From Leclercia sp. LSNIH1 (GTDB lineage Bacteria > Pseudomonadota > Gammaproteobacteria > Enterobacterales > Enterobacteriaceae), in the NCBI RefSeq assembly GCF_002902985.1, contig NZ_CP026167.1, positions 3,100,001 through 3,164,000 of the forward strand: a stretch of 64,000 nt of DNA. The letters are read 5' to 3'. Position 1 is the stretch's first letter, and each line of letters opens with the position of its first letter. A model generated the notes under the pieces. That model saw only the letters and a program-made list of their open reading frames with translations, was not told the origin of the DNA and made no database searches. Below are positions 1 through 64,000 of this stretch, one piece after another. The translations under genes and the position numbers were made by a program.

Positions 1-612
1 CTGGCGCCGGATGAGTTTATTACCGTCGCCGAAACCAGCGGTCTGATTTACGGCCTGGGGCAGTTTGTCCTCAGCCGGGCCTGTCAGGATCTGGAGCCAT
101 ACACGGATTTAAAACTCTCGGTCAACATCTCCCCGGCGCAGTTTCGTGATCCCGAATTTGAAGCCAAAGTGGAAGGCGCGCTGGCCCTCAGCCACTTTCC
201 CCCTACGCGCCTGCAGCTGGAAGTAACCGAAACCTACGTGCTGGAAAATCCCGAGCGGGCACGCTCAGCCATCAATAATCTCAAGGCGCAGGGTATCGCG
301 GTGGCACTGGACGATTTCGGTACCGGCTACTCCAGTATCGGCTATTTGCGCCGCTTTAACTTCAATACCATCAAGATAGATAAATCCCTGGCCGGGCTGG
401 TGGATCACGATGAACAGGCCTCAGCGCTGGTGAGCGGTACGGTGCGCATTGCCACCGCGCTGGGGATGACGGTGGTCGCAGAAGGGGTGGAGAACGAAAA
501 ACAGATGAAGCTGCTGCGTCTGGCGGGCTGCGATCAGCTGCAGGGTTACTGGTACAGTCAGCCGATGCCGATAGAGGCGATTATGGCGCTACGGCAGCAG
601 CGCCAGTGTTAA
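1..612 (+). CDS. EAL-domain cyclic-di-GMP phosphodiesterase, 3' part only
   Basis: The reading frame is open from the first base of the window, so the gene begins upstream and only the last 203 codons are seen. They form most of an EAL domain, which hydrolyses cyclic-di-GMP to pGpG in the cytoplasm. Visible active-site motifs are the second metal-binding segment (LEVTE), DDFGTGYS, the KIDKS lysine segment, VVAEGVE and the closing QGYWYSQP. All catalytic motifs in the visible part are intact, so it is probably active. The upstream part (sensor, GGDEF or none) cannot be seen. In E. coli K-12 the neighbour of ydgD on this side is mdtI, so this gene is a local difference. The specific EAL protein is not identified. 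Confidence 0.9.
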   Translation: MAPDEFITVAETSGLIYGLGQFVLSRACQDLEPYTDLKLSVNISPAQFRDPEFEAKVEGALALSHFPPTRLQLEVTETYVLENPERARSAINNLKAQGIAVALDDFGTGYSSIGYLRRFNFNTIKIDKSLAGLVDHDEQASALVSGTVRIATALGMTVVAEGVENEKQMKLLRLAGCDQLQGYWYSQPMPIEAIMALRQQRQC

Positions 613-613
613 G

Positions 614-1435
614 TCACTGCTGGGCCAGCTCTGCCAGCTTGTCGCGAAAACCGGTGATCGACAGGGCGCGGTTATCGGCCCGCCAGCGATCTTTTGCCGC
701 CGGGGCCGAACTCTGAACGCCAATAAGCTGCCAGCCTGCGGCGGTATTCAGCATCAGCGGCGAACCGCTGTCGCCGGGCAGGGTATCACACTGATGGGAC
801 AGCACGCTGTTTTGCGCCCAGCCGGTGACGATACAGTCCTGATGGGTGTACAGCACATCCAGATGATCTTCCGGGTATCCCGCCTGGCTCACCTTGCGAT
901 CGGCCTCTTTCAGGGCGGCGGTCAGCTCCGCTTTATCCCCGGCAAACAGCGGTAGCGGGGTGATCCCCGACGGCGGGTTGCGCAACACCACCAGACCAAA
1001 ATCCCACGAGGCGGCAGAGGGCGGCACAATCCAGCCATCGCCATCGGCTTTCAGCCGTCTGCCTAATGAGGCATCGACGCGGCCTTCAATGCCGTGGATC
1101 TCATAACGCCAGCTCCCCTTTTGCGAGATGAAGCGCAGGGCAACGGCCCTATCCGGTTTACCTTTCGGCGGCACCAGCAGACAGTGTCCGGCGGTCAGCG
1201 CCAGTCGAGGGGTGATGAGGGTGGCGGTACAGAGGTTTCCGCTGGCCGTCTCCAGCTGGCCAATAGCCTCCCACGGCGCGCGGGACGGATCGGCGACACG
1301 CGTGCGATCGTCATGACCAAAAAAGAGCGTTTGAATCTCTTTGGCGTTCGCGGCCTCGTTGTCGCCATCGTCCGCATGACTTAATCCAGAAAAGAGAAAA
1401 AATGTTCCCAGCACAATCGCAACAGATTTACGCAT
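614..1435 (-). CDS. ydgD: YdgD, exported trypsin-like serine protease
   Basis: A 273-residue predicted serine endopeptidase of the chymotrypsin fold, the same length as E. coli YdgD. Residues 1–21 are a Sec signal peptide ending SHA, so it should act in the periplasm. The triad is visible: His84 in TAGHC, Asp145 in WDFGLVVL, and Ser223 in GDSGSP. Cysteines near His84 and before the serine loop could form disulfides. It is convergent with the EAL gene (1-base gap) and lies downstream of ydgU and asr, as in E. coli. The substrate is unknown. Start chosen at MRKS, directly before the signal peptide. Confidence 0.9.
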
Positions 1436-1537
1436 ATCACACTCTAAAGGGATTAATTATGATTATTAAATATGAACCCTGGTAATTAACTATAGACGGG
1501 ACAGCGCGAAAGTGGGAGTAAAATCAGCGTACTACAG

Positions 1538-1621
1538 TCAGGAAATATAAAACACACCCGCGACAAGTGCGCATAAAATAAGCGTGACAAGAATTACCTC
1601 AAACCGATAGCGCTGCAACAT
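1538..1621 (-). CDS. ydgU: YdgU, 27-residue membrane protein
   Basis: A very small gene found by reading the asr–ydgD gap. ATG at 1621 is preceded by a strong GGAGGG ribosome-binding site (1626–1631) and encodes 27 residues starting MLQRYRFEV and ending VFYIS, with one hydrophobic segment (about residues 9–25), so a single-pass inner-membrane peptide. Length, sequence character and place between asr and ydgD match E. coli ydgU as recalled. Function unknown. The ribosome-binding site begins only five bases after the U-run of the asr terminator, so translation of ydgU must rely on read-through or on a start inside that region. Confidence 0.8.
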   Translation of the reverse strand: MLQRYRFEVILVTLILCALVAGVFYIS

Positions 1622-1635
1622 AACGCCCTCCGGAT

Positions 1636-1672
1636 AAAAAAACGGCGCTGCCACCTTGCCGGTACAGCGCCG
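1636..1672 (-). terminator. Intrinsic terminator of asr
   Basis: Arms CGGCGCTG (1643–1650) and CAGCGCCG (1665–1672) pair perfectly over 8 bp with a 14-base loop. On the minus strand they are followed by seven T (1636–1642). It lies 43 bases past the asr stop codon and immediately upstream of the ydgU ribosome-binding site. Confidence 0.85.
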
Positions 1673-1714
1673 ATGACCAACGTGCCCGTCGCGGACACGT
1701 TAAGCTAAGCGGGC

Positions 1715-2032
1715 TTATGCAGCCGGTTTTGCGGTTGGAGCAGCAGCTTCGTGTTTCACTGCTTTTTTATGGTGTTTTTTTGCTGCCTGCGCTTTCTGGG
1801 CTACAGGTGCGGCCTCTTCTTTTTTCACAGCTTTTTTATGGTGCTTTTTAGCCGCCTGCGCTTTCTGTACTGCGACTTTTTTGTGTTTTTTATGCTGCAC
1901 GGTTTTCGCAGCCGGTGCCGCGGTAGAGGTGGCAGCCGGAGCCGCGGTGTTGGCAACAGCGTCAGCGGCGAATGCAGCAGAAGAGAGACCCATAGCAGCG
2001 GCAACAACCAGAGCTAATACTTTTTTCATCAT
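1715..2032 (-). CDS. asr: Asr, acid shock protein
   Basis: A 105-residue exported, very basic protein induced strongly by acid in E. coli. It starts [15 protein letters not shown], a signal peptide cleaved after AFAA, then an Ala/Pro/Thr stretch and two near-identical repeats of about 26 residues rich in Lys-His ([14 protein letters not shown]). The Lys/His content is thought to buffer or protect the periplasm. GAGGGT lies before the double ATG. An RstA box lies about 100 bp upstream and an intrinsic terminator follows. The repeats also appear at DNA level (about 1745–1880), so copy number may vary between strains. Confidence 0.95.
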
Positions 2033-2133
2033 CTTACCCTCGAATTGGTTTTTTCATTTAACCCCACTGCGGGGCCGTTGAAAGAACTATATCCCTGAAA
2101 TTTCGGGGCTTCCGTGAGTGTTTGGTATCGGCG

Positions 2134-2147
2134 TGTAACGGTATGTA
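2134..2147 (-). promoter_or_regulatory. RstA box upstream of asr
   Basis: On the minus strand this reads TACATACCGTTACA, one base off the RstA consensus TACATNTNGTTACA described for asr activation by RstBA in E. coli. It lies about 100 bp before the asr start codon. A TATAGT hexamer about 45–50 bp downstream could be the -10 element. Binding is inferred from the match. Confidence 0.65.
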
Positions 2148-2150
2148 CAA

Positions 2151-2171
2151 CGCCGGGTCGATGACCCGGCG
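2151..2171 (-). terminator. Hairpin after the M32 carboxypeptidase gene
   Basis: CGCCGGGTC and GACCCGGCG form a perfect 9-bp stem with a 3-base loop, starting 8 bases past the stop codon of the upstream gene. There is no T-run after it, so it may act as an RNA 3' end or a Rho-assisted stop rather than a classic intrinsic terminator. It abuts the RstA box. Confidence 0.5.
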
Positions 2172-2178
2172 AGGAAGG

Positions 2179-3666
2179 TTACAGATAGCGGGAGGTAAGA
2201 TGTTCGCGGAAATAACGGACGTTGAGATCTTCCCCGGTCGCCTGCTCAATCAGCTGGGCGGTGGTGAAACGGCTGCCGTGCTGCCAGATGTTCTGGCGCA
2301 GCCAGTCGAACAGGGCGCTGAAATCCCCGGCGGCGATGGATGCGTCCAGTCCCGGTAGCGCGGTTTTGGCCGCACTGAACAACTGAGCGGCGTACATAGC
2401 GCCTAAGGTGTATGACGGGAAGTAGCCAAAGCCACCGTCGGTCCAGTGGATATCCTGCATACAGCCGTTGCGGTAATTATCTTTTGTTGATAAGCCCAGC
2501 CAGGCCTGCATTTTCTCATCCCACAGCGCCGGAATGTCCTCCACCTCGATTTCGCCGTTAATCAGCGCCCGCTCAATTTCATAGCGCAGCACGACGTGTG
2601 CCGGATAGCTCACTTCATCGGCATCCACGCGGATATAGCCAGGCTTCACCCGCTGGTTCCAGGCGACAAAATTCTCAGGCGTAAAGGCCGCCTGGGTGCC
2701 GAAACGTTCATGGACGGCCGGGAGCAGGTGGTTGAGGAATGCCTTGCTGCGTCCGAGCTGCATTTCAAAGAACAGGCTCTGGGATTCGTGGATAGCGGTA
2801 GAACGCGCCAGGGCGATAGGCTGACCGAGCCAGTTGCGCGGCAGGTTCTGTTCATAGCGCGCATGGCCGGTTTCGTGGATCACGCCAAACAGGGCGCTTA
2901 ACAGTTCGTCTTCGTTGTAGCGGGTGGTGATGCGCACATCTTCCGGCACGCCGCCACAGAATGGGTGAGCGCTGACGTCCAGACGGCCCGCATTAAAGTC
3001 GAACCCAAGGCTCTTCATCGCCTCCAGCCCCAGCTCACGCTGAATGGCGGTGGGGAATGGGCCCTGCGGCGGCACGAAGGCGTGGTGCGCCTGCTTCTCG
3101 ACCACCTGCGCCAGCAGATCCGGCAGCCAGGTTTTGAGATCGCCAAACAGCTCATCCAGCCGGGCGCTGGTCATATCCGGCTCGAAGATATCCAGCAGCG
3201 CGTCGTAAGGGGTGCAGCCTTTGGCTTCGGCACGCAGACGGGCCTCTTCCCGGCTCAGTTTCACCACCTCTTTCAGGTTGACGGCAAAACCCTGCCAGTC
3301 GTTCGCCGGACGCTGGGTGCGCCAGGCATGCTCGCATTTGCTGCCCGCCAGCGATTTTGCTTCAACCAGCGATTCCGGCAGCAGCGCAGCCTGCTGATAG
3401 TGGCGTTTCATCTCCCGCAGGTTGGCCTGTTCAACGTCGTTAAGATCTTCGCTTTCGGCGTTACGCAGCCAGTCGGCCACGTTTTTATCGGTCAGGATTT
3501 GATGTTGCAGGACGCTCAGCTCCGCCAGGGCTTCACCTCGTGCGGCGCTGCCGCCGGGAGGCATCATGGTGAACATGTCCCAACTGGCGATGGAGGAGAG
3601 GTGCGAGAAGCGGGAGAGACGCTGGAAGGTGCGGGTGAGTTGCTGATAAGAATCGTTTTTCTGCAT
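2179..3666 (-). CDS. M32 family metallocarboxypeptidase
   Basis: A 495-residue cytoplasmic zinc carboxypeptidase of the thermostable carboxypeptidase Taq family, which removes C-terminal amino acids from peptides. The M32 signature HETGH is at residues 264–268, with Glu294 in HES as the expected third zinc ligand. Length is normal for the family (about 500), there is no signal peptide, and the protein is largely helical. ATG at 3666 has weak upstream Shine-Dalgarno sequence. It is not in the E. coli K-12 asr–ynfM interval, so it was added or lost here. It appears to be a single-gene unit. Confidence 0.9.
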   Translation of the reverse strand: MQKNDSYQQLTRTFQRLSRFSHLSSIASWDMFTMMPPGGSAARGEALAELSVLQHQILTDKNVADWLRNAESEDLNDVEQANLREMKRHYQQAALLPESLVEAKSLAGSKCEHAWRTQRPANDWQGFAVNLKEVVKLSREEARLRAEAKGCTPYDALLDIFEPDMTSARLDELFGDLKTWLPDLLAQVVEKQAHHAFVPPQGPFPTAIQRELGLEAMKSLGFDFNAGRLDVSAHPFCGGVPEDVRITTRYNEDELLSALFGVIHETGHARYEQNLPRNWLGQPIALARSTAIHESQSLFFEMQLGRSKAFLNHLLPAVHERFGTQAAFTPENFVAWNQRVKPGYIRVDADEVSYPAHVVLRYEIERALINGEIEVEDIPALWDEKMQAWLGLSTKDNYRNGCMQDIHWTDGGFGYFPSYTLGAMYAAQLFSAAKTALPGLDASIAAGDFSALFDWLRQNIWQHGSRFTTAQLIEQATGEDLNVRYFREHLTSRYL

Positions 3667-3817
3667 AGTTGTTGTTCTCGTTCAGTAGGAAGTATTCAGG
3701 GGAGTGTAACGCGATTCATGCGCTTGTCATGCATTCAACTTATGCACGTCAAAGAAGGGGGCCAGGCAATAGCGGAGAGCGAATATGACAAAGGAGAATA
3801 AATAGCCCTTTAGCTTG

Positions 3818-4150
3818 TCAGTCATATAACCATCTGCCTGCCTTTGCAGACTCAGAAAGCATACGAAGTGTTAACGGTTCGGGTTCATCGTCGTCCTTTC
3901 CACTAGTGAATAAAGAGTAAAGGATAAATGTCTCCTCAGGCCAGTATCGGTAAAAGTCGAAGTTTGCAGGGTCCACATCAAAACGTTGAAAATATTCCCT
4001 CATGATGTCTGCCCCTGTTTCACTCGCCCAAACGTAATCACCTGTGGAGAGGCTGGTATCAAGAGTTACGGGCCATGACTTCCTGGTGAACAAGGCAGGC
4101 TTGTTGAACTTTTCACAGTACCAAGTAATCACATCTTCATTTGTCACCAT
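3818..4150 (-). CDS. DUF1493 family protein in an Hcp unit
   Basis: A 110-residue acidic protein resembling DUF1493: an N-terminal EDVITWYCEKFN helix, a central DIMREYFQRFDVDP segment and the closing LTLRMLSESAKAGRWLYD. Family function is not established. It overlaps the upstream membrane-protein gene by 7 bases, so the two are probably translated together. Being last in an Hcp–membrane protein–DUF1493 set, it could be an immunity or accessory protein to the gene before it, but nothing in the sequence proves this. The base composition is visibly richer in A+T than the neighbouring backbone. Confidence 0.7.
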   Translation of the reverse strand: MVTNEDVITWYCEKFNKPALFTRKSWPVTLDTSLSTGDYVWASETGADIMREYFQRFDVDPANFDFYRYWPEETFILYSLFTSGKDDDEPEPLTLRMLSESAKAGRWLYD

Positions 4151-4587
4151 AACTTGTCGTTTCCTCTGGCTATGGTGTTGTATTTCATTGTCGCCTTATA
4201 AGCAATGGCTGAGATATCGGCAGCAATAACGACAATCCCAAGGACTGGAATCCATCTTCCTACAAATGCCCCGAGATTAGTAACATAGGCAAACTTCATT
4301 CTTCTGATACTTGAGTTAGTCAGGGTGGGTAAGCGTCTGGTTTCAATATTTAGCCAATGACGTAACTGTGAACTGAGTAGTGATGTTCCTGGGGTTGTCC
4401 CTCCAGGTTTGCCTCTTGTCACTATTTCAGGCTGACCAAGCAAAATTAGCCCAACTGTTAAAAGATCGCTTGTTCCGAACTGTTCAGCCGCTTCATCAAG
4501 GAAAATCCAAAAGAGCAACTCTCCGGCAGAAAGGTTGGAGTATCCCTTATAGAAATACGTCCCGTTAAGTTCTTCAACACTATCCAT
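4144..4587 (-). CDS. Small membrane protein linked to Hcp (possible type VI effector)
   Basis: A 147-residue protein with a soluble N-terminal half and one clear hydrophobic segment (about residues 108–131, RWIPVLGIVVIAADISAIAY), followed by a short basic tail. I do not recognise an enzymatic motif. It starts 6 bases after the hcp stop codon and overlaps the DUF1493 gene. In type VI islands genes directly after hcp are often Hcp-carried effectors followed by their immunity gene, so a membrane-acting toxin is one reading. A chaperone or structural accessory is another. Confidence 0.6.
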   Translation of the reverse strand: MDSVEELNGTYFYKGYSNLSAGELLFWIFLDEAAEQFGTSDLLTVGLILLGQPEIVTRGKPGGTTPGTSLLSSQLRHWLNIETRRLPTLTNSSIRRMKFAYVTNLGAFVGRWIPVLGIVVIAADISAIAYKATMKYNTIARGNDKLW

Positions 4588-4593
4588 GCATAG

Positions 4594-5079
4594 TTACCCG
4601 GTTACACGTTCTGCCCATGCGTCGGAATACTGAATATTTCCGTCCTTGAACGTCCACGTGATTTTAGCGTAGCGTAAATGTACCTGCTCAAGGTGACCTG
4701 CATTTATCACAGTTTTTGTGTCATGCATCATTGGTGTGACTGATACAATCTTCACCCCTTCCAGGAACATGTTGTAATACTCAACTTCCTGGCCTGCATC
4801 ATTGATGCGATACCATTTAAATTCGGCACTCTGAAGAGTTTGCCCGGTGGCTACAGCTTTCATGAGATAAGGGGATGAACTATCAAACTCCTTTTCGAAC
4901 ATCAGGGCACCGTGTACGCGTGTCCCTGTAAGTTTTCCCGTATTGCTATCGGTCGGGATATACAGATTATGGCTGAATGATGTGATTTCTATAGATTGCT
5001 CACGGTGCCTTACATCTACAGACCCTTTGATGAGAGCGCCGCCATCGTCTTTTAGCCAAAGATAAGCCGGTATTGCCAT
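4594..5079 (-). CDS. hcp: Hcp, type VI secretion tube protein (orphan copy)
   Basis: A 161-residue Hcp-family protein. Hcp forms hexameric rings that stack into the inner tube of the type VI secretion system and carry small effectors in the lumen. It begins MAIPAYLWLKDDGG, contains the expected all-beta core (SIEITSFSHNLYIPTD, TRVHGALMFEKEFD) and ends with the ITWTFKDGNIQYSDAW strand. No tss genes lie nearby, so it must work with an apparatus encoded elsewhere. It is first in a three-gene unit with a membrane protein and a DUF1493 protein. Confidence 0.9.
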   Translation of the reverse strand: MAIPAYLWLKDDGGALIKGSVDVRHREQSIEITSFSHNLYIPTDSNTGKLTGTRVHGALMFEKEFDSSSPYLMKAVATGQTLQSAEFKWYRINDAGQEVEYYNMFLEGVKIVSVTPMMHDTKTVINAGHLEQVHLRYAKITWTFKDGNIQYSDAWAERVTG

Positions 5080-5210
5080 AATTGATTTTCCTTATCATGT
5101 ATATGGGTAATCCATTGGAAGCCTAACTTATAAGCAATGATGAGTAAATGAACAACATGCTTTAAGGCATTGTTTATTAATGCTTGATATAGAATTTAGA
5201 ATGATTAAAA

Positions 5211-5249
5211 ACGAAAAACCCCGAACTTGTTTCGCACCAGGACGGGGTT
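5211..5249 (-). terminator. Intrinsic terminator downstream of ynfM
   Basis: AACCCCG (5217–5223) pairs with CGGGGTT (5243–5249). On the minus strand the stem is followed by TTTTTCG. It is placed 52 bases past the ynfM stop and upstream of hcp, separating the two units. Confidence 0.8.
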
Positions 5250-5300
5250 GCCACTAACGGCAAGATTAGATTTGCTCCTGGTATTAACCAGATTGTGATC

Positions 5301-6554
5301 TTATTTCAAACGGCAATGAAGACGCCTGCCCACCATCAGCGCCGCACACAACATCAGCGCAATAAACCCGCCCACGCCGTTCCAGCCATACTGGTGCCAG
5401 AACACGCCGCCGAGCGTCCCGGCGATGCTGGAGCCCAGATAGTAGCTGAACAGATACAGCGACGAGGCCTGGCCCTTGGCACGACGGGCGCGCGGGCCGA
5501 TCCAGCTGCTGGCAACCGAGTGAGCGGCGAAGAAACCGGCGGAGAAGAGCAACATCCCGGCGAAAATCACCCACAGGTTAGCGAGCAACGTCAGCAGAAC
5601 CCCGGCCAGCATCACGCCGGTGGAAACGATCATTACCGGCCCACGCCCGAAGCGGGTGGTCATCGCCCCGGCTTTCGGTGAGCTCCATGTGCCGGTCAGG
5701 TAGGCCACCGAAAGCAGGCCCACCAGCGCCTGGCTCAGATGCCACGGCGAGAGCATCAGCCGGTAGCCGATGTAGTTAAAGAGGGTGACAAACGAGCCCA
5801 TCAGCAGAAAACCGGTGAGAAACAGCAGGGGCAGACCCCGATCGCGCCAGTGCAGGCGGAAGTTAATCAGCAGCGTTTTGGGCCGCAGCGCGGTGGGGCG
5901 AAAATGGCGCGACTCCGGCAGAATTTTCCAGAACATCAGCGCGGAGGCCAGGGCAAAGCAGCCGATCGCCGCCAGCGCTACCCGCCAGCTGAAGAAATCG
6001 GTAAAGACCCCGCTCAGCAACCGCCCGCTCATGCCGCCGATGGAGTTACCGCTGATGTAGAGCCCCATCGAGAAGGCGACAAAGCTGGGGTGGATCTCCT
6101 CGCTGAGGTAGGTCATACCCACCGCGGCCACGCCGCTGAGCGAAAGCCCAATCAGCGCGCGCATGATTAAAATCCCGTGCCAGCTGGTCATCATCGTCGA
6201 CAACAAGGTACAGACCGACGCCAGCAGCAGTGCGGTGACCATCACCGGCTTACGTCCGATAGCGTCCGAAAGCGGGCCGGTAAAGAGCAGGCCGACCGCC
6301 AGCATCCCGGTCGAGATTGAGAGGGAAATACTGCTGCTGGCCGGGGAGACGCCAAACTCCTGGGATAGCACCGGCAGGATCGGCTGCACGCAGTAGAGCA
6401 GGGCAAAGGTGGCTAGCCCCGCGGAGAAAAGTGCCAGCGTGACGCGCATAAACTGCGGGGTGCCGCGTTTGATAAACCGAACCGGTTGCGCGTTGTTGGG
6501 GAGGAGATCGATATCATTGTTCGGGGCGATATCAGCCGTTGTAGTCCGACTCAC
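5301..6554 (-). CDS. ynfM: YnfM, MFS transporter
   Basis: A 417-residue, twelve-helix major facilitator of the drug/arabinose-efflux type in the inner membrane, nearly identical in pattern to E. coli YnfM (417 residues). The loop 2–3 signature GPLSDAIGRKP is present. The start is taken as GTG at 6554 (VSRTTT…), preceded by AAGGA at normal spacing, which gives the E. coli length; an ATG 18 codons upstream lacks a ribosome-binding site. It diverges from its neighbour ynfL, a LysR regulator that probably controls it. The substrate is not known with certainty. Confidence 0.9.
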   Translation of the reverse strand: MSRTTTADIAPNNDIDLLPNNAQPVRFIKRGTPQFMRVTLALFSAGLATFALLYCVQPILPVLSQEFGVSPASSSISLSISTGMLAVGLLFTGPLSDAIGRKPVMVTALLLASVCTLLSTMMTSWHGILIMRALIGLSLSGVAAVGMTYLSEEIHPSFVAFSMGLYISGNSIGGMSGRLLSGVFTDFFSWRVALAAIGCFALASALMFWKILPESRHFRPTALRPKTLLINFRLHWRDRGLPLLFLTGFLLMGSFVTLFNYIGYRLMLSPWHLSQALVGLLSVAYLTGTWSSPKAGAMTTRFGRGPVMIVSTGVMLAGVLLTLLANLWVIFAGMLLFSAGFFAAHSVASSWIGPRARRAKGQASSLYLFSYYLGSSIAGTLGGVFWHQYGWNGVGGFIALMLCAALMVGRRLHCRLK

Positions 6555-6676
6555 GTAAGTTCCTTGCTTCAACATCCCCGTGATTTCTGGTGACGGGTAT
6601 GACCACAAGGATCAGGGTAGGAAATTGTAAATATTCTGTCTAATATATTAATAATCTCAAATGATACATTTAAAAT

Positions 6677-7576
6677 ATGAATATCGAACTGCGTCATCTG
6701 CGCTATTTTGTCGCCGTCGCGGAGGAGCTCCATTTTGGGCGCGCGGCGGCGCGGCTCAATATCTCCCAACCGCCCCTCAGCCAGCAAATCCAGGTTCTTG
6801 AGCAGCAGGTAGGCGCTCGCCTGCTGGCGCGCACCAACCGCAGCGTCGGGCTGACCCCCGCAGGGCGACAATTTCTGGCGGACAGCCGCCAGATTCTGAG
6901 CATGGTGGAGGAAGCGGCCGCCCGGGCAGAACGCCTTCACCATGGCGAAACCGGCGAGCTACGCATCGGGTTTACCTCTTCCGCGCCCTTTATTAGCGCC
7001 ATCTCACATACCCTTTCGTCGTTTCGCCGCCTGTCGCCGGATGTGCATATCCAGACCCGGGAGATCAACACCCGGGAGCAGATTGTTCCCCTCAGCGAAG
7101 GCTCGCTCGATCTTGGCCTGATGCGCAATACCCGTCTGCCGGAGACGCTGGCCTGGCAGCGGGTGCTGCGGGAGCCGCTGCTGGCGATGGTCCACCGCGG
7201 TCACCCTCTGGCGGCAAGAGCTGAAATCTCGGTGACGGAGCTGGCGCAGGAGCCGTTTGTCTTTTTTGACCCGCACGTTGGCACCGGTCTGTACGACGAT
7301 ATTCTGGGATTACTGCGGCGCTATGGGGTAAACCCGATGATTACCCAGGAGGTGGGCGAGGCGATGACCATTATCGGACTGGTGGCGGCGGGGTTGGGGG
7401 TCTCGATCCTGCCTGCCTCGTTCAGGCGGCTTCAGCTCCATGAGATGCGCTGGGTGGCGCTCGCCGAACCGGACGCGGTTTCAGAGATGTGGCTGGTATG
7501 GTCAAAACACCATGAACTCAGCGCGGCGGCACAGCGGTTCAAAGATCTGCTGATCGCTGCCTCGTCAGGGCGCTGA
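6677..7576 (+). CDS. ynfL: YnfL, LysR-type regulator
   Basis: A 299-residue LysR-family transcription factor (E. coli YnfL has 297). The N-terminal winged helix begins MNIELRHLRYFVAVAEE, with the helix-turn-helix around residues 18–37 (LHFGRAAARLNISQPPLSQQI) and a linker helix. The remainder is the periplasmic-binding-like effector domain that senses an unknown inducer. It is divergent from ynfM across a 122-bp A+T-rich region that should hold both promoters and the LysR boxes. By LysR convention it probably represses itself and controls ynfM. Confidence 0.9.
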   Translation: MNIELRHLRYFVAVAEELHFGRAAARLNISQPPLSQQIQVLEQQVGARLLARTNRSVGLTPAGRQFLADSRQILSMVEEAAARAERLHHGETGELRIGFTSSAPFISAISHTLSSFRRLSPDVHIQTREINTREQIVPLSEGSLDLGLMRNTRLPETLAWQRVLREPLLAMVHRGHPLAARAEISVTELAQEPFVFFDPHVGTGLYDDILGLLRRYGVNPMITQEVGEAMTIIGLVAAGLGVSILPASFRRLQLHEMRWVALAEPDAVSEMWLVWSKHHELSAAAQRFKDLLIAASSGR

Positions 7577-7599
7577 CCGGCAAAAAATGCAGGTAAAAA

Positions 7600-7615
7600 T
7601 GTGCTGTAAATCACA
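7600..7615 (+). promoter_or_regulatory. CRP-like site upstream of mlc
   Basis: TGTGC-TGTAAA-TCACA matches the CRP consensus TGTGA-N6-TCACA at nine of ten core positions. It lies about 100 bp before mlc. CRP control of mlc is known in E. coli; use of this exact site is inferred. Confidence 0.6.
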
Positions 7616-7670
7616 AGGCTAAGTAAAAATTTGACGATTACTGTAGAAGTGCTTCACCATAGCCCACAGT

Positions 7671-7692
7671 TTATTTCGAAGCGCGAAAATAA
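7671..7692 (+). promoter_or_regulatory. Candidate Mlc operator (autoregulation)
   Basis: TTATTTCG and CGAAAATAA form an inverted repeat ending 12 bases before the mlc GTG start. The A+T-flanked TTTCG/CGAAA arrangement resembles Mlc/NagC sites, and mlc is autoregulated in E. coli. A TTGACG hexamer at 7631–7636 may be a -35 element for the promoter that this operator would block. Confidence 0.5.
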
Positions 7693-7703
7693 GGGAGTAC
7701 GTG

Positions 7704-8924
7704 GTGGTTGCTGATAGTCAGCCAGGGCATATTGATCAGATTAAGCAGACCAATGCAGGTGCAGTATATCGCCTGATTGATCAGCTTGGGCCGGTCTCGC
7801 GCATCGATCTTTCTCGTCTTGCGCAACTGGCACCCGCCAGTATCACCAAGATTGTGCGTGAGATGCTCGAAGCTCACCTGGTACAGGAAACAGAAATTCA
7901 GGAGCCGGGCAGTCGTGGCCGTCCGGCCGTTGGGCTGGTGGTGGAAACCGAAGCCTGGCACTACCTCTCATTGCGCATCAGCCGCGGTGAAATTTACCTT
8001 GCGCTGCGCGATCTCAGCAGCAAGCTGGTGGTGGAAGACCGGCTGCCGCTTGAACTGCACGCTGCCGAGCCGCTGGAGGTGCGGATCACCGCCCTGATCG
8101 ATCAGTTCTTCATTCATCATCAGCAGAAGCTGGAGCGCCTCACCGCCATTGCCATCACCATGCCCGGTATCATTGATACGGAAAATGGGATTGTCCACCG
8201 GATGCCATTTTACGACGACGTCAAAGAGATGCCGCTGGGCGAGGTGCTGAAAAATCACACCGGCGTGCCGGTCTATATTCAGCATGATATCAGCGCCTGG
8301 ACGATGGCCGAGGCACTGTTCGGTGCCTCTCGCGGCGCGCGCGACGTGATTCAGGTGGTGATCGACCACAACGTGGGAGCCGGGGTGATCACCGATGGGC
8401 GCCTGCTGCATGCGGGCAGCAGCAGCCTGGTGGAGATTGGTCACACCCAGGTCGATCCTTATGGCAAGCGCTGTTATTGCGGTAACCACGGCTGTCTGGA
8501 GACTATCGCCAGCGTTGACAGCGTGCTGGAGCTGGCCCAGCTCCGGCTCGGCCAGTCGATGAGCTCGGCGCTCCACGGCCAGCCTCTGACGGTGGAGTCG
8601 CTCTGCGCCGCCGCGCAGCAGGGCGATCTGCTGGCAAAAGATATCATCACTGGCGTCGGCACTAACGTCGGGCGGATTATTGCCATTATGGTTAACCTCT
8701 TTAACCCGCAGAAAATCCTGATTGGCTCGCCCCTGAGCCAGGCGTCGGATGTGCTCTTCCCGGCAATCGCCGACTCCATTCGCCAGCAGTCCTTGCCGGC
8801 CTACAGCCAACACATCGTGGTGGAAAGTACTCAGTTCACCAATCAGGGGACGATGGCCGGTGCGGCGCTGGTGAAGGATGCGATGTATAACGGTTCACTA
8901 TTGATTCGTCTGTTGCAGGGTTAA
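7704..8924 (+). CDS. mlc: Mlc, ROK-family glucose-response repressor
   Basis: A 406-residue repressor (also called DgsA) of ptsG, ptsHI, manXYZ and malT in enteric bacteria. When glucose is transported, dephosphorylated EIICB-Glc captures Mlc at the membrane. The N-terminal helix-turn-helix (about 20–60, ISRIDLSRLAQLAPASITKI-type) is followed by the ROK fold with the zinc motif CYCGNHGC (about 257–264). It ends SLLIRLLQG as in E. coli. GTG at 7704 is chosen over GTG 7701 because it gives the E. coli N-terminus and proper spacing from AAGGGAG. CRP-like and Mlc-like sites lie upstream. Confidence 0.95.
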   Translation: MVADSQPGHIDQIKQTNAGAVYRLIDQLGPVSRIDLSRLAQLAPASITKIVREMLEAHLVQETEIQEPGSRGRPAVGLVVETEAWHYLSLRISRGEIYLALRDLSSKLVVEDRLPLELHAAEPLEVRITALIDQFFIHHQQKLERLTAIAITMPGIIDTENGIVHRMPFYDDVKEMPLGEVLKNHTGVPVYIQHDISAWTMAEALFGASRGARDVIQVVIDHNVGAGVITDGRLLHAGSSSLVEIGHTQVDPYGKRCYCGNHGCLETIASVDSVLELAQLRLGQSMSSALHGQPLTVESLCAAAQQGDLLAKDIITGVGTNVGRIIAIMVNLFNPQKILIGSPLSQASDVLFPAIADSIRQQSLPAYSQHIVVESTQFTNQGTMAGAALVKDAMYNGSLLIRLLQG

Positions 8925-9049
8925 CTGTTTTTTACAGTCTTACCAAAAATTGCGCTATCTCAAACCGGGCGGATAGCGCATACCTTAGACTTCCTCCACT
9001 GAATTATTTCCTTCATTTATATTTTCAGAGCATAACGGTGGAGTCAGTG

Positions 9050-9745
9050 ATGCTTAAGCGTTTCTTTGTAACGGGTACTGATACCTCTGTCGGCAAGACG
9101 GTGGTGTCCCGCGCCTTGCTGCAAGCCATGATGGCCAGCGGAAAGCGTGTTGCAGGGTACAAGCCGGTAGCCAAAGGGAGTAAAGAGACGCCAGAGGGAT
9201 TGCGCAATAAAGATGCGCTGGTGCTACAAAGTGTCTCCTCTTTAGAACTGCCTTATCATGCCATTAACCCCATTGCGCTTAGCGAAGATGAGAGCAGCGT
9301 GGCGCACAGTGGGCTGGTGAATTACACCCTGTTATCGAACGGGCTTGCCAGCCTGGGCGAGCAAGTGGATCACGTGGTCGTTGAAGGGACCGGCGGATGG
9401 CGCAGCCTGATGAACGATCTGCGTCCGCTGTCCGAATGGGTGGTACAAGAGCAATTACCGGTGCTGTTGGTGGTCGGCATTCAGGAGGGCTGTATCAACC
9501 ACGCCCTGCTGACCGCCCAGGCCATCGCCAATGATGGCCTGCCGCTGGTGGGGTGGGTGGCGAACCGCATCAATCCGGGCCTGGCGCACTACGCCGAAAT
9601 TATCGATGTGTTAAGCAAAAAGCTGCCGGCGCCACTGGTGGGTGAACTGCCGTACCTGCCGCGCGCCGAGCAGCGCGACTTAGCGCACTATATCGACCTC
9701 TCTGCCTTCGGCGGGGTGATGGCCGTAGATCGAGTCGTGGCGTAA
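9050..9745 (+). CDS. ynfK: YnfK/BioD2, dethiobiotin synthetase paralogue
   Basis: A 231-residue ATP-dependent synthetase homologous to BioD, which closes the ureido ring of dethiobiotin in biotin synthesis. Motifs: the P-loop GTDTSVGKT near the N-terminus, [12 protein letters not shown] and the VVVEGTGGW segment that binds Mg-ATP. ATG 9050 follows GGTGGAG and matches the E. coli YnfK start. It lies downstream of mlc after 125 bp. Its 3' end overlaps the oppositely oriented clcB by 66 bases. The biological need for a second BioD is unclear. Confidence 0.9.
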
Positions 9746-10990
9746 CGTTCGCGATAAAACCGACGCCACCACACAGGCGATCAGCAAACCGGGCAGCAGA
9801 ACGTACTGCCCGGTCATTTCACAAACCATCAGCGCCGACATGATTGGCGCGTGCGTCGTGGCGGCGAGCAGCGTCGCCATTCCTGCCAGCCCCAGTAAAA
9901 TCGCGGTCTCATCACCGGGCAACCACAGCATAAACAACTGGGCAAACAGCATACCGGTCGCCATGCCGACAAACAGCGTTGGGGTGAAAACCCCACCTGG
10001 TGCGCCAGAGCCGCTGCTGGCAAGCACTGCCAGCAACTTGCAGATAAATATCCCCACAATGACCGACAGCAGCGGCGGCGCCAGCAGGAACCCCTGCACC
10101 ACGCTGTAGCCATTTCCCCAGACCTTAGGGGTCAGCAGCGACAGCAGGCCGACGATGAGACCACCCAGCGAAAGCTGCCAGGGCGGAGAGAGCTTAAGGC
10201 GGAGAAACAGGGAATGGCTGAAGGCCATGAGCCACATTAGCGCCGGGCCGCAGATGCCAGCCAGCAGGCCCATTCCCACGATCAGTGAGTAATCCATTCC
10301 GGTGAGGGTGTCGCTGAGGTGTACCTCATAGAGCGTATTCGCGCCGGGGCTGAGTAGGCGTGTAGTGAGCAGGGCGACCACGGCGGCAATCACCACCGGG
10401 CCGAGCGAGGCCAGCATCAGGGTGCCAAACAGGATCTCAGCAATAAACAGGCTTCCGGCTAACGGGGCATGGTAGGCGCTGGCCATCCCGGCGGCGGCAC
10501 CGCAGGCAATCCACAGTTTCCATTCCGTTTTGGGGGTAAAGCGCTGGGCAAAAAAGGAGGCGGCGAGGGCGGCCAGCAGGATCATTGCCCCTTCCCGGCC
10601 AATGGCGCTGCCGCTGGCGACGACCAGCAGCGACGCCAGGGATTTGACCAGGCTGGCGGCGTAGTCAAACTGTCCGTCACCCGTTTCCAGCGCCTCCATA
10701 TAGTCGGTGGGCGCATGGGGCCGCTGCGCGGTCTTTTTTTGCCATCCCCACAGCAGCAGCCCGGCAGCCAGCCCGCCGAGGGCAGGGGTCAGTGCGCGTC
10801 GCCAGGGCGACAGGGCGCTGGCGGCATTCACCAGACTGCCGCTTTCGTTACTCAGAAACAGCCACTCCAGTAAATAGAGAGCATGGCGGAACAGGGCCAC
10901 GGCCAGGGCCGCCAGCACGCCAATCACGCTGGCGATCAGCAACCGGCGAAACATCGCGCGGATGTCAGGGTAAGCATGGAGTCGATGCAT
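9680..10990 (-). CDS. clcB: ClcB, voltage-gated ClC-type chloride channel/antiporter
   Basis: A polytopic inner-membrane protein of the ClC family (436 residues from the first ATG; starting at Met13, MFRRLLIAS, gives 424, close to the E. coli 418). ClC signatures: GSAIGREG, holding the gating glutamate, and [11 protein letters not shown] near the chloride filter. In E. coli, ClcB takes part in extreme acid resistance as an electrical shunt. Neither start has a good ribosome-binding site; the longer is listed. The 3' end runs 66 bases into ynfK. In E. coli dmsD follows clcB directly; here 36 kb intervene. Confidence 0.9.
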
Positions 10991-11056
10991 GGGTTACGCG
11001 TATATGAGGAAGATACAATATTTTGACGGGAATACGCGGGGTTAGCAATGCGAAGA

Positions 11057-11073
11057 GCCGGGCAAGGCCCGGC
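11057..11073 (-). terminator. Hairpin after osmV
   Basis: GCCGGGC/GCCCGGC, a perfect 7-bp stem with a 3-base loop, lies 9 bases past the osmV stop. No strong T-run follows, so it is a weak or factor-assisted terminator for the osmU operon. Confidence 0.5.
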
Positions 11074-11081
11074 TTACAATA

Positions 11082-12230
11082 TCAACTGTCGCTGTGAATA
11101 TTCAGTGCCCGGCGCGTGCGGCCGGAGCTTAAGTATTCCGCAATATAGTCCTGAGAAATTTCGCCGTTATAGCGCCCCTCTTCATCAACAATCGGCATCC
11201 AGCTGGTGTTGCTCTCATACAGCCGTGACAGCACCACACGCAGGTTGTCCTCCGCTTTGCCGGTCATGCGGAACGGGTGGAGCAGATCGGCGCAGGTGCC
11301 GGTGGCATTGCGCGCTTCCCGGCGCTTCACAAAGCCCAGCGGTTTGCCGTTTTCATCCACCACGGTGACGGCGCGAATGTCGTTGTCGTCCATGATGGCG
11401 AAGGCTTCCGGCAGCGGCGTGACCGGGCGCACGGTCAGAGTTGGCTGTTGATCCGTGACATCGCCCGCGGAGACCAGCAGCAGACGCTTCAGGGTGCGGT
11501 CCTGGCCAACGAACGAGCCGACAAATTCATTGGCCGGTTTCGCCAGCAGTTCGTCCGGGCTGGCGCACTGGACAATGCGCCCCTGGCGGAAGACGGCGAT
11601 ACGATCCCCCAGCTTCAGCGCCTCGTCGATGTCGTGGCTCACCAGCATCACCGTTTTTTTCAGCTTGCGCTGCATCTCGAGGAACTGGTTCTGGATCACC
11701 TCGCGGTTAATCGGGTCCACCGCACCGAAAGGTTCATCCATCAGCAGTACCGGAGGATCCGCCGCCAGGGCGCGAATCACGCCGATACGCTGCTGCTGAC
11801 CACCGGACATCTCCCGCGGATAGCGGTTGAGGAACTTATGCGGATCCATCGCTACCATATCCATCAGCTCTTCGGCGCGGGTTTTACAGCGGGCTTTATC
11901 CCAGCCCAGCATGCGCGGTACGACGGTGATGTTCTCTTCGATGGTCATGTTCGGGAAGAGACCAATCTGCTGGATCACGTAGCCGATGTTGCGGCGCAGG
12001 GTCACGGTATCCATCTCGCTGGTGTCCTGGCCGTTTATCTGGATGGTGCCGCTGCTCGGAGTAATCAGCCGGTTAATCATCTTCAGGGTGGTGGTTTTGC
12101 CGCAGCCGGATGGGCCGAGCAGGACGCACATCTCCCCTTCGGGCACGTTCAGGTTGACGTTATCTACGGCCTTAAATGTCTGGCCGTGCTTCTGTGAAAA
12201 TTGTTTGGTGAGGTTTTCCAGTTTTATCAT
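11082..12230 (-). CDS. osmV: OsmV, osmoprotectant ABC transporter ATPase
   Basis: A 382-residue ATP-binding subunit of an OsmU/OpuC-type importer for glycine betaine and related osmoprotectants. Walker A GPSGCGKTTTLK, signature MSGGQQQRIG and Walker B VLLMDEPFGAVD are intact. The C-terminal third holds tandem CBS domains (about residues 260–370), which in OpuA-type systems sense ionic strength. ATG 12230 overlaps the osmW stop as TAATG, so the genes are translationally coupled. It is the last gene of the four-gene operon. In Salmonella the equivalent genes are also next to clcB. Confidence 0.88.
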   Translation of the reverse strand: MIKLENLTKQFSQKHGQTFKAVDNVNLNVPEGEMCVLLGPSGCGKTTTLKMINRLITPSSGTIQINGQDTSEMDTVTLRRNIGYVIQQIGLFPNMTIEENITVVPRMLGWDKARCKTRAEELMDMVAMDPHKFLNRYPREMSGGQQQRIGVIRALAADPPVLLMDEPFGAVDPINREVIQNQFLEMQRKLKKTVMLVSHDIDEALKLGDRIAVFRQGRIVQCASPDELLAKPANEFVGSFVGQDRTLKRLLLVSAGDVTDQQPTLTVRPVTPLPEAFAIMDDNDIRAVTVVDENGKPLGFVKRREARNATGTCADLLHPFRMTGKAEDNLRVVLSRLYESNTSWMPIVDEEGRYNGEISQDYIAEYLSSGRTRRALNIHSDS

Positions 12231-12877
12231 TATCGAATCCCCTTTGGAGTCAGAACGATCTGCAGACGGTGCAGTAACCAGTCGAGCACAATCGCTAAAA
12301 GACAAATCATCAGCGCGCCGGCAATCAGCATACGAATATCACTCCCGCCAATGCCGTTTAGCAGCAACAGGCCAAGCCCGCCCGCGCCGATGACGGCGGC
12401 AATGGCCATCACGCCGATATTCATTACGACCGCGGTACGGATGCCGCCGAAAATCACCGGCAGCGCCATCGGAATTTCTACCCAGCGCAGGCGTTGCCAG
12501 AAGGTCATGCCGATGCCGCGACCCGCTTCGCGCAGGCCGGGCGGCAGGCTGTCCAGCGCCGTATGGGTGTTACGCACAATCGGCAGCAGCGAGTAGAGAA
12601 ACACGGCGGTAATGGCGGGCAGGGCGCCAATACCCTGACCGATCATGGAAAAGAGGGGGATCATCAGGCCGAACAGAGCAATGGACGGGATGGTCAGCAC
12701 GATGGTGGCAATCCCCAGCACCGGCGTCGCCAGCCATTTGTGACGCACGATCAGAATGCCCAGCGGCACGCCGATAATAATGGCTAAGCCCACCGCCAGC
12801 GCCACCAGCCACAGGTGCTGGAAGGTCAGGGTCATGATGTAACCCCAGTTATCAAGAATGTAGTGAACGGTATCCAT
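12230..12877 (-). CDS. osmW: OsmW, osmoprotectant ABC transporter permease
   Basis: A 215-residue inner-membrane permease of the ProW/OpuCB family with about six transmembrane helices. The EAA-like cytoplasmic loop that contacts the ATPase is visible around GLREAGRGIGMTFWQRLRWVEIPMALP. It lies 9 bases downstream of osmX and is coupled to osmV by TAATG. With OsmY it should form the heteromeric translocation channel. Confidence 0.88.
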   Translation of the reverse strand: MDTVHYILDNWGYIMTLTFQHLWLVALAVGLAIIIGVPLGILIVRHKWLATPVLGIATIVLTIPSIALFGLMIPLFSMIGQGIGALPAITAVFLYSLLPIVRNTHTALDSLPPGLREAGRGIGMTFWQRLRWVEIPMALPVIFGGIRTAVVMNIGVMAIAAVIGAGGLGLLLLNGIGGSDIRMLIAGALMICLLAIVLDWLLHRLQIVLTPKGIR

Positions 12878-12886
12878 AGCGCCTCC

Positions 12887-13786
12887 TTACAGCAGCTGCT
12901 TACTACGCAGGAAATCACGGGCGACCTGCTGCGGTGACTGATGATCGATATCCACCTTCTTGTTCAGCTCGGTGATGATGTCGTTATTGAGCTGGGCAGA
13001 GAGAGTGTTCAGCGCCTCTTCCAGCCCCGGGTTGGCTTCCAGCGTATCCTTGCGCACTACCGGGGTCACCGCGTAGCTCGGGAAGAAACCTTTGTCATCT
13101 TCCAGCACCTTCAGATCGAAGCCTTTAACGCGTCCGTCGGTGGTGTAAACCAGCCCGGCATCGACAAAGCCGTCGCGCACCGCGTTATAGACCAGACCTG
13201 GGTCCATCTGGCGAATTTGCGGGCGATCGAGCTCCATGTTGTAGGCCGCCTGCAGCGGCTTCATGCCATCGCTGCGCCCGGAAAACTCCAGATCCAGACC
13301 CAGCATCCAGTTGTTATCCGGATCGGTTTTGCGCACCTGCTCAATCTTCGCCACCAGCTCAGACATGGTGTTGATATTTTCTGCCTCGGCGCGCTTACGC
13401 TGCATGGCAAAGGCGTAGGTGTTGTTCATGTCAGCAGGTTTGAGCCACACCAGGCCGTGCTTCGCATCCAGGCGTTTCACCGTCTCGTAAGACTCCTCTG
13501 GCGACATGCGTTTGTTGATGTGGTTAAAGATGATCAGCGAGGTGCCGGTATACTCCCAGGTCATATCGATCTGCTTATTGATCATCGCATTACGGGAAAT
13601 GACGGTGGCAATGTTGGTCTGAGGCTTAACTTCAAACCCTTTCTTTTGCAGATACTGCACGGTCATCGCCGAGAGAATATGCTGTTCGGTAAAACTCTTG
13701 GTCGCCAGGATCAACGGCGCCGCGAGCGCCTGGCTGGTAAAGAGCGCGGCGGTACAGAGCGCCGCCAGGCCGGTAAATAGTCTCAT
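12887..13786 (-). CDS. osmX: OsmX, periplasmic osmoprotectant-binding protein
   Basis: A 299-residue substrate-binding protein of the OpuAC/QAT type. Residues 1–22 are a Sec signal peptide (…FTSQALA). The mature part begins with the typical [15 protein letters not shown] segment and carries aromatic residues that could build a cage for quaternary amines (for example [17 protein letters not shown]). It delivers osmoprotectant to OsmW/OsmY. It sits between the two permease genes, as in Salmonella osmU. Confidence 0.88.
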
Positions 13787-13804
13787 AGAAGCTCCTTATT
13801 ATTG

Positions 13805-14515
13805 TTATCGCGCGAGATGCGGGCTCATCAGACGGCCCAGCGCCGCCAGCAACGTATCCAGAATCAGGGCGAACAGGGCGGTGGCCGCCGCGCCCATGAT
13901 CAGCGTCGGGAAATCATTCAGGTAGATGCCGGGGAAAATCAGCTCGCCGTAGCTGCTGGCGCCAATCAGGAAGGCCAGCGGTGCGGTACCGACGTTAATG
14001 GCGGTGGCAATACGAATACCGGAGAGCATTACCGGCCAGGCGTTAGGCAGCTCCACCTGGCGCAGACGCTGCCATTTGGTCATCCCGATGCCGTTTGCCG
14101 CTTCCAGTAACGATGCCGGAACCGAGCACAGACCAGCGTAGGTGTTACGCACTATCGGCAGCAGCGAGGCGAGGAACAGGGCGATAATGGCGGGCGTATC
14201 GCCGATGCCAATCACCACCATCGCCAGGGCCAGAACTGCGAGCGGTGGCAGGGTGTTGCCGACGTTAAAAATCTGCATAACGTATTCGGCGATACCTCGT
14301 GCGGCCGGACGGCTCAGCAAGATACCGCTGGGGATACCGACCAGCAGGGCGAAGAACATGGATGAGAAGACTAAAATCAGATGCTGTCGCCCGAGATAAA
14401 CCAGGTCAACCTGGCGCGCTTTGATCGTCTCCAGCCCAATTCCCCAGACGAGGAGGGCGACGACCACAATAATGGCGCCGACAAAAAGCAGCGAGCGTTT
14501 TAATAAAGTATGCAT
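13805..14515 (-). CDS. osmY: OsmY (OsmU system), second ABC permease
   Basis: A 236-residue permease of the OpuC type, first gene of the operon. It has about six helices, an N-terminal hydrophobic segment, and an EAA-like loop (SLLEAANGIGMTKWQRLRQVELP). The start is taken at Met9 of the longer frame (MHTLLKRSLL), with AGGGAG about ten bases upstream. The name follows the Salmonella OsmU system and must not be confused with the unrelated E. coli periplasmic OsmY. The upstream 260-bp gap should hold the osmotically induced promoter; I could not define its elements. Confidence 0.82.
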   Translation of the reverse strand: MHTLLKRSLLFVGAIIVVVALLVWGIGLETIKARQVDLVYLGRQHLILVFSSMFFALLVGIPSGILLSRPAARGIAEYVMQIFNVGNTLPPLAVLALAMVVIGIGDTPAIIALFLASLLPIVRNTYAGLCSVPASLLEAANGIGMTKWQRLRQVELPNAWPVMLSGIRIATAINVGTAPLAFLIGASSYGELIFPGIYLNDFPTLIMGAAATALFALILDTLLAALGRLMSPHLAR

Positions 14516-14735
14516 TGCGGTGTGTCTCCCTGTGCGCATGCGTTCGTTATAGCAACCATCGATTGCCTGTTGTTATGCCATGTTTTGGCAGGGGTATTTG
14601 AGCTATAGCAAGGGTTTGGGAAGGGTTCCAGCGAAGCGGTATTATTCCTAACCTTATGAATACTGCGGAAATATGAGGTTAAGCCTTACGGGGTAAGGGC
14701 TGGATACCGGCAGGCAGAATAGTCTTAAAGATAAT

Positions 14736-14764
14736 TTCATTAAGTGACACCGTCACTTAATGAA
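14736..14764. repeat. Perfect 13-bp inverted repeat
   Basis: TTCATTAAGTGAC and GTCACTTAATGAA pair perfectly around a 3-base loop, 14 bases past the stop of the DUF1275 gene. On the minus strand it could work as a terminator for that gene, though only a short T-rich stretch follows. The length and symmetry also suit an operator in the osmU upstream region. Confidence 0.6.
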
Positions 14765-14777
14765 GAAGTAGAGATTG

Positions 14778-15521
14778 TTATTTGCTGAGTGCAGCGCGAA
14801 CCTTTCGCACCCGCAGCGAGGTGCTAATGATAGAGAAGGTGGCGACGAAAACCAGCATTAAGCCCAGGGCCAGCATCGCATTAAACCCAAACCACCTGAA
14901 CAGGACCAGCCCGGCAATCCCTCCCGTGATAAACGAGAAAAGGGTGGTGAGGTGGGTTGTAAGCTGGCTGGTTTGTGCGGCGGTATCTTTGGAGTAATCC
15001 CGGCGTAGCATCGCCACCACCACAGAGGCCAGCGAAATGCCTGCGTCGGTTAACGTGCCAGTAATATGGGTGGAGCGTACCCGTCCACCGGAAAGTTGGG
15101 TGGAGGTGGAATTATGGATCCCCATCAGCCCGCAGAGAAAAACAATAATTTCCCTGTTAGTCGTGAAGGTATGAAAATAGATTTCATGCAGAGAGACGCC
15201 GGCCAGTAATAACCCTTCAATCAACAAAACCTGACAAAAAATGAGCCGCACATTGTGCATGATGCCCCATAAAACAATGATCCGCGCAATAATTGCCCCG
15301 GTCACAAAAGACAGAATAATGGTGGCGAAGAAAATAATATCGTTCAGATCCGTTGAGGAAACTTCGCTGGAAAATTGTGAGGTATTGCCTGTCATATGGG
15401 AAGGAAAGAAGCCAAAAGCACCCAGCGCAATGGCATTCAGCAATCCTGCGGAGGTCGCCAGCCAGAGGGCAAGACGACGATCCTCCTGATGGGTTCGTTC
15501 TTTCTTAAGTTTAATCAGCAA
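14778..15521 (-). CDS. YoaK/DUF1275 family membrane protein
   Basis: A 247-residue inner-membrane protein with about six transmembrane helices and the DUF1275 pattern: LLNAIALGAFGFFPSHMTGNTSQ near the N-terminus, the matching RSTHITGTLTDAG in the second half, and a GLVLFRWFGF helix near the end. The two related MTGN/ITGT segments suggest an internal duplication. Family function is unknown; a transporter-like role is commonly guessed. It appears monocistronic, between the osmU operon and a glutathione transferase gene. Confidence 0.8.
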   Translation of the reverse strand: MLIKLKKERTHQEDRRLALWLATSAGLLNAIALGAFGFFPSHMTGNTSQFSSEVSSTDLNDIIFFATIILSFVTGAIIARIIVLWGIMHNVRLIFCQVLLIEGLLLAGVSLHEIYFHTFTTNREIIVFLCGLMGIHNSTSTQLSGGRVRSTHITGTLTDAGISLASVVVAMLRRDYSKDTAAQTSQLTTHLTTLFSFITGGIAGLVLFRWFGFNAMLALGLMLVFVATFSIISTSLRVRKVRAALSK

Positions 15522-15689
15522 AGAATACCTCCGGTTTGAGCTTTGCCTGAATAATCAGGCTAGCAAAGCCTGGTCATGGATTGTCCAGGATAGTACTTAA
15601 TTATTAAGGCACCGGAGGTGGGCGAGAATTAAGTAATTAAATAAAATAACCTTGATAACAAAGTGTTTATTTACCTCGGCGCATTATGC

Positions 15690-16313
15690 TCAAAGCATGC
15701 CATTATTTCCGTGGCGCAAAAACGCCGGGCGCAGATTTAAGCGTTCAAACCAGGCCTCGATAGCGGGCACCGGTGGATGCTCAAAAGGGGTCATCTTCCA
15801 GCGGTTCACCGACAGCCCCAGCACCACATCGGCCAGGGTAAAAGTGTCGCCCGCCACCCATGCCCCGGTGCGTTGCAGCTGCTGCTCAAGGATCGCGATA
15901 TGGTGGTTCCACTCCTTAATCCCGGCTGCAATTCGCGCCGGATCGTTAAAGTCCGGGTTTTTACGCCCCAGGGCCGGAAAGACATAGCGCCAGGCGTTAT
16001 TAAATTCCGTCGCCTGCCAGTCCATCCAGCGTTCGACGTTGGCGCAGGCTTGTGGATCTGTCGGGAGAAGGTCGTCCCGCCCGGTTTTGCGAACCAGATA
16101 GCGGCAAATGGCGTTGGATTCCCAGATCACGAAATCATTGTCGATCAGCACCGGCACCATCGCATTCGGGTTCAGCGCGCGAAAGGCATCGGTTTCTGTA
16201 GAGGCAAAGCCGCTGCCGTAATCTTCCTGCAGATAGTCCAGACCCACTTCTTCACAGGTCCAGAGCACTTTGCGCACGTTAATGGAGGTGGTTTTGCCGA
16301 GGATTTTTAGCAT
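15690..16313 (-). CDS. Glutathione S-transferase family protein
   Basis: A 207-residue cytosolic glutathione transferase with a thioredoxin-fold N-terminal domain (about 1–80, containing NPNAMVPVL and the glutathione-binding WESNAICRYL) and a helical C-terminal domain (about 90–207, with TLADVVLG). It resembles GstB/YliJ-type bacterial enzymes. The start is ATG 16313 (MLKILGKTTS), which begins the fold directly; the longer frame adds 12 residues unlike the family. It lies 44 bases downstream of a GlxA-type regulator on the same strand, so the two may form an operon. Confidence 0.85.
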   Translation of the reverse strand: MLKILGKTTSINVRKVLWTCEEVGLDYLQEDYGSGFASTETDAFRALNPNAMVPVLIDNDFVIWESNAICRYLVRKTGRDDLLPTDPQACANVERWMDWQATEFNNAWRYVFPALGRKNPDFNDPARIAAGIKEWNHHIAILEQQLQRTGAWVAGDTFTLADVVLGLSVNRWKMTPFEHPPVPAIEAWFERLNLRPAFLRHGNNGML

Positions 16314-16357
16314 GGTGCAGGTGTCCTTTGTCGGGTGAGTTAACAACAACAGAGCCG

Positions 16358-17359
16358 TTATTCAGTGAGTTTAGGGCAAACTTGGGTGGGGAAGTCTTCC
16401 TGTTGGCCTACCATCTTCCGATAGGCGGCAGGCGTCATGCCTGTGAGTCGACTGAACACACGCCGCATGACATCCGGACCTGAGAAACCGCATTCTGCGG
16501 CTATTTTTTTCGCGGGCAGCTTCTCTTTTTCAATCAGCAAGCGCGCTTTTGACACGCGCTCACGCTCCAGCCATTGAGCCGGGGTCAAACCGATCTCCTG
16601 GCGAAAAATACGCGTAAGGTGCCTCTCACTAAGGTTGATGTGTTGCGCCAACATGGCAACCGAGCCAATCTCTTTAATATTCTGAATTGCCCAACGCTGA
16701 AGATCCTGGAGCGCTGAGCGCCCGTTCAGGGAAAGTTGGCTTCGTCTGACAAAGTGAGACTGATTAACAGGCCGACGAAAGAACATCACTAACTGATCCG
16801 CAACCTCGGCCGCAATTTCCCGCCCCAGATCTTCTTCCACCAACCTCAATGCCAGATCGAGGCCGGATGTCACACCGGCGGCAGTACGCACCCTGCCATC
16901 GGCGATAAACAGCGCATCGCTTTCCACGACTATTTCAGGATGTCTGATAGAAAGCAGTTCCGCACAATTCCAGTGGGTGGTGACCTGCTTACCGCTGAGT
17001 TTTCCGGTAAGCGCCAGCAGCAGCGCGCCAGTACATACGGATCCAAACCGCTCACTTTTTTCGCATAAGGCGGTAATACCCGCCAGGACATTGCTCTCTG
17101 GCGTATAACCAGACATACCTGGTGCGCCCGCAATGAGAAACGTATCAGGAACGAGTTCTGAAATATCCGCGAGTGAAAAATCTGCCGCCAGCCTGACGCC
17201 GGACGAGGCCTGCACAGCAGAGCCACTGACGGAAACGACATACAGACGATAAAATTGACGTCCCAGGATTCTGTTAGCCTCAGCAAAAACATCTATAGGC
17301 CCGCCTACATCAAGCAACTGCACGCCCGGCACCGCCAGTATGGCTATGGTATGACTCAT
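16358..17359 (-). CDS. GlxA-family AraC-type regulator
   Basis: A 333-residue transcription factor joining an N-terminal DJ-1/PfpI-like domain (about 1–190, with the nucleophile-elbow-like SVCTGALLLA) to a C-terminal AraC DNA-binding domain (about 220–320, with SERHLTRIFRQEIGLTPAQW and the second helix-turn-helix KKIAAECGFSGPDVMRRVF). Such regulators sense small nitrogen or carbonyl compounds. It is divergent from the HD-domain gene at 17479 and upstream of the glutathione transferase gene; it probably controls one or both. Confidence 0.88.
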   Translation of the reverse strand: MSHTIAILAVPGVQLLDVGGPIDVFAEANRILGRQFYRLYVVSVSGSAVQASSGVRLAADFSLADISELVPDTFLIAGAPGMSGYTPESNVLAGITALCEKSERFGSVCTGALLLALTGKLSGKQVTTHWNCAELLSIRHPEIVVESDALFIADGRVRTAAGVTSGLDLALRLVEEDLGREIAAEVADQLVMFFRRPVNQSHFVRRSQLSLNGRSALQDLQRWAIQNIKEIGSVAMLAQHINLSERHLTRIFRQEIGLTPAQWLERERVSKARLLIEKEKLPAKKIAAECGFSGPDVMRRVFSRLTGMTPAAYRKMVGQQEDFPTQVCPKLTE

Positions 17360-17478
17360 TTTCTCCTCCCGGCGTCTGAATAAATCCAGATGTCCTTATT
17401 CGTCGTAAAAGTACGGTGGCAGACATGAATGATAAACCCTAATTTAGAGGCACACCATAGCCATCTAAGGAGTTATTC

Positions 17479-18120
17479 ATGCGTTCTGCAATTAAAGGTA
17501 TCAGCGTTCCGGACAGCCGTATGGCCAGAGAAGCCACGGAATTTATCAGGGACACCGAAACAGAGCTGCTGTTTAATCATTCAAGCCGGGTTTATTACTG
17601 GGCGGCCCTGGCAGGGCAGGAAAGAGGCCTGAAAGTAGACAGTGAGCTGCTGTACATTGGCTGTATGTTTCATGACATTGGACTCACCCATGAGCATTGC
17701 AGCTGTGACAAACGTTTTGAAGTAGATGGCGCCAATGCGGCACGTACCTTTCTGGAGGGATATGGTATCGCTCCTGCCGACATTGATAAGGTATGGACAG
17801 CCATTGCACTCCATACCACACCAGGCATACCTGAGTTTATGGCACCAGAAATAGCCCTGGTTACCGCAGGCGTGGAAATGGATGTGCTGGGAATCGATTA
17901 TGAAAAATTCGCAGAAGCAGATATTAAAGCGGTTACGCAGCAGTATCCCCGTACGCCAACATTTAAAGAGGATATTATTCAGGCATTCTATGACGGTATA
18001 AAACACAAGCCGCAAACGACATTCGGTAACGTAAAGGCTGACGTTATTAAGGATAAGGAACCCGGTTTCTCTCCTTTTAACTTCTGCAATATTATCCGGC
18101 AGTCACGCTGGCAAGGGTGA
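17479..18120 (+). CDS. HD-domain hydrolase (cyanamide-hydratase-like)
   Basis: A 213-residue metal-dependent HD-domain protein. The metal ligands are visible: His in FNHSSRVYYWA, the HD pair in CMFHDIGL, and further histidines at EHC and IALHTTP. This layout resembles the small HD hydrolases related to fungal cyanamide hydratase, but the substrate cannot be told from sequence. A strong TAAGGAG precedes the ATG. It is transcribed away from a GlxA-type regulator, which suggests substrate-induced control. No signal peptide. Confidence 0.82.
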   Translation: MRSAIKGISVPDSRMAREATEFIRDTETELLFNHSSRVYYWAALAGQERGLKVDSELLYIGCMFHDIGLTHEHCSCDKRFEVDGANAARTFLEGYGIAPADIDKVWTAIALHTTPGIPEFMAPEIALVTAGVEMDVLGIDYEKFAEADIKAVTQQYPRTPTFKEDIIQAFYDGIKHKPQTTFGNVKADVIKDKEPGFSPFNFCNIIRQSRWQG

Positions 18121-18702
18121 GCCGCCGCAACGCAATAATCGAATGAGGGCAGCAGTTAAATATCAGGGATGATCTTCAGCTTATAATATGGATGATGTCT
18201 TCACAGGTGGCGCATGACGTTTAGCTGAAGACGTCATGTGCCTTTTTGCGGAAGTTAACGGTTGGCGCATAGATAGATTGAGCCAGACCAATGCTGCTGT
18301 TTTTTGCGTGTGAAGATCTCTCCGTTGCTCTGCCATGTACCGTAACAGATATAATTCTACTTCGGCCCGTTCAGGTTGAATATCCAGCGCCAGTGAAGCG
18401 AGGATTAAAAGGGTCTCCGACTCACCTTTGGCCGCCTCGTTATCGCCTTCCACAACGCCGGGATCCAGAATGTGCTGGCAGAGATCGCGGACGCAACAGC
18501 AGAGGATTTCGACCGCGTCACGGCGGTAAACCTGCGCGGCGTCAGGGGTTGCATGAAGTATGAACTGCAACAGATGCGTAAGCAGGCTCTGACCGTTTTA
18601 AACTTAAGAATGTCTTACTATTTAAGTGGTGCTGTATTCATTTATTATATTTGTTGCAATATGACCGATTTTTAGAGTTTCTAACCTTCTCGAGGGACAA
18701 TA
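18121..18702. other. 582-bp region with only decayed sequence
   Basis: No intact gene is supported here. The only recognisable content is a short-chain-dehydrogenase remnant at 18409–18591, listed separately. A minus-strand open frame at 18181–18570 overlaps that remnant and has no ribosome-binding site. The last about 70 bases before 18703 are A+T-rich and probably contain the promoter of the next gene. Confidence 0.6.
18409..18591 (+). pseudogene. Short-chain dehydrogenase fragment
   Basis: The plus frame reads RLVIAFHNAGIQNVLAEIAD, then EDFDRVTAVNLRGVRGCMKY, then ELQQMRKQ. These are the NNAG motif region and the following NL-G-helix of classical SDRs (normally NAG…DFDRVxxVNLKGVWxCMKYE). 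The Rossmann N-terminus, the catalytic YxxxK and the C-terminus are missing, and a stop precedes the fragment, so it is a remnant of about 60 codons. Confidence 0.65.
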
Positions 18703-18999
18703 ATGGAAAAAAATTTCACGCCAGAACAGATAGAAATGATCAATCGTATTGTCTTTGCACACATTGATCGGATGAACGAGAAAGCTGCTGAAATTGTTGA
18801 AGAAACAGAGAGGGCAGCACACCATGAACTCCAGGAGAGCGGGATCGATATGACTGATTTCTCTCCTGCTAACAAAAGTTTTTTGATGGTTACGCTCATC
18901 CAGAACCTGATAGATCGTGTTCACGGCGGCGATATGACGGTTGCCCAAAAGTTAATAACGATGGAAGCTAAAAGGCTGAACGTCAGCGTAAATGAATAA
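18703..18999 (+). CDS. Hypothetical protein, 98 residues
   Basis: A small, mostly helical, acidic protein (MEKNFTPEQIEMINRIVFAH…) of unknown function. GAGGGA at good spacing before the ATG supports it as a real gene. Residues 20–50 could form an amphipathic or coiled-coil helix. A hairpin with stem GGCATGC lies about 30 bases after the stop at 19028–19044 and may terminate it. No recognised domain. It stands alone in a region of gene remnants. Confidence 0.55.
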   Translation: MEKNFTPEQIEMINRIVFAHIDRMNEKAAEIVEETERAAHHELQESGIDMTDFSPANKSFLMVTLIQNLIDRVHGGDMTVAQKLITMEAKRLNVSVNE

Positions 19000-19027
19000 T
19001 GTCCACTTCAGGTAGATAGAGAGAGAT

Positions 19028-19044
19028 GGCATGCCGGGCATGCC
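19028..19044 (+). terminator. Hairpin after the 98-residue gene
   Basis: GGCATGC-CGG-GCATGCC forms a perfect 7-bp stem followed by TGTTTCATTT, a modest T-rich tail. It is placed as a terminator for the gene ending at 18999. Confidence 0.45.
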
Positions 19045-19269
19045 TGTTTCATTTAAAAAGGCATTCAATTATTCCTCTGACACCCACATGAGTAAAGTGA
19101 GCACGATAGGTACTGCATCCCAGCGCACTGAGTAGCACCACATCTGCCAGAGCGGCTTGCCGGATTTATAGCGTCATAAGCTGCCGTCCTGATGAAATTC
19201 ACGATTCAGGCGCTATACCTTAACAGCCAGTGATAAAGTGGCAGGCAAACATATTAAGGGATTATAAAT

Positions 19270-19491
19270 ATGCAGATTGTTTTTGTGCCCGCCTTAATCG
19301 TCGTCCTGATTGATAAAGAGCAGGAGCTGGGGCGGGCGTTAACACAGGAAGAGGTAGAGGCAATCCGCGATGATGCTACGGCCATCCGGCTGCCGGACGA
19401 GGCGGCCAACGATATGATCAGAGAGCGCGGCTACCGCGATATTGACCCAGAAAATGTCTGGCAAGAGTGGGTGGCGTATAAAGCAGGCTGA
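19270..19491 (+). CDS. Conserved hypothetical protein, 73 residues
   Basis: A small acidic protein starting MQIVFVPALIVVLIDKEQE and ending DIDPENVWQEWVAYKAG. The pattern ALTQEEVEAIRDDAT … RGYRDIDPEN recalls a widespread family of small uncharacterised bacterial proteins. AAGGGA precedes the ATG. No signal peptide beyond the short hydrophobic start, and no catalytic motif. Neighbours on both sides are remnants, so context gives no function. Confidence 0.6.
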   Translation: MQIVFVPALIVVLIDKEQELGRALTQEEVEAIRDDATAIRLPDEAANDMIRERGYRDIDPENVWQEWVAYKAG

Positions 19492-19610
19492 CGCAACCAC
19501 GTCAGGTCAGCCTGTCTGAGATATAGCGCCTATTTCACCAGAGCAAACAGATCGTTCAGCGATTCGCTCATGGTACAGCCGATATTAATGCAGGTGCCGC
19601 AATCCATGGC

Positions 19611-19865
19611 TTACCATTCAACTGTGATTTTCCCGAAGTGCTTTCCGCCCGCAAGGAGGCTGAATGCTTCGCTGACAGAGGCCAGCCCTTCAAACCTGTC
19701 GGAAATGGCGGGGCTGATCCCGGTCTGATTCTGCGCTCTGACAACGTCCTGCCGCATACGATTGCTGCCGACCACCAGCCCCTGGAGACGGGCTTGTTTC
19801 GCCATCAGCCCGGCGGTCGGAACAACGCCTTACATACCCGTCAGGACGTCAATCAAGGCAATATG
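19611..19865 (-). pseudogene. 3' remnant of an NAD(P)-dependent alcohol dehydrogenase/quinone oxidoreductase
   Basis: The minus frame reads HIALIDVLTGM, an in-frame stop at 19830–19832, then GVVPTAGLMAKQARLQGLVVGS… and ends FSLLAGGKHFGKITVEW. This is the C-terminal quarter of a medium-chain dehydrogenase, where the usual ending is a GKHFGKVVI-like strand. The N-terminal domain and the start are missing, so the gene is dead. It lies just downstream of a LysR gene. Confidence 0.75.
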
Positions 19866-19920
19866 GCATTGAGCGGGGTCCATCTCCGGACTAAAAAAGA
19901 GAGATCTGTCGTGACATATT

Positions 19921-20808
19921 TCAGCCCGTAGCGGTTGAGATCAGCGATGACTTCAATTTATCGATAAACATACTGACCCGCAGAGGAAGATAACGTGTTG
20001 TTGGCAGTACGGCCCAGACCGATAACGCCTGCGGCCTGACATCAGAAAAATTAATCTCAACAAGCGTGCCTTCGTGGAGCTCTTTCATGACATCCCAGCG
20101 GGTAAGCTGCGCAATGCCCAGTCCGTGAGAACAGAGTTCTCTTATTCCTTCGACGTTATCGGAGCTGAAACGCCCATCAACACCGATCCTGATAACGTCA
20201 CCATCACGTTCAAACAGCCATTGAGGCACGCTGCTGAGTCTGAGGCAACTGTGCTGCAGTAAATCTTCAACAAAATGAGGTACGCCATTCGCCTTCAGGT
20301 AATCGGGTGAAGCGCAGACGATCCGCGGATTATCAGTAATTTTGCGGGCAATGAGCGTGGAGTCTTTTAATGGCGCGATGCGGATGGCGACATCGAATCC
20401 TTTCCCAACAATATCAACTACATTCTCGCTGAGTTGAAGGTCAATATTCAGCTTTGAATTGTCCGCTAACAGTTCAGAAACCAGAGGCAAAATATTTCGT
20501 CTTCCAAAGCCTGATGGGGCAGTGATCCTCAGTAATCCGGACGCGCCCTGGGTTGAGGGAGAGAATAGCGCACGGGCACCTGCCTCTGCATCAATAAGCG
20601 CCCGTGCGTAAGGCAGAAATTCCATTCCTTCCTGAGTTAAAGAGACAGAGCGCGTCGTTCTCTGTAAAAGGCGCGTTCCCAGCTCGTGTTCAAGGGAGGC
20701 GAGGCGTCTTGAAACGGCCATGGCGGAAAGACCCTGTCGTTTCGCTGCCTGCGTCAGACTGCGCGTTTCGGTGATAACGAGAAAGAGTGAAACATCCTGC
20801 AAATTCAT
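19921..20808 (-). CDS. LysR-type regulator
   Basis: A 295-residue LysR-family protein of the CrgA/AaeR-like group. The winged helix-turn-helix at the N-terminus (MNLQDVSLFLVITETRSLTQ, QGLSAMAVSRRLASLE) is followed by the effector-binding domain. It diverges from the old-yellow-enzyme gene at 20962 across 153 bp, the usual layout for a LysR regulator and its target. A C-terminal dehydrogenase remnant lies just downstream. The inducer is unknown. Confidence 0.88.
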   Translation of the reverse strand: MNLQDVSLFLVITETRSLTQAAKRQGLSAMAVSRRLASLEHELGTRLLQRTTRSVSLTQEGMEFLPYARALIDAEAGARALFSPSTQGASGLLRITAPSGFGRRNILPLVSELLADNSKLNIDLQLSENVVDIVGKGFDVAIRIAPLKDSTLIARKITDNPRIVCASPDYLKANGVPHFVEDLLQHSCLRLSSVPQWLFERDGDVIRIGVDGRFSSDNVEGIRELCSHGLGIAQLTRWDVMKELHEGTLVEINFSDVRPQALSVWAVLPTTRYLPLRVSMFIDKLKSSLISTATG

Positions 20809-20961
20809 AGCGGCTCCGGTATCAGAATCAGCGCAAAAGTTATCTAACGGCCATCGTGATTATAACGATAAACGTTATACAGCCTTATCATTTTGCCCCA
20901 TTTAAGCCTGATTAAACAATGATTATAGTGCGTTTACGATTTAATTAATCAGGAGTAACGT

Positions 20962-22059
20962 ATGAACAAATCATCCCTTTTTACCCTGGGGCATATTGGA
21001 AAGGTTGTCTTAAAAAACCGTCTGGTGGTGGCGCCCATGACCCGTGTCACCGCCTCAGTGGAGGGCATCGCCAGCGATCGTATGACGATTTACTACGAAG
21101 ACTTCGCCCGGGGTGGATTCGGCCTGGTGATATCAGAAGGTATTTACATTGATAAGGAATGGTCACAGACCTATGCTTTTCAGGCTGGCTTAACCAGCCC
21201 GGAACAGATTGCGGGATGGCGCAACGTCACCGACGCAGTCCACAAGCATAACGGCCACATTTTTGCCCAAATCCAGCACGCTGGCGCATTGTCGCAGGGG
21301 AACTATTTCAGGACGGGAACAGTGGCACCAGGCGCCGTTCGTCCAGTGGGCCAACAGATGTCATTTTATCGTGGAAAAGGTGAGTATCCTGTACCACGTG
21401 AACTCAGTGAAGAGGAGATCCAGAAGATTATCACAAGCTTTGCCGATGCGGCTGCGGCTGCCGTTTTCGACGCTGGCTTTGATGGTGTGGAGATCCATGG
21501 TGCCAATGGCTATCTTCTCGATCAGTTCTTCACGGATTACACCAACCCGCGATCTGACCGCTGGGGCGGGGACATCGCTGGCCGCCTTCAACTCAGCCTT
21601 GACGTCATTCAGTCTGTCAGACAGCGAGTAGGTCATGATATTCCGGTAGGGATCCGTATCTCGCAGGGGAAAGTGAACGACTTCTTCCATAAATGGGCTA
21701 ATGGGGAAGACGATGCCCGGGTGGTATTTTCGCTGCTTGCGCAATCCGGTATCGATTATCTGCACCTGACGGAGTATGAAGCCTGGCAGCCAGCATTTGC
21801 TGATAACCCGCTCTCACTTGTCGAACTGGCCCGTAAATATGCGCCACAGCTGACGATTATGGCTAATGGCAGTCTCCACGATGAGGCGCGGGCAATACAG
21901 GTCATGGAGAAGGGAGCCGATTTCATTGCACTTGGGCGCGGCGCGCTGGCAAATCACGACTGGCCTGAGCGTGTTGCCGCAGGCCGAACCTTACGCGAAT
22001 TTGACAGCTCAATCCTGGGCCCCATTGCCAATATTAAAGATTCTGAGCTTTCTCTCTGA
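20962..22059 (+). CDS. NADH:flavin oxidoreductase, old yellow enzyme family
   Basis: A 365-residue FMN-dependent TIM-barrel ene-reductase. Signatures: RLVVAPMTRVTA near the start, QIQHAGALS, the substrate-binding EIHGANGYLLDQF, then NPRSDRWGG and GRGALANHDWP near the end. It probably reduces activated C=C bonds or nitro groups with NAD(P)H in the cytoplasm. AGGAG precedes the ATG. The divergent LysR gene is its likely regulator, and an intrinsic terminator follows at 22068. Confidence 0.9.
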   Translation: MNKSSLFTLGHIGKVVLKNRLVVAPMTRVTASVEGIASDRMTIYYEDFARGGFGLVISEGIYIDKEWSQTYAFQAGLTSPEQIAGWRNVTDAVHKHNGHIFAQIQHAGALSQGNYFRTGTVAPGAVRPVGQQMSFYRGKGEYPVPRELSEEEIQKIITSFADAAAAAVFDAGFDGVEIHGANGYLLDQFFTDYTNPRSDRWGGDIAGRLQLSLDVIQSVRQRVGHDIPVGIRISQGKVNDFFHKWANGEDDARVVFSLLAQSGIDYLHLTEYEAWQPAFADNPLSLVELARKYAPQLTIMANGSLHDEARAIQVMEKGADFIALGRGALANHDWPERVAAGRTLREFDSSILGPIANIKDSELSL

Positions 22060-22067
22060 TCCTCCTG

Positions 22068-22095
22068 CCCCGGCGCGTGCTCCGGGGTATTTTCT
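22068..22095 (+). terminator. Terminator after the old-yellow-enzyme gene
   Basis: CCCCGG (22068–22073) pairs with CCGGGG (22082–22087), followed by TATTTTCTT. It stands between convergent genes; the next gene ends at 22101 on the other strand. Confidence 0.7.
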
Positions 22096-22100
22096 TGATT

Positions 22101-23276
22101 CTACTGGTTTTTAGATGCCGTCAAAAATGTCAGCGCCCCCGCGCTCAGCAGCAAAATAGCACTCACGCCAAAGGTGCTTTGCCAGCCAAGGTTATCGAAC
22201 ACCATGCCGCCCGCCGTGGAACCCAGGGCGATAGAGAGCTGAATCACCGCCACCATCAGTCCGCCACCGGCCTCTGCATCCTCGGGCAGAGTACGGGCGA
22301 GCCACGTCCACCATCCCGTGGGTGCTGCGGTTGCCAGCAGACCCCAGAGTCCCAACAGCAGGGCGACGATCCAGACGCTGTGTCCGGTCAGGATCAACAT
22401 TCCAGCAATGATGGCCATCAGCAGGGGAATCGCCATTAACGCCTGATAAAAACGCGCATTTAAAAAGGCGGCGATAATCAGCGTGCCAACAAATCCCGCG
22501 ATACCGATGGTAAGCAGGATCAGCGACAAGCCGGAGGCGCTGACGTGGGTGACGGTTTCCAGGAATGGGCGCACGTAGGTGAATAACGCGAACTGTCCCA
22601 TAAAGAACAGACCGCAGTCTAACAGGCCCACGCGCACCACAGGCTGGCGGAAAAGGCGCAATACCGTACCCTGTGCCGCCCGGTCATTCTCCATCTTCGG
22701 CAGGCTAAAGCACTGCCAGATGAACGCGATGATTGCCACCGGAACCAGGCACAGAAAGGCTCCGCGCCAGCCGATGGTGGCTCCGAGATAGCTGCCGAGC
22801 GGGGCGGCTACCACCGTTGCCAGGGCATTACCGCCGTTGAAAATCGCCAGCGCACGGGAGACCTGATGTTGCGGCACCAGGCGGATGGCCGTTGCGGCAG
22901 ACATGGACCAGAAGCCACCGATGGCGATCCCAATCAGGGCGCGTCCGACCATATAGACCAGGTAGCTGGACGCAAAGGCAATAAGCAGCCCGGACGCCGC
23001 CATCAGCGCCGTCATACCCAGCAGAAGCGTTTTACGGTTCATATTCCCGGCAATATGGGTCAGGCTCAGGCTGGTCAGGACCGCCAGCGCGCCGGAGATG
23101 GCAATCCCCTGGCCGGCCAGACCCTCGGTGACCCCTAAATCGCGGGCAATGGGCGTCAGCAGGCTGACCGGCATAAACTCCGAGGCAATCAGGACAAATA
23201 CGCACAGGGTCATGGCAAAAATAGCGCCCCAGTACGCGCGTTCGTTACTCTGTGTGGTTTGGCTCAGTGTTGACAT
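22101..23276 (-). CDS. MFS exporter (NepI/drug:H+ antiporter-1 type)
   Basis: A 391-residue, twelve-helix inner-membrane transporter. The opening CVFVLIASEFMPVSLLTPIA and GRALIGIAIGGFWSMSAATA segments are typical of the NepI/YdhP-like DHA1 exporters. The substrate could be a purine nucleoside, sugar or drug; it cannot be told here. It is followed on the same strand, upstream, by an exported alpha/beta hydrolase (60-bp gap), so both may be co-transcribed under the LysR gene at 24586. Confidence 0.85.
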   Translation of the reverse strand: MSTLSQTTQSNERAYWGAIFAMTLCVFVLIASEFMPVSLLTPIARDLGVTEGLAGQGIAISGALAVLTSLSLTHIAGNMNRKTLLLGMTALMAASGLLIAFASSYLVYMVGRALIGIAIGGFWSMSAATAIRLVPQHQVSRALAIFNGGNALATVVAAPLGSYLGATIGWRGAFLCLVPVAIIAFIWQCFSLPKMENDRAAQGTVLRLFRQPVVRVGLLDCGLFFMGQFALFTYVRPFLETVTHVSASGLSLILLTIGIAGFVGTLIIAAFLNARFYQALMAIPLLMAIIAGMLILTGHSVWIVALLLGLWGLLATAAPTGWWTWLARTLPEDAEAGGGLMVAVIQLSIALGSTAGGMVFDNLGWQSTFGVSAILLLSAGALTFLTASKNQ

Positions 23277-23336
23277 AATCAGATTTCACGAAGGGGGAAA
23301 ACAACGCCACCTGCCAGGGACAGGTGACGGAGAGGA

Positions 23337-24470
23337 TTACTTCAGGCTGGTTTTGAAGAACTGCTCGAACTGCGCAAACGGGATCTTACCGGCGACGTTG
23401 TCGTAGAGATCGACATGGTTAGCGCCCGGGACAACCACCAGCTCTTTCTGCTTGCTGCCGACAGCTTTGTAGGCATCTTCAGCAAAGTAGCGCGAGTGCG
23501 CCTTTTCACCGGTGACGATCAGCGTCGGGATGGCGATCTCTTTGGCATAGCTCAAAAGCGGCATGTTCATGAACGACAGCGGCATGGTCGCGGTCCATGC
23601 GCCGGTGGAGTTTACGGCGCGCTCGTGTAAACCACGCGGCACCCGGTAGTAATCAAAGAACTCTTTCAGTACCGGATGCGGATCGGCAGGTAACGCTTCC
23701 GGCAGAATACGTTCAGCGGCGGTCGCTTTGCCGTTTTCGACATAAATATCATGTCCGGCATGGGCAAAGGTGCCGCTCTCTGCATCTTTCCAGCGCTGCT
23801 CGTTCAGATACTCGAGCACAGCATGGCGATCGGCTGCCGAGTAGCGGTCTTTACCGTCACCCACGCCGTGGCCCATCGCCCGGCTCATGTCGTACATCAC
23901 GCTGGTGGCGACCGCTTTCACGCGGGTATCCATCGAGGCCGCATTCAGCGCCATACCGCCCCAGCCGCAGATGCCAAGGATACCGATGCGGTTGCGATCC
24001 ACCTCTTTTTGTAGTCCAAGGAAGTCCACCGCCGCACTGAAATCTTCGGTGTTGATGTCGGGAGAAGCGACATTGCGCGGCTGCCCGCCGCTTTCACCGG
24101 TGTAAGAGGGATCGAATGCCAGGGTGACAAAGCCCTTCTCCGCCAGGGTCTGGGCATAGAGACCGCTGGACTGCTCTTTCACTGCGCCGAACGGTCCGCT
24201 GACCGCGATGGCCGCCAGCTTGCGATCGCCCCGGTCTTTCGGCAGATAGAGATCGCCCACGAGCGTAATGCCGTAGCGGGTCTGGAAGGTGACTTTACGG
24301 TGATCGACCTTTTTGTTTTCAGCAAATGTCTTGTCCCATGTGGTGACCATCGACACCGGGGCGTTCGGATTGGTTGTCTCTGCATAACTCATGGTTGTTA
24401 CTCCACTTAAAGAGGCGCATAGCAGCATTGCAGGCATGGCTGCCGTCAGTTTTTGGGTGAATGTTTTCAT
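23337..24470 (-). CDS. Exported alpha/beta hydrolase with cysteine nucleophile motif
   Basis: A 377-residue hydrolase with an N-terminal signal peptide (about residues 1–30, ending MSYA). The core shows the oxyanion region AVSGPFGAVKEQ and a nucleophile elbow GICGWGG, where Cys replaces the usual Ser, as in dienelactone hydrolases. The catalytic His is probably in PGANHVDLYD near the C-terminus. Substrate unknown. It is divergent from the LysR gene at 24586 and probably in one unit with the MFS gene that follows. Confidence 0.83.
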   Translation of the reverse strand: MKTFTQKLTAAMPAMLLCASLSGVTTMSYAETTNPNAPVSMVTTWDKTFAENKKVDHRKVTFQTRYGITLVGDLYLPKDRGDRKLAAIAVSGPFGAVKEQSSGLYAQTLAEKGFVTLAFDPSYTGESGGQPRNVASPDINTEDFSAAVDFLGLQKEVDRNRIGILGICGWGGMALNAASMDTRVKAVATSVMYDMSRAMGHGVGDGKDRYSAADRHAVLEYLNEQRWKDAESGTFAHAGHDIYVENGKATAAERILPEALPADPHPVLKEFFDYYRVPRGLHERAVNSTGAWTATMPLSFMNMPLLSYAKEIAIPTLIVTGEKAHSRYFAEDAYKAVGSKQKELVVVPGANHVDLYDNVAGKIPFAQFEQFFKTSLK

Positions 24471-24585
24471 AAGAGGTACCGGGCTGTGTTGTGATGTTGA
24501 GGCCAGTATAGTTAGCAGTAATAGTGATGATTAGAGGGGGAAGGATGCTAAGATTCATATCATATTGTTATGAATTGGTGGCGTT

Positions 24586-25470
24586 ATGGCGAAGCGGGAA
24601 AATTACAACGAGCTCTATCTCTTTATGCAGGTGGCGCGGGAGGGGAGCTTTACCGCCGCAGCCCGGCGGCTTGGGTTGGCCCAGTCGGGGATCAGCCGTT
24701 CTGTTCGCGAGCTGGAAGAGCGGCTGGGCGTGCAGCTACTGGTGCGCACCACGCGCAGGCTATCCCTGACCCAGGCGGGGGAGCAACTTTATCAGGCGAC
24801 AGAATCCGCCTTCGATGCTCTGGATAGCGGGCTTGCCACGCTGGCGCACTACCGTGAAACGCCTTCCGGTACGGTGCGCATTAACGCCAGTCAGCATGCC
24901 ATTGATAAATGTCTGTTGCCGAAGCTGGCGATATTTAAACAGCGCTACCCGGATATCCGGCTGGAGCTGATGAATGAGAGCCGGTTTGTGAACATCATTA
25001 CCGAACGCTTCGACGCAGGTGTCAGACTGGGGCCGGAGGTGGGTCAGGGGATGGTCGCGGTGCGCATTACGCCTGACATGGAGATGGCCGTGGTCGGTAC
25101 ACCTGAACATTTGCGCCGCTACGGCTTTCCCCAGACGCCTGCGGATTTAGTTGCCCACCCCTGTATTGGCTATCAGTTTGCCGATGGGGGCCTTTATCAG
25201 TGGGAGCTCATTCAGGACGGTAAAAGCGTCACCCATCGCCCCGAGGGGCAGTGGGCATTTTCTGACAGCTATATGGAAGCCGAAGCCGCCCGGCTGGGCC
25301 TGGGGCTGGCTTATGTGCCGGTCGAGCTGGTGGCGAACGATCTGGAGCGTGGGACGCTAATCCGGGTGTTGCAGCGCTTCAGCCTGCGCATGGACGGGTT
25401 GTTCCTCTATTATCCTCACCGCAACGTCTCACCGGCCCTGAGAGCGGTGATCGATACGCTGAAAATCTGA
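24586..25470 (+). CDS. LysR-type regulator
   Basis: A 294-residue LysR protein starting MAKRENYNELYLFMQVAREG, with helix-turn-helix SFTAAARRLGLAQSGISRSVRELE. The C-terminal three quarters form the ligand-binding domain. It is divergent from the exported hydrolase gene, with 115 bp between them, and is its likely regulator. The sequence following the start (residues 1–60) is intact, and no internal defect is seen. Confidence 0.9.
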   Translation: MAKRENYNELYLFMQVAREGSFTAAARRLGLAQSGISRSVRELEERLGVQLLVRTTRRLSLTQAGEQLYQATESAFDALDSGLATLAHYRETPSGTVRINASQHAIDKCLLPKLAIFKQRYPDIRLELMNESRFVNIITERFDAGVRLGPEVGQGMVAVRITPDMEMAVVGTPEHLRRYGFPQTPADLVAHPCIGYQFADGGLYQWELIQDGKSVTHRPEGQWAFSDSYMEAEAARLGLGLAYVPVELVANDLERGTLIRVLQRFSLRMDGLFLYYPHRNVSPALRAVIDTLKI

Positions 25471-25942
25471 GCGGACGTTTTGTTAGCCGGGCAAGGGCCG
25501 CGCTTATCTCATTACTATCACGGTGGCGCTGGCGGAGCAGCCGACAGGCTGGCCGTTTTCTATGTGGGCCCAGTACCGTTATCCGATGCCGGGCATGGAG
25601 CCAATGCTGAGCATAATGCTCTGGCACAGGGCTTCTGTTGCAGCCTTCACGAGTCAGACTTCAATCAGATCTGATATCTCCAGGTCATCAGCTATATCAG
25701 GCTATTCATCTATAATGACTATTGCAGTTGAAATTGCACAGGAAGCTGCACCCTGGTCAACGTTTTCATTCTGCCGACACAGTAAGACAGGCTTAGGGCA
25801 GTGCAGGATGCAACTGATTACTCAGATGAAAGCGCTTAAAAAACGTGGCCATACACATGCGTGAATCAGGCCGGGAGTGACTGTCTTGCCCCCTAATAAC
25901 ACTTAATAATTAATAAAATTCTGTTTATCCGGGAGATTAATT
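25471..25942. other. 472-bp region without a supported gene
   Basis: A plus-strand open frame (25523–25864) lacks a ribosome-binding site and protein-like character. On the minus strand, fragments such as IMLSIGSMPGIG, a stop, then RYWAHIENGQPVGC look like a decayed coding tail, but I cannot name the family. The last 80 bases are A+T-rich and include GGGAG before the next ATG, so they probably hold its promoter. Confidence 0.5.
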
Positions 25943-26416
25943 ATGAAAATAATCAGATTTGTATATTCCGCTCTAATTGGTGTTGTCGCCAGCTGCCGTT
26001 CTATGACGCCGATGGCGGCCCTCGCAGCAGCACGCCTTGCCAGACGCGACACTCCGGGGAGTCTCATGCTGCTGGACCGTCCGTTATTCAAATTTGGCGC
26101 ATTAGCGATGGGGGCAGGTGAGCTATTTGGCGACAAGATGAAGTCTGCGCCAGACCGCACCGTGTTTTTAGGCTTGTCAGCGCGTGTGGCCAGTGCAGGA
26201 ATTGCGGGCGCCGCATTGGCACCCAAGGGAGAAGAAAAAACCGGGGCAGCAATCGCTATCTCTGCCGCTGTGCCACTTGCCTATGCCACACTTGCGGCAC
26301 GCAAAAAAGCCATAGCAGAAATTGGGCAGACCAGAAGCGGCATAATTGAAGATACGCTCATCGTCGCTATCGGCGCAGCGGTTGTCTACTTCGCCACACG
26401 GCCAAAACGTCTTTAA
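25943..26416 (+). CDS. DUF4126-like membrane protein
   Basis: A 157-residue hydrophobic protein with three or four predicted transmembrane helices. The segment VVASCRSMTPMAALAAA, followed by GELFGDKMKSAPDRT and RVASAGIAGAAL, matches the DUF4126 pattern (SMTPPA … GELxxDKxPxxPxR). Family function is unknown. GGGAG lies before the ATG. It is a single gene between decayed sequence and the SOS-type msgA. Confidence 0.75.
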   Translation: MKIIRFVYSALIGVVASCRSMTPMAALAAARLARRDTPGSLMLLDRPLFKFGALAMGAGELFGDKMKSAPDRTVFLGLSARVASAGIAGAALAPKGEEKTGAAIAISAAVPLAYATLAARKKAIAEIGQTRSGIIEDTLIVAIGAAVVYFATRPKRL

Positions 26417-26530
26417 ACGTTCTCACTCTTAAAAGGTTTATCCCGGCAGGTCATAATGAAGGGGTCAGTAACGGCTTCTGGTACGAAGCGGTCTGCGGCA
26501 CCTACTATGATTATGCGCGGCTTTCTGAGC

Positions 26531-26770
26531 TTAATCCGCAACCAGCCACATATCGGCTTCTTCAAACATCTCTTCAAGCATACGGTTCAGCTTTTCCCGA
26601 TCGCTTTTACTGGCATCGCTATTCAGGCCGTTCGCCTGCATCGGCTTAACCTTCACCTCGGCATCCGGAAAGATCCGATGCACTCGCTTCGTCAGTTCAG
26701 CCAGGATGATCTCTCTGGCGCCCGGAAGCCCGGCAACATTTCGTTTGTCGTACACCAGTTCAACGAACAT
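26531..26770 (-). CDS. msgA: MsgA, DinI-like family protein
   Basis: A 79-residue DinI-like protein, very close in pattern to Salmonella MsgA (MFVELVYDKRNV…, ending FEEADMWLVAD). DinI binds RecA filaments and tunes the SOS response; MsgA was described as a macrophage survival gene. The acidic C-terminal helix typical of the family is present. AAGGGG precedes the ATG. A LexA box lies 20 bases upstream, so the gene should be SOS-induced. It is flanked by unrelated genes and stands alone. Confidence 0.88.
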   Translation of the reverse strand: MFVELVYDKRNVAGLPGAREIILAELTKRVHRIFPDAEVKVKPMQANGLNSDASKSDREKLNRMLEEMFEEADMWLVAD

Positions 26771-26789
26771 TACATACCCCTTATAAATA

Positions 26790-26805
26790 CTGTTTTAATG
26801 TACAG
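26790..26805 (-). promoter_or_regulatory. LexA (SOS) box of msgA
   Basis: CTGT-TTTAATGT-ACAG fits CTGT-N8-ACAG exactly, with further TA/TA flanking bases agreeing with TACTG…CAGTA. It begins 19 bases upstream of the msgA ATG, where it would cover the promoter. Confidence 0.8.
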
Positions 26806-26855
26806 CATTTTCACCGGGGTAATGATGCCTGTCAAGGTCGCCCGTATGACTGTAT

Positions 26856-27644
26856 TCATAATCGTCGTGCGGTGTCCTCTAACCAGTCAGGGAGGTGTGA
26901 TTGATACCAGGTTTGATACAAGGAGAACGCGCTCTTTTGCCGCTCGTAAAGTAACACAATGACTTCGGTGACAATCCATGCCTTAGCGATGGCAATTTCT
27001 CTCGTTAATTCATTGACACTATGGTGATAAGTTAACGTGCAGTAGCGTTCAGCGAGGTCCGTATACGCTCGCATCGTCCCCATTCCCTTTATAAGTGGGG
27101 CAAGGTCGATAGCAGGACTCCCTTTTCCAAACCGTTCCCAGTCGAACAGCACGACCTCACCGTTTTCTCTTCTTCCCCAGTTACCCGCATTGCTGTCCCC
27201 TGAAATCAGACGGTGGCCGCTAAACAGCACATCACTACGCTGCTGAAATTGCTGAAGCTGCCGTGCGCTTTTTTCAGGTAACGCCAGCAGGATGAGCGCT
27301 TTTTCGAGCGCCCTCTCTGACCATGAGTGCGGGTGGTAATGCCATGCGGTATTCACCGGATAACGGTGCAGACGTGCCAGCATCGTGAGAACCTCATCAC
27401 TGGCGACATCAGACTGTTCAACCGGGTAAGGAATATACTCCATGCATAATTTGCGCAGGGTGGCATCGGCGGAAAAGAGCGCCGGAGTCGCAATGCCCGC
27501 CTCGTTAAGCGACGTCGCAGCGTTCTGATAAAAACCAAACTCCACCGCGCCAACAGGAGACTTTTCAATAACGGCCTGACCGCTATGACTGACCGTTAGC
27601 GCCACATTGGCGGCACCCATTCTGGATAAATCCCGTGCAGGCAT
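26856..27644 (-). CDS. Aminoglycoside/choline-kinase-like phosphotransferase
   Basis: A 262-residue protein of the APH fold. The catalytic segment reads ISGDSNAGNWG, equivalent to the Brenner motif HGDxxxxN but with Ser in place of His; the metal-binding FDWERFGKGSPAIDLA follows. The catalytic Asp and Asn remain, so activity is possible. Its substrate is unknown; many such proteins are sugar, choline or macrolide kinases, and this should not be read as proof of drug resistance. GAGGAT precedes the ATG. No clear operon partner. Confidence 0.75.
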   Translation of the reverse strand: MPARDLSRMGAANVALTVSHSGQAVIEKSPVGAVEFGFYQNAATSLNEAGIATPALFSADATLRKLCMEYIPYPVEQSDVASDEVLTMLARLHRYPVNTAWHYHPHSWSERALEKALILLALPEKSARQLQQFQQRSDVLFSGHRLISGDSNAGNWGRRENGEVVLFDWERFGKGSPAIDLAPLIKGMGTMRAYTDLAERYCTLTYHHSVNELTREIAIAKAWIVTEVIVLLYERQKSAFSLYQTWYQSHLPDWLEDTARRL

Positions 27645-27754
27645 AGACGATCCTCTCAGCAGTAGCGGGTGGGTTGCTCAGGATCCAGAGTGTAACGTAA
27701 ATGGGCCGTTGCGCTAAAAACTGCCGCCCGCGTTGCAGGCGGCAGTGGAGACGA

Positions 27755-29944
27755 TCAGAATAAGACCGAGTAGTTCAGGCCGAAGGTACGACCGCGGCCT
27801 TTGTAGGTATAGAGGTTTTCAGCACCGTAGGTTGGGCTGTAGAGACCCGGTGCGCGCTGGCCCCATGCGGTGGTGTAGTCTTCATCCAGCAGGTTTTCGA
27901 CGCTGAAGCTCAGCTTACCGACCGGCAGAAGATAACTGCCTAAGAAGTCCACGGTGTTATAGCCATCGATCTTCTTACCGGCTTCATCAGAGAGGTCGAA
28001 CGTCTGGGTGCTTTGCATACGCAACGTCCAGTCGCCCGGCGCCCAGGTAACCCATGCGCTCATTTTAGACGGGCTGGCGCTGTCTACCGTCAGCTTTTCC
28101 CACTTTCCGTCGACGCGGGTTTCCGATTTGATGACGTTGAAGTTTGTACCGGTGCTCCACTCGCTGTCAGTGAAGAAATAGTCGATTTGGCCTTCAACAC
28201 CGTAGATACGACGTTCGTCATCTTCAACGTTGATGGTCATGTCGCTTTTATTAATGTTGATGGTTTTGTCAGACAGAGAGTAATACCCGGCAATCTGCGT
28301 GCGCAGGTTATCCCCGGTGTAACGCCAGCCCAGCTCGTAGGCATCAACTTTGATCCCGTCGAGTTTTGAGTCGTTCACGTTCACGCTGTTGACCAGGCGA
28401 TAATGGCCGTTCACCAGCTGATAGGTGCCGGAGCCATAATATTTCGCCAGATCCGGGATCTCAAAGCCCTGGGAGAAGTTAAACCACAGCTGCTGGCGTT
28501 CGGTCAGATGACCCAGAATACCGGCGTTAAACAGCAGGTTGTTGTAATCCGTCTTTCCGCCCGGCACGGCGTCTGCGGAGGTCGCTCTGCCCGTGGCAAT
28601 GGCCTGCTGCTGCGTATAGCCAATAAAATCATCGACCTTGTTTTCCGTGTACTGATAGCGCACGCCGCCGCTCAGGGTGATCGCGGAGAAGTCGTAGCTA
28701 CTTTGCAGGAACGGGGCGAGGTTAGTAATGCTGTAGCCCGGATAGCGTCCAACGTTATAGGCATTATCCAGCTTCATCCCCCCGCTGGCCGCCGCCTTGC
28801 TGAGGTCGAAAAATTGCTGGTTGGCGTCGAAGGTTTCATGCTCGGCATCCACACCCCATGTCAGCGTCAATGCCTCCACCGGCTTGCTGTTGATGGTGAG
28901 CTTGCCGCCGTAGAAATCGGTTTTTTGCTGCGATGCGCCAATGCTGGTGACCCGACCGCCGGAAAGCGTAGGGAAGGGGTAATAGGTCAGGCTCTCATCG
29001 CGGTAGTAAATCTGGGCGAGCAGATCCTGGCCCCAGAAATCGGTGTTGGAATATTGCAGGTTAATCAGGTGACGTTCGGTGCCGGGGATACGGTCGGAGT
29101 CGAGATTGTTTTTGTTATAGGCGTTGCCCGCGCCCGTTACTGCCGAGAAGTTCTCGCCCAGATAAAGGCCGTGCTTACCGTCAGATTCACTTTTGTAATA
29201 CTGCGTGGTGAGCTGCAACTGCTGATGATCGTCGATATTCAGCGTGCCGGTGCCCATCACGTCCAGACGGTCAGAGTATTGCAAACCGGTCTGGGTGTTA
29301 TCGATGATCACCTCATCGCCATTGCCATCGTACCAGCCGCCAAAGCGCTGATAGGCCACTGACAGGCGCCCGGAAGCGTTATCGTTGCCACCGCTCACCG
29401 CCGCTGCGACGTTCTCGTCATTATCGTTATGGCTGTTGAAGCCGGTTTTCAGGCCGGTCTGGAACTCGACTTCCGTTTCCGGCTGGCCCTTTTTGGTGAC
29501 GATATTGATTAAGCCGCCGGTACTGCCGCCGCCGTAGAGGGAGGTGGCGCCGGAGATGACCTCAATGCGGGAAATATTAAACGGATCGATTGAGTCCAGC
29601 TGGCGGCTGTCGCTGCGCGAGGAGTTTAAACGCACGCCGTCCACCATCACCATCATGGATCGACCACGCATATTCATCCCGTAGTTGGTGCGCCCCTGGC
29701 TGCTAACGTCCATGCCGGGAATTAATTGCGCCAGCACCTCTTTCAGCTCCTTACCCCCCTGAACCTGCTGTTCAATTTCAGCCTGTTCCACAACCCAGGT
29801 GGTCTGCGCCATGTCGGTGATGCTGTGATTGGTACGGCTGGCAGCGACCACCAGCGTCTCATCTTTTTGTACTTCGGCAGAGGCATTGGCGGCTAATGTC
29901 ATGAATAAACAAGAGCTTAGCGCGCGATAACTGTGCGATTTCAT
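27755..29944 (-). CDS. iutA: IutA-like TonB-dependent ferric siderophore receptor
   Basis: An outer-membrane receptor of about 729 residues, close in pattern and length to the ferric-aerobactin receptor IutA. After a signal peptide (…LAANASA) come a TonB box-like DETLVVAAS, the plug domain (GGKELKEVLAQLIPGMDVSS, VRLNSSRSDSRQLDSIDPFN) and a 22-strand barrel ending GRTFGLNYSVLF with the usual terminal Phe. The start is taken at ATG 29944 (MKSHSY); an ATG four codons earlier is possible. Fur-box sequences lie 75 bp upstream. No iucABCD genes are nearby, so it may take up aerobactin or a similar siderophore made by others. Confidence 0.85.
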   Translation of the reverse strand: MKSHSYRALSSCLFMTLAANASAEVQKDETLVVAASRTNHSITDMAQTTWVVEQAEIEQQVQGGKELKEVLAQLIPGMDVSSQGRTNYGMNMRGRSMMVMVDGVRLNSSRSDSRQLDSIDPFNISRIEVISGATSLYGGGSTGGLINIVTKKGQPETEVEFQTGLKTGFNSHNDNDENVAAAVSGGNDNASGRLSVAYQRFGGWYDGNGDEVIIDNTQTGLQYSDRLDVMGTGTLNIDDHQQLQLTTQYYKSESDGKHGLYLGENFSAVTGAGNAYNKNNLDSDRIPGTERHLINLQYSNTDFWGQDLLAQIYYRDESLTYYPFPTLSGGRVTSIGASQQKTDFYGGKLTINSKPVEALTLTWGVDAEHETFDANQQFFDLSKAAASGGMKLDNAYNVGRYPGYSITNLAPFLQSSYDFSAITLSGGVRYQYTENKVDDFIGYTQQQAIATGRATSADAVPGGKTDYNNLLFNAGILGHLTERQQLWFNFSQGFEIPDLAKYYGSGTYQLVNGHYRLVNSVNVNDSKLDGIKVDAYELGWRYTGDNLRTQIAGYYSLSDKTININKSDMTINVEDDERRIYGVEGQIDYFFTDSEWSTGTNFNVIKSETRVDGKWEKLTVDSASPSKMSAWVTWAPGDWTLRMQSTQTFDLSDEAGKKIDGYNTVDFLGSYLLPVGKLSFSVENLLDEDYTTAWGQRAPGLYSPTYGAENLYTYKGRGRTFGLNYSVLF

Positions 29945-30019
29945 TATTGTGATCATCCTGATTTTTCAACGAGCCGGAGGCATGGACGCCCCGTAGCGCA
30001 AAAACATCACCGCAGAGGT

Positions 30020-30055
30020 GATAGTGATTATCAAGATGATATGAATAATCATTTC
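30020..30055 (-). promoter_or_regulatory. Fur boxes upstream of iutA
   Basis: Two adjacent segments, GATAGTGATTATCAAGATG (14 of 19 to the Fur consensus) and GATATGAATAATCATTTC (13 of 19 with its next base), lie 75–110 bp before iutA. They indicate repression by Fur when iron is sufficient. Confidence 0.7.
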
Positions 30056-30255
30056 AATGTAAACAGGTAATGTTAAAAATTGTTTCTACAATGGCATGAT
30101 ATTTATGTGGTTTTGGGGGCCGCCGCCGCTTAAGTGGGGAAATACCAGAGGTTGCCCCACGTGCGTCGCTGTCGTCACGACAGTAATCGCTTACTATGGT
30201 GATGAATCATCCCCGCCATTATCTGGCAGGGATCTCAGCATCGCTGATACAGCGC

Positions 30256-31458
30256 TCAGGCTTCATTTTTACAGGGCTCAGCGATTACCACAGGTTTTCT
30301 GAGCTTTTCTGACAGCAGCAGACTGATCAGCGCCAGCAAAATAAAGGTCACCGATATGCCGGCCAGCCCGTAAAATCCCGCCAGGGGATAAACCCACGAG
30401 GCTACCGCCGAGCCAAATCCGATGCCGCCGAACATAAAGGCGCTGGTCAGCGCCAGAGCGATACCACGGTGCCGGACAGACGACAGTTCAACGATCCTGC
30501 GTTGCTGACTGGGCCAGAGCAGATCGGTGGCAAAGGCCCAGACAACGAGCATCACCAGCAACACGCCCAACATTTTCGGCAGCAGGGCAATCAGCGCGGT
30601 GTCGATGATCAGCAGCGTCATGCCCGCCATCAGCAACCTTTCAGACGTAAAGCGCGCGGCGGCTCGGGTGACCCAGAGGTTGCCCAGCACCCCAGCGATG
30701 CCCAGTACGGCAAGCGCCGCGGAGAGAGCCTGTGTCCCGCCGGTGTAGGTATCGCGTATGAGCGGGGCGATGAACGAATAAAAGCTGTAAACGCCGGAGG
30801 TAATGAAAAACACTACCAGGAATGCCGTCAGGTATTTTCCTTGTGACAGGACGCTGACCATCTCAGTGAGCCGGATGTGCGACCCTGTGCGCTCATCCGG
30901 CACCGTCAGGAGGATGTTCAGCCCGCTCAAAAGGCTTACGCCGCCCACCAGGGCAAAAAGCGCTTTTGCTCCCCACAGGCTGGCAATCCACGCGGCGAGG
31001 GGAATACCGGCGAGGCTCGCCATCGATACCCCCAGGAGTACCATGCCGATAGCGCGACCGCGTTGCTCTTCATGAACCAGCTCTGAACCCAGCGCAACCA
31101 GCACCGGGCCGATAAATCCTGCCCCTGCGCCCATCAGTATGCGGGAGGCGAGTAGCGCATCGTAGGAGGGTGACAGCGCAAACGCGAAGGCGCCAGAGCC
31201 AAAAAGCCCGATGCCCGTGAGCACCAGCTGGCGACGGCGCCAGTGACCAAACATCACCTGAACCAGTGGGGCGGCCAGGGCAAAGGTCAGGCCGAAAATA
31301 CTTAGCAAGCGTGCGCTCTGTGCATCGGTCAGCTGCCAGGCGGCGGAAATAGCGGGCAGGCTACCCGCGACAGAGAGCGCACCGGTCGCCTGGACAAAAT
31401 AGGCGATGCTCAGCGCGCGCAGGGCACGGCGCTGGGAAGCGGTGATAACAGCGTTCAT
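30256..31458 (-). CDS. MFS transporter (AraJ/DHA1-like)
   Basis: A 400-residue, twelve-helix major facilitator. The N-terminal half has SLPAISAAWQLT and GAGAGFIGPVLVALGSELV, typical of DHA1 exporters. CGGAGATGG precedes the ATG. It lies 44 bases downstream of an SDR gene on the same strand, so SDR and exporter may form one operon under the GlxA-type regulator at 32612. Substrate unknown. Confidence 0.83.
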   Translation of the reverse strand: MNAVITASQRRALRALSIAYFVQATGALSVAGSLPAISAAWQLTDAQSARLLSIFGLTFALAAPLVQVMFGHWRRRQLVLTGIGLFGSGAFAFALSPSYDALLASRILMGAGAGFIGPVLVALGSELVHEEQRGRAIGMVLLGVSMASLAGIPLAAWIASLWGAKALFALVGGVSLLSGLNILLTVPDERTGSHIRLTEMVSVLSQGKYLTAFLVVFFITSGVYSFYSFIAPLIRDTYTGGTQALSAALAVLGIAGVLGNLWVTRAAARFTSERLLMAGMTLLIIDTALIALLPKMLGVLLVMLVVWAFATDLLWPSQQRRIVELSSVRHRGIALALTSAFMFGGIGFGSAVASWVYPLAGFYGLAGISVTFILLALISLLLSEKLRKPVVIAEPCKNEA

Positions 31459-31502
31459 GATCCATCTCCGGAAAGAACAGGGGCGCGAGGCCCCTGCAGA
31501 GC

Positions 31503-32264
31503 TTACTGAACAGGGATTGGGTTATCCGCGACCGACTGGTTGAACTGGTTTACCAGGGTATGCTCGTTTGCCCCCGGGTTATCGCGCACAGGCAGCACGC
31601 GATCGACGATAGCTTCAATGGTGTCTGTACCGAGCTTGTCAAACGTCTCGCTGATGAACGCCTCCAGCGGCATGGCGCGCGGGTCACCGCTCTTGTAAAT
31701 CAGATCCGTATCCACCCACGGCGGGGAAATTTCGATGACCTGCACGCTGGTGTCGCGCAGCAGGAAGCGCTGGGAAAGGGTGTAGGAGTGAATCGCGGCT
31801 TTCGTCGCCGAATAGAGCGCGTTGGTGGCCAGCGGCAGGAAGGCCAGCACCGAGCTGTTGTTGATCAGTACGGCGTCTGGCTGCTGTTTGAGGTGCTCAA
31901 TAAACGCCGCGCTGACGCGCACCGGCCCCAGAATATTGGTGTTCAGCAGCGTAACCGCCTGGGCGTCATCCAGCTCGCCTGCCGCGTTGTCAAACGGCAT
32001 GATACCGGCGTTATTGATGACCACATTCAGGGCCGGATAGCGCTTCAGCACCTGCTCTGCGGCGGCCTGAATGCTGTCGGCGCGGGTCACATCCAGCACC
32101 ACATAATCCATGCCCGGACTGGCGGCGGTGACATCCTTCAGCAGCGCCTCCCGGCGCCCGGAAATGATCACCTGGTTACCCAGCTGATGGAATTTTTCTG
32201 CCATTGCGCGGCCGATGCCAGAGGTGCCGCCAGTGATAAAGATGGTGTTATTGGTCAGTTTCAT
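31503..32264 (-). CDS. Short-chain dehydrogenase/reductase (DltE-like)
   Basis: A 253-residue NAD(P)-dependent oxidoreductase. Rossmann motif TGGTSGIGRAMAE, NNAG at about residue 88, catalytic Ser in NNSSV, and YSATK (YxxxK) are all present, so it should be active. The start is ATG 32264 (MKLTNNT), preceded by AAGGAG; the longer frame is spurious. The stop codon of a 65-residue frame overlaps its ribosome-binding site. It resembles DltE-type proteins. The substrate is not inferable. Confidence 0.88.
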   Translation of the reverse strand: MKLTNNTIFITGGTSGIGRAMAEKFHQLGNQVIISGRREALLKDVTAASPGMDYVVLDVTRADSIQAAAEQVLKRYPALNVVINNAGIMPFDNAAGELDDAQAVTLLNTNILGPVRVSAAFIEHLKQQPDAVLINNSSVLAFLPLATNALYSATKAAIHSYTLSQRFLLRDTSVQVIEISPPWVDTDLIYKSGDPRAMPLEAFISETFDKLGTDTIEAIVDRVLPVRDNPGANEHTLVNQFNQSVADNPIPVQ

Positions 32265-32268
32265 GGTC

Positions 32269-32466
32269 TTACTCCTTCGCAGAATCGTTAAGGGACGGAA
32301 TGGTAATACGTGGGTCGCGAGCAAATCCGATGAGCACCGCGTCAACCCTCTCCCGTGCGCTCATGACGATAGTTGGATCGCGCGGGTCAACCGACAGACC
32401 GTCATTGTCACAGCACGGCGTGGCGGTGGCGCGGACCAGGTGGGTATGCTGCGTCATGTTGTTCAC
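32269..32466 (-). CDS. Small hypothetical protein before the SDR gene
   Basis: A 65-residue frame (MNNMTQHTHLVRATATPCCDN…) ending 4 bases before the SDR start. Its stop codon overlaps the SDR Shine-Dalgarno, the spacing seen in coupled operons. It has a CC pair but no recognised domain. It could instead be a leader or chance frame, as codon character is not strongly protein-like. ATG at 32457 (MTQHTH) is an alternative start. Confidence 0.4.
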   Translation of the reverse strand: MNNMTQHTHLVRATATPCCDNDGLSVDPRDPTIVMSARERVDAVLIGFARDPRITIPSLNDSAKE

Positions 32467-32611
32467 CTTGTCAGTTATCGGGTCGGTGAATACATAGTAC
32501 GCAGTCAGGTGCCGGCGCGGCTGACGAGAAAGGTCGTGATTTCGGACATCATGATGGCCGGATGCCGGTCATCATGAGTCAGGAGGGTGAGGAGCCAGAA
32601 AAAGAGGAGGG

Positions 32612-33553
32612 TCAGGCTTTGCCGGTGCGCAGCGACTGGGGGGGAATGCCGTAACCCCGGATAAAGACCTCGCGCATATGACGGCGATCGCGGAAGCCGG
32701 ATTCACGGGCAATGACCTCCATCGACAGCTTGCTCTGCTCGATCAGCAGCCGGGCATTTTCCAGCCGCAGTCCTTCAATCGCTTTGGCTGGCGATTTTCC
32801 CGTTTCAGTGCGGAACAGGCGGCTGAGCTGCCGCGCGCTGACGTGGACCGCATCCGCAATGCTCTCGATGGTCAGGGGTTTGCTGAGGTTGTTGCGCGCA
32901 TACTCCAGGGCTGACTGCAGGCGGTCGCTGCGGGGAGCGAGCATCAGCATCTCAGAGTGCTGCGTCTGCCCGCCGGAGCGACGGTGGTGCATCACCAGCA
33001 GATGGGCCACGGAGCGGGCCACTTCGGCACCGAGATCTTTCTCAACCATGCCCAGCGCCATATCCAGCCCGGCGGTAAGCCCCGCTGATGTCCAGATTGC
33101 GTCGTCAATAATAAAGATGCGATCTTCTTCTACCCGGGTAGTGGGATGCAGGGACTTGAGACTCTGCGCATGCATCCAGTGGGTAGTGGCGCGACGGTCA
33201 GATAACAGGCCCGCCTGACCCAGCACGAATGCCCCGGTACAGATCCCTGCCACCCGACGCGCCTGGGGCGCGTGCGTCTGCAGAAAATCAACAATGCCCT
33301 GCGATGCGGGCAGCTCCAGGGGCGTCAACACGCCCGCCACCAGCCAGGTATCGATCTCCATATTTGCAGCAACAGGCTGGCTGTCAACGCCGAAGCCGTA
33401 AGAGGTTTTCACAGAACCGCCGCGCTCTGAATAAACGTTACAGTCATAAAAAGGTTCGCCAGCCACCTGATTCGCAAACTCAAAGATACTCAGCGTGGAC
33501 AACCCCAGAACCTGAAAATGATCGGAAATCAGTAAGCCTACCCGGTGCATCAT
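32612..33553 (-). CDS. GlxA-family AraC-type regulator
   Basis: A 313-residue regulator with a DJ-1/PfpI-like domain (about 1–185, GICTGAFVLGQAGLL) and a C-terminal AraC domain (about 215–310; SARQLSRLFRTETGKSP and RESGFRDRRHMREVFI). The start is ATG 33553 (MMHRVGL), following CAGGAG; the longer open frame upstream is not coding. It is upstream of, and on the same strand as, the small ORF–SDR–MFS set, 145 bp away, and is their likely regulator. Confidence 0.88.
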   Translation of the reverse strand: MMHRVGLLISDHFQVLGLSTLSIFEFANQVAGEPFYDCNVYSERGGSVKTSYGFGVDSQPVAANMEIDTWLVAGVLTPLELPASQGIVDFLQTHAPQARRVAGICTGAFVLGQAGLLSDRRATTHWMHAQSLKSLHPTTRVEEDRIFIIDDAIWTSAGLTAGLDMALGMVEKDLGAEVARSVAHLLVMHHRRSGGQTQHSEMLMLAPRSDRLQSALEYARNNLSKPLTIESIADAVHVSARQLSRLFRTETGKSPAKAIEGLRLENARLLIEQSKLSMEVIARESGFRDRRHMREVFIRGYGIPPQSLRTGKA

Positions 33554-33611
33554 TGTCTCCTGATACTTCTTTGACCAATACGCATCTGCGGTCAGTCTGG
33601 ACGAAACCAGG

Positions 33612-33755
33612 ATGAACACAGACGTTGACTGCGTGTTTCTGGATGATGCGGAAGCACACATTGCCCGCCAGGCACAGCAGGCGGGGGCAGAATATAAAAT
33701 CACCGCAAGCGCTAGCGGCAATCAGGTTGATATGACCGCAACGCTGTCAAAATAA
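33612..33755 (+). pseudogene. C-terminal fragment of a small DUF1471-like exported protein
   Basis: A 47-codon frame reads VFLDDAEAHIARQAQQAGAE, then YKITASASGNQVDMTATLSK and stops. The pattern (ARxAxxAGAxYYxI … ATLYK) resembles the end of BhsA/McbA/YdgH-type (DUF1471) stress proteins. No signal peptide or N-terminal half is found upstream, so it is probably a remnant. A good terminator follows. Confidence 0.4.
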
Positions 33756-33762
33756 GCCCGGT

Positions 33763-33789
33763 AAGGCCATTCCCCTGAAATGGCCTTTT
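33763..33789 (+). terminator. Intrinsic terminator
   Basis: AAGGCCATT and AATGGCCTT form a 9-bp stem with a 7-base loop, ending in TTTT. It follows the DUF1471-like fragment on the plus strand and, being symmetrical, could also serve the convergent LysR gene at 33791. Confidence 0.7.
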
Positions 33790-33790
33790 A

Positions 33791-34753
33791 TCAGGCGCTG
33801 TCCGCGGGTTGCGCATCCTGAGCACCTGGCAAAAAAGCAGGATGAGTGTGCATCAGCGCCGTGACAGCTTTGAGTTTTTCACGCAGCTGCGCATGTAGCT
33901 CGCGTATCGCAGGCGAGAACTGTTTACGGTGAGGGCAGATAAGGTTAAGTGGCACCCCCTCCCCAGGCTGTTCCGGCAGCAACACCTCAAGCCGGCCTGC
34001 CAGCACGTCTGCGCTAACATCGATCCATGATTTATAGGCAATACCCATTCCCGCCACGGCCCAGCGACGGGCAAGATCCGCATCGTCACACAGCATCCGG
34101 CTGCTCACCGTCAGCTGGCGTCTGCCGCCCTTTTCCGGGAAGGTCCATTTGTCATAAACATGACCGTTCAGCGTATAAAGCAGACAGTGATGCAGAGCCA
34201 GCTCGTCGAGCTGTCGTGGGCGGCCCTTCTTATTCAGATAGGCGGGAGAGGCGACCAGTACACGCCGGTTATCTTCCGCCAGAGGCAAAGCAACGTAGCT
34301 GCTGTTTTCCAGAACGCCGTAGCGGATAGCCACGTCCACCGGATCGCGAAACACATCGCTGACGTTATCGGATATGAAGATACGCAGCGATACTCCGGGA
34401 TGCTTCTCGCAGAACGCAGTGATTACGGGCAGTAAAACGTTGCGCCCGAGATCTGAGGGGACGGAAATTTTTAGCTCACCCTGGATTTCATTTTCTCCGC
34501 TCTGAAGTCGCTCCGCGCCCGCTTGCAGAATATTCAGCATCTCCTGCGCATAGGGCAGCCAGGCTTCCCCTTCGGCGGTGAGACGCAGGCTGCGGGTTGA
34601 GCGGGCAAACAGCCGTTTATTCAGATCCCGCTCAAGGCGATTGACCGCCGCGCTGACCTGGCCGGGGAGAATATCGGCTTCGCGCGCGGCGCTGGAAAAA
34701 CTGCCCAGCGCGGCGGAACGGACGAACAAGGTCACATCTTCAAGACGTATCAT
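33791..34753 (-). CDS. LysR-type regulator
   Basis: A 320-residue LysR protein: MIRLEDVTLFVRSAALGSFS, then a helix-turn-helix with SSAAREADILPGQVSAAVNRLE and the effector domain. The C-terminal 20 residues (FLPGAQDAQPADSA) extend past the usual domain. It has no clear divergent partner, because the sequence to its right is decayed. It may have lost its target gene. Confidence 0.85.
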   Translation of the reverse strand: MIRLEDVTLFVRSAALGSFSSAAREADILPGQVSAAVNRLERDLNKRLFARSTRSLRLTAEGEAWLPYAQEMLNILQAGAERLQSGENEIQGELKISVPSDLGRNVLLPVITAFCEKHPGVSLRIFISDNVSDVFRDPVDVAIRYGVLENSSYVALPLAEDNRRVLVASPAYLNKKGRPRQLDELALHHCLLYTLNGHVYDKWTFPEKGGRRQLTVSSRMLCDDADLARRWAVAGMGIAYKSWIDVSADVLAGRLEVLLPEQPGEGVPLNLICPHRKQFSPAIRELHAQLREKLKAVTALMHTHPAFLPGAQDAQPADSA

Positions 34754-35127
34754 GCAGGCTCCAGAGTACGAAATGCTTTCTGTTTCACGCTGACAGCGGG
34801 CTTATCGTTAGCGGGCAGGTTTCAGCCAGGGTAGACCAGATAATGTCAGCCATCACGTCGCGATTCTCTCCGGCGTCCTCTTCAGGAATGTTCAGCCCTG
34901 GCTGTGCCACAACTGCGCTGCGGAAGTTGCGCACAAGGGTCAGCGCTTCGACAGGCTCGCGGCAAGCGTTAACCAGAAAACAGCCGTCAAAGGCGGGGGT
35001 TGTTGAAGGGCGCAGCCAGAAGGAAGGCCTCAATGTTGTCCCAGCCATGCGGTTGTTTTTCCAGCAAAAACCAATCGTTTTAATATGCGTTCTGCGCGCC
35101 AAAAAAGCCAGACTGCGGAAAATAAAA

Positions 35128-35141
35128 AAACCGATCGGTTT
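35128..35141. promoter_or_regulatory. Perfect 14-bp palindrome, operator-like
   Basis: AAACCGATCGGTTT is fully symmetrical and sits in an A+T-rich stretch just upstream of the TetR-like remnant. Such sites are typical of TetR-type operators. It may be an orphan operator or be bound by a regulator encoded elsewhere. Confidence 0.5.
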
Positions 35142-35225
35142 AAAATTCCTTGCTTGTTGAGCAAGGCCGCGCCGGGCCTGGCAAAACCTGTTGCAGGGGG
35201 CGCACCCGCCACATCTTCGTTAACG

Positions 35226-35257
35226 AAAAAAGGCCCGGCGCTTCACGCACCGGGCCC
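35226..35257 (-). terminator. Intrinsic terminator of the carboxymuconolactone-decarboxylase-like gene
   Basis: GGCCCGG (35232–35238) pairs with CCGGGCC (35250–35256), followed on the minus strand by TTTTTT. It lies about 70 bases past the stop of the gene at 35325. Confidence 0.85.
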
Positions 35258-35324
35258 GTTAAAAAGTAAAAAATCAGGAGAGGCGTAGGGTTACGCTCTC
35301 CTGCGTCGCTGACGTTATGAAACC

Positions 35325-35864
35325 TCAGCTCACTTTGGGAAAATCGACAACGGTGTCGTTCACGCGGTTCACCATATTGGTAAACAGGATGGCGCTAACG
35401 GCACCGATAGTTTCCACGACCTGCTGGTCGCTGAACCCCGCCTGACGGAAGGTCTCGACATGCTCAGCCGCCACGGTACCGCGGGATGAAACCAGGTACT
35501 GAACGAACTTCACCAGCGCATCAATGTGCGCATCCTCGCTGAAGCGGGCTTCACGTAATTCACGCGTCTGATCGTCAGTGTATCCGGCCTTTTTTGCCAT
35601 CAGCGTATGTGCCGCCAGGCAGTAGTCACAGCCAGACTCTTCGCTTACCGCAAGGTTAATGGCTTCCAGTTCGCGCGCACTGAGACTCCCCTTATGCAGT
35701 GCGGCGTTCAGTTGCAACATCTGGCCCAGTATTTCCGGGGATTGCGTGCCAATGGTCAGATAGGCGTTCGGCACTTTACCCATGCTGCCTTTGATGGCGC
35801 TGAACAGCTGTGCGGTTTTACCGGTGGCTTCGCCTTCGGTGATGGTATGTAAGCGGCTCATCAT
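35325..35864 (-). CDS. Carboxymuconolactone decarboxylase / AhpD-like protein
   Basis: A 179-residue cytosolic helical protein with the AhpD-type redox motif ESGCDYCLAAHT (CxxC plus His), as in alkylhydroperoxidase-like members of the family. It probably reduces peroxides with thiol electrons, or is a carbonyl/aromatic-metabolism accessory. AGGAGCAA precedes a double ATG. It is monocistronic with its own intrinsic terminator. In other genomes such genes often sit beside LysR or TetR regulators; here only remnants lie on that side. Confidence 0.85.
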   Translation of the reverse strand: MMSRLHTITEGEATGKTAQLFSAIKGSMGKVPNAYLTIGTQSPEILGQMLQLNAALHKGSLSARELEAINLAVSEESGCDYCLAAHTLMAKKAGYTDDQTRELREARFSEDAHIDALVKFVQYLVSSRGTVAAEHVETFRQAGFSDQQVVETIGAVSAILFTNMVNRVNDTVVDFPKVS

Positions 35865-36257
35865 TTGCTCCTGATTTTATTGCGGTAATTGTCAGGTGAC
35901 AGAACGTAATGGTTTTGTCACGTCGGGTTCAGGAGCACAGTACTGCGCCAGAAGAAGAGGAAAAAGTGATCAGCCGAATTAAGACTTTCTCTCCAAGAGG
36001 TTAAATGGAGCTGATTACAGCGGCATAAGTATTACGTTGCACCTTATCGTACACCGTCAGTAAGGCCGGAAGCAGCTTGAGCCAGTAGCGTAATCGTTGC
36101 TATACACCCGTAAACCCGGCTGCGGTAAATATTCCCATTAAATCAGGGGGAGGAGAATCATCCCCTATACTGACAACTGCGGTTGTCATTTCCACAGGAG
36201 GCGACGCGCGGTTAATGACCTGACATCAATTTTACCTATGACCATCAGGAGAACTCT
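35865..36257. other. 393-bp intergenic region
   Basis: It contains no coding sequence I can support. The left end carries the promoter region of the AhpD-like gene. The right end contains a candidate stationary-phase promoter and a palindrome, listed separately, in front of the DUF4142 gene. Confidence 0.6.
36165..36188 (+). promoter_or_regulatory. Sigma-S-like -10 with palindrome upstream of the DUF4142 gene
   Basis: CTATACT (36165–36171) matches the extended sigma-S -10 motif and lacks a good -35. It runs into TGACAAC-TGCG-GTTGTCA (36171–36188), a perfect 7-bp inverted repeat at the expected transcription start. The gene begins 70 bases downstream. Regulation by RpoS and by an unknown repressor is inferred. 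Confidence 0.45.
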
Positions 36258-36839
36258 ATGCAGAAACGTAATAACCTGAAAATGCTGCTGACCGCATCGG
36301 CAGTAGCCGCGATGTTCTGCACCGTCGGTGTGCAGGCCCAGTCGACAAGCGCCGCCCAGAGCAGCGCCACAAGCCAGACTGCAGCGGGCGAAAAGCTCAG
36401 CTCGGGTGACGAAAAAGCGTTGAAGGATATGGCCCAGGCCAATATCAATGAGGTTGCCGCCGCTAAAATCGCGCTGAGCAAGGCGCAGAGCAGCGACGTT
36501 AAAGCCTTCGCCCAGAAGATGGTCGACGACCACGGTAATGCCCTGACTAAAGTACAGGCGGTCGCCGAGAAAAAAGGGGTGACCCTGCCGACCGAGCCGG
36601 ACGCGCAGCATAAGGCGATGGCGGATAAGCTGGAAAAAGCGAGCGGCGACGACTTTGACAAGATGTATATGGAAAATGCCGGCACCAGGGATCACAAGAT
36701 GGTGCTCTCTAAGCTGCAAAGTGATGCCAAAAACATCAAGGATCCCGATGTGAAGGCCCTGGCCGACGAGCACACCCCGGTGGTGGAGCAGCACCTCAAG
36801 TCAGCCGAGCAAATGAAGATGGACTCAGACAAGAAATAA
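36258..36839 (+). CDS. DUF4142 exported protein
   Basis: A 193-residue protein with a signal peptide (about 1–28, ending VQAQS) and a ferritin-like helical DUF4142 domain: EKALKDMAQANINEVAAAKIA, then KAFAQKMVDDHG and a final HTPVVEQHLKSAEQM helix. DUF4142 proteins are small, periplasmic or outer-surface helical bundles, often stress- or stationary-phase-linked. Function is unknown. AGGAGAAC precedes the ATG. It is monocistronic, with a hairpin 20 bases past its stop. Confidence 0.85.
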   Translation: MQKRNNLKMLLTASAVAAMFCTVGVQAQSTSAAQSSATSQTAAGEKLSSGDEKALKDMAQANINEVAAAKIALSKAQSSDVKAFAQKMVDDHGNALTKVQAVAEKKGVTLPTEPDAQHKAMADKLEKASGDDFDKMYMENAGTRDHKMVLSKLQSDAKNIKDPDVKALADEHTPVVEQHLKSAEQMKMDSDKK

Positions 36840-36859
36840 AACATGTAACCCGATTGTCC

Positions 36860-36886
36860 GGTGGGCGCGGGATTCCCCCGCCCACC
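36860..36886 (+). terminator. Hairpin after the DUF4142 gene
   Basis: GGTGGGCG (36860–36867) pairs with CGCCCACC (36879–36886). No T-run follows. It marks the likely 3' end of the DUF4142 transcript and abuts the NtrC-like sites of the next operon. Confidence 0.5.
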
Positions 36887-36888
36887 AT

Positions 36889-36918
36889 GGCACCATCGCG
36901 GTGCACCCTCCCTGTGCT
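36889..36918 (+). promoter_or_regulatory. Tandem NtrC-like enhancer sites of the guanidine operon
   Basis: GGCACC-ATCGC-GGTGCA (36889–36905) differs at one base from the NtrC dyad TGCACC-N5-GGTGCA. A second, weaker dyad TGCACC-CTCCC-TGTGCT (36902–36918) overlaps it. They lie about 70–100 bp upstream of the sigma-54 promoter, the normal enhancer distance. This predicts activation by phosphorylated NtrC under nitrogen limitation. Confidence 0.65.
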
Positions 36919-36988
36919 CTCTCCCCAAATCGGTGAATCCTGACGCTGTTAAAACATCAACCTCATGATAAACCTCATAAATAATTTC

Positions 36989-37004
36989 TGGCACATCCTT
37001 TGCT
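36989..37004 (+). promoter_or_regulatory. Sigma-54 promoter of the guanidine operon
   Basis: TGGCAC-ATCCT-TTGCT fits the sigma-54 consensus TGGCAC-N5-TTGCW at every position, with ten bases between the GG and GC elements. Transcription should begin near 37015, about 30 bases before the riboswitch aptamer. Confidence 0.85.
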
Positions 37005-37046
37005 TTAACCAATGTGAAAGGGCAGTGCACCACACAATCTGAAAAA

Positions 37047-37175
37047 TAGCTGGCTAGGGTTCCGGTTCACGTATGTGGATGACTGGTCCAAGAGCTGGCG
37101 ACCTCTGAGAGGTTACACGGCGGGACAAAAGCCCGGGAGACAGCAGCACCCACGGTGTCGCGCTGCCCCTTAATT
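37047..37175 (+). ncRNA. Guanidine-I (ykkC) riboswitch with terminator-like platform
   Basis: The conserved blocks of the ykkC class appear in order: GCTAGGGTTCCG (37053–37064), ACTGGTCCAAGAG (37082–37094), and ACACGG-CGGGACAAAAGCCCGGGAGA (37115–37140). The aptamer ends about 37142. The following GGGAGACAGC…GCTGCCCC segment can fold into a hairpin before TTAATTTT (to about 37180) and shares the last aptamer bases, so guanidine binding would prevent termination. The leader precedes a guanidine transport and breakdown operon, the known target of this class. Confidence 0.92.
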
Positions 37176-37197
37176 TTGTGCCACTCAGAGGTCAAGC

Positions 37198-38256
37198 ATG
37201 AAGAAAACGCCATTACTCCGCACCCTCGTATTGACGCTGGCGATGCTGGTCAGTCTCCCCACCTTTGCCGCCGTCAAAAAAGAGTTCAACGTCTGCTGGA
37301 CCATCTACGCCGGGTGGATGCCCTGGGGCACTATCAGCACCAGCAAAATCATCGATAAATGGGCCGATAAATACGGCATCAGGATCAACGTCGTACAGCT
37401 CAACGACTACATCGAGTCCATCAACCAGTACACCGCCGGCCAGTTTGACGGCTGCACCATGACCAACATGGACGCCCTGACCATTCCGGCGGCGGGCGGC
37501 GTGGACACCACGGCACTGATCCTCGGCAGCTACTCGGAAGGCAACGACGGCGTGGTGATGAAGGGCGAGGGCAAAACCCTTAATGACCTGAAAGGGATGA
37601 AAATCTACCTGCCGGAGCTCTCCGTTTCCCACTATCTGCTGGTGCGCGGGCTGGAGAAGGCCGGTCTGGCAGAGAAAGATGTCACCGTGGTCAACACCTC
37701 GGATGCGGATATCGTCTCCGCCTTCGGCACCGACAGCGTGCAGGCCGCCGTCGCCTGGAATCCGCAGCTCTCCGTTATTAGAGGCACGCCAAAAACCACC
37801 GAGGTGTTCAGCTCCTCCCAGGTGCCGGGTGAGCTGATTGACATGATGGTGGTTAACAGCGAAACCCTGAAGGATAACCCGGCGCTGGGCAAAGCCCTTA
37901 CCGGGGCATGGTACGAAATGATGGGCCTGATGAAAGCCCAGGATGCCACTGCCCTTAATGCGATGGCGGCAGCGTCCGGCACCGATCTGACGGGCTATCA
38001 GGCGCAGCTGAAAACCACCCACCTGTTCTACACCCCGCAGGAGAACCTGGCGTTTGTCACCTCACCGGAGCTGGCAAAAACCATGCAGCGCGTGGCGGCC
38101 TTCTCCTTTGATAAAGGGCTACTGGGTGAGGGGGCGCAGAGCGCCGATTTCATCGGGATGCGTTTCCCGGGGGACGTTACCCAGGGCGATGCGGGCAACG
38201 TAAAGCTGCGCTTTGATGACAGCTTCGTGAAAATGGCCGCCGCAGGCCAGCTGTGA
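37198..38256 (+). CDS. ABC transporter periplasmic binding protein, guanidine/urea-carboxylase cluster
   Basis: A 352-residue binding protein of the NMT1/SsuA type found in urea/guanidine carboxylase clusters. Residues 1–22 are a signal peptide (…LPTFAA). The mature start FNVCWTIYAGWMPWG and a double lobe (GQFDGCTMTNMDAL, SADIVSAFG-like hinge) match that group. It probably binds guanidine or a related cation in the periplasm. First gene after the riboswitch; AGAGG precedes the ATG. Confidence 0.87.
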   Translation: MKKTPLLRTLVLTLAMLVSLPTFAAVKKEFNVCWTIYAGWMPWGTISTSKIIDKWADKYGIRINVVQLNDYIESINQYTAGQFDGCTMTNMDALTIPAAGGVDTTALILGSYSEGNDGVVMKGEGKTLNDLKGMKIYLPELSVSHYLLVRGLEKAGLAEKDVTVVNTSDADIVSAFGTDSVQAAVAWNPQLSVIRGTPKTTEVFSSSQVPGELIDMMVVNSETLKDNPALGKALTGAWYEMMGLMKAQDATALNAMAAASGTDLTGYQAQLKTTHLFYTPQENLAFVTSPELAKTMQRVAAFSFDKGLLGEGAQSADFIGMRFPGDVTQGDAGNVKLRFDDSFVKMAAAGQL

Positions 38257-38273
38257 TGAGTGACGGAGTTTCC

Positions 38274-39089
38274 ATGCGACAGATTAATCGCCATCCCACC
38301 TCCGGCATGCGGCTGATGCTTGTGATGTTGCCGTTTGTCCTGCTGCTGGCGGCCTACTTTTTCGGCTCAGCGGTGCGGCTGGACGCCAACCCACACGACA
38401 AGCTGCTGCCCGGCCTGCAACAGATGCTGGATGCGATCTCCCGGATGGCCTTCACCCCGGACAAGCGCAGCGGCGAGTACCTGTTCTGGGTCGATACCCT
38501 GGTGAGCCTGGCCCGGCTGCTGGTGGGGCTGGCGATTGCGTCGCTTATTGGCCTCTGCATTGGCGTCACCGCCGGGGTCTTCCCCATGTGGCGCGCCTCG
38601 CTCTCGCCGCTGATGACGGTGCTGTCGATGATCCCGCCTCTGGCGATTTTGCCGGTGCTGTTTATCGTCTTCGGCCTGGATGAGCTGTCGAAAATCATGC
38701 TGATTGTGATCGGCATTACCCCGATGCTGGCCCGGGATCTGGAGCACCGCGCCTGTGAAATCCCACCGGAAATTCTGATCAAAGCCCAGACGCTGGGGGC
38801 CAACAGCTGGACCCTGGTGCTGCGGGTGGTACTGCCGCAGCTGCTCTCGCGCCTGCTCACCTCCCTGCGCCTGCTGCTCGGTTCCGCGTGGTTATTCCTT
38901 ATCTCAGCGGAGGCCATCTCTTCGACTGCCGGGCTGGGATACCGCATTTTCCTCGTGCGCCGCTATATGGCCATGGATGTGATTATCCCTTACGTCCTGT
39001 GGATCACGCTGCTGGCCTGGCTGATGGATCTGGCCCTGCGCCAGCTGCACAAGCGCTGTTTCCCGTGGGCAGAAGGAGGCAAAGCATGA
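38274..39089 (+). CDS. ABC transporter permease, guanidine cluster
   Basis: A 271-residue inner-membrane permease of the SsuC/TauC type with about six helices and an EAA loop (EIPPEILIKAQTLGANSWTLVLRVVLP). ATG 38274 follows CGGAG at good spacing; an earlier ATG at 38256 overlapping the previous stop is possible. Its stop overlaps the ATPase start (ATGA), so the two are coupled. Works with the binding protein and ATPase to import the substrate. Confidence 0.87.
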   Translation: MRQINRHPTSGMRLMLVMLPFVLLLAAYFFGSAVRLDANPHDKLLPGLQQMLDAISRMAFTPDKRSGEYLFWVDTLVSLARLLVGLAIASLIGLCIGVTAGVFPMWRASLSPLMTVLSMIPPLAILPVLFIVFGLDELSKIMLIVIGITPMLARDLEHRACEIPPEILIKAQTLGANSWTLVLRVVLPQLLSRLLTSLRLLLGSAWLFLISAEAISSTAGLGYRIFLVRRYMAMDVIIPYVLWITLLAWLMDLALRQLHKRCFPWAEGGKA

Positions 39090-39862
39090 GTTTTATCACC
39101 ATCAACAATATCTGGCAGGAGTATGGCGACCACGTGGTGCTGGAGCGTCTGAATCTGCAGATCAAAGAGGGCGAGTTCTGCTCGATGGTCGGCGCGTCCG
39201 GCTGCGGGAAATCGACCTTTCTGCGCCTGCTCCTCGGCCAGGAAAAACCGAGCCGGGGCACTATCACCCTCGACGGTAAACGCCTGGTCGCCGAGCCGGA
39301 CAGTCACCGGGGCGTGGTGTTCCAGCGTTACTCCGTCTTTCCGCACCTCAGCGTGCTGGATAATGTCGCCATCGGCCTCGAACTGCCGCAATCTCCGCTG
39401 CTCGGACGGCTGTTTGGTGCGAAAAAACGCGCTGCGCGGGAACAGGCGGCAGAGATGCTGAAAAAAGTGGGGCTTGGTCATGCGCTGGATAAATATCCGG
39501 CGCAGCTCTCCGGCGGGATGCAGCAGCGCCTCGCCATCGCCCAGGCTTTTATCATGCAACCCCGCGTACTGCTGCTTGATGAGCCCTTTGGCGCGCTCGA
39601 TCCGGGCATCCGCAAAGAGATGCATGCGCTGCTGCTGCAGCTGTGGGGCGAAACCCGCATGACGGTCTTTATGGTCACCCACGATCTCTCCGAAGGCTTC
39701 AACCTCGGCACCCGCCTGCTGGTATTCGACAAAGTGCGCCTCGATCCGCAGGCCCCGAATGCCTACGGGGCGCGCATTACCTACGATATTCCGCTCAACG
39801 AGACACGGCTCTCCAGCCTGAGCGGTTCAACTCCCGACAACGTTTATGCCTTAAGGGGTTAA
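39086..39862 (+). CDS. ABC transporter ATP-binding protein, guanidine cluster
   Basis: A 258-residue ATPase of the SsuB/TauB type. Walker A GASGCGKSTFLRLL, Q-loop, signature LSGGMQQRLAIAQA, Walker B VLLLDEPFGALDPG and switch His in VTHD are intact. The ATG overlaps the permease stop by four bases, and GGAGG lies seven bases upstream. It energises import for the permease encoded before it. Confidence 0.9.
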   Translation: MSFITINNIWQEYGDHVVLERLNLQIKEGEFCSMVGASGCGKSTFLRLLLGQEKPSRGTITLDGKRLVAEPDSHRGVVFQRYSVFPHLSVLDNVAIGLELPQSPLLGRLFGAKKRAAREQAAEMLKKVGLGHALDKYPAQLSGGMQQRLAIAQAFIMQPRVLLLDEPFGALDPGIRKEMHALLLQLWGETRMTVFMVTHDLSEGFNLGTRLLVFDKVRLDPQAPNAYGARITYDIPLNETRLSSLSGSTPDNVYALRG

Positions 39863-39866
39863 TGCT

Positions 39867-40577
39867 ATGACGACGACTTTACGTGAAGAGATCCTGCCGG
39901 GCGGCGGCCACCTCTCCTTTGTGCTTAAGCGCGGGCAGATCCTGCGCATGACCGACCCCGACGGCGGGGCGAACGTCAGCCTGATGATGCTCAACGCCCA
40001 TGAGAAGAGCGAGCGCCTGAACCTGCCGGACACCCTGAAAGGCCAGCACACCGCGCGCCTGACCGCCGGGCACAGCTTCTACTCCGACATGGGCCGCGTC
40101 CTGGCGGGCATTACCGCCGATACCTGCGGCTGGCACGACCCGTTTGGCGGCGTACTCAATGCCGCCGAAGCCACCGAGAAATATGGCCAGGGGCGCTATC
40201 AGGAGCTGCGCAACGGCTTCTTTCGCAACGGCACCGACAACCTGCTGGTGGAGATGGGCAAGTGGGATCTCAATCTCGAAGATCTGCTGATGGTGGTCAA
40301 CTTCTTCAGCAAGGTGACGGTGGACGACCACGGCCAGTTCAGCTTCCACAGCGGCCATTCACAGCCGGGCAGCTACGTGGAGCTGTTCGCCCCGATGGAC
40401 ACCCTGGTGGTGATGACCGCGCTGCAACATCCGATGGACCCGTCCAGAGAGTACGCCCCGCGTCCGGTGCAGCTGAGCTGGCGGCAGGCGGAAGATGAAG
40501 ACGCGGCGATAAACGCGCTGCTGACGCGCCCTGAAAACGGCCGCGCCATCACCAATACCCAACTTTTCGCCCTGTAA
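39867..40577 (+). CDS. Urea-carboxylase-associated protein 1 type, carboxyguanidine deiminase subunit
   Basis: A 236-residue protein of the DUF1989 family (urea amidolyase-associated protein 1). In work on Pseudomonas, the two DUF1989 proteins of such clusters (CgdA/CgdB) form a carboxyguanidine deiminase that turns carboxyguanidine into allophanate and ammonium. Conserved metal-site-like segments are present: [28 protein letters not shown] and the final PRPVQLSW region. It starts 4 bases after the ATPase stop and is followed by its partner after 8 bases. Confidence 0.85.
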
Positions 40578-40585
40578 GGAGCCTC

Positions 40586-41221
40586 ATGATGACAGTCGCC
40601 AGCGAAAAAGATGTGCAACATGCCAGCTTCCGCCATGTGATCCCGGCGGGGGAGCCCTACCTGTTTGAAGTGAAAAAAGGCCAGACCCTGCGCCTGCTGG
40701 ATCTGGAGGGCAACCAGGCGGTGGATACGCTGTTCTATAACGCCGATAACCCGCGGGAGCGCTACGATGCCCAGCGCACCCTGCGCCGGCAGAACAACGC
40801 GTATCTGACCACCGGGAGCATACTCTACTCCAACCTCGGCAACCCGCTGCTGACCATCGTGGCGGATACCTGCGGACGGCACGACACCCTCGGCGGCGCC
40901 TGCGCCCAGGAGAGCAACACCGTGCGTTACGCCCTCGACAAGCGCCATATGCACAGCTGCCGGGATAACTTCCTCTGCGCCTGTCTGCACGATGGCCGCC
41001 TGCAAAAGCGCGATATCGGGGCCAACATCAACTTCTTTATGAACGTGCCGGTGACCCCCGAGGGCGGGCTGACCTTTGCCGACGGCATCTCCGCACCGGG
41101 TAAATATGTTGAGCTGAAGGCGGAGTGCAACGTCATCGTGCTGATCTCCAACTGCCCGCAGCTGAACAACCCCTGCAACGGCTGGAACCCGACCCCTGCG
41201 GAGGTACTGATATGGAACTGA
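40586..41221 (+). CDS. Urea-carboxylase-associated protein 2 type, carboxyguanidine deiminase subunit
   Basis: A 211-residue DUF1989 paralogue of the protein before it, with the same layout: [21 protein letters not shown], then [20 protein letters not shown] and a C-terminal [16 protein letters not shown] with several Cys/His that could bind metal. It should form the heteromeric deiminase with the preceding product. AAGGAG precedes a double ATG. Its stop codon overlaps the start of a short coupled frame at 41212. Confidence 0.85.
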
Positions 41222-41379
41222 CGCCGACACGCTGGCAGCGCCTGCGCCAGACGATCTATCGCCTGTTTGAACTGCGTGCCGGACGGATCCTGCCGTAAAC
41301 CTTTTTCCCCGTGGACGACCATGCGGTGAGCCAGTTTTCGGCGGGACGACCCGCCACCATTGAGTCTTTACTATGTTGA
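41212..41379 (+). pseudogene. Small coupled ORF with an internal stop
   Basis: ATG 41212 overlaps the previous stop and reads [28 protein letters not shown], a TAA at 41296–41298, then continues in frame as TFFPVDDHAVSQFSAG, RPATIESLLC to a TGA at 41377–41379 that overlaps the carboxylase ATG. The exact double overlap suggests an intact 55-codon gene was once present and a single base change (for instance GAA to TAA) broke it. The 28-residue product before the stop may still be made. I do not recognise the family. Confidence 0.5.
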
Positions 41380-44300
41380 CGAAACTCCTGATTGCCAACC
41401 GCGGGGCGATTGCCTGCCGCATTCTGCGCACGCTGCGCGCCATGAAGATCGGCGGCGTGGCGGTCTATTCCGAGGCGGATATCAGCAGCCTGCATATCCG
41501 CGAGGCCGACGAAGCCCTGAGCCTGGGCGATGGCCCGGCGGCGAATACCTATCTGGTGAGCGAAAAAATCATCGCTGCGGCGAAAGCGAGCGGTGCCCAG
41601 GCGATCCATCCGGGCTACGGTTTTCTCTCAGAGAACGCCGCCTTTGCCGAGGCCTGCGAAGCGGCGGGCATTGCTTTTGTCGGCCCTACGCCGGAGCAGC
41701 TGCGCCTCTTTGGCCTGAAACATACTGCCCGCGCCCTGGCGAAAGAACATGGTGTGCCGATGCTGGAAGGCACCGAACTGCTGGCGGATGTGAACGCGGC
41801 GCTGGAGGCGGCGGAGCAGGTCGGCTACCCGGTGATGCTGAAAAGCACCGCTGGCGGGGGCGGGATCGGTATGCGCGTCTGCTATACCGCAGCGGAACTT
41901 TTTGAGGCCTTCGACGCGGTGGTGCGGCTGGGGAAAAATAACTTCAGCGATGCGGGCGTCTTTATTGAGAAATACATTGAGCGGGCGCGTCATCTGGAAG
42001 TCCAGCTCTTCGGCGACGGCAGGGGGGAGGTGATCGCCCTCGGCGTGCGTGACTGCTCGGTGCAGCGGCGTAACCAGAAGGTGCTGGAGGAGACCCCGGC
42101 GCCCAACCTGCCGGAGGGCATGGCGGATGCGCTGTGTGAGGCGGCGATTAAGCTGGGCAAAGCGGTCCACTACCGCAGCGCGGGCACGGTGGAGTTCGTC
42201 TACGACAGCGACGCCGCCCGGTTCTACTTCCTTGAAGTGAATACCCGGTTGCAGGTGGAGCACGGCGTCACCGAGCAGGTGTGGGGTGTCGATCTGGTAC
42301 GCTGGATGATTGAACTGGCGGCAGGCACCCTGCCTCCGCTGGCGGCGCTGCGTGATGGCCTGACCCCTGAAGGGCACGCCATCCAGGCGCGGGTTTATGC
42401 CGAAGATCCGGGCCGTCAGTTCCAGCCATCGCCCGGCCTGCTTACCGAAGTGGTTTTTCCGGAAGATAACCGCCGCACGCTGCGCATCGACAGCTGGGTG
42501 GAATCCGGCTGCGAGGTGCCGCCCTTTTTTGATCCGATGCTGGCAAAAATTATCGCCTGGCAGCCGACGCGTGACGCCGCCATTGAGGCCTTGCATGCGG
42601 CGCTGGGAGAGACCCGGCTGTATGGGGTGGAAACCAACCGCAGCTACCTGCAGCAAATTTTAACCTTCACGCCGTTCGCCAGCGGCGAGCCCTGGACCCG
42701 TTGCCTGGAAGGGCTGGACTATCACGCCGTCACGCTTGAGGTACTCAGCGCCGGGACGCAAACCACGGTGCAGGACTATCCGGGGCGTACCGGCTACTGG
42801 GCGGTAGGGGTACCGCCATCAGGACCGATGGACAGTCGCGCGCTGCGTCTTGGCAACCGGCTGCTCGGCAACGACGAAGGGGCCGCCGGGCTGGAGATCA
42901 CCCTCAGCGGCCCGACGCTGAAGTTCAACTGCGATGCCCAGCTGGCGGTGACCGGGGCGGAGATCGCCCTTACCCTGGATGGCGAACCCCTTGAGACCAA
43001 CCGGATCTACCGGGTGCAGAGCGGCATGACCCTGCGGATGGGGGATATTCGCGGTGACGGCGTGCGCAGCTATCTCTGCCTGCGCGGCGGATTTAACGTG
43101 CCGGACTATCTCGGCAGCAAAAGCACCTTTACCCTGGGGCAGTTTGGCGGCCACGCCGGGCGCGCGCTGCGTACCGGTGACGTGCTGCACATTTCGCCCT
43201 TAACCGCCCCATGCCCGGCGCAGACGCTGCCCCCGGCGCTCTGCACCACGCTTGAGCCTGTGCGTACCCTGCGGGTGATCTATGGCCCGCACGGCGCGCC
43301 GGAGTATTTCACCCCGGCTTACATGACCACCTTCTTCGCCACCGACTGGGAAGTGCACTTCAACTCCAGCCGTACCGGGGTGCGCCTGATCGGGCCTAAG
43401 CCTGAGTGGGTGCGCGAGAGCGGCGGCGAGGCGGGACTGCATCCGTCGAACATCCACGACAACCCCTATGCTATCGGCGCGGTGGACTTTACCGGGGATA
43501 TGCCGGTGATCCTCGGCCCGGATGGCCCAAGCCTGGGCGGGTTTGTCTGCCCGGTCACCATCATCGAAGCCGATCTGCACGCCATCGGGCAGCTGAAAGC
43601 GGGGGATAAGGTGCGCTTTGTTCCCGTGGATATCGCCACCGCCCGGCAGCTTGCCCAGGCGCAGGCGGCCCAGATCGCCAGCCTGCACCCACTGGATGTG
43701 GCGTGGCAGCCCTCCGAACCCGCCTCGCCGGTGGTGCTGGAGCAGGGGCAGGCTGATAAACGGCTGGTGGCGCGGCTCTCCGGTGATACACACCTGCTGC
43801 TGGAGATTGGCGATCCGGAGCTGGATCTGGTCCTGCGTTTTCGCGCCCACGCCCTGATGCAGGCTCTGGAGGCGCGGGCGCTGGATGGGGTTATCGACCT
43901 GACGCCAGGCATCCGCTCCCTGCAAATTCACTACCAGCCGGAGGCGCTGAGCCTGGCGAGCCTGCTGGATACCGTGGCCGGGCTGTGGCAGGCGGTGTGC
44001 GAGCAGGATGCGCTTGAGGTGCCGTCGCGCATCGTCTGGCTGCCGCTCTCCTGGGACGATCCGGCCTGTCAGAAAGCCATCGACAAATACATGACCACCG
44101 TGCGCCGGGATGCGCCCTGGTGTCCAAGTAACCTGGAGTTTATCCGCCGCATTAACGATCTGGCGAACGTCGATGAGGTCTATAAAACGGTATTCGACGC
44201 CAGCTATCTGGTGATGGGCCTGGGGGATGTCTATCTCGGCGCCCCGGTGGCGACCCCGCTCGATCCGCGTCATCGTCTGGTCACCACCAAGTACAACCCG

Positions 44301-44975
44301 GCCCGCACCTGGACGGCGGAAAACTCGGTGGGGATCGGCGGGGCCTATCTCTGTGTCTACGGCATGGAGGGGCCGGGCGGATATCAGTTTGTCGGGCGCA
44401 CCTTGCAGATGTGGAGCCGCTATCACGCCGTAGAGGATTTCGGCGGCAAGCCCTGGCTGCTGCGCTTCTTTGACCAGATCCGCTTCTATCCGGTCTCTGC
44501 CGACGAGCTGCTCACCATCCGCCGCGATTTCCCGCTGGGGCGCTACCCGCTGCGCATTGAGCACACCAGCCTGAAGCTGGCGGAGTATCAGCAGTTTCTC
44601 GCTGACGAAGCGCAGGAGATTGACGCGTTTCGCGCCCATCAGCAGGAGGCCTTTAACGCTGAGCGCGAGCGCTGGATCGCCAACGGCCAGGCGCATTTCG
44701 ACAGCAGCGATCTGCTGGCGGATGAGGGCGATGATGCCCCGCTGCAGCCGGGTCAGGCGGGCATCGACAGCCCGGTCTCCGGCAACCTGTGGCAGGTGAG
44801 CGTGGAGGTGGGCAAGGCGGTCCGCGAGGGGGATGTGCTGGTGGTGCTGGAGTCGATGAAGATGGAGATCCCGCTCCTTGCCACCCAGGACGGAATTGTC
44901 AGTCAGGTGCGCGTCCAGCCGGGCTCCCCGGTACGGGCGGGTCAGTGTGTGGTGGTCCTGGAGAAAACAGCATGA
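41373..44975 (+). CDS. Biotin-dependent guanidine carboxylase (urea carboxylase family)
   Basis: A 1200-residue enzyme. Residues about 1–445 are a biotin carboxylase (ATP-grasp; IANRGAIACRI, HPGYGFLSEN, FLEVNTRLQVEHGVTEQV). About 465–1080 are the KipI/KipA-type carboxyltransferase domains. The C-terminus is a biotin carrier with Lys1163 in ESMKMEIP. It makes carboxyguanidine (or, in true urea carboxylases, allophanate) from substrate, ATP and bicarbonate. Guanidine is favoured as substrate here by the riboswitch and by the two deiminase-type neighbours. A biotin ligase elsewhere must load it. The stop overlaps the atzF start. Confidence 0.9.
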   Translation: MLTKLLIANRGAIACRILRTLRAMKIGGVAVYSEADISSLHIREADEALSLGDGPAANTYLVSEKIIAAAKASGAQAIHPGYGFLSENAAFAEACEAAGIAFVGPTPEQLRLFGLKHTARALAKEHGVPMLEGTELLADVNAALEAAEQVGYPVMLKSTAGGGGIGMRVCYTAAELFEAFDAVVRLGKNNFSDAGVFIEKYIERARHLEVQLFGDGRGEVIALGVRDCSVQRRNQKVLEETPAPNLPEGMADALCEAAIKLGKAVHYRSAGTVEFVYDSDAARFYFLEVNTRLQVEHGVTEQVWGVDLVRWMIELAAGTLPPLAALRDGLTPEGHAIQARVYAEDPGRQFQPSPGLLTEVVFPEDNRRTLRIDSWVESGCEVPPFFDPMLAKIIAWQPTRDAAIEALHAALGETRLYGVETNRSYLQQILTFTPFASGEPWTRCLEGLDYHAVTLEVLSAGTQTTVQDYPGRTGYWAVGVPPSGPMDSRALRLGNRLLGNDEGAAGLEITLSGPTLKFNCDAQLAVTGAEIALTLDGEPLETNRIYRVQSGMTLRMGDIRGDGVRSYLCLRGGFNVPDYLGSKSTFTLGQFGGHAGRALRTGDVLHISPLTAPCPAQTLPPALCTTLEPVRTLRVIYGPHGAPEYFTPAYMTTFFATDWEVHFNSSRTGVRLIGPKPEWVRESGGEAGLHPSNIHDNPYAIGAVDFTGDMPVILGPDGPSLGGFVCPVTIIEADLHAIGQLKAGDKVRFVPVDIATARQLAQAQAAQIASLHPLDVAWQPSEPASPVVLEQGQADKRLVARLSGDTHLLLEIGDPELDLVLRFRAHALMQALEARALDGVIDLTPGIRSLQIHYQPEALSLASLLDTVAGLWQAVCEQDALEVPSRIVWLPLSWDDPACQKAIDKYMTTVRRDAPWCPSNLEFIRRINDLANVDEVYKTVFDASYLVMGLGDVYLGAPVATPLDPRHRLVTTKYNPARTWTAENSVGIGGAYLCVYGMEGPGGYQFVGRTLQMWSRYHAVEDFGGKPWLLRFFDQIRFYPVSADELLTIRRDFPLGRYPLRIEHTSLKLAEYQQFLADEAQEIDAFRAHQQEAFNAERERWIANGQAHFDSSDLLADEGDDAPLQPGQAGIDSPVSGNLWQVSVEVGKAVREGDVLVVLESMKMEIPLLATQDGIVSQVRVQPGSPVRAGQCVVVLEKTA

Positions 44976-46771
44976 CACATCCATTTGATTTACGTCTCGA
45001 TGTACTGACGCAGGCTTACCGCGAGGGCCGCCTCACTCCGCGGGAGGTGATTAACACCCTGCGCGAGCGGGCGCTGGCGCTAAACCCTGAGTTCAACGCC
45101 TTTATCTATCTGCTCACCTCCGAGGAGCTGGAGCCGTATCTGGCCGCGCTTGAGGATCAATCCCCGCAGACGCTGCCCCTCTACGGCGTGCCCTTTGCTA
45201 TTAAAGACAATATCGATCTGGCGGGCATCGTCACCACCGCCGCCTGCCCGGCGTTTGCATACCGGGCTGAGCAGGATGCCACTATCGTCGGCCAGCTGAT
45301 CGCCCTGGGGGCAATCCCGCTGGGGAAAACCAACCTCGATCAGTTCGCTACCGGCTTAAACGGCACACGCTCGCCGTATGGCCCATGTCGTAACAGTGTC
45401 AATGCGGATTATCCATCCGGGGGCTCCAGCGCGGGGTCGTCGCTGGCGGTGGCGCTGGGGCTGGCGAGTTTTGCTCTCGGCACCGACACGGCCGGGAGCG
45501 GGCGCGTGCCCGCCGCGCTGAATAATCTGGTCGGGCTTAAGGCCACCAAAGGGTTACTCTCCACCGCCGGGGTGGTGCCTGCCTGCCGCACCCTGGACTG
45601 CGTGACCTTCTTTACCGCCACGGCGGAAGAGGCCAGCCAGCTGCTGGCGCTGACGGCGGTGAAAGATCCGCGGGACGACTACAGCCGCGCCAATCCAGCC
45701 TGGAACGGCGCCCAGGCTTTTGGTCTGCCTGAGGCCGGGTTCCGCTTCGGCGTACCGGATCGGCTGGAGTTCCTTGGCTGCACCGAGAGCGAAGCGCTGT
45801 ATCACGCCGCAAAAGCGCGGTTGATCGCCCTCGGTGGCGTGCCGGTGACCATCGACTTTTCGCCGTTTCTGGCGGCAGCGACGCTGCTCTATAACGGCCC
45901 GTGGGTGGCGGAGCGCTATCACGTGGCGGGGGCGCTGATTGCGCAGCAACCGAATGCAGTGCTGCCGGTGATCCGCGATGTGCTGAGCAAAGCGCCCGGT
46001 ACCGATGCGGTCGCGGCCTTTGACGCCCAGTATCAGCTTCAGCATTTCAAACGCTTGTGCGATGAGGTCATGGCGACGCTTGACTGCGTGCTCACGCCCA
46101 CCTATCCACGCCCGGTGACGCTGGCCGAGCTGGCGGAGGAGCCGGTAAAGCGCAATTCCGAGCTGGGGATTTATACCAACTTTATGAACCTGCTGGACTA
46201 TGCCGCCGTGGCGGTGCCTGCCGGGTTCATGGCGAATGGCCTGCCCTCAGGCGTGACGCTGTTTGGCCGGGCCTTTACCGACCAGTATCTGCTGAGCCTT
46301 GCCGGGGCGTTACAACGTTACCAGAATCTGCTGTTACCCGGCGATCGTGCGTTACAGGCGACGGCACCCACGACCACGGCCAGCCACGATCGCCTGCCGG
46401 TGGTGGTTTGCGGGGCTCATCTGGACGGGCTGGCGCTGAATCACCAGCTGCGCCAGCGCGGGGCAACCTTACGTGAAACCACCCGCAGCGCACCGCACTA
46501 TCGCCTTTTTGCCCTCGCCGACGGGAAACGGCCTGGCATGGTGCGCGACCGCGAACAGGGGGCAGCGATTGCCTTGGAAGTGTGGGATCTGCCCCATGCC
46601 GAGGTGGGATCGTTTCTGGCGGGCATCCCGGCTCCGCTGGGACTGGGGAAAGTAGAGCTGGAGGACGGGCGCTGGTTAACCGGGTTTATCTGTGAGGAGT
46701 ACGGCTTGCAGGGGGCAGAGGATATTACCGCTTTCGGCGGCTGGAGAGCCTGGCTTACTCACCAGCAGTAA
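44972..46771 (+). CDS. atzF: Allophanate hydrolase
   Basis: A 599-residue amidase-signature enzyme that hydrolyses allophanate to two CO2 and two ammonium. The Lys–cisSer–Ser triad is intact: Lys78 in FAIKDN, Ser153 in GGSSAGSS and Ser176 in DTAGSGR. The C-terminal about 130 residues form the AtzF-type second domain (VVCGAHLDGLALNHQL…WLTGFICEEYG), which removes the second carboxyl group. ATG overlaps the carboxylase stop (ATGA), so it is translationally coupled and last in the operon. Confidence 0.92.
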   Translation: MTHPFDLRLDVLTQAYREGRLTPREVINTLRERALALNPEFNAFIYLLTSEELEPYLAALEDQSPQTLPLYGVPFAIKDNIDLAGIVTTAACPAFAYRAEQDATIVGQLIALGAIPLGKTNLDQFATGLNGTRSPYGPCRNSVNADYPSGGSSAGSSLAVALGLASFALGTDTAGSGRVPAALNNLVGLKATKGLLSTAGVVPACRTLDCVTFFTATAEEASQLLALTAVKDPRDDYSRANPAWNGAQAFGLPEAGFRFGVPDRLEFLGCTESEALYHAAKARLIALGGVPVTIDFSPFLAAATLLYNGPWVAERYHVAGALIAQQPNAVLPVIRDVLSKAPGTDAVAAFDAQYQLQHFKRLCDEVMATLDCVLTPTYPRPVTLAELAEEPVKRNSELGIYTNFMNLLDYAAVAVPAGFMANGLPSGVTLFGRAFTDQYLLSLAGALQRYQNLLLPGDRALQATAPTTTASHDRLPVVVCGAHLDGLALNHQLRQRGATLRETTRSAPHYRLFALADGKRPGMVRDREQGAAIALEVWDLPHAEVGSFLAGIPAPLGLGKVELEDGRWLTGFICEEYGLQGAEDITAFGGWRAWLTHQQ

Positions 46772-46777
46772 GCCAGG
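46749..46777. terminator. Inverted repeat at the atzF/dmsD convergence
   Basis: CCTGGCTTACT and AGTAAGCCAGG form a perfect 11-bp stem with a 7-base loop. It covers the atzF stop codon and ends 7 bases before the dmsD stop. Without a T-run it would work as a bidirectional or factor-assisted terminator. Confidence 0.6.
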
Positions 46778-46783
46778 GGAGGA

Positions 46784-47398
46784 TTAACGGAAAAGTGGTT
46801 TTTCGGCGACCGGGGTCAGCAGGCCGGATTGCCACTCAGCCAGCGTCAACTGTGCTAGTTTGCCCAGCGCGCGGTAGAACGGGTGGCCTGCGTTTTCGAC
46901 AAACACGGAAAGAAAGCGCGTGCTCCAGGGCAGCAGATGCCAGGCCAGCAGTTGGTCGAGCTCTGCATCCCGGCCCGTTTCTGCCAGCCATGCCGCCATC
47001 AGCAGCAGGGTGCCAAAGTGATCTTCCGGCTCGTTGTTCGCCATCTCAAACACGATGCCGTTTTCCCGCATCCACTGGCGCAGCGCCAGGGTGGAATCCC
47101 CGAACAGCACGCTCTCTCGATCCAGCCAGACCGAGCCCCAAGGCGGCGCGGGCAGCGCCCACGGACCCAGAAACAGCCGTTGCCAGGCGGTACGCAAGGG
47201 TTCATCGGCAGGCTGGCAAAGCTCGTCGGCAATGGGGGCCAACAGGCACTCATCCAGCGGCCAGTCCTGCTGCCAGTCGTTGTGGGTTAAGGCCGTGACC
47301 AGCGGCGCGGCTTCGGGGCTATCCGGAGCGTAGTAAAACAGCGCGCCCAACACACGGGCAGTAAAGGCAAACGACTCTCTCATGACTTCATCCTTCAT
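46784..47398 (-). CDS. dmsD: DmsD, Tat proofreading chaperone
   Basis: A 204-residue cytoplasmic helical chaperone of the TorD family, the same length as E. coli DmsD. It binds the twin-arginine leader of DmsA/YnfE-type molybdoenzymes until the cofactor is loaded. Family hallmarks: WQRLFLGPWALPAPPWGSVWLDRESVLFG-type hotspot and EPEDHFG are visible. The listed ATG (MKDEVMRESF) aligns with E. coli; ATG at 47383 (MRESF) has a better AAGGA. It follows ynfE directly, with ynfGH missing. Confidence 0.93.
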   Translation of the reverse strand: MKDEVMRESFAFTARVLGALFYYAPDSPEAAPLVTALTHNDWQQDWPLDECLLAPIADELCQPADEPLRTAWQRLFLGPWALPAPPWGSVWLDRESVLFGDSTLALRQWMRENGIVFEMANNEPEDHFGTLLLMAAWLAETGRDAELDQLLAWHLLPWSTRFLSVFVENAGHPFYRALGKLAQLTLAEWQSGLLTPVAEKPLFR

Positions 47399-47400
47399 TT

Positions 47401-47418
47401 GCGCGGGTTGCCCCGCGC
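47401..47418 (-). repeat. Hairpin between ynfE and dmsD
   Basis: GCGCGGG and CCCGCGC form a 7-bp stem with a 4-base loop in the 35-bp ynfE–dmsD gap, exactly where ynfGH lie in E. coli. It may lower dmsD expression or be a by-product of the deletion. Confidence 0.5.
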
Positions 47419-47433
47419 TGACACAGTAATTGG

Positions 47434-49863
47434 CTACGCCTTTTCAATTTGCACCAGATTGGTGTGCTGCGGATTGCCCTTCGCCAGAGGAGACGGACGA
47501 TGGGTGGTCAGCGTGTTGATGCATGAGCCGTGGTCAATGCGATCCCCGGTCATGTTGGCATCGTGCCAGGCACCCTGGCCCATTGCGCTGACGCCCGGCA
47601 TAATGCGCGGCGTGACTTTCGCCGGAATACGCAACTCACCGCGGGCATTATAAACCCGCACCATGTCGCCGTTTTTGATCCCACGCGTTTTGGCATCCAC
47701 CGGATTGAGCCACACCTCCTGACGGCAGGCGGCCTGCAGCACATCGACGTTGCCGTAGCTGGAGTGGGTGCGGGCTTTGAAGTGGAAGCCAAACAGCTGT
47801 AACGGAAACTGGCTGCGGTCAGGATCGTCCCAGCCTTCGAAGGTGGAGGCGTAGATCGGCAGCGGACTGATGATTTCATCTTTTTCCAGCTGCCAGGTGC
47901 GGGCAATATCGGCCAGCCTGCTGGAGTAGATCTCGATTTTGCCTGACGGCGTTTTAAGCGGATTAGCCGCCGGATCGTCGCGGAATTTTTTATAGGCGAC
48001 GAAATGCCCGTTCGGATCTTTACGCTTGTAGATGCCCATCGCTTTTAATTCCTCATAAGAGGGAAGCTGCGGATCTTTCGCCACCATCTTCGCGTAGAGA
48101 TATTGTAACCATTCGGCCTGGGTCCGGCCTTCGGTAAAGCGCTGATAGACATCCGGACCGAGGCGCTTCGCCACCTCGCTCATGATCCAGTAGATAGGCT
48201 TACGTTCGAATTTTGGCGCGGTCACCGGCTGGAGGAAGATGAGATAACCCATGTTCCCGGCATAGTCGTTGGGAATGATATCCTCCTGCTCGACGGTCAT
48301 CAGATCCGGCAGCAGCAGATCGGCATATTTCGCCGACGAGGTCATAAAATTGTCAATGACTACAATCATTTCGCATTTACTTTCATCCTGCAAAATGTCG
48401 TGGGTTTTATTGATGTCCGAATGCTGGTTAATGAGGGTGTTACCGGCATAGTTCCAGATGAACTTGATCGGCACGTCGAGCTTATCTTTGCCGCGCACCC
48501 CGTCGCGGGTGGCGGTCATCTCCGGCCCGCGGGCGATGGCGTCGGTCCAGCTGAAGCAGGAGATTTGCGTTTTGACCGGATTCTCCGGGAGCGGCATCCG
48601 CTCAATGGTGATGGTGTAGGTGGATTCACGCGCGCCGCTGTTGCCGCCATTTATGCCGACGTTGCCGGTGAGGATAGGGAGCATGGCGATGGCCCGGGAG
48701 GTAAGCTCGCCGTTGGCCTGGCGCTGCGGCCCCCAGCCCTGGCAGATATATGCCGGTTTCGCGGTGCTAATTTCCCGGGCCAGCTTAATGATACGATCGG
48801 CGGGAATGCCGGTGATGCGCGAGGCCCACTCCGGGGTTTTGGCGGTGGCATCGTCGCCCTCACCAAGGATATAGGCCTTATAGTGGCCGTTGGCAGGCGC
48901 GCCTTCCGGCAGGGTGGTTTCGTCGTAACCGACGCAGTATTTATCGAGGAAGGGCTGGTCGACGAGATTTTCGTTAATCAGCACCCAGGCGATGCCCGCC
49001 ACCAGCGCGGCATCGGTTCCCGGACGAATCGGGATCCACTCATCCTCACGCCCGGCGGCGGTGTCGGTGTAGCGGGGATCGATGACGATCATGCGCGCAT
49101 TCGAACGTTCGCGCGCCTGTTCGAGGTAATAGGTGATCCCCCCGCCGCTCATGCGAGTTTCCGCCGGGTTATTGCCAAACATCACCACCAGCTTGCTGTT
49201 TTCGATATCCGAGGTGCTGTTGCCCTCGTTGCTGCCGTAGGTGTAGGGCATCGCGCAGGCGATCTGCGCCGTGCTGTAGGTACCATAATGGCTCAAAAAA
49301 CCGCCATAGCAGTTCATCAGTCGGGCCACCAGAGAGGCGTAAGGCGAGGAGCGGGTGATATTGCCGCCGACAATACCGGAAGAGTAATTAATGTAGACCG
49401 CTTCGTTGCCGTATTTAGCGACCACGTCGCGCAGGCTGGTGGTGAGCAGATCCAGAGCGTCATCCCAGGAGATGCGTTCAAATTTCCCTTCACCGCGTTT
49501 GCCCACGCGTTTCATGGGATAGTTCAGGCGATCGGGATGATTGATGCGTCGACGAATCGAGCGTCCGCGCAGGCAGGCGCGCACCTGATGGTTGCCATAG
49601 GTGTCGTCGCCGGTGTTGTCCGTTTCAACCCAGTACACTTCATCGTCACGCACGTGCAGCCGCAGCGCGCAGCGGCTGCCGCAGTTGACCGAGCAAGCGC
49701 CCCAGACCACTTTATCTGCGCGTGTCTGCTGTACTGCCGCGGCTGCGGGGCGTAAACCAAAGGGTAATGACAGGCCGCCTGCGGCAAGCGCAAGGGATCC
49801 GATGGCGGTCGATTTGACGAGGGTACGGCGGCTGATCCCGCCGCTATGCTCACTATCTGACAT
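47434..49863 (-). CDS. ynfE: YnfE, DmsA-type molybdopterin oxidoreductase
   Basis: An 809-residue periplasmic molybdo-bis-MGD enzyme of the DMSO-reductase family; E. coli YnfE (808 residues) is a paralogue of DmsA and acts on selenate. The Tat leader carries SRRTLVKSTA. The [4Fe-4S] cysteines are Cys57, Cys61, Cys65 and one in VRACLRGRS. A Ser-type Mo region (HYGTYSTAQI) is present. The usual electron-transfer subunit and membrane anchor (YnfG, YnfH) are not encoded next to it, nor is ynfF. An FNR-like site lies upstream. It is therefore an orphan catalytic subunit that may borrow DmsBC. Confidence 0.92.
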   Translation of the reverse strand: MSDSEHSGGISRRTLVKSTAIGSLALAAGGLSLPFGLRPAAAAVQQTRADKVVWGACSVNCGSRCALRLHVRDDEVYWVETDNTGDDTYGNHQVRACLRGRSIRRRINHPDRLNYPMKRVGKRGEGKFERISWDDALDLLTTSLRDVVAKYGNEAVYINYSSGIVGGNITRSSPYASLVARLMNCYGGFLSHYGTYSTAQIACAMPYTYGSNEGNSTSDIENSKLVVMFGNNPAETRMSGGGITYYLEQARERSNARMIVIDPRYTDTAAGREDEWIPIRPGTDAALVAGIAWVLINENLVDQPFLDKYCVGYDETTLPEGAPANGHYKAYILGEGDDATAKTPEWASRITGIPADRIIKLAREISTAKPAYICQGWGPQRQANGELTSRAIAMLPILTGNVGINGGNSGARESTYTITIERMPLPENPVKTQISCFSWTDAIARGPEMTATRDGVRGKDKLDVPIKFIWNYAGNTLINQHSDINKTHDILQDESKCEMIVVIDNFMTSSAKYADLLLPDLMTVEQEDIIPNDYAGNMGYLIFLQPVTAPKFERKPIYWIMSEVAKRLGPDVYQRFTEGRTQAEWLQYLYAKMVAKDPQLPSYEELKAMGIYKRKDPNGHFVAYKKFRDDPAANPLKTPSGKIEIYSSRLADIARTWQLEKDEIISPLPIYASTFEGWDDPDRSQFPLQLFGFHFKARTHSSYGNVDVLQAACRQEVWLNPVDAKTRGIKNGDMVRVYNARGELRIPAKVTPRIMPGVSAMGQGAWHDANMTGDRIDHGSCINTLTTHRPSPLAKGNPQHTNLVQIEKA

Positions 49864-49961
49864 GACTCACTCCATTACGTTCGTCGTTTGAAAACTGATT
49901 TCAGCCGTGATGACGATCGGGCTAATGAAAGTGAGTGTTACCCATTAAGGGGGAGGTAATA

Positions 49962-49975
49962 TTAATGTACATCAA
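49962..49975 (-). promoter_or_regulatory. FNR box upstream of ynfE
   Basis: On the minus strand TTGAT-GTAC-ATTAA matches FNR consensus TTGAT-N4-ATCAA with one mismatch. It lies about 100 bp before the ynfE start and predicts anaerobic activation, as known for ynfE in E. coli. Confidence 0.7.
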
Positions 49976-50013
49976 AACAAACGAAATTCCCCCGCGCAAA
50001 CGGGGGGGAATAT

Positions 50014-50319
50014 TCACTGTGGCTCGCGCGGTGCAGGGGCCTGATTACCGCCTCCGCTTACCGGAAAGTTGCCGCTGCTGGTGCGGGTATAGAGGATTTT
50101 AAGGGTGTCATTGGCGCAGTGGCCTACCACTTCGGCGTCGGGTTTGTCGGCCTGATCGTTTGGCACAATGTTCAGCATAAAACCGCTCTCCGGCACGCCA
50201 TTATTGATGATCCGCTGCTGAATATCGCTTTTGATGCGCTCGCAGTTATCGGGTGCCGCCAGCGCGGCCGGGGCAATGCCCGCCAGCAAAAGTGCAGTAA
50301 TCCAGGGTAACCGTTTCAT
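50014..50319 (-). CDS. ynfD: YnfD, DUF1161 exported protein
   Basis: A 101-residue periplasmic protein with a signal peptide (1–22, ending ALAAP) and the DUF1161 core: DNCERIKSDIQQRIINNGVPESG and VVGHCANDTLKILYTR, with two Cys that may pair. Function unknown. It is divergent from ynfC as in E. coli. The proline-rich tail (APAPREPQ) is a family feature. GGAGG precedes the ATG. Confidence 0.9.
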   Translation of the reverse strand: MKRLPWITALLLAGIAPAALAAPDNCERIKSDIQQRIINNGVPESGFMLNIVPNDQADKPDAEVVGHCANDTLKILYTRTSSGNFPVSGGGNQAPAPREPQ

Positions 50320-50424
50320 ATCTGCCTCCTTACGACTGTGTGTGACTATAATAGTAGCAGGGATAGTGTAAACGTTTGTATTTGCTACACTGCCCGGGAT
50401 CCTCTTCTGCTATTGGTAGGTCAT

Positions 50425-51135
50425 GTGAATAAACACGCGCTTATGGTTCTCCTGGCGGCTCTGTTGACGGGGTGTGATAACACCGCCGCGCCGCTGTCGT
50501 TTACGCCAGAGATGGCGAGCTTTTCTAACGAATTTGATTTTGATCCCCTGCGCGGGCCGGTGAAAGATTTCAGCCAGACGCTCTTCAATGATAAAGGGGA
50601 AGTGGCCAAGCGCGTCAGCGGCACGCTCTCTACGGAAGGCTGCTTCGACAGCCTGGAGCTGCACGATCTGGAGGCGAACACCGGCATCGCCCTGGTGCTG
50701 GACGCCAACTACTATCTGGATGCGCAAACCCAGCAGAAAAAGCTGCGGCTACAGGGCAAATGCCAGCTGGCGGAACTGCCCGCATCGGGGATTTCATGGG
50801 ATACCGATGACAACGGTTTTATCGTCAGCGCCCACGGCAAAGATATGGAAGTGAGCTATCGCTACGATGCAGAGGGTTATCCACTCGGTAAAACCACCGT
50901 CTCCGGGGAGCAGCAGCTCTCCATTACGGCCACACCGGCGGCGGACAAGCGCAAGAAACTGGACTACACCTCGGTGAGCCAGCTAAATGATAAGCGGCTG
51001 GGCAAGGTGAAACAGACCTGCGATTACGATCGCCACGACAACCCGGTGGCGTGCGAGCTGGTAGTGGTCGATGAGAGCGTCAAGCCGGCAGTCTCGCGCA
51101 AGTACACCATCAAAAACACGATTGAGTACTATTAA
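50425..51135 (+). CDS. ynfC: YnfC, lipoprotein (UPF0257 type)
   Basis: A 236-residue lipoprotein. The lipobox LLTGC at about residues 13–17 is followed by Asp, an inner-membrane retention-type residue. The mature part begins with SFTPEMASFSNEFDFDPLRG, as in E. coli YnfC, and ends TIKNTIEYY. The start is GTG 50425 with GGTAGG upstream; it gives the E. coli length, while the first ATG of the open frame (50338) is far outside. Function unknown. It is convergent with ynfB because speG is missing. Confidence 0.9.
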   Translation: MNKHALMVLLAALLTGCDNTAAPLSFTPEMASFSNEFDFDPLRGPVKDFSQTLFNDKGEVAKRVSGTLSTEGCFDSLELHDLEANTGIALVLDANYYLDAQTQQKKLRLQGKCQLAELPASGISWDTDDNGFIVSAHGKDMEVSYRYDAEGYPLGKTTVSGEQQLSITATPAADKRKKLDYTSVSQLNDKRLGKVKQTCDYDRHDNPVACELVVVDESVKPAVSRKYTIKNTIEYY

Positions 51136-51136
51136 A

Positions 51137-51160
51137 CACCGCGCAGGAGGCTGCGCGGTG
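51137..51160. terminator. Bidirectional terminator between ynfC and ynfB
   Basis: CACCGCGCAG and CTGCGCGGTG form a perfect 10-bp stem with a 4-base loop, starting one base past the ynfC stop and ending 14 bases before the ynfB stop. It is followed by CTTTC only, so it is moderately strong. Confidence 0.7.
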
Positions 51161-51173
51161 CTTTCAGGCAGAA

Positions 51174-51503
51174 TCAGGGGGCCAGGGCGCGGCCAGTGCG
51201 GCGGTCAAGGCAGCGCAGGGTGTTGGGCTCCCAGTAGGCGTTCACATTGGCGCTCTGCTGGCATTTATCCCGGGCGTCAAAAGCGACATCCTCTTTATCC
51301 CACTCTTTTTCCACGCGGCTGTTCACCTTATGGCGCAGGCTGCGGGTATCGTTCCACTGCTCTTTATCCATGGCGGCATTTTGACGGCTCTGGGCGCTGT
51401 CGCCGGATTCAATAATCAGTTTGCTGGTGTTGGCGGATACTGGCGCGATGAAAACAGCAGCCAGCAGGGCAGCCAGGCAGAGGCGTGTGCTCATTTTACG
51501 CAT
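51174..51503 (-). CDS. ynfB: YnfB, UPF0482 exported protein
   Basis: A 109-residue periplasmic protein (E. coli YnfB is 113). A signal peptide (about 1–25, ending VSA) is followed by the conserved [32 protein letters not shown] and [18 protein letters not shown] segments; two Cys may form a disulfide. Function unknown. In E. coli speG lies between it and ynfC. Confidence 0.9.
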
Positions 51504-51652
51504 AGCGATTTCCTTGTAGACGGTGGACGTTCGACGACTCCACCGGAGTTTTTACATCAGTCCATTTTGAGGGCATACCCACATCAGGCGTGTGGAAGGG
51601 TTCCTTTCACATTCGGGTATGATACCTCATCACACATCAGACAACGTTAAAT

Positions 51653-51979
51653 ATGTTTAAAACAACTTTGCTCTTTTTTGCCACCGCGCTCTGCGAAATT
51701 CTCGGCTGTTTTCTGCCGTGGCTCTGGCTGAAGAAAGGCGCCTCGGTGCTGCTGTTGATTCCCGCGGGCGCTGCCTTGGTGCTGTTTGTCTGGTTACTCA
51801 CCCTGCATCCCGCAGCAAGCGGGCGCGTCTATGCCGCTTATGGCGGCGTCTATGTCTGCACAGCGCTGTTGTGGTTGCGGGTGGTCGATGGCGTAAAACT
51901 AAGCCTCTACGACTGGGTTGGGGCGCTGGTGGCGCTGTGCGGCATGCTCATTATCGTGGCAGGTTGGGGGCGCGCATGA
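51653..51979 (+). CDS. ynfA: YnfA, small inner-membrane protein (UPF0060)
   Basis: A 108-residue membrane protein with four transmembrane helices, distantly related to small multidrug-resistance (SMR) transporters. [23 protein letters not shown] and the closing [19 protein letters not shown] match E. coli YnfA. The E14-like glutamate of SMR proteins is present in CEILGC. It may export cationic compounds. It is divergent from ynfB. Confidence 0.93.
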
Positions 51980-52088
51980 GCGTCCAATATGTGATCCAGC
52001 GACGGTTTTTTGATCTTTATACTTGTATGGTAGTAGGGTAATTGCGTAGATTTCCGGCATCACAATAAAAGATGTAAGGAACCGGAAA

Positions 52089-53303
52089 ATGAAGATTGTA
52101 GGGGCTGAAGTATTTGTCACCTGTCCAGGGCGTAACTTTGTCACGCTGAAAATTACCACCGACGAGGGGATTGTCGGCCTGGGTGACGCTACCCTCAATG
52201 GCCGCGAGCTTTCTGTCGCGTCATATCTGAAAGATCATCTCTGTCCGCAGCTGATTGGCCGGGATGCCCATCGTATCGAAGATATCTGGCAGTTCTTCTA
52301 TAAAGGCGCGTACTGGCGTCGCGGTCCGGTCACCATGTCGGCGATTTCAGCCATCGACATGGCGCTGTGGGACATCAAAGCCAAAGCCGCCAATATGCCG
52401 CTGTATCAGCTGCTGGGCGGCGCCTCCCGTGAAGGGGTGATGGTCTATTGCCATACCACCGGTCACACCATTGATGATGTACTGGAAGATTACGCCCGCC
52501 ATAAAGAGATGGGATTCAAGGCCATCCGCGTACAGTGCGGCGTGCCGGGAATGAAAACCACCTACGGCATGTCAAAAGGGAAGGGGCTGGCGTATGAACC
52601 CGCCACCAAAGGCAACTGGCCGGAAGAGCAGCTCTGGTCAACAGAAAAGTACCTCGATTTTACGCCAAAACTGTTTGACGCCGTGCGCAACAAATATGGT
52701 TTTAATGAACATCTGCTGCACGACATGCACCACCGCCTGACGCCGATCGAAGCCGCGCGTTTCGGTAAGAGCATTGAGCAGTACCGCATGTTCTGGATGG
52801 AAGACCCAACCCCGGCAGAGAACCAGGAGTGCTTCCGTCTGATTCGTCAGCACACCGTCACTCCGATTGCGGTGGGCGAAGTGTTCAACAGCATCTGGGA
52901 CTGCAAGCAGCTGATCGAAGAGCAGCTGATCGACTATATCCGCACCACCATCACCCATGCGGGCGGTATTACCGGAATGCGTCGGATCGCCGATTTTGCC
53001 TCGCTCTATCAGGTACGCACCGGCTCTCACGGTCCTTCCGATCTGTCGCCGATTTGCCACGCGGCGGCGCTGCACTTCGACCTGTGGGTACCCAACTTTG
53101 GCGTACAAGAGTACATGGGCTATTCCGAGCAGATGCTGGAGGTTTTTAACACCAACTGGACCTTTGAAGACGGCTATATGCATCCGGGCGATAAGCCGGG
53201 CCTGGGCATTGAGTTTGATGAAAAACGGGCAGCGAAATATCCCTACGATCCCGCTTATCTGCCCGTTGCACGTCTTGAAGATGGCACGCTGTGGAACTGG
53301 TAA
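52089..53303 (+). CDS. rspA: RspA, mannonate-dehydratase-family protein
   Basis: A 404-residue enolase-superfamily protein, the same length as E. coli RspA (starvation-sensing protein; D-mannonate/gluconate dehydratase family). It begins [20 protein letters not shown]. The barrel shows [25 protein letters not shown] and [10 protein letters not shown], the three acidic Mg ligands of the family. GTAAGGAACCGG lies before the ATG. It is in an operon with rspB (11-base gap), probably repressed by RspR. Confidence 0.93.
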
Positions 53304-53314
53304 AGGAGCAAAAA

Positions 53315-54334
53315 ATGAAAAGTATCGTTATTCAACAACCGAATTCTCTGGCTCTCGAAGAGCGTCCGTTACCCGCCCCTGCGGCAGGCGAAGTACGCGT
53401 CAAAGTGAAGCTGGCCGGGATCTGCGGTTCCGACAGCCATATCTATCGCGGCCACAATCCTTTCGCCAAATATCCCCGGGTGATCGGCCATGAGTTCTTC
53501 GGCGTCATCGATGCTGTCGGCGAGGGCGTCGACACCGCACGCCTGGGCCAGCGCGTCTCGGTTGATCCGGTGATCAGCTGCGGCCACTGCTACCCATGCT
53601 CGGTAGGCAAACCGAACGTCTGCACTTCGCTGGTGGTGCTGGGTGTGCATCGCGATGGCGGCTTCAGTGAATACGCCGTGGTACCCGCTAAAAATGCCTG
53701 GGTCATTCCGGATGCCGTCAGCGATGAACATGCGGTGATGGTTGAGCCATTCACTATCGCGGCCAACGTCACCGGCCACGTCAGCCCGACCGGGCAGGAT
53801 GTGGCGCTCATTTACGGCGCCGGACCGATGGGGCTGGTCACCGTCCAGGCGCTGAAGGGCGTCTACAAGGTGAAACAGGTCATTGTGGTCGATCGCATCG
53901 ACGAGCGTCTGGCGATGGCCCAGCGTAGCGGGGCGGACTGGGTGATTAACAACGGCAACCAGTCTCTGCAGGCGGTGCTGGAAGAGAAGGGCATTAAACC
54001 CACGCTGATTATTGATGCGGCCTGCCACCCTTCTATTTTGCAGGAAGCGGTCAATCTGGCTTCGCCGGGCGCGCGCATTGTGCTTATGGGCTTCTCCAGC
54101 GAGCCGAGCCAGGTTGCGCAGCAGGGGATCACCGGTAAAGAGCTTTCTATATTCTCGTCACGTCTGAACGCCAATAAATTCCCGGTGGTCATCGACTGGC
54201 TGGAGAAAGGGCTTATCGACCCTGACAAACTCATTACGCATCGCTTTGCGTATCACCACGTTAAAGACGCCATTGAACTGTTTGAGAAAGACCAGCGGCA
54301 GTGCTGCAAGGTATTACTGACGTTCTCTGAATAA
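53315..54334 (+). CDS. rspB: RspB, zinc-dependent alcohol dehydrogenase
   Basis: A 339-residue medium-chain dehydrogenase. Catalytic zinc ligands are Cys37 and the HE pair 59–60; structural zinc cysteines are 89, 92, 95 and 103; the Rossmann motif YGAGPMGL follows. ATG 53315 with TAAAGGAG gives the E. coli start and length; an in-frame ATG 8 codons earlier overlaps rspA. With RspA it may oxidise a sugar acid. The next sequence is a truncated transporter gene and a prophage. Confidence 0.93.
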   Translation: MKSIVIQQPNSLALEERPLPAPAAGEVRVKVKLAGICGSDSHIYRGHNPFAKYPRVIGHEFFGVIDAVGEGVDTARLGQRVSVDPVISCGHCYPCSVGKPNVCTSLVVLGVHRDGGFSEYAVVPAKNAWVIPDAVSDEHAVMVEPFTIAANVTGHVSPTGQDVALIYGAGPMGLVTVQALKGVYKVKQVIVVDRIDERLAMAQRSGADWVINNGNQSLQAVLEEKGIKPTLIIDAACHPSILQEAVNLASPGARIVLMGFSSEPSQVAQQGITGKELSIFSSRLNANKFPVVIDWLEKGLIDPDKLITHRFAYHHVKDAIELFEKDQRQCCKVLLTFSE

Positions 54335-54387
54335 TAATACTGAATGCGGTTTAGCGGTACGCATCTTACCCTTTTGAGATTGCCAAT

Positions 54388-54489
54388 ATGACTCAAGTAC
54401 AACATGAAAGATCCACATCTGACCTGATAAGAGCCGCCGTCTCCGGATGGCTGGGTACCGCGTTAGAGTTTATGGATTTTCAGCGCTAA
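54388..54489 (+). pseudogene. ydfJ: 5' fragment of a YdfJ-like MFS transporter cut by a prophage
   Basis: ATG 54388 encodes 33 residues, MTQVQHERSTSDLIRAAVSG, WLGTALEFMDFQR, then stops. The WLGTALEFMDF motif is the start of MHS-type transporters (YdfJ/ShiA family), whose first helix would follow. The rest is replaced by phage DNA starting near 54480. In E. coli K-12 the Qin prophage lies between rspB and a ydfJ fragment, so the same target is used. The remaining part should lie beyond the right end of the prophage. Confidence 0.8.
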
Positions 54490-54518
54490 GATGGGTATGT
54501 CTAGGATATTTAAAGATA

Positions 54519-55802
54519 TTATGCAGCAGTCCTGTCGCTGTGGGGCATGGTTGGGGCAAAGTCGCTTAATTTTGAGCTCAACAATGCGATCTGGTCCAGG
54601 TTGTTTTCCTCCATCCACTTCCCGTAAACCTGAAATACCATCTGTGCATCGGCATGCCCCATCTGGTTAGCAATGAAGTTCGGGTTTGCTCCTGCAGAAA
54701 GCGACCAGCACGCATAGGTGTGTCTCGACTGATACGATTTACGGTGGCGAAGGCCGGCTCTTTTCATCGCCGCATCCCACGAGTTCCCTATGGAGTTGAT
54801 AGAGAAGTGCTTACCGTAATTCCCGGCCCTGGCTGTCAGGGAGGGCAGGAAAACAAACGTGCACTTATTGAACTCTTTCTTTCCGTACTCCCTCAGCTTA
54901 ACTGCTACGTTATGCTCCTGAGAGAGGCGGGTCATTTCATACTGGCTTTTGAATGCCTCGAGTGCAGGTTCGATCAGGTGCACAACCCGATTAGTGCCAG
55001 CATTGGTTTTCGGCAGCGTGAAGATCCCTTTCTGTGTCAGGCTTCTTCTGACGGTGATTGTTCCCGCTTTCAGGTCCACATCCTCCCAGGCAAGTCCGCA
55101 CAGTTCACCCGGCCGCAATCCGGTGTAAACGGCGATAGCCCACAGATTCTTGCTCTGCTGATGGTGGCAGGCGTCAATCAGGCGAGGGAACTCCTCTCGG
55201 GTGATGGGGTCAGGATCCGGACGGGACTCACGCAGGGGAGCCACACCGTTCATTGGTGACTTTGAAATGTAGCCATTTTCAACCGCAAACTGGAAGATAC
55301 CGAACAACACGGTCATGTAGTTGTTCACAGTAACAGCGGATCGACCCCGCTTCGGAGTTTTATGCCCCTGCTTCATGATCTGGAAACCCGTCAGCAGCTC
55401 CTTCCGGACTTCCAGCATGCTCTCTTTGGTGATTGAGGTGAGGAGGGTGTCAGGCCCAATAATAGCCATAACATTTGTGATGACTCGACCGTAAGTGTTG
55501 AGCGATGATTCAGCCACCTCCATTTCCTTCAGTGCAAGCCATCTCCCGGACAGTTCCCCGATTGTTACTTCTTGCCTTGCTTCCCCGAACCGCGCCAGGT
55601 TCTGGGAGGAGGGGAACTGCTGGGCATAATTGAAGGTTCCGGTTTTGATGGCGTAGCAGATCGACGTCCGTAACTCGCCGGCCACTTTTCTGTTTTTGGG
55701 GGTGTCAGCCACCCCCAGGCTTTCACGCACTCTGACCCCTTTGTAGATGAACCACAGCCTGAGCGTGCCGCCGTGGTTTTCCACTCCTGTTGGGTATTTC
55801 AT
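54519..55802 (-). CDS. int: Prophage tyrosine integrase
   Basis: A 427-residue site-specific recombinase. An N-terminal arm-binding domain of the DUF3596 type (WFIYKGVRVRESLGV) is followed by a core-binding SAM-like domain and the catalytic domain: Arg230 in TGLRPGELCGL, the SRHTYACW box with Arg360, His383 in MGHADAQMV and nucleophile Tyr393. All key residues are present. It lies at the left phage end, transcribed toward the attachment site, as expected. It should cut within ydfJ next to rspB. Confidence 0.93.
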   Translation of the reverse strand: MKYPTGVENHGGTLRLWFIYKGVRVRESLGVADTPKNRKVAGELRTSICYAIKTGTFNYAQQFPSSQNLARFGEARQEVTIGELSGRWLALKEMEVAESSLNTYGRVITNVMAIIGPDTLLTSITKESMLEVRKELLTGFQIMKQGHKTPKRGRSAVTVNNYMTVLFGIFQFAVENGYISKSPMNGVAPLRESRPDPDPITREEFPRLIDACHHQQSKNLWAIAVYTGLRPGELCGLAWEDVDLKAGTITVRRSLTQKGIFTLPKTNAGTNRVVHLIEPALEAFKSQYEMTRLSQEHNVAVKLREYGKKEFNKCTFVFLPSLTARAGNYGKHFSINSIGNSWDAAMKRAGLRHRKSYQSRHTYACWSLSAGANPNFIANQMGHADAQMVFQVYGKWMEENNLDQIALLSSKLSDFAPTMPHSDRTAA

Positions 55803-55834
55803 AACGATTCCTCGTTGGTTGATGGTCAGAGTAT

Positions 55835-56098
55835 TTAAGCAGATTGTCGCCGCGGTTTCGCTGAGGCCTGACGCTCAATCCAGCGGTCGATCTCATCCAG
55901 GTTGTAAAAACACGGGCTGTTATCCCACGGACTACAGTCAAAAGAGACGTGTTTGTATTCTTTCCCCTCCAGAAAAGTCTTCTCCCGCGCCTTCTTCAGC
56001 GTTCCCTTTTTAATCCCCTTCAGAGCTATCAACTGCTCCTCAGACACCCATTTCCCGGGCGATACCATCATGATTACTTCGCTCATACCTTTCTCCAC
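55835..56098 (-). CDS. xis: Excisionase
   Basis: An 87-residue excisionase of the DUF1233 type (SEVIMMVSPGKWVSEEQLIALKG … CFYNLDEIDRWIERQ), a winged-helix protein that bends DNA at the phage end and turns integration into excision. It lies 32 bases upstream of int on the same strand. The FLEGKEYKHVSFD part is characteristic. Start at ATG 56098 (MEKGMSE). Confidence 0.85.
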   Translation of the reverse strand: MEKGMSEVIMMVSPGKWVSEEQLIALKGIKKGTLKKAREKTFLEGKEYKHVSFDCSPWDNSPCFYNLDEIDRWIERQASAKPRRQSA

Positions 56099-56185
56099 TT
56101 AAACTGAACGCCGGGGCGACCTGGCTATTTCTCCGCACCCGGCACAGCCATCAGCTGTTTTAGGTTTCTCGGTGATATTTCAATA

Positions 56186-56425
56186 TCAGGCTGCCTGCCC
56201 GGGTAAGGATCGCAGGCGGCGCATGCCGGTCATCGCCGTGGCAACGTAACTCGCCTTACGGTTCACCACCTCCACCCAGACCTTTACGCCTTCAACCCGC
56301 ACTGTGTACGTCTCCCGCATTTTGCTGCGCCCGTAATCGCCGTAGCGCTCCTGATGGGCTGCCAGGGCGATGTCGCAGGCCTGACGCGCCAGCGGTGACT
56401 GTGTGCTGCGGTTAATCAGTTTCAT
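56186..56425 (-). CDS. DUF4060 phage protein
   Basis: A 79-residue protein with the DUF4060 pattern (MKLINRSTQSPLARQACDIALAAH, TYTVRVEGVKVWVEVVN, TAMTGMRRLRSLPGQ). Such small proteins are common beside xis in lambdoid prophages; function unknown. It overlaps the stop region of the upstream gene by 14 bases. Confidence 0.8.
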   Translation of the reverse strand: MKLINRSTQSPLARQACDIALAAHQERYGDYGRSKMRETYTVRVEGVKVWVEVVNRKASYVATAMTGMRRLRSLPGQAA

Positions 56426-57086
56426 GGCCGGCTCCTTCGATACGCTTAAACTCGATCACCCAGACCCACGGGTTGGCCTGCCAGCTGCCCGGCGCGGTAT
56501 CTTCTTCTTGTTCGAAGGATTTACCGCGTACTGATTTCCATAAAGATTCGATTGACTCCCGCGGGCTGTGCACGCAAAAAGTACCGTCGCTGCTCAGGTG
56601 GTAATCGCGCCAGAACTGGTGGTCATCATCCCTATCCTTTGGCACTGGTATGATTCCTTCAGCAATGCAATCGGCATCACTGATGCTGTTCAACCGCTCG
56701 ATCCGCACATCGGTAATCTCCAGCAGAATCCGGCTGGCCCAGCGCGGCATGTGGATGGATGGGGTCCAGCGCTTCACTTTGCATTTCGCCCCGTCGTCAG
56801 TGTCTGCCCGATAAACAAGCCGCTCCCCACAATCACCGAAAGTCTCCCGCACCCAGATGCGATCGCCTGGCCTTCCGTATGGGCATTTGGCGTGAGCGAA
56901 GTTGCGGTTTGTTTCCCGCTCGTCACTCCCGGCACCGTATAAAGCGCCGTTCCAGGAAAAGCCTGATCTTTCCGTTAGCTCAGGCTGCGGCTTAACAGAC
57001 CGCCGGGTCTGCGTCTTCCGGCCGCCCAAGAGTGCCCGCACCATCTGACCGTTGAAAATCATTCCGCGTTCTGTAATTTTCGTCAT
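56412..57086 (-). CDS. Phage protein with ASCH-like fold
   Basis: A 224-residue early phage protein. The N-terminal part (MIFNGQMVRALLGGRKTQTRR) and the later PYGRPGDRIWVRETFG, MPRWASRILLEITDVRIERL are features of ASCH-related RNA/nucleotide-binding phage proteins. Its function in this phage is unknown. It lies between recT and the DUF4060 gene and is in the same left operon. The short C-terminal tail follows WVWVIEFKRIE. Confidence 0.7.
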   Translation of the reverse strand: MTKITERGMIFNGQMVRALLGGRKTQTRRSVKPQPELTERSGFSWNGALYGAGSDERETNRNFAHAKCPYGRPGDRIWVRETFGDCGERLVYRADTDDGAKCKVKRWTPSIHMPRWASRILLEITDVRIERLNSISDADCIAEGIIPVPKDRDDDHQFWRDYHLSSDGTFCVHSPRESIESLWKSVRGKSFEQEEDTAPGSWQANPWVWVIEFKRIEGAGHETD

Positions 57087-57120
57087 GTCGTTACCGGGAG
57101 GGCGAACCCTCCCGCCTCCC

Positions 57121-58236
57121 TTAGGCCACGTATTCCGGTTTCATATCTGCCAGGGTGATGCTGAACTTATCGTGCAGTTCGTCGCCCATATGACGTTTCG
57201 CTGCTGCCAGCACGCGCTCTGCTTCTGCGAACTGCTCAACTGCGCCCGGCTCGCCCGGTTGTGGCAGAGAGTTGATCGCCGCCTCGACCGCATTACGGTG
57301 CTTTACCAGGTGGTAGCGGCGCGTAGCCTTGTTCTTCAGTTCGGTGAACAGGGTGGTTCCAAGCGCAGTTTTCGCTTCGTTGATTTCATTGCCGACGGCT
57401 GTGGCGGCTTCCAGCGTTTCAGCAGCATCAATGCGATCCCGGAACTCATCGGCCATAGCGTCAACGTTTGCCGCCGATTCCTGCGCGCTTTGAGTGGTTG
57501 TTACGGTGTCACCTTTGATGTCAGCCAGGCTCACGCGCTGGGCGGGGGCCGGGTTGATCTCCTTCTCGGCGCGCTGCTCCACCTCATCTGGGGTGTACAC
57601 GCCCAGAACGACCGCAGGGCAGTACAGGCGCGCCCAATACTTGAGGGCCAGATACGCGATCTGCTGTTTAGGGTTCGAAATCCACAGTGGAGAATTACGT
57701 GTAATCACGCTGGACAGGAAGACCGGCTCGCCCCAGGTGATCTCACTTTCGCCGCGAATGACGGCACCCACACGAACCGACAGGCCCTGTTCGTCGGCGC
57801 TGGTCCAGCCGCGCACCATTTCTTTCTTGTCGTACGTCCCGCCGCCTTTTGCAGGCTTCTTCACGATCTCTTCGCGGCTACTGGCGCATTTCGACCAATC
57901 GCCCTCGTACTCATAGTGGAAGCGGCCCACAATGGCGTTAGAACTGGAGATCACCGCGTTTACCAGCTGCGCTTCGTACCCCAGCACGCCGTTGGCCAGG
58001 TGCGTTTTCTGCGCCACTGCGTACGGGTTCATCCCCCACTGCATAGCCTGCATGATGATGGCCATGCAGTCGGCTGGGTTGCCGCGAAGATGTTCAGGAA
58101 CCGTTACAGCAGCCTGAGCCATCAAACCGGCAACGGCCTGCAGCTGGGTTAATGCCTGCACGTTGAAGATGGCATTGCTGGCAGAGATAGTGTTTGGAGC
58201 CTGCTGCTCCGCGGTTACGATATTCATGTTTTCCAT
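57121..58236 (-). CDS. recT: RecT-family single-strand annealing protein
   Basis: A phage recombinase of about 371 residues that binds single-stranded DNA and anneals complementary ends, acting with RecE. The conserved core spans about 60–250 (GNPADCMAIIMQAMQWGMNP, HLANGVLGYEAQLVNAVI, WISNPKQQIAYLALKYWAR). It is longer than Rac RecT (269), with an extra helical, Ala/Glu-rich C-terminal region. The start is ATG 58236 with AAGGGG upstream (an ATG two codons earlier is too close). It follows the recE-like gene after 11 bases. Confidence 0.88.
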   Translation of the reverse strand: MENMNIVTAEQQAPNTISASNAIFNVQALTQLQAVAGLMAQAAVTVPEHLRGNPADCMAIIMQAMQWGMNPYAVAQKTHLANGVLGYEAQLVNAVISSSNAIVGRFHYEYEGDWSKCASSREEIVKKPAKGGGTYDKKEMVRGWTSADEQGLSVRVGAVIRGESEITWGEPVFLSSVITRNSPLWISNPKQQIAYLALKYWARLYCPAVVLGVYTPDEVEQRAEKEINPAPAQRVSLADIKGDTVTTTQSAQESAANVDAMADEFRDRIDAAETLEAATAVGNEINEAKTALGTTLFTELKNKATRRYHLVKHRNAVEAAINSLPQPGEPGAVEQFAEAERVLAAAKRHMGDELHDKFSITLADMKPEYVA

Positions 58237-58247
58237 CGTCATTCCCC

Positions 58248-61238
58248 TTATGCCTGAGTACGCAGCGCTTCAAGGCGGCGCAGGTCGAAGTCGTTCAGTT
58301 CGTCGGTGTAGTCTTCGGTGATCGGCGCTGGCCACTCGCCAGTGTCGAACGCGTTGGCGATGCGGTTCATCGTCTGGCGATACTCGAGCATGCCCAGCTC
58401 TATCAGCTCCTCGCTGGCCTCGACGATGGCGATCCAGTGGTAACCTTCGTCTTTGTTGACGAAAATCCAGAAGAACTGGTCCAGGGCAGCGGTCTGCATG
58501 TACATGGCTGCGCTGAGGTGATAATCGCGGTCAATGATTTCCCGGTGCAGACGGGCGCGCAGGCCGGACTGCTTCACGTTCCACATGCTGATGGTTTTAA
58601 GGTCGGCGCCGACACGAACGCCGTCGATGTCGATTTCCAGATCCGGGCGTACACGGATTTCCAGCCCGGTCTCTTCGTCAATACCGAAATAGCTCGTCTC
58701 AACAGCGCGATCAGGGTGCAGCAGCAGTTTCCCGGCGGTCGGGTGTTCGTACAGCGCTTTCTGAATGGCCAGCGCCGTTTCCATCTGCTGGAGGGTCACC
58801 AGAATTTTGTCACCCGGGTTCTCGCGCCACGCGTCCAGCAGTTCGTCAGCGAATACCGCATCCGGCTTCACGGACTTCACCGCCTGGATCATCTCTGCTT
58901 TGGTGCCGGACACTTTCAGCGGTGCTGGTTTCTGGGCTTCCTGCGCCACCAGGTCAGGGTTTATGATCGCCAACTGCTCCAGCAGCGCGTCACGGCTGCC
59001 GCTGGTTTTCACCGGCGCAGGCAGGGTGGCGTTGTACTCTTTGATGCAGGCCTTCATTGCGGCAGCGGTATGCTTTGTGCCGTTCTCAATGCGCTGGTAT
59101 TCCTCAGGCAATTGCTCATACGCTGCGTAGGTTTCCTCAACCGATGCGCCCAGCGGCAGCTGTGCTGGCAGGGTTGCGTTGTGCTCTTCCAGCAGCGCTT
59201 TGATATCGTCAGCGCTCAGCAGCGCCGGCAGGCTGGCGTTGTGTTCGTCGATAAAGGCGCGCAGGGTCGCCGCAGTGGTGAACGCCCCCTCCGGGATCAC
59301 CGGCTCCACGCTGAACTCTTCGTCGAGGTTTTCTGGCTGCAGCGCCAGCGCATGCACCAGGTTGCCCATATCCAGCACTTTTGAACCTTCACGCGGGATG
59401 GTCTTGGCGACATGGCGCGCGTTGAAGTACATCAGGCTGACGCGAGCATCCTTCACCTGGGTGCTGCTGATCCCGTTCGCTGCGTGATAAACGTTATTCG
59501 GCAAACCTTCATAGCGGCCCGGTTCGAAGTAAGCTGGATATTCGACAGCTGGTTCTGGTTGTTGCGCTTTTGGCTCGCTCTGATTCGCTTTTGGCGCGTT
59601 TTGATGCGCAGAATCGTCATTCTGATGCGCGTTTTCCGTTTTCTTGTTTACATCCGCCTCATCATGGTTTGCCAGAGTCGGCGCCGCGGCGGCCAGAACC
59701 TCAGCCGCACTCAGGGCAACTGTTTGCGGATCAGCTGCATCAGCGCTTTCGCCTGGTGGTAACGCGTCACCAGCTTCTCCTTCCTGCGGGTTAGTCTCTT
59801 CCATCTGCACATCGCTGGTGGTCTCCTCATTAATTGGTGAACGGACATCATTTTCTGGTTGTTTATCGCTCATCAGACCTTCGATGGAGAACATGCCGCC
59901 GCCGAGGTTCGCAACCTGTGGCTGGCTGTCGGCAGCATTTGCCCACTTAGGCAGGGATTGCGTTTCCGCTTCATCTTCATCAGCAAGTTGTTGCTCACCG
60001 GCTTCTACCCATTTCGGCAATGCGTTTTGCTGTTCGGCGGCTTGAGTGTCCTCTTCCGATTCGATGGACGGCAGAGGTAGAAGCTCAGTCGCTTGGCAGA
60101 ACTCAGCCGTCATGGTCTTATTCACGAACTCCAGATGAACAACTGGCGTCAGGTGGATATTCTCCGGCGCGATGCGCATCAGGTTGAAGATGGCCGCGCG
60201 GTTGACCGCCAGAACGCCTGGCTGGTTGCGCAGGATTTTGCTCCATGATTTCCAAGGTTCTTCTTTGTTCGCGACAATCTCTTTAGCGCGGCGGTGGATG
60301 CTGCCGGGGATTTCCAGATGGTTGAAGTCCATCGGCAGAAGGGCACAGGCGATCTCCAGATCGAGGGTGTCCAGGGTGTGATGCGCATCTGCGCCGCGGT
60401 CAGTTACATACCCGCCGTCGGCATTGGTGCCTGCATCTGTGCGCTGCACGTGGCTGATGCGATTACCTGCGGACCATTCGCGCGTCAGGATCCCGCGGTC
60501 AATATATGGGGTGGCTACCCAGGCTTTAGTGAACTGCAGCAGCAGAGCCAATTCATGGCGCTTATCCATGCTGAACACTTTTCGAATAGCATTCGTATAG
60601 CGCCACAGGTCTTTGGTATCGAAAGCCTTAATCTCAGAGCAGCTTTCAGCAGCAAGCAGAAGCGTCTGGACATAGCTATTGTCGGTATCCATCTCCAGCG
60701 CATACAGTTCCGCATGTTCACCGCGGGTGACATGATGGCGCAGTTCGTCCACCGTCAGTTGAGCCAGCAGTTGTTGACGGAATGGCAGTTTGCAAACCGC
60801 GTAACGAGTAAACTCATCGCCGTTTTTGAGTACCCGCAGGCCGTTCTCATACCAATAAGGCTCATCAGGAGTATCAGTGGCGGTTACCGCTGCGACCGGC
60901 TGATTCTCATCGCTGGTGGCGCTGTCCAGGACGATGGTGGTTTCGCTCTGAGAGGCGGCGCCCGGGATCACGTTCCAGGTGCGCTGGTCGTCGGCCAGGG
61001 TGTAGCGCTCGCACCAAGTGTAATCAATCACGCCTTCTTCTGGCAGGTCGTCAACAATCGGCATATCGGTGCGTACAGGCTTGGCGTAGTCCTTACCGCG
61101 GCCAGTTTCGATGCCAGCTTCTTCCAGCTCGACATCAAGCGTCAGGGCGGCGCGGGCTTCACTTTTCGCAGTAAACCAGATCACTGCATCTTGCTTCCCT
61201 GACTTCTGAGTGGCCTTAACCAGGTAGAAAAATTCCAT
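58248..61238 (-). CDS. recE: RecE-like exonuclease VIII
   Basis: A 996-residue phage 5'-3' exonuclease. The C-terminal nuclease domain (about 590–990) starts YFEPGRYEGLPNNVYHAANG and has PD-(D/E)xK elements (MGNLVHALALQPEN; GVRVGADLKTIS; YHLSAAMYMQTA). The N-terminal about 560 residues are a long non-nuclease region of unknown role. Residues about 660–790 hold three related copies of an EHNAxLPA repeat. With RecT it should supply phage homologous recombination. First residues MEFFYLVKATQ, as in RecE. Rac RecE is 866, so this copy is longer. Confidence 0.85.
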   Translation of the reverse strand: MEFFYLVKATQKSGKQDAVIWFTAKSEARAALTLDVELEEAGIETGRGKDYAKPVRTDMPIVDDLPEEGVIDYTWCERYTLADDQRTWNVIPGAASQSETTIVLDSATSDENQPVAAVTATDTPDEPYWYENGLRVLKNGDEFTRYAVCKLPFRQQLLAQLTVDELRHHVTRGEHAELYALEMDTDNSYVQTLLLAAESCSEIKAFDTKDLWRYTNAIRKVFSMDKRHELALLLQFTKAWVATPYIDRGILTREWSAGNRISHVQRTDAGTNADGGYVTDRGADAHHTLDTLDLEIACALLPMDFNHLEIPGSIHRRAKEIVANKEEPWKSWSKILRNQPGVLAVNRAAIFNLMRIAPENIHLTPVVHLEFVNKTMTAEFCQATELLPLPSIESEEDTQAAEQQNALPKWVEAGEQQLADEDEAETQSLPKWANAADSQPQVANLGGGMFSIEGLMSDKQPENDVRSPINEETTSDVQMEETNPQEGEAGDALPPGESADAADPQTVALSAAEVLAAAAPTLANHDEADVNKKTENAHQNDDSAHQNAPKANQSEPKAQQPEPAVEYPAYFEPGRYEGLPNNVYHAANGISSTQVKDARVSLMYFNARHVAKTIPREGSKVLDMGNLVHALALQPENLDEEFSVEPVIPEGAFTTAATLRAFIDEHNASLPALLSADDIKALLEEHNATLPAQLPLGASVEETYAAYEQLPEEYQRIENGTKHTAAAMKACIKEYNATLPAPVKTSGSRDALLEQLAIINPDLVAQEAQKPAPLKVSGTKAEMIQAVKSVKPDAVFADELLDAWRENPGDKILVTLQQMETALAIQKALYEHPTAGKLLLHPDRAVETSYFGIDEETGLEIRVRPDLEIDIDGVRVGADLKTISMWNVKQSGLRARLHREIIDRDYHLSAAMYMQTAALDQFFWIFVNKDEGYHWIAIVEASEELIELGMLEYRQTMNRIANAFDTGEWPAPITEDYTDELNDFDLRRLEALRTQA

Positions 61239-61376
61239 GTCAGATCCTCATTTTTGGATGTAAGATCCCCGGGCCAGAGATAGCGCCCATTGGGTGTGTT
61301 TTTGGTTTTGGTATAAATTCCGGTGTACTTTGGTCGGTGGCACCGGACGTAGACCCCGCCTTGCGCGGGTTTTACG

Positions 61377-61538
61377 TTAGGCTTCGTGGGCCATCTGGTC
61401 GTACGAAGCGCAACGCACAGGACAGTAATCACGTTGTTCGCGCGCCAGCTGGGCGCCGCGGATGAAGAGCAATTCGTTTTTAACTTCTTTCCCTTGCTCG
61501 ATTGGTTTGCGGCAGTACGTGCATTTCTTCTCTTGCAT
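61377..61538 (-). CDS. Small Cys-rich phage protein, 53 residues
   Basis: Found by reading the recE upstream gap. ATG 61538 follows GGAGGGAG, a very strong ribosome-binding site, and encodes MQEKKCTYCRKPIEQGKEVK and onwards to a CPVRCASYDQ segment and EA stop. A CxxC pair near the N-terminus and a CPVRC group near the C-terminus suggest one zinc-binding site. Similar small zinc-ribbon genes occur in lambdoid early operons. Function unknown. Confidence 0.75.
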   Translation of the reverse strand: MQEKKCTYCRKPIEQGKEVKNELLFIRGAQLAREQRDYCPVRCASYDQMAHEA

Positions 61539-61549
61539 GACTCCCTCCG

Positions 61550-61756
61550 TTAATGGCTCAGGCCATTCCCCACGCCATTCAGAAAAACTTCGACCAGCAG
61601 ATCGGTGGTGTAAGTGCGCTCAATACCACGATGCAGGTAGAGCTTTCCGCGCTTATTGGCTGATGCCGTCCAGGTGCTGTCTTTGTGCTTTACGAGCATG
61701 CCGGGCAGAACTGCGCCGCGGTTGACCGTCTGGGTGCCATAGTGCTGATGAACCAT
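61550..61756 (-). CDS. Small early phage protein, 68 residues
   Basis: First gene behind the predicted PL promoter. It reads MVHQHYGTQTVNRGAVLPGML, VKHKDSTWTASANKRGKLYL and continues to VFLNGVGNGLSH. An SH3-like small beta fold is plausible (short strands, glycine turns), but no family was recognised with certainty. GAGAGGG precedes the ATG; the next gene starts 11 bases later. Confidence 0.65.
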   Translation of the reverse strand: MVHQHYGTQTVNRGAVLPGMLVKHKDSTWTASANKRGKLYLHRGIERTYTTDLLVEVFLNGVGNGLSH

Positions 61757-61915
61757 GATGATTCCCTCTCATTTGCCCTTGTCGCCAGGCTGGCGGAACA
61801 TTTCTTTAACCTGATGCGCGTTAATCACTCCACCTCATCCGACTATTCATATGCCGTCGGCGGCTACTTCGTGGGCTCCATGCCTGGGTGGTTCGTGGTG
61901 CGTCTTGGTGATACT

Positions 61916-61944
61916 AGTAAATCACCACTTTACTATCCGGTCAA
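61916..61944 (-). promoter_or_regulatory. Predicted PL promoter of the prophage
   Basis: On the minus strand TTGACC (61939–61944), a 17-bp spacer and TTTACT (61916–61921) form a sigma-70 promoter with the same -10 as the predicted PR. It would drive the left early operon down to int. It is covered by operator OL1. Confidence 0.75.
61917..61933. promoter_or_regulatory. Repressor operator OL1
   Basis: GTAAA-TCACCAC-TTTAC, a 17-bp dyad with exactly the arms found twice between cI and cro. It covers the spacer and -10 of PL, in the same placement as the OR copy over PR. Confidence 0.75.
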
Positions 61945-61962
61945 GCGTTGAAGTGATAAAAG

Positions 61963-61979
61963 GTACAGCGTTGCTTTAC
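61963..61979. promoter_or_regulatory. Repressor operator OL2 (one mismatch)
   Basis: GTACA-GCGTTGC-TTTAC differs from the operator arms at one base and shares the GC before TTTAC with both OR copies. Its centre is 46 bp from that of OL1; the two OR copies are 49 bp apart. Confidence 0.6.
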
Positions 61980-62017
61980 TTGGGTGGTTTGGGATATGAA
62001 ATTGCGTGATTGAAGAC

Positions 62018-62046
62018 AAAAAAAATCCCGACGCTAAGGTCAGGAT
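62018..62046 (-). terminator. Second terminator of the accessory module
   Basis: On the minus strand a hairpin with arms ATCC.GAC/GTC.GGAT (one mismatched pair) is followed by eight T (62018–62025). It lies about 80 bases past the first terminator and keeps transcription from the accessory genes out of the PL operon. Confidence 0.75.
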
Positions 62047-62095
62047 CATGGAGTCCGGGGTGGGGATTGATGGCGGAGCTGGTGGATGAGGGTAC

Positions 62096-62127
62096 AAAAA
62101 ACCCGGCGCGGTGGCCGGGTTTTTTTT
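62096..62127. terminator. Bidirectional terminator overlapping the DUF6414-like stop
   Basis: CCCGGC (62102–62107) and GCCGGG (62114–62119) are flanked by an A-run and eight T, so it works on both strands. The stop codon of the gene at 62126 lies inside its right flank. Confidence 0.85.
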
Positions 62128-62965
62128 ATCTAATATTCCTGAAAATAACAAGTGGTGTCATACCATATGAATTACTACTCCGTCCGGCTAATCCTCTTAT
62201 ACCGGACAGCATCCCGTGAATGCCGTCTTTCATTGAATTTGGCTCAAAAGATAAAGTATCTATTTCATCTTCTTCCGCTTCGGGAAGTGCGTCAATGAAA
62301 CCAATCACATACCACTCGCCTGGCAGACTCGAACCATATTTCAAAACCATATCATCTGGATTAATCGTCAAGTAGTCACGATTTATGGTCATCCAAATTG
62401 TTTGGCCAGCTTCGTTAATGAAATCAACCTGCAAAGTGTTTGGAACGATATTTAAAACCTCTTTCATCATTCCAAATGTTACACCAGGGGCAATGAATTG
62501 TTCTTCAACATTAAAATTGGATTTTTTGGCTTTCGGCGGCAACTTTGGCTGTTCCATTTCCATCATCTTTGCGATAAATGGAACGCTTTTTTGGAGAACT
62601 GAGATGTCAAAAATTCTCATTCTACCCTTACACAAAACAGTGCTCCCTAGGCGCTCTCCATTGAGGTCTTTTCTTATCAGCCCGTTTTCATCAAGTTTAT
62701 CAAGAAGGTTGATTGGGAGAGTCCAGGATGCATCAAAACTTTTTTCTTGAGTTTGGTTTATGGTTTCTTCAACGCCGGTTTTGGCCTTGACAATCCTTAA
62801 GTCAAACCCCGCGTCGGACATAGATTTATCAATTTCTGCCGTTATATGCTTAATGGAGGTTACGACACCTGGACCATGCATCTGAGCGAGAAGGGAAGAT
62901 GCGCGTTGATTATCGACATAAAGAAAATCATATAGTGAATCGGTGCTTTGTTGCTCTTGCTCCAT
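62126..62965 (-). CDS. DUF6414-like accessory protein in rex position
   Basis: A 279-residue soluble protein starting at ATG 62965 (MEQEQQSTDSLYDFLYVDNQ). The opening YDFLYVDNQRASSLLAQM and a later LCKGRMRIFDISVLQ segment resemble the DUF6414 group, of unknown function. The frame is open 19 codons further upstream, but AGAGGAA before 62965 and the overlap with the small ORF support this start. It lies downstream of cI on the same strand, between OL and cI, as rexAB do in lambda, so it should be expressed in the lysogen. The gene is richer in A+T than the phage backbone. Role inferred: exclusion, defence or lysogenic conversion. Confidence 0.65.
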   Translation of the reverse strand: MEQEQQSTDSLYDFLYVDNQRASSLLAQMHGPGVVTSIKHITAEIDKSMSDAGFDLRIVKAKTGVEETINQTQEKSFDASWTLPINLLDKLDENGLIRKDLNGERLGSTVLCKGRMRIFDISVLQKSVPFIAKMMEMEQPKLPPKAKKSNFNVEEQFIAPGVTFGMMKEVLNIVPNTLQVDFINEAGQTIWMTINRDYLTINPDDMVLKYGSSLPGEWYVIGFIDALPEAEEDEIDTLSFEPNSMKDGIHGMLSGIRGLAGRSSNSYGMTPLVIFRNIR

Positions 62966-63107
62966 TTTGCCATTCCTCTTTTGCTCTTTCTTTTTTTTCA
63001 GCAATTTTCCGTTGCTTTTCATCTATCTCATCAAAAAGTTGAACAAGCTCATCCTCGACCTCGTTAGGCACGCTGGGCTTGGCTTGTTTAAATAATTTTT
63101 TGAGCAT
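62928..63107 (-). CDS. Charged 59-residue protein overlapping the DUF6414-like gene
   Basis: ATG 63107, preceded by GGGGG, encodes MLKKLFKQAKPSVPNEVEDE, LVQLFDEIDEKQRKIAEKKE and RAKEEWQNGARATKHRFTI. The middle is a likely amphipathic or coiled-coil helix of alternating Glu and Lys. It overlaps the next gene by 38 bases in another frame, so translation is probably coupled and the two products may act together. No family recognised. A sigma-70-like promoter lies just upstream. Confidence 0.6.
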   Translation of the reverse strand: MLKKLFKQAKPSVPNEVEDELVQLFDEIDEKQRKIAEKKERAKEEWQNGARATKHRFTI

Positions 63108-63118
63108 GATGAACCCCC

Positions 63119-63167
63119 AAAGAGAACTGACAGCTTAAATTATGTTCTCTTTACGTTGCTAAAGCAA
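63119..63167 (-). promoter_or_regulatory. Promoter and inverted repeat of the accessory module
   Basis: On the minus strand TTGCTT (63162–63167), 17 bp, CATAAT (63139–63144) make a good sigma-70 promoter. AAAGAGAAC (63119–63127) and GTTCTCTTT (63144–63152) are a perfect 9-bp inverted repeat with a 16-base spacer that brackets the -10, and GTTGC-TAAA-GCAAC (63155–63168) covers the -35. These look like operators for a dedicated regulator. Confidence 0.55.
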
Positions 63168-63258
63168 CTTCCTACCCACCAAACAGGAGTTCCATAAAGC
63201 ACTCCTTCACCCAAGCGTCTCGTCAGGCCACTACCAGCTATGCGCCGACCAGAACACC

Positions 63259-63642
63259 TTAATCCCCTTGCGACCTAATCCGCCCCTTCATGTACTTCTC
63301 ATACAGCTCGTCCAGTTCCTTCAGGCGGATCGCGAAGATGCGGAGCATGTTCTGCTGCTCTTCTTCCGGCAGCTGGCGATAGAGCTCCAGTAGGCGCTGT
63401 TCGTCAGGCTTAAGGCCGTCTTTCTCACCAACGTCCTCGCCGAGCAGCCATGGCACAGACACGCCAGCAGCGTCAGCAACGGCCAGGGCCGACTCTTTGC
63501 TTATCTTGCCGGTTCGGAACCATCCGGTGACCGCTTGCTTACTGACATTGGCTACCTTGGCCATCTCTGTTTTGGAGAAGCCTTTGCCGTTCAATTCAGT
63601 CAGCCTGGAAATAAGGCTCTCGTTAGGATCTTTTTTATTCAT
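63259..63642 (-). CDS. cI: CI-type prophage repressor (short, no peptidase domain)
   Basis: A 127-residue repressor from ATG 63642 (MNKKDPNESLISRL). The helix-turn-helix is FSKTEMAKVANVSKQAVTGWF (about residues 25–45), followed by a Glu/Leu-rich C-terminal helix region (about 85–120, RLLELYRQLPEEEQQNMLRIF) suited to oligomerisation. There is no S24 self-cleavage domain, so induction cannot use RecA-driven autocleavage and may need an antirepressor. No ribosome-binding site precedes the ATG; see the PRM entry. A longer frame to 63726 crosses the operators and is not coding. Confidence 0.85.
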   Translation of the reverse strand: MNKKDPNESLISRLTELNGKGFSKTEMAKVANVSKQAVTGWFRTGKISKESALAVADAAGVSVPWLLGEDVGEKDGLKPDEQRLLELYRQLPEEEQQNMLRIFAIRLKELDELYEKYMKGRIRSQGD

Positions 63643-63648
63643 GCGTGG

Positions 63649-63677
63649 ATTGTAAACAATAGCTTTACCAGTTGGTA
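63649..63677 (-). promoter_or_regulatory. Predicted PRM promoter, leaderless cI
   Basis: On the minus strand the -10 TACAAT (63649–63654) has only a poor -35 (TACCAA, 63672–63677), typical of an activated PRM. The transcription start would fall at or within a base or two of the cI ATG at 63642, so cI mRNA should be leaderless, as in lambda. Confidence 0.6.
63652..63668. promoter_or_regulatory. Repressor operator OR (PRM side)
   Basis: GTAAA-CAATAGC-TTTAC, same arms as OL1 and the PR-side copy. It overlaps the PRM -10, so binding here would shut off cI. Confidence 0.75.
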
Positions 63678-63689
63678 GGCAGGCGTGTA

Positions 63690-63718
63690 TTGACTCAATG
63701 GTAAATTGGTGCTTTACT
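63690..63718 (+). promoter_or_regulatory. Predicted PR promoter
   Basis: TTGACT (63690–63695), a 17-bp spacer and TTTACT (63713–63718). It should start near 63725, with AAGGAGG (63729–63735) ahead of the cro ATG at 63740. Confidence 0.75.
63701..63717. promoter_or_regulatory. Repressor operator OR (PR side)
   Basis: GTAAA-TTGGTGC-TTTAC. It covers the spacer and -10 of PR. Its arms and placement match OL1 over PL. Confidence 0.78.
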
Positions 63719-63739
63719 TTGCTCACTTAAGGAGGTCCT

Positions 63740-63949
63740 ATGACTGGTATTGAAAATGCAATTCTCCGATCTGGCTCGGCCAGCGCGCTTGGCGCTTTAA
63801 TCGGCGTTTCAAAAATGGCCGTTTCGTTGTGGCGCCGTAAAGGCATTCCTGCTGAAAGAGTGCTGCCAGTGTTTGAGGCCACCGGCGTAACTCCCCACGA
63901 ACTGCGCCCCGATCTCTACCCAAACCCCACTGATGGTTTACCAAAGTAG
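63740..63949 (+). CDS. YdaS/Cro-like regulator
   Basis: A 69-residue helix-turn-helix protein in cro position: MTGIENAILRSGSASALGAL, then IGVSKMAVSLWRRKGIPAER and the YdaS-family ending VTPHELRPDLYPNPTDG. It is the first gene of the right early operon behind PR and has an excellent AAGGAGG. It should bind the OR operators and oppose cI. The DicC/YdaS name group is common in Rac and Qin-like prophages. Confidence 0.88.
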   Translation: MTGIENAILRSGSASALGALIGVSKMAVSLWRRKGIPAERVLPVFEATGVTPHELRPDLYPNPTDGLPK

Positions 63950-63960
63950 GAGCACTAACA

Positions 63961-64000
63961 ATGCAAACACAATCTTTTCAACAGAATAACAGAGCGCAAA
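63961..64000 (+). CDS. Start of the next right-operon gene (partial)
   Basis: ATG 63961, eleven bases after the cro stop and preceded by TAGGAGC, is open to the end of the window (MQTQSFQQNNRAQ…). Its place right after cro is that of cII or a YdaT-like gene. Only 13 residues are visible, so the identity is open. Confidence 0.5.
   Translation, partial: MQTQSFQQNNRAQ

Follow-up and report, generated by a model that had tools for sequence, protein, structure and literature searches.

A deeply conserved overlapping gene pair encoding a DUF6414 protein in the repressor slot of a Leclercia prophage: a candidate phage-exclusion module

What does a Leclercia prophage carry in the interval between its repressor gene and its left operator, where phage lambda keeps its exclusion genes, and whom does this cargo serve? 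We analysed a stretch of 64,000 nucleotides from Leclercia sp. LSNIH1 (contig NZ_CP026167.1, positions 3,100,001 to 3,164,000), referred to here as the window and numbered from its first letter. An earlier note, made from the letters of this DNA alone, had placed a two-gene accessory module between OL and cI, at the position of lambda rexAB, and this placement stands: the pair lies on the minus strand, which is also the repressor strand, between the repressor gene (63259–63642, minus strand), its upstream neighbour, and OL. According to the lambda annotation, rexA and rexB fill the same cI–OL interval. The operators that flank the slot share the motif GTAAA-N7-TTTAC. It has three matches in the 64-kb window, one at OL (61917–61933) and two at OR (63652–63668 and 63701–63717, together spanning the OR region 63652–63717), compared with 0.01 expected from shuffled sequences. 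The cro position is taken by a plus-strand gene for a YdaS-like protein of 69 aa (63740–63949; PF15943, 1.6e-12). The name cI was only partly right, since the repressor is present but is a DicA-like HTH protein of 127 aa and not a full-length lambda CI; its match to the NCBIfam DicA model (E = 1e-8) scores 35 bits, whereas the cut-off is 101.

The two reading frames of 59 and 279 residues, with their overlap of 38 bases, were recovered exactly where they had been reported. The first gene (62928–63107, minus strand) encodes a small, charged, coiled-coil-like protein of 59 aa with the C-terminal tail GARATKHRFTI. The second (62126–62965, minus strand) encodes a DUF6414 protein of 279 aa plus stop. 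A mechanical reading of this ORF gives 298 codons from an upstream start, and the conserved ATG at 62965 gives 279 aa; alignment of the upstream strings identifies AGAGGA (62974–62979, minus strand), inside the small ORF and 9–14 nt 5′ of this ATG, as its likely ribosome-binding site. The 38 nt of dual coding occupy 62928–62965 on the minus strand, and the TGA stop of the small ORF spans the codons for Y12 and D13 of the DUF6414 protein. With a GC content of 0.402, the module is richer in A+T than the flanking phage genes, as had been claimed (recE, 0.571; repressor gene, 0.542; whole window, 0.564).

Profile searches of both proteins, which the earlier note had proposed, returned families but no defence model. 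The DUF6414 protein matches Pfam family PF19952 over residues 11–244 with 41.7 bits (E = 1.5e-10), above the curated gathering cut-off of 25 bits, and the family label given to it was therefore correct; in PHROGs, it matches phrog_9699 (E = 3.7e-89). The small protein belongs with phrog_29688 (E = 2.3e-17), and its residues 24–58 also match phrog_6447 (E = 2.2e-6), a family of the moron category that carries the label membrane protein. Over 33 members, the 19-residue hydropathy mean peaks at 0.84, and none of them has a strongly hydrophobic stretch; the usual threshold for a membrane span is 1.6. Among the 5027 models of PADLOC-DB 2.0.0, no family was matched by either protein at E up to 1, and NCBIfam gave no usable match for either. 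A search of the sequences of solved structures with the single DUF6414 protein gave no match at E up to 1, and the same search with a profile gave three chance-level matches, the best at E = 0.079. Our literature search found nothing that names DUF6414 and, as judged by title and the start of the abstract, no paper about the pair.

AlphaFold models of two DUF6414 proteins, which are about 30% identical to each other, both gave OB-fold matches, and a C-terminal OB-fold is likely on the basis of these models. OB-folds are common in nucleic-acid-binding proteins. Foldseek returned nothing at E of 0.001 or below for the two models against the PDB, nor for the first model against a viral structure library.

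To compare the pair with its relatives, we assembled a redundant set of 95 loci, comprising 94 relatives and the window, from phage records, E. coli genomes, a plasmid collection, GTDB genomes and IMG/VR. Three of these (L032, L052 and L091) lack the 5′ end and were left out, giving 92 loci that form 31 clusters at 90% ungapped identity over approximately 120 N-terminal residues. In all 92, a small ORF of at least 45 codons is present in the same relative frame and ends on a TGA across a conserved aspartate codon of the DUF6414 gene. The overlap is kept among DUF6414 proteins down to about 30% identity and is 38 nt long in nearly all loci; an upstream ATG lengthens it to 50 nt in L005, L026 and L028, it measures 35 nt in L087, and no length was assigned to L079, where the DUF6414 start is ambiguous. 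As judged from this deep conservation across diverged copies, the overlap is ancient. The tail of the small protein has the consensus GARxTKHRFxL, with G48 and R55 invariant and R50 and H54 found in at least 90% of the 33 aligned sequences; the tail of L087, which is outside this alignment, departs from the consensus.

Outside the overlap, the small ORF is under protein-level constraint by the measure of its substitutions, with a pooled pN/pS of 0.45, whereas the other frames give 0.85 and 0.98 (all pairs of 13 loci). Inside the overlap, synonymous change is depressed (0.30–0.38, versus 0.63–0.75 outside; 13 loci), as predicted, because these bases code twice. The Y-D codons of DUF6414 partly dictate where the small ORF stops, but not the rest of the ORF. 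A programmed frameshift that fuses the two ORFs was considered and rejected, because the frames would demand a +1 shift and the start of DUF6414 is served by its own ribosome-binding site. Two distant DUF6414 genes outside the clade of the pair (L115:5879-8479 and L116:741-4725) have no small overlapping ORF, with only 7 and 4 open codons, respectively; one of them directly follows what we take to be an AAA ATPase-like gene, and the other is near a presumably DUF262-like gene.

Comparison of relatives also revealed the putative promoter of the pair, which a generic promoter scan had not listed. The promoter-like site TTGCTT-N17-CATAAT (63139–63167, minus strand) is conserved as TTG-N20-CATAAT, 57–63 nt upstream of the small ORF, in each of 14 chosen enterobacterial-type loci and in all 32 enterobacterial-type loci that have this region, many of which are near-identical; here, "enterobacterial-type" is assigned by similarity and includes IMG/VR contigs. 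The motif is also found in both same-genus genomes that carry the pair; 49 copies, the promoter sites among them, lie on the plus strand of 1.035 Mb of enterobacterial-type loci. Within 150 nt, it is absent from all 23 distant loci (Moraxella, Acinetobacter and others), some of which have other good sigma-70-like matches and some of which have none.

Around the −10 box lies an operator-like dyad, AAAGAGAAC-N16-GTTCTCTTT (63119–63152), and over the −35 box lies a second one, GTTGCT-N2-AGCAAC (63155–63168), which is not general in relatives. The −10-box dyad has arms of 7–10 bp and a gap of 15 or 16 in 11 of the 16 promoters tested. In L031, one of these 11, both arms have changed together (AAGGAAC/GTTCCTT). 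L118 has a 5-bp pair, which by itself lacks significance (shuffle frequency, 0.30), and a convincing dyad is missing at this site from L005, L029, L040 and L041. Downstream, a terminator-like hairpin formed by an inverted repeat and followed by a U-run (62093–62128, minus strand; −18.7 kcal/mol, z = −5.12) directly follows the DUF6414 stop, and a second terminator-like hairpin (62024–62047, minus strand; −13.8 kcal/mol, z = −4.47) precedes the OL/PL region; a transcript of the pair should therefore not reach the PL operon. A sigma-70-like promoter, two operator-like dyads and two strong terminators had all been proposed in the earlier note. Conservation supports the promoter, both dyads were located, and folding agrees with the terminators (z = −5.1 and −4.5).

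The phage repressor may bear some relation to the promoter of the pair. OR and the promoter region have 10 near-matching 11-mers among the matches listed, against a shuffle mean of 2.0; the corresponding figure for OL is 5, against 5.3 in shuffles, and the scan of the 64-kb window places no exact GTAAA-N7-TTTAC operator at the promoter. In Acinetobacter-type copies (L002, L013, L059 and L076), a terminator-like hairpin with a T-run lies between a promoter-like site and the ribosome-binding site of the small ORF, which reads by eye as if it provided attenuation.

Where do relatives keep the pair? In enterobacterial-type loci, repressors account for 8 of 10 neighbouring ORFs scanned against PHROGs. 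The neighbour in L040 is a short ORF with no PHROG match, and this copy is near a terminase gene; in L041, the opposite-strand neighbour is a homolog of PD-Lambda-2_C (E = 1.3e-41). The E. coli loci L005–L007 have the gene order repressor, pair, kil. In Klebsiella L008, an S24-type repressor precedes the pair and gam-bet follows, and the DUF6414 gene is broken into two separately annotated ORFs (L008:6001-6836). In four Moraxella-phage-like loci from IMG/VR (L088, L090, L092 and L093), the match spans only about the first 125 query residues; this pattern, like the split gene, suggests decay. The pair also adjoins a repressor in Bordetella IFTN8 and in L061. In L001, L002, L059, L077 and L078, the pair is found among tail genes, and in L012 it adjoins genes for virion structure and the baseplate. 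L014 has it between the terminase and head protease genes, L042 between tail-fibre genes and an integrase gene, and Bordetella IFTN4 in the vicinity of recT and lar. The neighbours chosen in L044, L045 and L049 have no family match, that in L011 belongs to a family labelled DNA ligase, and that in L051 to a family of unknown function.

The whole pair recurs in 2 of 59 other genomes of the genus (DUF6414 identity, 63% and 34%), and members of the DUF6414 family, with the Leclercia genome of the window included, were counted in 3 of 249 genomes of the phylum and in 3 of 99 relatives, one of the latter three below the cut-off. DNA of the pair matches 9 of 5426 E. coli genomes and is covered over at least 80% of its length in 2. 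Both same-genus relatives hold the pair in the same slot. Their repressors (L117 and L118) and that of the window (63259–63642) are near-identical in the C-terminal half and differ in the N-terminal HTH part, and where the N-terminus differs, the GTAAA-N7-TTTAC operator is missing; immunity specificity thus seems to have been swapped around a constant slot in these prophages.

The interpretation in the earlier note is supported in part, and the survey of sister prophages that it had suggested came out largely on its side: enterobacterial-type relatives and the two same-genus genomes keep the repressor slot, whereas other phages carry the pair elsewhere. As far as sequence comparison goes, the pair is common to phages of gamma- and betaproteobacteria, and it also has homes other than the rex position. 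The marks of a moron that had been attributed to it held up, namely, promoter footprint, terminators and low GC, to which we can add absence from most sister phages and variable sites. With promoter and terminators recognised by sequence, the pair behaves as a moron.

We also asked what else occupies this slot. A query running from repressor through slot and kil to gam, taken from E. coli L006, matched 3184 records, and at least 80% of it is covered in no more than 7 of the 3181 matching genomes; the scarcity of full-length matches indicates that parts of the flanks are common and that the cargo varies. From 60 matches listed, we chose 11 E. coli slots by hand, mostly for different annotated content and not at random. 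Their aligned flanks are 93%–98% identical, although the alignment of the repressor gene is confined to its 3′ part in 6 of the 11. The L107 slot has no annotated gene and the other 10 are occupied. Clear PADLOC matches were obtained in 5 of these 10 hand-chosen occupied slots. L098 carries PDC-M63A/B, L099 PDC-M66A/B, L101 PDC-M11A/B and L108 PDC-S42, all of them names for PADLOC candidates and not for proven systems; in L103, a peptidase of the capP/RmrA type (E = 1e-14) is accompanied by a DUF4411 protein without a PADLOC match of its own. L102 encodes an annotated MqsA-family antitoxin and a SecB chaperone, as in CmdTAC, a likeness that consists of the annotation and one weak match to PD-T4-9_C (E = 7e-4). 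L104 matches PbeC only at E = 0.004, and the cargo of L100, L105 and L106 has no PADLOC match. In total, at least nine different cargoes of one to three genes stand between similar flanks in the E. coli cI–kil slot across L098–L108.

Three phages with recE sequence in common with the window, mEp237, HK225 and PHB10, carry other small ORFs in the cI–OL interval. Elsewhere in the E. coli prophages, a TIR-domain gene (L007:1289-2101, minus strand; PADLOC TIR-NLR match, E = 2e-7) lies between ren and ybcN, and L005 and L006 have another uncharacterised gene at this position on the opposite strand. In the available text of Owen et al., which cites earlier work, the cI–n interval is described as a hotspot of mosaic diversity, with rexAB and bstA both occupying it (PMC8585504). 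According to the available text of Vassallo et al., intact prophages were the location of 12 of 21 E. coli defence systems that had been newly selected (PMC9519451), and an excerpt of a further study reports phage defence in Pseudomonas putida by a RexAB-type system situated two genes from a CI-like repressor (PMC12894663). The cI–OL slot of lambdoid prophages appears to be an exchangeable cargo site that often holds defence-type genes.

What, then, does the pair do? The best reading is an exclusion module, presumably expressed in the lysogen, that combines a nucleic-acid-binding DUF6414 protein with a coiled-coil-like partner. We think it probable, with considerable room for doubt, that this moron shields the lysogen and its prophage from other phages. 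We favour this reading because the overlap is present in 92 of 92 loci, the promoter footprint in 32 of 32, and the repressor slot is the setting; because other E. coli slots with similar flanks hold defence-type cargo; because the L041 copy adjoins a PD-Lambda-2_C homolog; and because two models have OB-fold matches and BstA and RexAB occupy the same position. Copies in structural regions, which do not have that promoter, and slots whose cargo has no known role point against it.

A toxin–antitoxin-type pair, in which the small protein, as antitoxin, would mask a DUF6414 protein that inhibits growth, so that the prophage is stabilised or the host commits suicide upon infection, seems to us rather unlikely. 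The order of a small gene before a larger one, the overlapping frames and the operator-like dyad across the promoter would all fit, and the available text of Vassallo et al. describes PD-T4-10 as two overlapping ORFs reminiscent of toxin–antitoxin systems (PMC9519451). Nevertheless, the DUF6414 protein matches no toxin family, and the small protein no antitoxin family, in Pfam, NCBIfam or PADLOC. It is improbable that the main task of the pair is to modulate the repressor switch or the expression of host genes by binding DNA or RNA, exclusion being secondary or lacking. Its place beside the repressor and the likely OB-fold would suit such a modulator, as would the similarity of OR to the promoter (10 near-matching 11-mers among the matches listed; shuffle mean, 2.0), and lambda RexA binds DNA and biases the switch, according to the available text of PMC11077077. 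However, the form of the pair is unchanged in phages where it is far from the repressor and beside repressors with different N-termini, and its promoter does not contain the GTAAA-N7-TTTAC operator.

We give little credence to a counter-defence or other host-directed accessory function that the phage itself, rather than the lysogen, would need. Some phages carry the pair in the structural region, where genes of these kinds also occur; the pair of the window, in contrast, shares its strand with the repressor gene and has its own promoter footprint, and two terminator-like hairpins cut it off from PL. That the small ORF is a non-protein by-product of the DUF6414 start region is hardly credible. 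Such an origin would agree with its partly forced stop, but not with a pN/pS of 0.45 outside the overlap (0.85 and 0.98 in other frames), with an ORF that is open in 92 of 92 loci, or with a promoter footprint that precedes it.

For the exclusion reading, a two-protein mechanism can be sketched. The pair would be made in the lysogen, with a factor on the −10-box dyad damping its expression. The small helical protein would bind the DUF6414 protein via the conserved tail GARxTKHRFxL and keep it poised. Upon infection, the DUF6414 protein might recognise a nucleic-acid intermediate of the replication or expression of the incoming phage, and would then block that intermediate or abort the infection. 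A bolder version, which we regard as possible but somewhat doubtful, makes the pair an exclusion system previously undescribed. In it, the OB-fold DUF6414 protein would sense an invading phage by a nucleic-acid intermediate, the coiled-coil partner, whose tail and the start of DUF6414 are coded in the same bases, would check or deliver that protein, and the promoter dyad, both arms of which have altered in concert in L031, would be the site of the pair's own regulator.

Independently of the mechanism, the pair is far more general than a single window shows, with 92 loci in 31 clusters, and dozens of diverged copies are available for comparison. It is a candidate for a new defence family that is absent from PADLOC-DB 2.0.0, with a clear two-gene boundary and a likely native promoter. 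An overlap kept in one register while the proteins diverge to about 30% identity is a favourable natural example for the study of dual coding and translational coupling, and the cI–OL cargo slot of lambdoid prophages offers a cheap route to more defence-type genes.

How does the pair compare with known systems? Other cargo of the cI–kil slot in E. coli prophages (PDC-M63, PDC-M66, PDC-M11, PDC-S42 and the CmdTAC-like PD-T4-9) shares its location, but the DUF6414 pair differs from PADLOC systems in matching none of the 5027 models at E up to 1. It is a member of the DUF6414 family (PF19952) above the curated cut-off, yet the distant members L115 and L116 have other neighbours and are without the small overlapping ORF. 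Like type II toxin–antitoxin systems, it has a small upstream gene that overlaps the downstream gene, and conservation points to a shared promoter; a toxin or antitoxin fold has no family match in Pfam or NCBIfam, and the fold search points to OB only. The gene for BstA of prophage BTP1 likewise lies downstream of the repressor, has a terminator of its own and is widespread in Gram-negative prophages, according to the available text of Owen et al. (PMC8585504). BstA is one protein, whereas we find two here, and Pfam detects only DUF6414 in the window protein. With lambda RexAB, the pair shares its architecture, two genes on the repressor strand in the interval from cI to OL (lambda annotation), of whose products one probably binds nucleic acid. 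The proteins themselves are unrelated: DUF6414 compared with RexA gives a BLASTP E of 1.1 and an hhalign probability of 0.1, and the small protein compared with RexB also gives an hhalign probability of 0.1. In place of a membrane partner of the RexB type, the pair has a charged protein (maximum hydropathy, 0.84), which nonetheless partially matches the membrane-labelled phrog_6447. Also unlike RexAB, the small gene comes first, the genes overlap, and the pair has a promoter footprint of its own. By analogy, the proposed mode would resemble RexA and BstA in operation, but not in sequence.
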